A stretch of 9,031 nt of DNA from Candidatus Thorarchaeota archaeon MP11T_1 (GTDB lineage: Archaea; Asgardarchaeota; Thorarchaeia; Thorarchaeales; Thorarchaeaceae), in the NCBI GenBank assembly GCA_002825515.1, contig PJET01000026.1, forward strand, positions 1 through 9,031, read 5' to 3'. Positions 1 through 9,031 of the stretch are shown here, one piece after another. Under the pieces are notes generated by a model. It worked only from the letters and a program-made list of their open reading frames with translations. It searched no databases and had not been told where the DNA came from. Position 1 is the stretch's first letter. The number at the start of each line of letters is the position of its first letter. The position numbers and the translations under genes were made by a program.

Positions 1-285
1 ATTGAAAGTGAGCAGAGCTATACCACTAGCTTTTGATCCCTGTTTACGTGCTGCTCCATAGTTAGATGCAATTGCGTCTAACTCGGACCCCAGCGATAAA
101 AACAAAGACTGGGCATCCTGAATACGCAAAAGTTCTTGGTAAACACTAGCCAATTGAACGGCTTGACCATCTACCAAGAGATCACGAGCGACCTGCCCAG
201 GCTTCAAATCAAGTTCAGGAATCGCAGTTCTATAGAAATCTATTATACTGAGAACTAAGTCATTGGTGGTCCGAATCCGTACCAT
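1..285 (-). CDS. Baseplate J/gp6-like wedge protein, N-terminal part (runs off the left edge)
   Basis: The frame is open from an ATG at 285 to the window edge, giving 95 residues beginning MVRIRTTNDLVLSIIDFYRT. The start is supported by TGAGGTAACATG, with GAGG four bases before the ATG, and by an in-frame TGA just upstream (292-294). The N-terminal pattern fits the baseplate J family: a short helix, PGQVARDLLVD (about 29-39), AQ/QLAS..YQELLRIQ (about 42-55), then QSLFLSLGSELDAIASNYG (59-77), R80, and GSKASGIALLTF (83-94). In this family (P2 gpJ, T4 gp6, Mu gp47) the protein forms the dimeric wedge that encircles the hub and passes the contraction signal. Its place directly after a gp25/gpW-like gene is the usual W-J order. 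Everything after residue 95 lies outside the window, so length and C-terminal domains are unknown. Confidence 0.85.
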   Translation of the reverse strand, partial: MVRIRTTNDLVLSIIDFYRTAIPELDLKPGQVARDLLVDGQAVQLASVYQELLRIQDAQSLFLSLGSELDAIASNYGAARKQGSKASGIALLTFN

Positions 286-352
286 GTTACCTCAAGAAGC
301 CTACAAAAGAGCATATATCCAGCCGCTCCCCAAATGCAGGAAAATGCGTGGG
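286..352 (-). other. Short intergenic spacer before the J-like gene
   Basis: This is the only non-coding gap longer than 20 bases. On the minus strand it holds the ribosome binding site of the J-like gene (GAGG at 293-290). It also has a weak 4-bp inverted repeat (GAGC 328-325, GCTC 312-309) followed by four T. I see no convincing -35/-10 pair, no T4-type late promoter (TATAAATA) and no strong terminator, so transcription probably continues through it. Confidence 0.5.
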
Positions 353-784
353 TTACGCGGCTACAACGGCAAATGAAACCGGGACTCTCTGAAAAGCTTT
401 CGAGATAACGGTCAGGTTTACAACGTAATATCTAGGGTCATTTCTGGCCTGACTTACCCTCACATCTTCAATAGCGGCAATTTGCTCTTCCGGTGTCACA
501 ATTTGATTTTGTCGAATTTGATCACGCTGAAGTTCCTGGAGGCGTTCCAAACTAGCCTTGAGCTGCTGGGTGGCAATATCCTCCGCAAATTCTACTTCAA
601 ATACAGCGCCGACCATTGCTTGGCCAAGAGGAGATCCATAGGCTGGGAAAAATGGGTTGGATCCAAGCTGCGTACTAACAAGTTTCAGTACATCTTGAAC
701 GAGTTTATCAGTGTCTTCGACTGTTTCGAAGTCGCCATTCTTGATTACTAAATCACCACTTAAAAGCTTCAAGTCAAATGACAT
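353..784 (-). CDS. gp25/gpW-like baseplate wedge protein
   Basis: This 143-residue protein belongs by pattern to the T4 gp25 / P2 gpW wedge family, small proteins that join the gp6/J wedge and help start sheath assembly on the baseplate. Visible signs are the N-terminal strand DLVIKNGDFETVEDTDKLVQ (11-30), a helix leading into VSTQLGSNPFFPAYGSPLGQ (36-55) with the family's G-x-(N)P-x-x-P-x-YGS turn, then a long amphipathic helix rich in Q, R and E (70-95). A C-terminal beta segment follows, IAAIEDVRVSQARNDPRYY (102-120) and VNLTVISKAF (122-131). The length is normal for the family. The start is set by a near-perfect Shine-Dalgarno, AAGGAGG, whose first two bases are part of the previous gene's stop codon. 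The gene lies between an unrecognised structural gene and the J-like gene, as expected for a baseplate cassette. Confidence 0.9.
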   Translation of the reverse strand: MSFDLKLLSGDLVIKNGDFETVEDTDKLVQDVLKLVSTQLGSNPFFPAYGSPLGQAMVGAVFEVEFAEDIATQQLKASLERLQELQRDQIRQNQIVTPEEQIAAIEDVRVSQARNDPRYYVVNLTVISKAFQRVPVSFAVVAA

Positions 785-787
785 AAT

Positions 788-794
788 CCTCCTT
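788..794 (-). promoter_or_regulatory. Strong ribosome binding site of the gp25-like gene, overlapping the upstream stop
   Basis: The minus strand reads TAAGGAGGATTATG. The TAA ends the 564-residue gene, AAGGAGG is a full Shine-Dalgarno, and the ATG starts the gp25-like protein. The overlap suggests ribosomes ending the upstream gene can reinitiate here, and that this protein is well expressed. Confidence 0.8.
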
Positions 795-2487
795 AAGACG
801 GAGTATCACGAACAATATCACCACCTTCCTCTTCAACTGGCGAACCTAGTTCACGTTGATAAAGCCTATCCCCATACGAAAGTATTGTATGAATCCTCTC
901 TGCCAATTTCTCGTAAGCCTCCTTGGCATTTCCCTGCCTGTTTGCACGCGACCTTGTACCAGCAGTGCGCAACTCAGTAATTTGGTTCAGTCGTTCTGCC
1001 GCCCCGTCATCAATAAGATCTAAAAGAACGCTAACATCAAGAGACCATAAAGCCATATAAATTGCCATAATATCAACCAAACCCAGCCCACTAACTTCAC
1101 CAGAGATGAACTCGATTGCCCGCAACGCATTACTCGCATCCGCTTCTAATCTATCACGCTCATTTTTAGTTTCTTGTAGCTGGGATTCGAAAACCTTAGA
1201 AAGATTCTGAAACTCTGAAATAGTAAAGTCACTATAAGCCAGCGGAGTTTCGTCAGCAGTTTCCCCTATTTCAAATTGCATCTTAGCTATAGTAGATTTC
1301 GCTGACAGTTGCGAGATTCTTTGTTCCAATTCCCAACTGTTCAAACGTCGTTTTGGAATAACAAACCAAGTAGAAACCTCTGTTCCCTGCTCAGGACCAC
1401 CCTCGTTTGATAATGGAACCCAAATAATCTGAGGATAAATACGCTCTAGATTTTCTATATTTTTAACATACAAATGAATCAATCCTTTATACGTCTTTAC
1501 CAAGTCATTCAGGGTGTATAACTCTACCCTACCAGATCCTTCCAGAACTTGCTTTACATCAACATTAGCCACGCCAGAATCAGATAGGGCAGCTGCAATA
1601 TCTCTCTGACGATCTACGGAAATATCTCCCTCTAAAGTGGTCAAATCGACATTATCAATCGCTACGCCCGTCTGTTCAGCAATGTTTTGCTGACGTAAAC
1701 GAAGGCGAAGAATGAATTCTAAACCAGGACGCTTGGCATACCGATTCCTTTCGAATTCCAAGTCTTCCTTCTCTAAGAATGGAGCACCAATTAATCTACT
1801 TTGATCTCCTGATTTAGGATCAACATTAGCAGCTATGACAGGATCTGTCATGAATGGAGCTAATGGATGAAAAACAGTATCATTAAAATAACCCGTGATA
1901 TCAGAACCATCTTTCTTTTTATAACGCTCTTGAATAAGCGATTTGCGAAGGGGGATTGGAAATGATTGCGGATCTGGTTGTGTCAGCGACTTGAATGACT
2001 CCACTCCTAGAGCAATAGCAAAAGGCTTCTGTGCCTTGGGAAAACTCATGGATATGGTAAAAATACTACTTTCCATATTAGCTCTAGAAAACAAAGCGTA
2101 TTTTCGCCTGGATTCATTCTCCCTATGTTGCACAAAGGTTTTGATAGCGGTTGGAATTGCAGCTGCAATGTCAGCCCGCCTAGTTTTCTCATCACCATCA
2201 AGTAAAGGGTTGAAACCAGGGTTGAAGAACTTTCCCGTAGGTTCTATTGCTGGAAGACCAAGCATCCTATAAAATGCATGAGCCCTACTTTCCTGCAATT
2301 TGTTACTCGTAGACAATCCTGGCTGATCAAGCAGACCAGCTATAATAGGAGCATTGTAGCTTCTGTACCTATCAATTGGGCGGACAAACTTCTGGATTAA
2401 GGAATTGATATCCAAATCCATGCTTTGGTAATCGTCAAGAGGACTTTCAGCTTCTTGCTCGCCTATGCTCTGCGGCTCGTCAACCAT
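793..2487 (-). CDS. Unrecognised 564-residue phage structural protein with a coiled-coil region
   Basis: I do not recognise a family. The protein starts with an acidic, flexible segment (1-25). A mixed alpha/beta body follows (about 30-380), including ISMSFPKAQKPFAIALGVES (145-164), a basic stretch RYKKKDG (188-194), LEFILRLRLRQQNIAEQTG (256-274) and IYPQIIWVPLS (350-360). Residues about 384-460 are heptad-like and charged (LEQRISQLSAKSTIAKMQ, QLQETKNERDRLEADA), suggesting a coiled coil. A hydrophobic, Leu-rich helix lies at about 466-492, and the C-terminus is acidic. No enzymatic motif, signal peptide or clear membrane anchor is visible. The ATG overlaps the upstream stop (TAATG). The ribosome binding site is weak: GAGG ten bases away or GGTG four bases away, so translation is probably coupled to the gene before. 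Its place between the hydrophobic protein and the gp25-like wedge implies a baseplate or tail role, which is an inference from context only. Confidence 0.8.
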   Translation of the reverse strand: MVDEPQSIGEQEAESPLDDYQSMDLDINSLIQKFVRPIDRYRSYNAPIIAGLLDQPGLSTSNKLQESRAHAFYRMLGLPAIEPTGKFFNPGFNPLLDGDEKTRRADIAAAIPTAIKTFVQHRENESRRKYALFSRANMESSIFTISMSFPKAQKPFAIALGVESFKSLTQPDPQSFPIPLRKSLIQERYKKKDGSDITGYFNDTVFHPLAPFMTDPVIAANVDPKSGDQSRLIGAPFLEKEDLEFERNRYAKRPGLEFILRLRLRQQNIAEQTGVAIDNVDLTTLEGDISVDRQRDIAAALSDSGVANVDVKQVLEGSGRVELYTLNDLVKTYKGLIHLYVKNIENLERIYPQIIWVPLSNEGGPEQGTEVSTWFVIPKRRLNSWELEQRISQLSAKSTIAKMQFEIGETADETPLAYSDFTISEFQNLSKVFESQLQETKNERDRLEADASNALRAIEFISGEVSGLGLVDIMAIYMALWSLDVSVLLDLIDDGAAERLNQITELRTAGTRSRANRQGNAKEAYEKLAERIHTILSYGDRLYQRELGSPVEEEGGDIVRDTPS

Positions 2488-4628
2488 TATTCACCATCCT
2501 CAGCTACGTCTGGAGGTCCAAAACGAGTCCGAGCATCATCGCTCAGCTCGCCACGGTATACAATCGTCTTATCAATGAACTCGTACGGTAATACGCGAGT
2601 CACAATTTCTGAGTTTACATCATCATTGTCACGGTTGATCACGTCAGCAACTGGTTCTTGACGAACAAAAACTGTCAATTCGCCAGTGCCAGCTGTATCG
2701 CTACTGATTGTTGCCACGAAATCGCCATAACCGTCGTACTCGAATGTGGATAGTTCACCGAATGTGGCCTCTCCCGTGACGAGATCAGCTAAACAAGCAC
2801 CCAAATTCGCGTCAACTCCAACACCCAACTGGGTTCCGGTCTTGTCACGGAGCTGTACAGTAACATCAATATCGTGCTCAATGAACTGAATGTCAGGATC
2901 AAGCTCAATAGTAGTCTGGAATCTGTCAACAGTTTCAGCTACACCGCGGCAATAGAAATCCTCCGCCTCTGCTAAGAGGTCGTTCAAACAGGCAGTAGAC
3001 TCGGATTCAAAAACTGCCGCAGATTCTGCATTAATATTTTTCCTGAACTTTGTTAAAGAACGCGCAAGACAGCCTAAAGCACCTGTTCCATCAGTCCGAT
3101 CAGGGGTCAACGTACCGATATCCGGCAATTCACCAAGTTTCTCGAATGCACTGCGAGTGTCAGAGAATTCAGCGTTCACCACTGCTGATTCAAGTGCCAA
3201 ATCAGGCTGACACATCATAGTGATGATCTTCTTATCGACTAGTACCTCGTAGTTGTACCTGAACGTGTACTCAACATCCAGGAAATAATACCCGTCATCA
3301 ATCGTTGGAAGTGTATTCCTATATAAAGTGTCCCGGGAAATGAACGTTTCTAGTGTGGCCTGATCGCTACCGATGTAATACGGGGTGTAACCATCATTCT
3401 CATCGGATTCGAAAACCTTTCCGCCGACCAAAATCAGAGAACCTGTAGTAATACCAGTATCAGTGCTATTATTCCAAGTACTAGGACTAGTGGTAGGTTT
3501 TTGCCGAACGATAATATTTTGAATACTGAATTTTCGATAACCTTCAGTATCGCTCGGATTGCCAAATTCAGCTGGATCTACCATGATGTTCATATCGAGA
3601 AGATATGGTACATTTACTACGTTTGCGTTACTTTCATAGGTATCGCCCTCTGGCCAGTAAATAAAACCATACTCGGGCGATGGGGTGATAATTTCTACGA
3701 ACTCAAAATCAACAGGATCATCATCGATGAACTGCCATTTTTCATCTCGGAGAGCTGGTAGCGATACATTACCTAAGAATTCAAATATAGGATCGTCCGG
3801 TAGAACTGGCTCAACACGATTAAAATAGATGAGCTGTCCAGTAGCTGATTTATTTCCCTCAAGTCCACCAGTAGCAATGAATGACGGACAAAAATCATCA
3901 GTACAGCAATCGTCTCTTCCCCTTGCGCAGACGCTACGACCTAAAATATCCATTAAAGGACGGATAATTGCAAACAAAGCCGCAATAGCTAGTAGAATTG
4001 CAAAGAGCTGCTCAATCAAACAGAGTAGATAGGCCAGCTTGTTGACAGCGGCAAGAATAGCTTCTTCATCCGCAACGGTAAGTGCACGAGCAAGAATCTC
4101 CAAGTTCCTTAGAATCTGTCTAATATAAGCGAGAATGACCTCGATGATGTACTTTATCAAAGCAATTAATAACAGAATCAAGGCTAGAATCATAATGAGT
4201 AAAGCCAGCCAAGGGAACAACGATAAGAAATCTGGAAGACATCTAGAGAACAAACGCCGAACAGCTCTCATCGTAGCCCACGGGTTCAACAAAGCACACA
4301 AAACATCAATAATACACAGAATGATATTTAGCAGAGCTTGAATGAATTTGTAGAACGCTAGGAACGGAGCAAGCTGGTTAAACAAGCTTGCTAAAACATC
4401 CCAAATGCCTTTGGTAAGGGCATCTGCGTTCGGGATGAACTTAATGCCTTGTGGAAATAAAGCGAAAATTCGCTCAATCAAATCCAAAATGTCTTCTGGT
4501 ATACCCTCGGGAAGAGCTACGTCCGGGAATGGTACTTTAGGTATAGAAAAAGGCAATCCTAATCCTGGCAGGGACGTTCCTGGTCCTGGGAAGATATTGA
4601 TGTTATTTGCAGATGGATCGCAAATCAT
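2487..4628 (-). CDS. Membrane-spanning baseplate-operon protein with C-terminal Ig-like domain
   Basis: This 713-residue protein has a Pro/Gly-rich start (about 12-45, with PGPGTSLPGLGLPFSIPKVP). Three or more long hydrophobic segments follow: about 86-115 (FIQALLNIILCIIDVLCALL), 137-168 (WLALLIMILALILLLIALIK) and 196-228 (LYLL-type, LFAILLAIAALFAII). There is no cleavable signal peptide. A cysteine cluster comes next (C234, C241, C242, C247), then a soluble beta-rich region (about 260-475) and a helical stretch (about 515-570). Residues about 585-658 look like a bacterial Ig-like domain: VTVQLRDKTGTQLGVGV, then a GEATFGELSTFEYDGYGDF stretch, then VATISSDTAGTGELTVFV. Similar hydrophobic virion proteins occur next to the spike in other large myophages, from memory, but no function is established to my knowledge. 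A role at the host membrane during injection is inference. The start follows TAAGGTGATTCATG, where AAGGTG overlaps the spike stop codon. The coding sequence ends TAATG, overlapping the next start. Confidence 0.8.
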   Translation of the reverse strand: MICDPSANNINIFPGPGTSLPGLGLPFSIPKVPFPDVALPEGIPEDILDLIERIFALFPQGIKFIPNADALTKGIWDVLASLFNQLAPFLAFYKFIQALLNIILCIIDVLCALLNPWATMRAVRRLFSRCLPDFLSLFPWLALLIMILALILLLIALIKYIIEVILAYIRQILRNLEILARALTVADEEAILAAVNKLAYLLCLIEQLFAILLAIAALFAIIRPLMDILGRSVCARGRDDCCTDDFCPSFIATGGLEGNKSATGQLIYFNRVEPVLPDDPIFEFLGNVSLPALRDEKWQFIDDDPVDFEFVEIITPSPEYGFIYWPEGDTYESNANVVNVPYLLDMNIMVDPAEFGNPSDTEGYRKFSIQNIIVRQKPTTSPSTWNNSTDTGITTGSLILVGGKVFESDENDGYTPYYIGSDQATLETFISRDTLYRNTLPTIDDGYYFLDVEYTFRYNYEVLVDKKIITMMCQPDLALESAVVNAEFSDTRSAFEKLGELPDIGTLTPDRTDGTGALGCLARSLTKFRKNINAESAAVFESESTACLNDLLAEAEDFYCRGVAETVDRFQTTIELDPDIQFIEHDIDVTVQLRDKTGTQLGVGVDANLGACLADLVTGEATFGELSTFEYDGYGDFVATISSDTAGTGELTVFVRQEPVADVINRDNDDVNSEIVTRVLPYEFIDKTIVYRGELSDDARTRFGPPDVAEDGE

Positions 4629-4632
4629 GAAT

Positions 4633-4638
4633 CACCTT
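4633..4638 (-). promoter_or_regulatory. Ribosome binding site of the hydrophobic protein gene, overlapping the spike stop
   Basis: The minus strand reads TAAGGTGATTCATG: the spike gene's TAA runs into AAGGTG, four bases before the ATG. This fixes the start at 4628 and suggests reinitiation after the spike gene. Confidence 0.7.
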
Positions 4639-6682
4639 AAACAGTTCGACCTGTAGCTCCCTCTGTGGTCCTCTCTACCCACCTGGCATTAGCGCCATCA
4701 TTGGAATAGAAGAAAATACCCTCAGCATCAAAATACATATTGGAATTCACAGACTTAAATCTAATATCACCTTCGCTTACTATATCGATTCTTTGCGGAG
4801 TGTGGATTTTGATACCCTGATTGTCAATTCTAATAGTATGGAAACTACCAGAGTTCCAAACCCGAATATCGATTATTCCGTCACGAACGCTATTATTGTA
4901 TTCAGAGGAAGTAAATCTTGAATCGTCAGTAATTGCTGCTCCGCCAACTTGTAGAAAGATATCTCCATCAAGCGTAGCGGCCAAAGAACGTTGAAATCGA
5001 TCGCGTCCGATTGCGCCTACAATACCGCCAGCACAATCCAACCACAAACTTTGCCTATCCACAGTATTCGCTCCGATACTGAGTGAAAGCATTCCGTCCA
5101 ACGAAATTGTGCCAGAGCGCCCACCAGCATTAGCATCCTCACCAGCCACGATAACCTCAGGAGAAACTACATCTTCTATTGGGTCTACAAAATTCAATAG
5201 GCTATCCGGATATCCACTATTACCCTCCTCAGAGGAATATGGTTGATCGAACTTGTGCAACATGAGCACTTCTGATATCTCGTGGTAAGCCGTTCCCAGC
5301 TTGATACGTTCTCCATCAAAACGATTGATTGGAGCTACGAAACTCTTGAGTGTTTCCTCATTGCTTTTTAACTCAACTACACCCTTCCCATAAGGTTCAA
5401 GATGTATATCAGTATTGTTGGTTTTATTACGCAGAAATTGACCACGATCTACATCCTCTTTAGCTCCTTTTAGATTTGAGAAGTTTTCGTGCCGAACTAG
5501 CAATGAAACGTTTCCAACTTCACTTGAAGCCGGTACATTCATTTTGAATTGCCCTTCTTTGTCAATATCAAAGAAGAAACGACTACGACCACGAGCATAA
5601 TCAGAAACGTCAGTATAATCTGGAGTGAAAATGCCAGGAAAGTCACGGCCAGAATTGGTGGATTCGTCTACATTCTCTTTTCGAGCATTCAGTTCGAAGT
5701 GATATGCGATACTCTTGCGTAATTGCTCTCGTAGCTTTCTGAAAACTATTCCCTGATCCTCTTCGGATTTTCTGAATGACAATGAATCAATTAGGCCACT
5801 AGGTAGGACGCTACGGTTGATGTCCAGAATATTGCCGAAAATGTCAACTACTGTACCGATGATGATCTCAGCTAAGAAATTAGGATGGTCCAGGCTAAGA
5901 CTCATCGTGTCGGTTCGACTATTTTTCCTTTGGTAAGGTTTAGTTTCTGGGAGATCCTCTCCCTCATAAAGCCGCTCCTCAAACTCGTCATTTGTATACC
6001 CAAAAGAACTAGCAAATTCGTAGAACATTACCCGATTTTCGGCTAGTGTTGGGTTACGATTAGAGGCGGTCGAGACCGAAGTAGCTGTCCGAGGATCAAG
6101 ACCAATCTCTTTGAGGGTGGTATGGTACGCATGACCAGAGAGAGAAGAACCTGCTGCGCCACGGGAATTATTAGATTCCAAATCACGTCGAATTGGTCCA
6201 ATTACTTCTCGGTGAGCATCCGTGAAGTGCATTTCGTTGTAGAAACGTGAACTCCAAATTCCCCTTATAGGATCTGCCTGGGTAAACTGAACAGAATCTC
6301 CTTGTGATACACCGTCATGCGGATCAACCAGGAGATTAACATCGTTCTCTACTAGTGTGAGCCAACGTCCACGACGGAATTTTCTGGTTGGTGCCACTCG
6401 CCGAGTACCATCTCCATCGTATCCGGTTTGAGAATCGGGCTGGTCATAGCCGGTGAACATATATTCACCACCCTGACCCTCTATCACGAAAACTGGTGTG
6501 CCTCTTTCTGGATATCCACCAGAAATTTGTCCTTTACTTCCAATCCAACCAGCAGGGATTTTGAGTGGAACTTGCCGCCCAGATTGCAATGCTATAGTGG
6601 CCACGCCAGAACCTGGCTGGAAACTGATAATGGTAGCTCTAATTGGAAGACCGGGCACCGATCCTACATCATAATTTCCCAT
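4637..6682 (-). CDS. Central baseplate spike protein (gp5/gpV-like, no lysozyme domain recognised)
   Basis: This 681-residue protein has the two-part layout of a tail spike. Residues about 12-80 form an OB-fold-like domain, with LPIRATIISFQPGSGVATIA (12-31), a GRQVPLKIPAGWIGS segment and GTPVFVIEGQGGEYMFTGYD (61-80), as at the N-terminus of gp5/gpV proteins that plug the hub. Residues about 520-665 are repetitive short beta strands: GTISLDGMLSLSIGANTVDR, WLDCAGGIVGAIGRDR, LDGDIFLQVGG, IDIRVWNSG, TIRIDNQGIKIHTPQRIDI and VSEGDIRFKSVNSNMYFDAEG. This matches a trimeric beta-helical needle that pierces the outer envelope. The roughly 430 residues between them (85-515) are unrecognised, except for a conserved-looking FKMNVPASSEVGNVSLLVRH stretch (379-398). 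In T4 gp5 this place holds a lysozyme, but I see no lysozyme signature. No C-terminal HxH iron-binding tip is present, so a separate tip protein may cap it. The ATG overlaps the hub stop (TAATG), with AGAGGA six bases upstream. Confidence 0.85.
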   Translation of the reverse strand: MGNYDVGSVPGLPIRATIISFQPGSGVATIALQSGRQVPLKIPAGWIGSKGQISGGYPERGTPVFVIEGQGGEYMFTGYDQPDSQTGYDGDGTRRVAPTRKFRRGRWLTLVENDVNLLVDPHDGVSQGDSVQFTQADPIRGIWSSRFYNEMHFTDAHREVIGPIRRDLESNNSRGAAGSSLSGHAYHTTLKEIGLDPRTATSVSTASNRNPTLAENRVMFYEFASSFGYTNDEFEERLYEGEDLPETKPYQRKNSRTDTMSLSLDHPNFLAEIIIGTVVDIFGNILDINRSVLPSGLIDSLSFRKSEEDQGIVFRKLREQLRKSIAYHFELNARKENVDESTNSGRDFPGIFTPDYTDVSDYARGRSRFFFDIDKEGQFKMNVPASSEVGNVSLLVRHENFSNLKGAKEDVDRGQFLRNKTNNTDIHLEPYGKGVVELKSNEETLKSFVAPINRFDGERIKLGTAYHEISEVLMLHKFDQPYSSEEGNSGYPDSLLNFVDPIEDVVSPEVIVAGEDANAGGRSGTISLDGMLSLSIGANTVDRQSLWLDCAGGIVGAIGRDRFQRSLAATLDGDIFLQVGGAAITDDSRFTSSEYNNSVRDGIIDIRVWNSGSFHTIRIDNQGIKIHTPQRIDIVSEGDIRFKSVNSNMYFDAEGIFFYSNDGANARWVERTTEGATGRTV

Positions 6683-8544
6683 TAAGATCCTCTACCGCTA
6701 CGAGCGGCATCAATAACAGCATTCGCTGCTTGGCCAGCTTCGTTCAAACCATCAGTTGCGCTAACAGGGGGTTTCTTGACCAGCTCATAATCAACAAATA
6801 TATCCAATACAGAATTAGCTAAAAGGAGCCTGAATTGAGATGGTGTCGAATCAGAAGTATCTAAAGCCCGGGTTACCTGAATTGCAGCGCTAGAAGGCCC
6901 TTGTGTATTTTTGCTCGGCTCGGTAGCCTCCGATTCTGGTGTTACAATCCTCCTTGTTTGAGCATTATAGTCAGTCATATCGACTTCTTCTATAATGACA
7001 TCATCTTCATTAAGACCAAATGTTTTCTGTTTATTTCCACTGATATCTAGTGTGATTGGAACCAAACTTTGTGATGATCCATCTACGTCCTCAGGATAGA
7101 TTAACCAATCTCTGACACTTTCTGCCAACGTGGACATCTCAATATCATCAGAACCGCCAGTTACATAGTACACAATCTTAATCCGGGCTTTCTGTCTTCT
7201 AACAGAAACCTGATTCAAACTACCACTGACCGCATACAGAGTATTGGTAAGAATGTCCTTGTTACGTTCTCCCCAACGTCCACGCAATAATAACTCCAAC
7301 GGTTCGGTATTTTCCGTAAGACGAGAAAGTACTCCCAAATCATCCGATGTGTAGTATCCAACGACTGCTAAAGCACCAAGTGATCTTGCAGATCCTAGCG
7401 TTTGTTGACGTTCGGTCCTGAACTGGCCAGTAAATCCTTGTGCGTTGTACAAAATCTTTCCAGCGATATCTAACATGGTTGGGATATATTCACCAGGATT
7501 ATGGCCATAAGTAAGTTCCAGAGTAGTATCAAGCTTACCATAGCTAAATGCTTGACCTACAGACTTCACATAGAACAACAAGTTACGATCTAAGATGTAT
7601 ACCACGTCTCCGGGTTGATAATATTCGTTGTATCCAGCAACCTGGACTGATCCTTGCAGAATGTTTTCACGTGCAGCTAACAATGTGGCTATAGCATATG
7701 GAGCACATTGGCTATCTGGATCACTCAAAAATGGAGCTTCGATAGCTTTGGATACACGAAGACCATACTGATACCACATATCATAGTCAACAGCATAGGC
7801 AGATGTAATGGCATTTCCATCGCCGGAAGTTTGGAGATTTGATAGTTGATTTCTGGGAACAAAACCCTCCCCAAACAGCCCATTGACTGTAATCATTGTG
7901 AATGGTGGTGGGTTTTCGGAGATAGTGAGGCTAACTATACGGTCAGGTGTAAGCACAAATCTACGACCAGAGCGCGGACCAATATCATCTTCATCTTCGT
8001 ACTCTATCATATGCTCCAAAAATTGAGGTATTTCAGTCCTGCGATAAAGAGATGGGGTTGTTAGCGCTTTTGCTGTTTTATTGCTATTACTAGGTTCAAA
8101 GAGATTTTTGAACCCACCCGAGAAAACGTCCTCGTTTTGCACATCAGGCGCGTTAATACTAACACCTTCCTTGAGATTACGAATAGCATTACTGACGGAC
8201 CTAAGAAGTGTTTGGCGCTCCGCTAGGAAATTGGCAATCTGATTGATGATATTGATACGATCTAGACGGCTAACAGTAGTTCCCTCAGCCAAACGTCTGA
8301 ATCTAGGATTACCAAAGAGTTCATTTACTTTCTTTGGTTCGCGTCCTGTCTTGATACGCAGGCGCTGGCGAATGGGCTCAGCAATATCCGTTTGACGATT
8401 TGGCTGAGTATTGGGGTTGAAGTTAGCAATCGCGTTCGCCTGTACATTCGGCGGAAAGAGTTTGGATACTTTGGTTAAAGTGGATATCTGTTCGCTAATT
8501 TGATCCAGTTCCTTTAGTGCTGTGTTGTCCCAACTTTCGATCAA
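6682..8544 (-). CDS. Tail/baseplate hub protein, C-terminal part (continuation of the upstream hub frame)
   Basis: This 620-codon frame ends at TAA 6684-6682. Residues about 170-366 look like the core of a phage hub (gp27/gpD type): PQFLEHMIEYEDEDDIGPRS (173-192), GRRFVLTPDRIVSLTISENP (193-212), and a Y-x-PGDVVYILDR...LLFYVKSVGQAFSYG strand pair (309-336). These are followed by TTLELTYGHNPGEYIPTMLD (340-359). Hubs form the ring between tail tube and spike. The N-terminal 160 residues are helical and basic. A C-terminal extension (about 370-620) is not recognised. The first start-like codon is TTG at 8544, but CACAAACCAGTCCTGAT before it contains no Shine-Dalgarno, and the first ATG comes only near residue 179. 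The frame is open back to 8670, so I read this as the continuation of the gene at 8562-9031 after a -1 shift, not an independent gene. The exact N-terminus is uncertain. The spike gene follows at once with a 1-base overlap. Confidence 0.75.
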   Translation of the reverse strand: MIESWDNTALKELDQISEQISTLTKVSKLFPPNVQANAIANFNPNTQPNRQTDIAEPIRQRLRIKTGREPKKVNELFGNPRFRRLAEGTTVSRLDRINIINQIANFLAERQTLLRSVSNAIRNLKEGVSINAPDVQNEDVFSGGFKNLFEPSNSNKTAKALTTPSLYRRTEIPQFLEHMIEYEDEDDIGPRSGRRFVLTPDRIVSLTISENPPPFTMITVNGLFGEGFVPRNQLSNLQTSGDGNAITSAYAVDYDMWYQYGLRVSKAIEAPFLSDPDSQCAPYAIATLLAARENILQGSVQVAGYNEYYQPGDVVYILDRNLLFYVKSVGQAFSYGKLDTTLELTYGHNPGEYIPTMLDIAGKILYNAQGFTGQFRTERQQTLGSARSLGALAVVGYYTSDDLGVLSRLTENTEPLELLLRGRWGERNKDILTNTLYAVSGSLNQVSVRRQKARIKIVYYVTGGSDDIEMSTLAESVRDWLIYPEDVDGSSQSLVPITLDISGNKQKTFGLNEDDVIIEEVDMTDYNAQTRRIVTPESEATEPSKNTQGPSSAAIQVTRALDTSDSTPSQFRLLLANSVLDIFVDYELVKKPPVSATDGLNEAGQAANAVIDAARSGRGS

Positions 8545-8561
8545 ATCAGGACTGGTTTGTG

Positions 8562-9031
8562 TCAGTACGTTCCAGAGGGATCTAGTTCCAATCCTACCAT
8601 CACCATTAAAATCTGTGAGGAACCAAAAGAGGAACCTCCCATGGTACCACTTGTGATCAAAGTAATGATTTCATTATCGTTTCTAGCTCCTAGTGAGATG
8701 GCACGAAGACGAATTTCATCCTCTATAATTTCAATTTGATTGAAAATAGCCCGAATCTGGTTGAAATATAGATTCTCTAGGAAATCTGGAAAAACTTTGA
8801 CGCCAGTTTCCTCACGATCCTGGAACATCTTATAGAACACCGAACTTGGGATTCGATTATACAATGGTGGTCGAACCTCAATATGACCTTGTGTATTTGC
8901 AAAACACTCTAATCCCAATAGATTCTTTACACCAGTAATCTTATCGCCAATGGTATTGTATTCACTATTGAAAACCTCAATCTTATTTCCGATCTTCCTT
9001 TCGAAAGCTTGGATATCGAAATTCTTGTCGT
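8562..9031 (-). CDS. Tail/baseplate hub protein, upstream part (runs off the right edge)
   Basis: The frame is open from the window edge to a TGA at 8564-8562, giving 155 visible residues. The TTG at 8918 is not needed as a start, because the coding frame continues upstream of it (visible residues begin DKNFDIQAFERKIGNK). The segment ANTQGHIEVRPPLYNRIPSS (about 45-64), followed by VFYKMFQDREETGVKVFPDF and a helical stretch ending EIIEDEIRLRAISLGA, resembles the middle of large hub proteins, where an IEVRPP-type strand precedes a loader helix. The last residues in this frame (about 135-155, SSQILMVMVGLELDPSGTY) look unlike a natural C-terminus. The overlapping -1 frame there reads sensibly into the next gene. 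The gene is therefore probably the 5' part of one hub gene, joined to 6682-8544 by a frameshift or broken by a mutation or sequencing error. The true start lies beyond the window. Confidence 0.75.
   Translation of the reverse strand, partial: DKNFDIQAFERKIGNKIEVFNSEYNTIGDKITGVKNLLGLECFANTQGHIEVRPPLYNRIPSSVFYKMFQDREETGVKVFPDFLENLYFNQIRAIFNQIEIIEDEIRLRAISLGARNDNEIITLITSGTMGGSSFGSSQILMVMVGLELDPSGTY
8565..8670 (-). other. Frame-change window within the hub gene (-1 direction)
   Basis: Both hub frames are open here. The downstream frame has its last upstream stop (TGA) at 8673-8671, and the upstream frame stops at 8564-8562, so the switch must occur between them. In the downstream frame the stretch from 8613 encodes DFNGDGRIG and then TRSLWNVLTQTSPD, which runs into LIESWDNTALK. 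The upstream frame encodes low-complexity MVMVGLELDPSGTY over the same bases. A U-UUU run (T8628-T8625, codons TCT TTT GGT) is the best slip point, since a Phe tRNA could re-pair with TTT one base back. It is not a canonical X-XXY-YYZ heptamer, and no downstream pseudoknot was established. Confidence 0.65.
8617..8636 (-). repeat. Short tandem direct repeat (GGTTCCTC twice, separated by TTTT)
   Basis: On the minus strand GGTTCCTC occurs at 8636-8629 and again at 8624-8617, with exactly TTTT between. It lies inside the frame-change window, just before the sequence that makes sense in the downstream frame. The repeat unit (12 bases) would itself keep the frame, but such a repeat plus a T run is a likely place for replication slippage or an assembly error. 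Confidence 0.7.

Follow-up and report, generated by a model that had tools for sequence, protein, structure and literature searches.

Programmed frameshifts are known in phage tail genes, and the closest described cases are found in SPP1, where, according to the excerpts of the reference considered here, gp17.1* arises through a +1 shift and gp17.5* through a putative -1 shift at UUUUUUC (PMC6316719). With regard to programmed frameshifting in a phage baseplate hub, these excerpts treat other tail genes, and the term 'baseplate hub' occurs in them in the reference list only. A table in the same source lists single-base corrections of the SPP1 sequence, one of which fuses two former ORFs into one gene, hence even the sequence of a reference phage has carried frame errors (PMC6316719). 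We analyzed a 9,031-nucleotide stretch of contig PJET01000026.1, deposited as part of Candidatus Thorarchaeota archaeon MP11T_1 and hereafter called the window, in which a tail hub gene of an uncultured large tailed phage is read in two frames. The hub gene shares with SPP1 gp17.1/17.1* (+1) and gp17.5/17.5* (putative -1) that it is a phage tail gene with two overlapping frames; while the SPP1 genes, as described in the excerpts (PMC6316719), possess defined slip sequences, the hub gene lacks a slippery heptamer in the overlap and its relatives are read in one frame.

The hub gene lies on the minus strand. Its upstream piece (8562..9029, 155 codons) is open from the window edge at 9029, contains the motif GHIEVRPP and terminates at a TGA at 8564-8562. 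The downstream piece (6682..8670) carries the motifs PGDVVYI, FYVKSV and LTYGH; its frame has a TGA codon immediately above 8670 and is then open down to a stop at 6682. Codons start at positions of 2 mod 3 in the upstream and 0 mod 3 in the downstream frame, which corresponds to a -1 (or +2) change, and the two frames overlap at 8670-8562, i.e. by about 36 codons. The first ATG, GTG or TTG of the downstream frame is a TTG at 8544, from which an ORF of 620 residues extends; no Shine-Dalgarno sequence is present in the 20 bases preceding this codon (TGACACAAACCAGTCCTGAT), and the first ATG follows only at 8010, 178 codons past the TTG. The 620-residue protein is a singleton in the protein listing, with one member from one contig of 9,031 bases, which the window most likely represents in full. 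Re-reading of the sequence, which is free of ambiguous bases across the window, thus reproduced the layout given in the earlier note, including its stop, its opening and its TTG without a ribosome binding site.

The two pieces were compared separately by BLASTP with 123 proteins. Both matched the same relatives in all cases, and in 122 of the 123 they did so in consecutive order along the chain, as judged by our own criterion, which one protein failed. Since two separate searches lead to the same relatives, with the pieces in consecutive positions, the split into two frames is more than a chance juxtaposition. The homology of the upstream frame ends at residues 128–138 (8648-8616) in at least 79 of the 123 proteins, in some earlier, and extends to residue 153 in the longest case, so that approximately the first 128–138 residues of this piece are homologous to relatives and its remainder is an out-of-frame reading. 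The homology of the downstream frame starts at residue 15 (8628) in 75 of the 123 proteins, at residue 11 (8640) in 18 and at residue 5 in the earliest case. The last residues of the upstream and the first residues of the downstream piece have little or no counterpart in the relatives, and the homology changes frame within 8616..8648 (minus strand). In the relatives, this junction is formed by a linker that varies in length and is often rich in Gly, Ser and Asn; in most of them, F-x-F-[LIV]-[TS] follows. The nearest full-length relatives share about 78–80% identity with the upstream and 63–65% with the downstream piece. On these sequence grounds, both pieces are parts of one hub protein that comprises about 1,700 residues in relatives. 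The earlier reading of both parts as segments of one protein is hence borne out; the full protein, with about 1,580–1,770 residues in relatives, exceeds the about 775 residues visible to the earlier note because the window edge cuts the hub gene.

The assignment as a tail hub draws on a structure model of moderate confidence, computed for an intact relative rather than for the window protein, which resembles the phage Mu hub gp44. Comparison of this modelled fold with hubs of the Mu gp44/T4 gp27 type (PDB 1wru, 9ki1, 1k28) fits the identity given in the earlier note. The family is far longer than these hubs, with about 1,700 residues, and differs from them further in that a long modelled helical stretch separates the ends of the hub match and that its N-terminal part comprises about 900 residues. 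In the relative's model, the ends of the hub match lie on both sides of the position of the break; a short product terminating there would thus hold only part of the hub. Neither window piece matched Pfam or PHROG, and a profile search of solved structures gave a weak match to the peptidase-domain protein 9euf_E, a chain of the phi812 baseplate (E 0.032), and one to a designed protein (E 0.69). PHROG 1015, annotated as 'tail protein with lysin activity', is matched by 20 of the 29 sequences in alignment A1 (E up to 0.01, the best at 3.3e-7); it is matched neither by the window's own pieces (E up to 0.001) nor by the segment of the relative L001, for which no PHROG family scored at E up to 0.01.

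The genomic surroundings agree with this assignment, as the hub gene lies beside genes for baseplate and putative spike proteins, all on the minus strand. It is directly followed by a gene of 681 aa (4637..6682) without family match, which, by position and by eye, we take to encode a central spike/baseplate protein. A 713-residue protein of the baseplate region (2487-4628) has an N-terminal third that appears strongly hydrophobic by eye and matches no family above the cutoff; in the fetched loci, 71 ORFs match it, overlapping loci included. A baseplate/sheath-initiator-like protein is encoded at 353-784 (matches to baseplate PHROGs, phrog_2669 at E 1.4e-10; Pfam Sheath_initiator below the cutoff). 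Among the best nine matches per gene, the 681- and 713-aa proteins align with their relatives over the full length, the former with relatives of 674–680 codons. The relatives of a 564-aa gene are cut by the locus end among its best nine matches, and the fetched loci yielded no match to a 143-aa gene. The intact 681- and 713-aa genes leave a single detected break in about 9 kb, which does not indicate general decay.

We then asked how the junction is organized in relatives. Searches of IMG/VR yielded 32 loci with the downstream piece, 6 with the upstream piece and 50 with the relative P0025; after nine loci on already counted contigs had been removed by hand (L034-L037, L077, L081, L082, L085 and L086), 79 distinct contigs remained. 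Three of these miss the junction, because they start after it (L011 and L012) or end before it (L033). All 76 contigs that reach it carry one ORF across the junction, and they represent 70 distinct protein sequences. Measured from stop to stop, the hub ORFs listed that are uncut by a contig end comprise 1,577–1,760 residues, L007 excepted. A protein database search with residues 930–1330 of L001 found 402 relatives, and in all 120 of those listed both sides of the junction are contained in one chain. The two-frame layout is consequently no feature of the family. In L007 the hub gene is also split, into overlapping ORFs at 1607-3112 and 2946-6815, at about residues 448–459 of P0001. It is the only such break detected among the 76 spanning contigs, or one break, under the criterion used, in about 379 kb of ORF sequence spanning the junction, and its location at another place of the hub gene is the pattern that random errors would give.

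A search for the downstream piece among shorter proteins, in which scoring was confined to the 7,993 candidates with the most words in common, found 32 relatives, four of which are included in the BLASTP set of 123. Thirteen span the junction and 19 start after it. The starts of the latter are scattered between residues 1164 and 1369 of P0001, beyond the junction motif at 1087, and 16 of the 19 are carried by contigs of at most 6.6 kb; many are probably cut ends. P0010, P0032 and P0034 (344–411 residues) start well past the junction despite contigs of 20–92 kb. Proteins of 741–767 residues beginning with MSYN (P0025, P0026 and P0028) suggested a naturally two-gene hub, a candidate that we rejected, as the viral loci found with P0025 have one long ORF of 1,577–1,760 residues where uncut by a contig end.

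The layout of the window might be read as two separate genes, with the start of the second at the TTG at 8544 or elsewhere, and the in-frame TTG, the 620-residue ORF behind it and the late starts of 19 of the 32 shorter relatives, three of them on long contigs, could be taken in its favor. The lack of a Shine-Dalgarno sequence at this TTG and the scatter of the late starts, mostly on short contigs, speak against it, and we regard two genes as extremely unlikely. The earlier note had raised a programmed -1 ribosomal frameshift yielding a short and a long hub, with a candidate slip at TCT TTT GGT (8622..8630). The overlap of about 36 codons, the -1 direction and the precedent in SPP1 are compatible with such an event; the candidate site is indeed present and falls within the interval in which the homology changes frame, and slippage by one base would in principle let the 0-frame TTT at 8627-8625 pair with TTT again. 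The site is, however, not an X_XXY_YYZ heptamer, as the earlier note had itself remarked, and from 8562 to 8675 the upstream frame contains none of this kind, while the window's other frames contain 11 by chance. Re-pairing at T TTT is weak as evidence since NNT TTT codon pairs are common, with 23 in the 2,924 codons of the window's frames. The RNA at 8650-8550 folds no better than shuffled sequences (z = 0.34; shuffles as good or better in 123 of 200 cases) and gives no sign of a stimulatory structure in this comparison of pseudoknot-free folds of that stretch. Near the site, 3 of 27 relatives have an X_XXY_YYZ heptamer and 8 of 27 an X_XXX run, which we take as chance because these genes stay in one frame there. 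Together with the single ORF in all 76 spanning contigs, which argues against a shift as a family feature, these results leave a programmed frameshift very unlikely. The idea of a short and a long hub is also weakened, since the ends of the hub match flank the break and the short form would be only a partial hub. A recent length change of the linker in this lineage only, with the two-frame gene rescued by slippage at T TTT to give partial and full hubs, is likewise extremely unlikely.

We therefore consider it probable that the window carries a single hub gene whose frame was broken by a small, non-programmed indel in the variable linker at about 8648-8616, most likely through an error of sequencing or assembly. 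The earlier note had rated an indel or error as at least as likely as a programmed shift, and the one-ORF relatives, the absence of a heptamer and the unremarkable RNA fold support this ranking. Some observations count against this reading: the longest homopolymer at the break consists of four T, so that no long run is present; a copy from the same phage population was not detected, the 36-base stretch spanning the break occurring in no IMG/VR contig; and 19 of the 32 shorter relatives start after the junction. A true indel in the sampled phage DNA, be it from a dead genome, a decaying prophage or a minor variant picked by the assembler, is less likely but deserves some weight. The linker, whose length varies among relatives, thus tolerates or accumulates length changes; a direct repeat of 8 bases (GGTTCCTC, at 8636-8629 and 8624-8617) offers a possible place for a slip; and the assembled sequence by itself is equally compatible with error and mutation. 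Against a mutation, the comparable neighbor genes are intact and give no sign of a decaying prophage. In addition, loss of the second part of the hub should be lethal, because the hub match has one end on either side of the break, and a phage with a partial hub should neither multiply nor reach an abundance that assembles, which favors a technical cause. The weights that we give to error and mutation reflect judgement rather than a measured split, and a technical cause is the most likely one.

The hub family to which the broken gene belongs (L001-L088, about 1,700 residues) occurs on contigs that reach 480,838 bases. Of 50,697 phage records, one is weakly matched by L001, the uncultured 485-kb LR745208.1 (E 2e-3); L041 has no match in the phage collection, nor does the window at the nucleotide or its downstream piece at the protein level, and a scan of genome contigs gave four pattern matches without any relative. 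The family represents a widespread, little-annotated group of large phages. Hub relatives are also present in metagenome-assembled genomes named Candidatus Thorarchaeota (three), Nitrosarchaeum and Flavobacteriaceae (P0005, P0014, P0043, P0015 and P0018), on contigs of 2.7–4.4 kb; such deposits are perhaps misbinned phage contigs, or they may hint at hosts. A programmed shift in this gene would have meant a new way of setting the make-up of a tail hub, against which the evidence stands. With the indel as the preferred reading, a small length change in the linker would break the frame in this contig alone, and the actual phage would make one long hub protein without any frameshift. The annotation is to be corrected accordingly, to one frame-broken hub gene in place of a short hub and a TTG-started protein.
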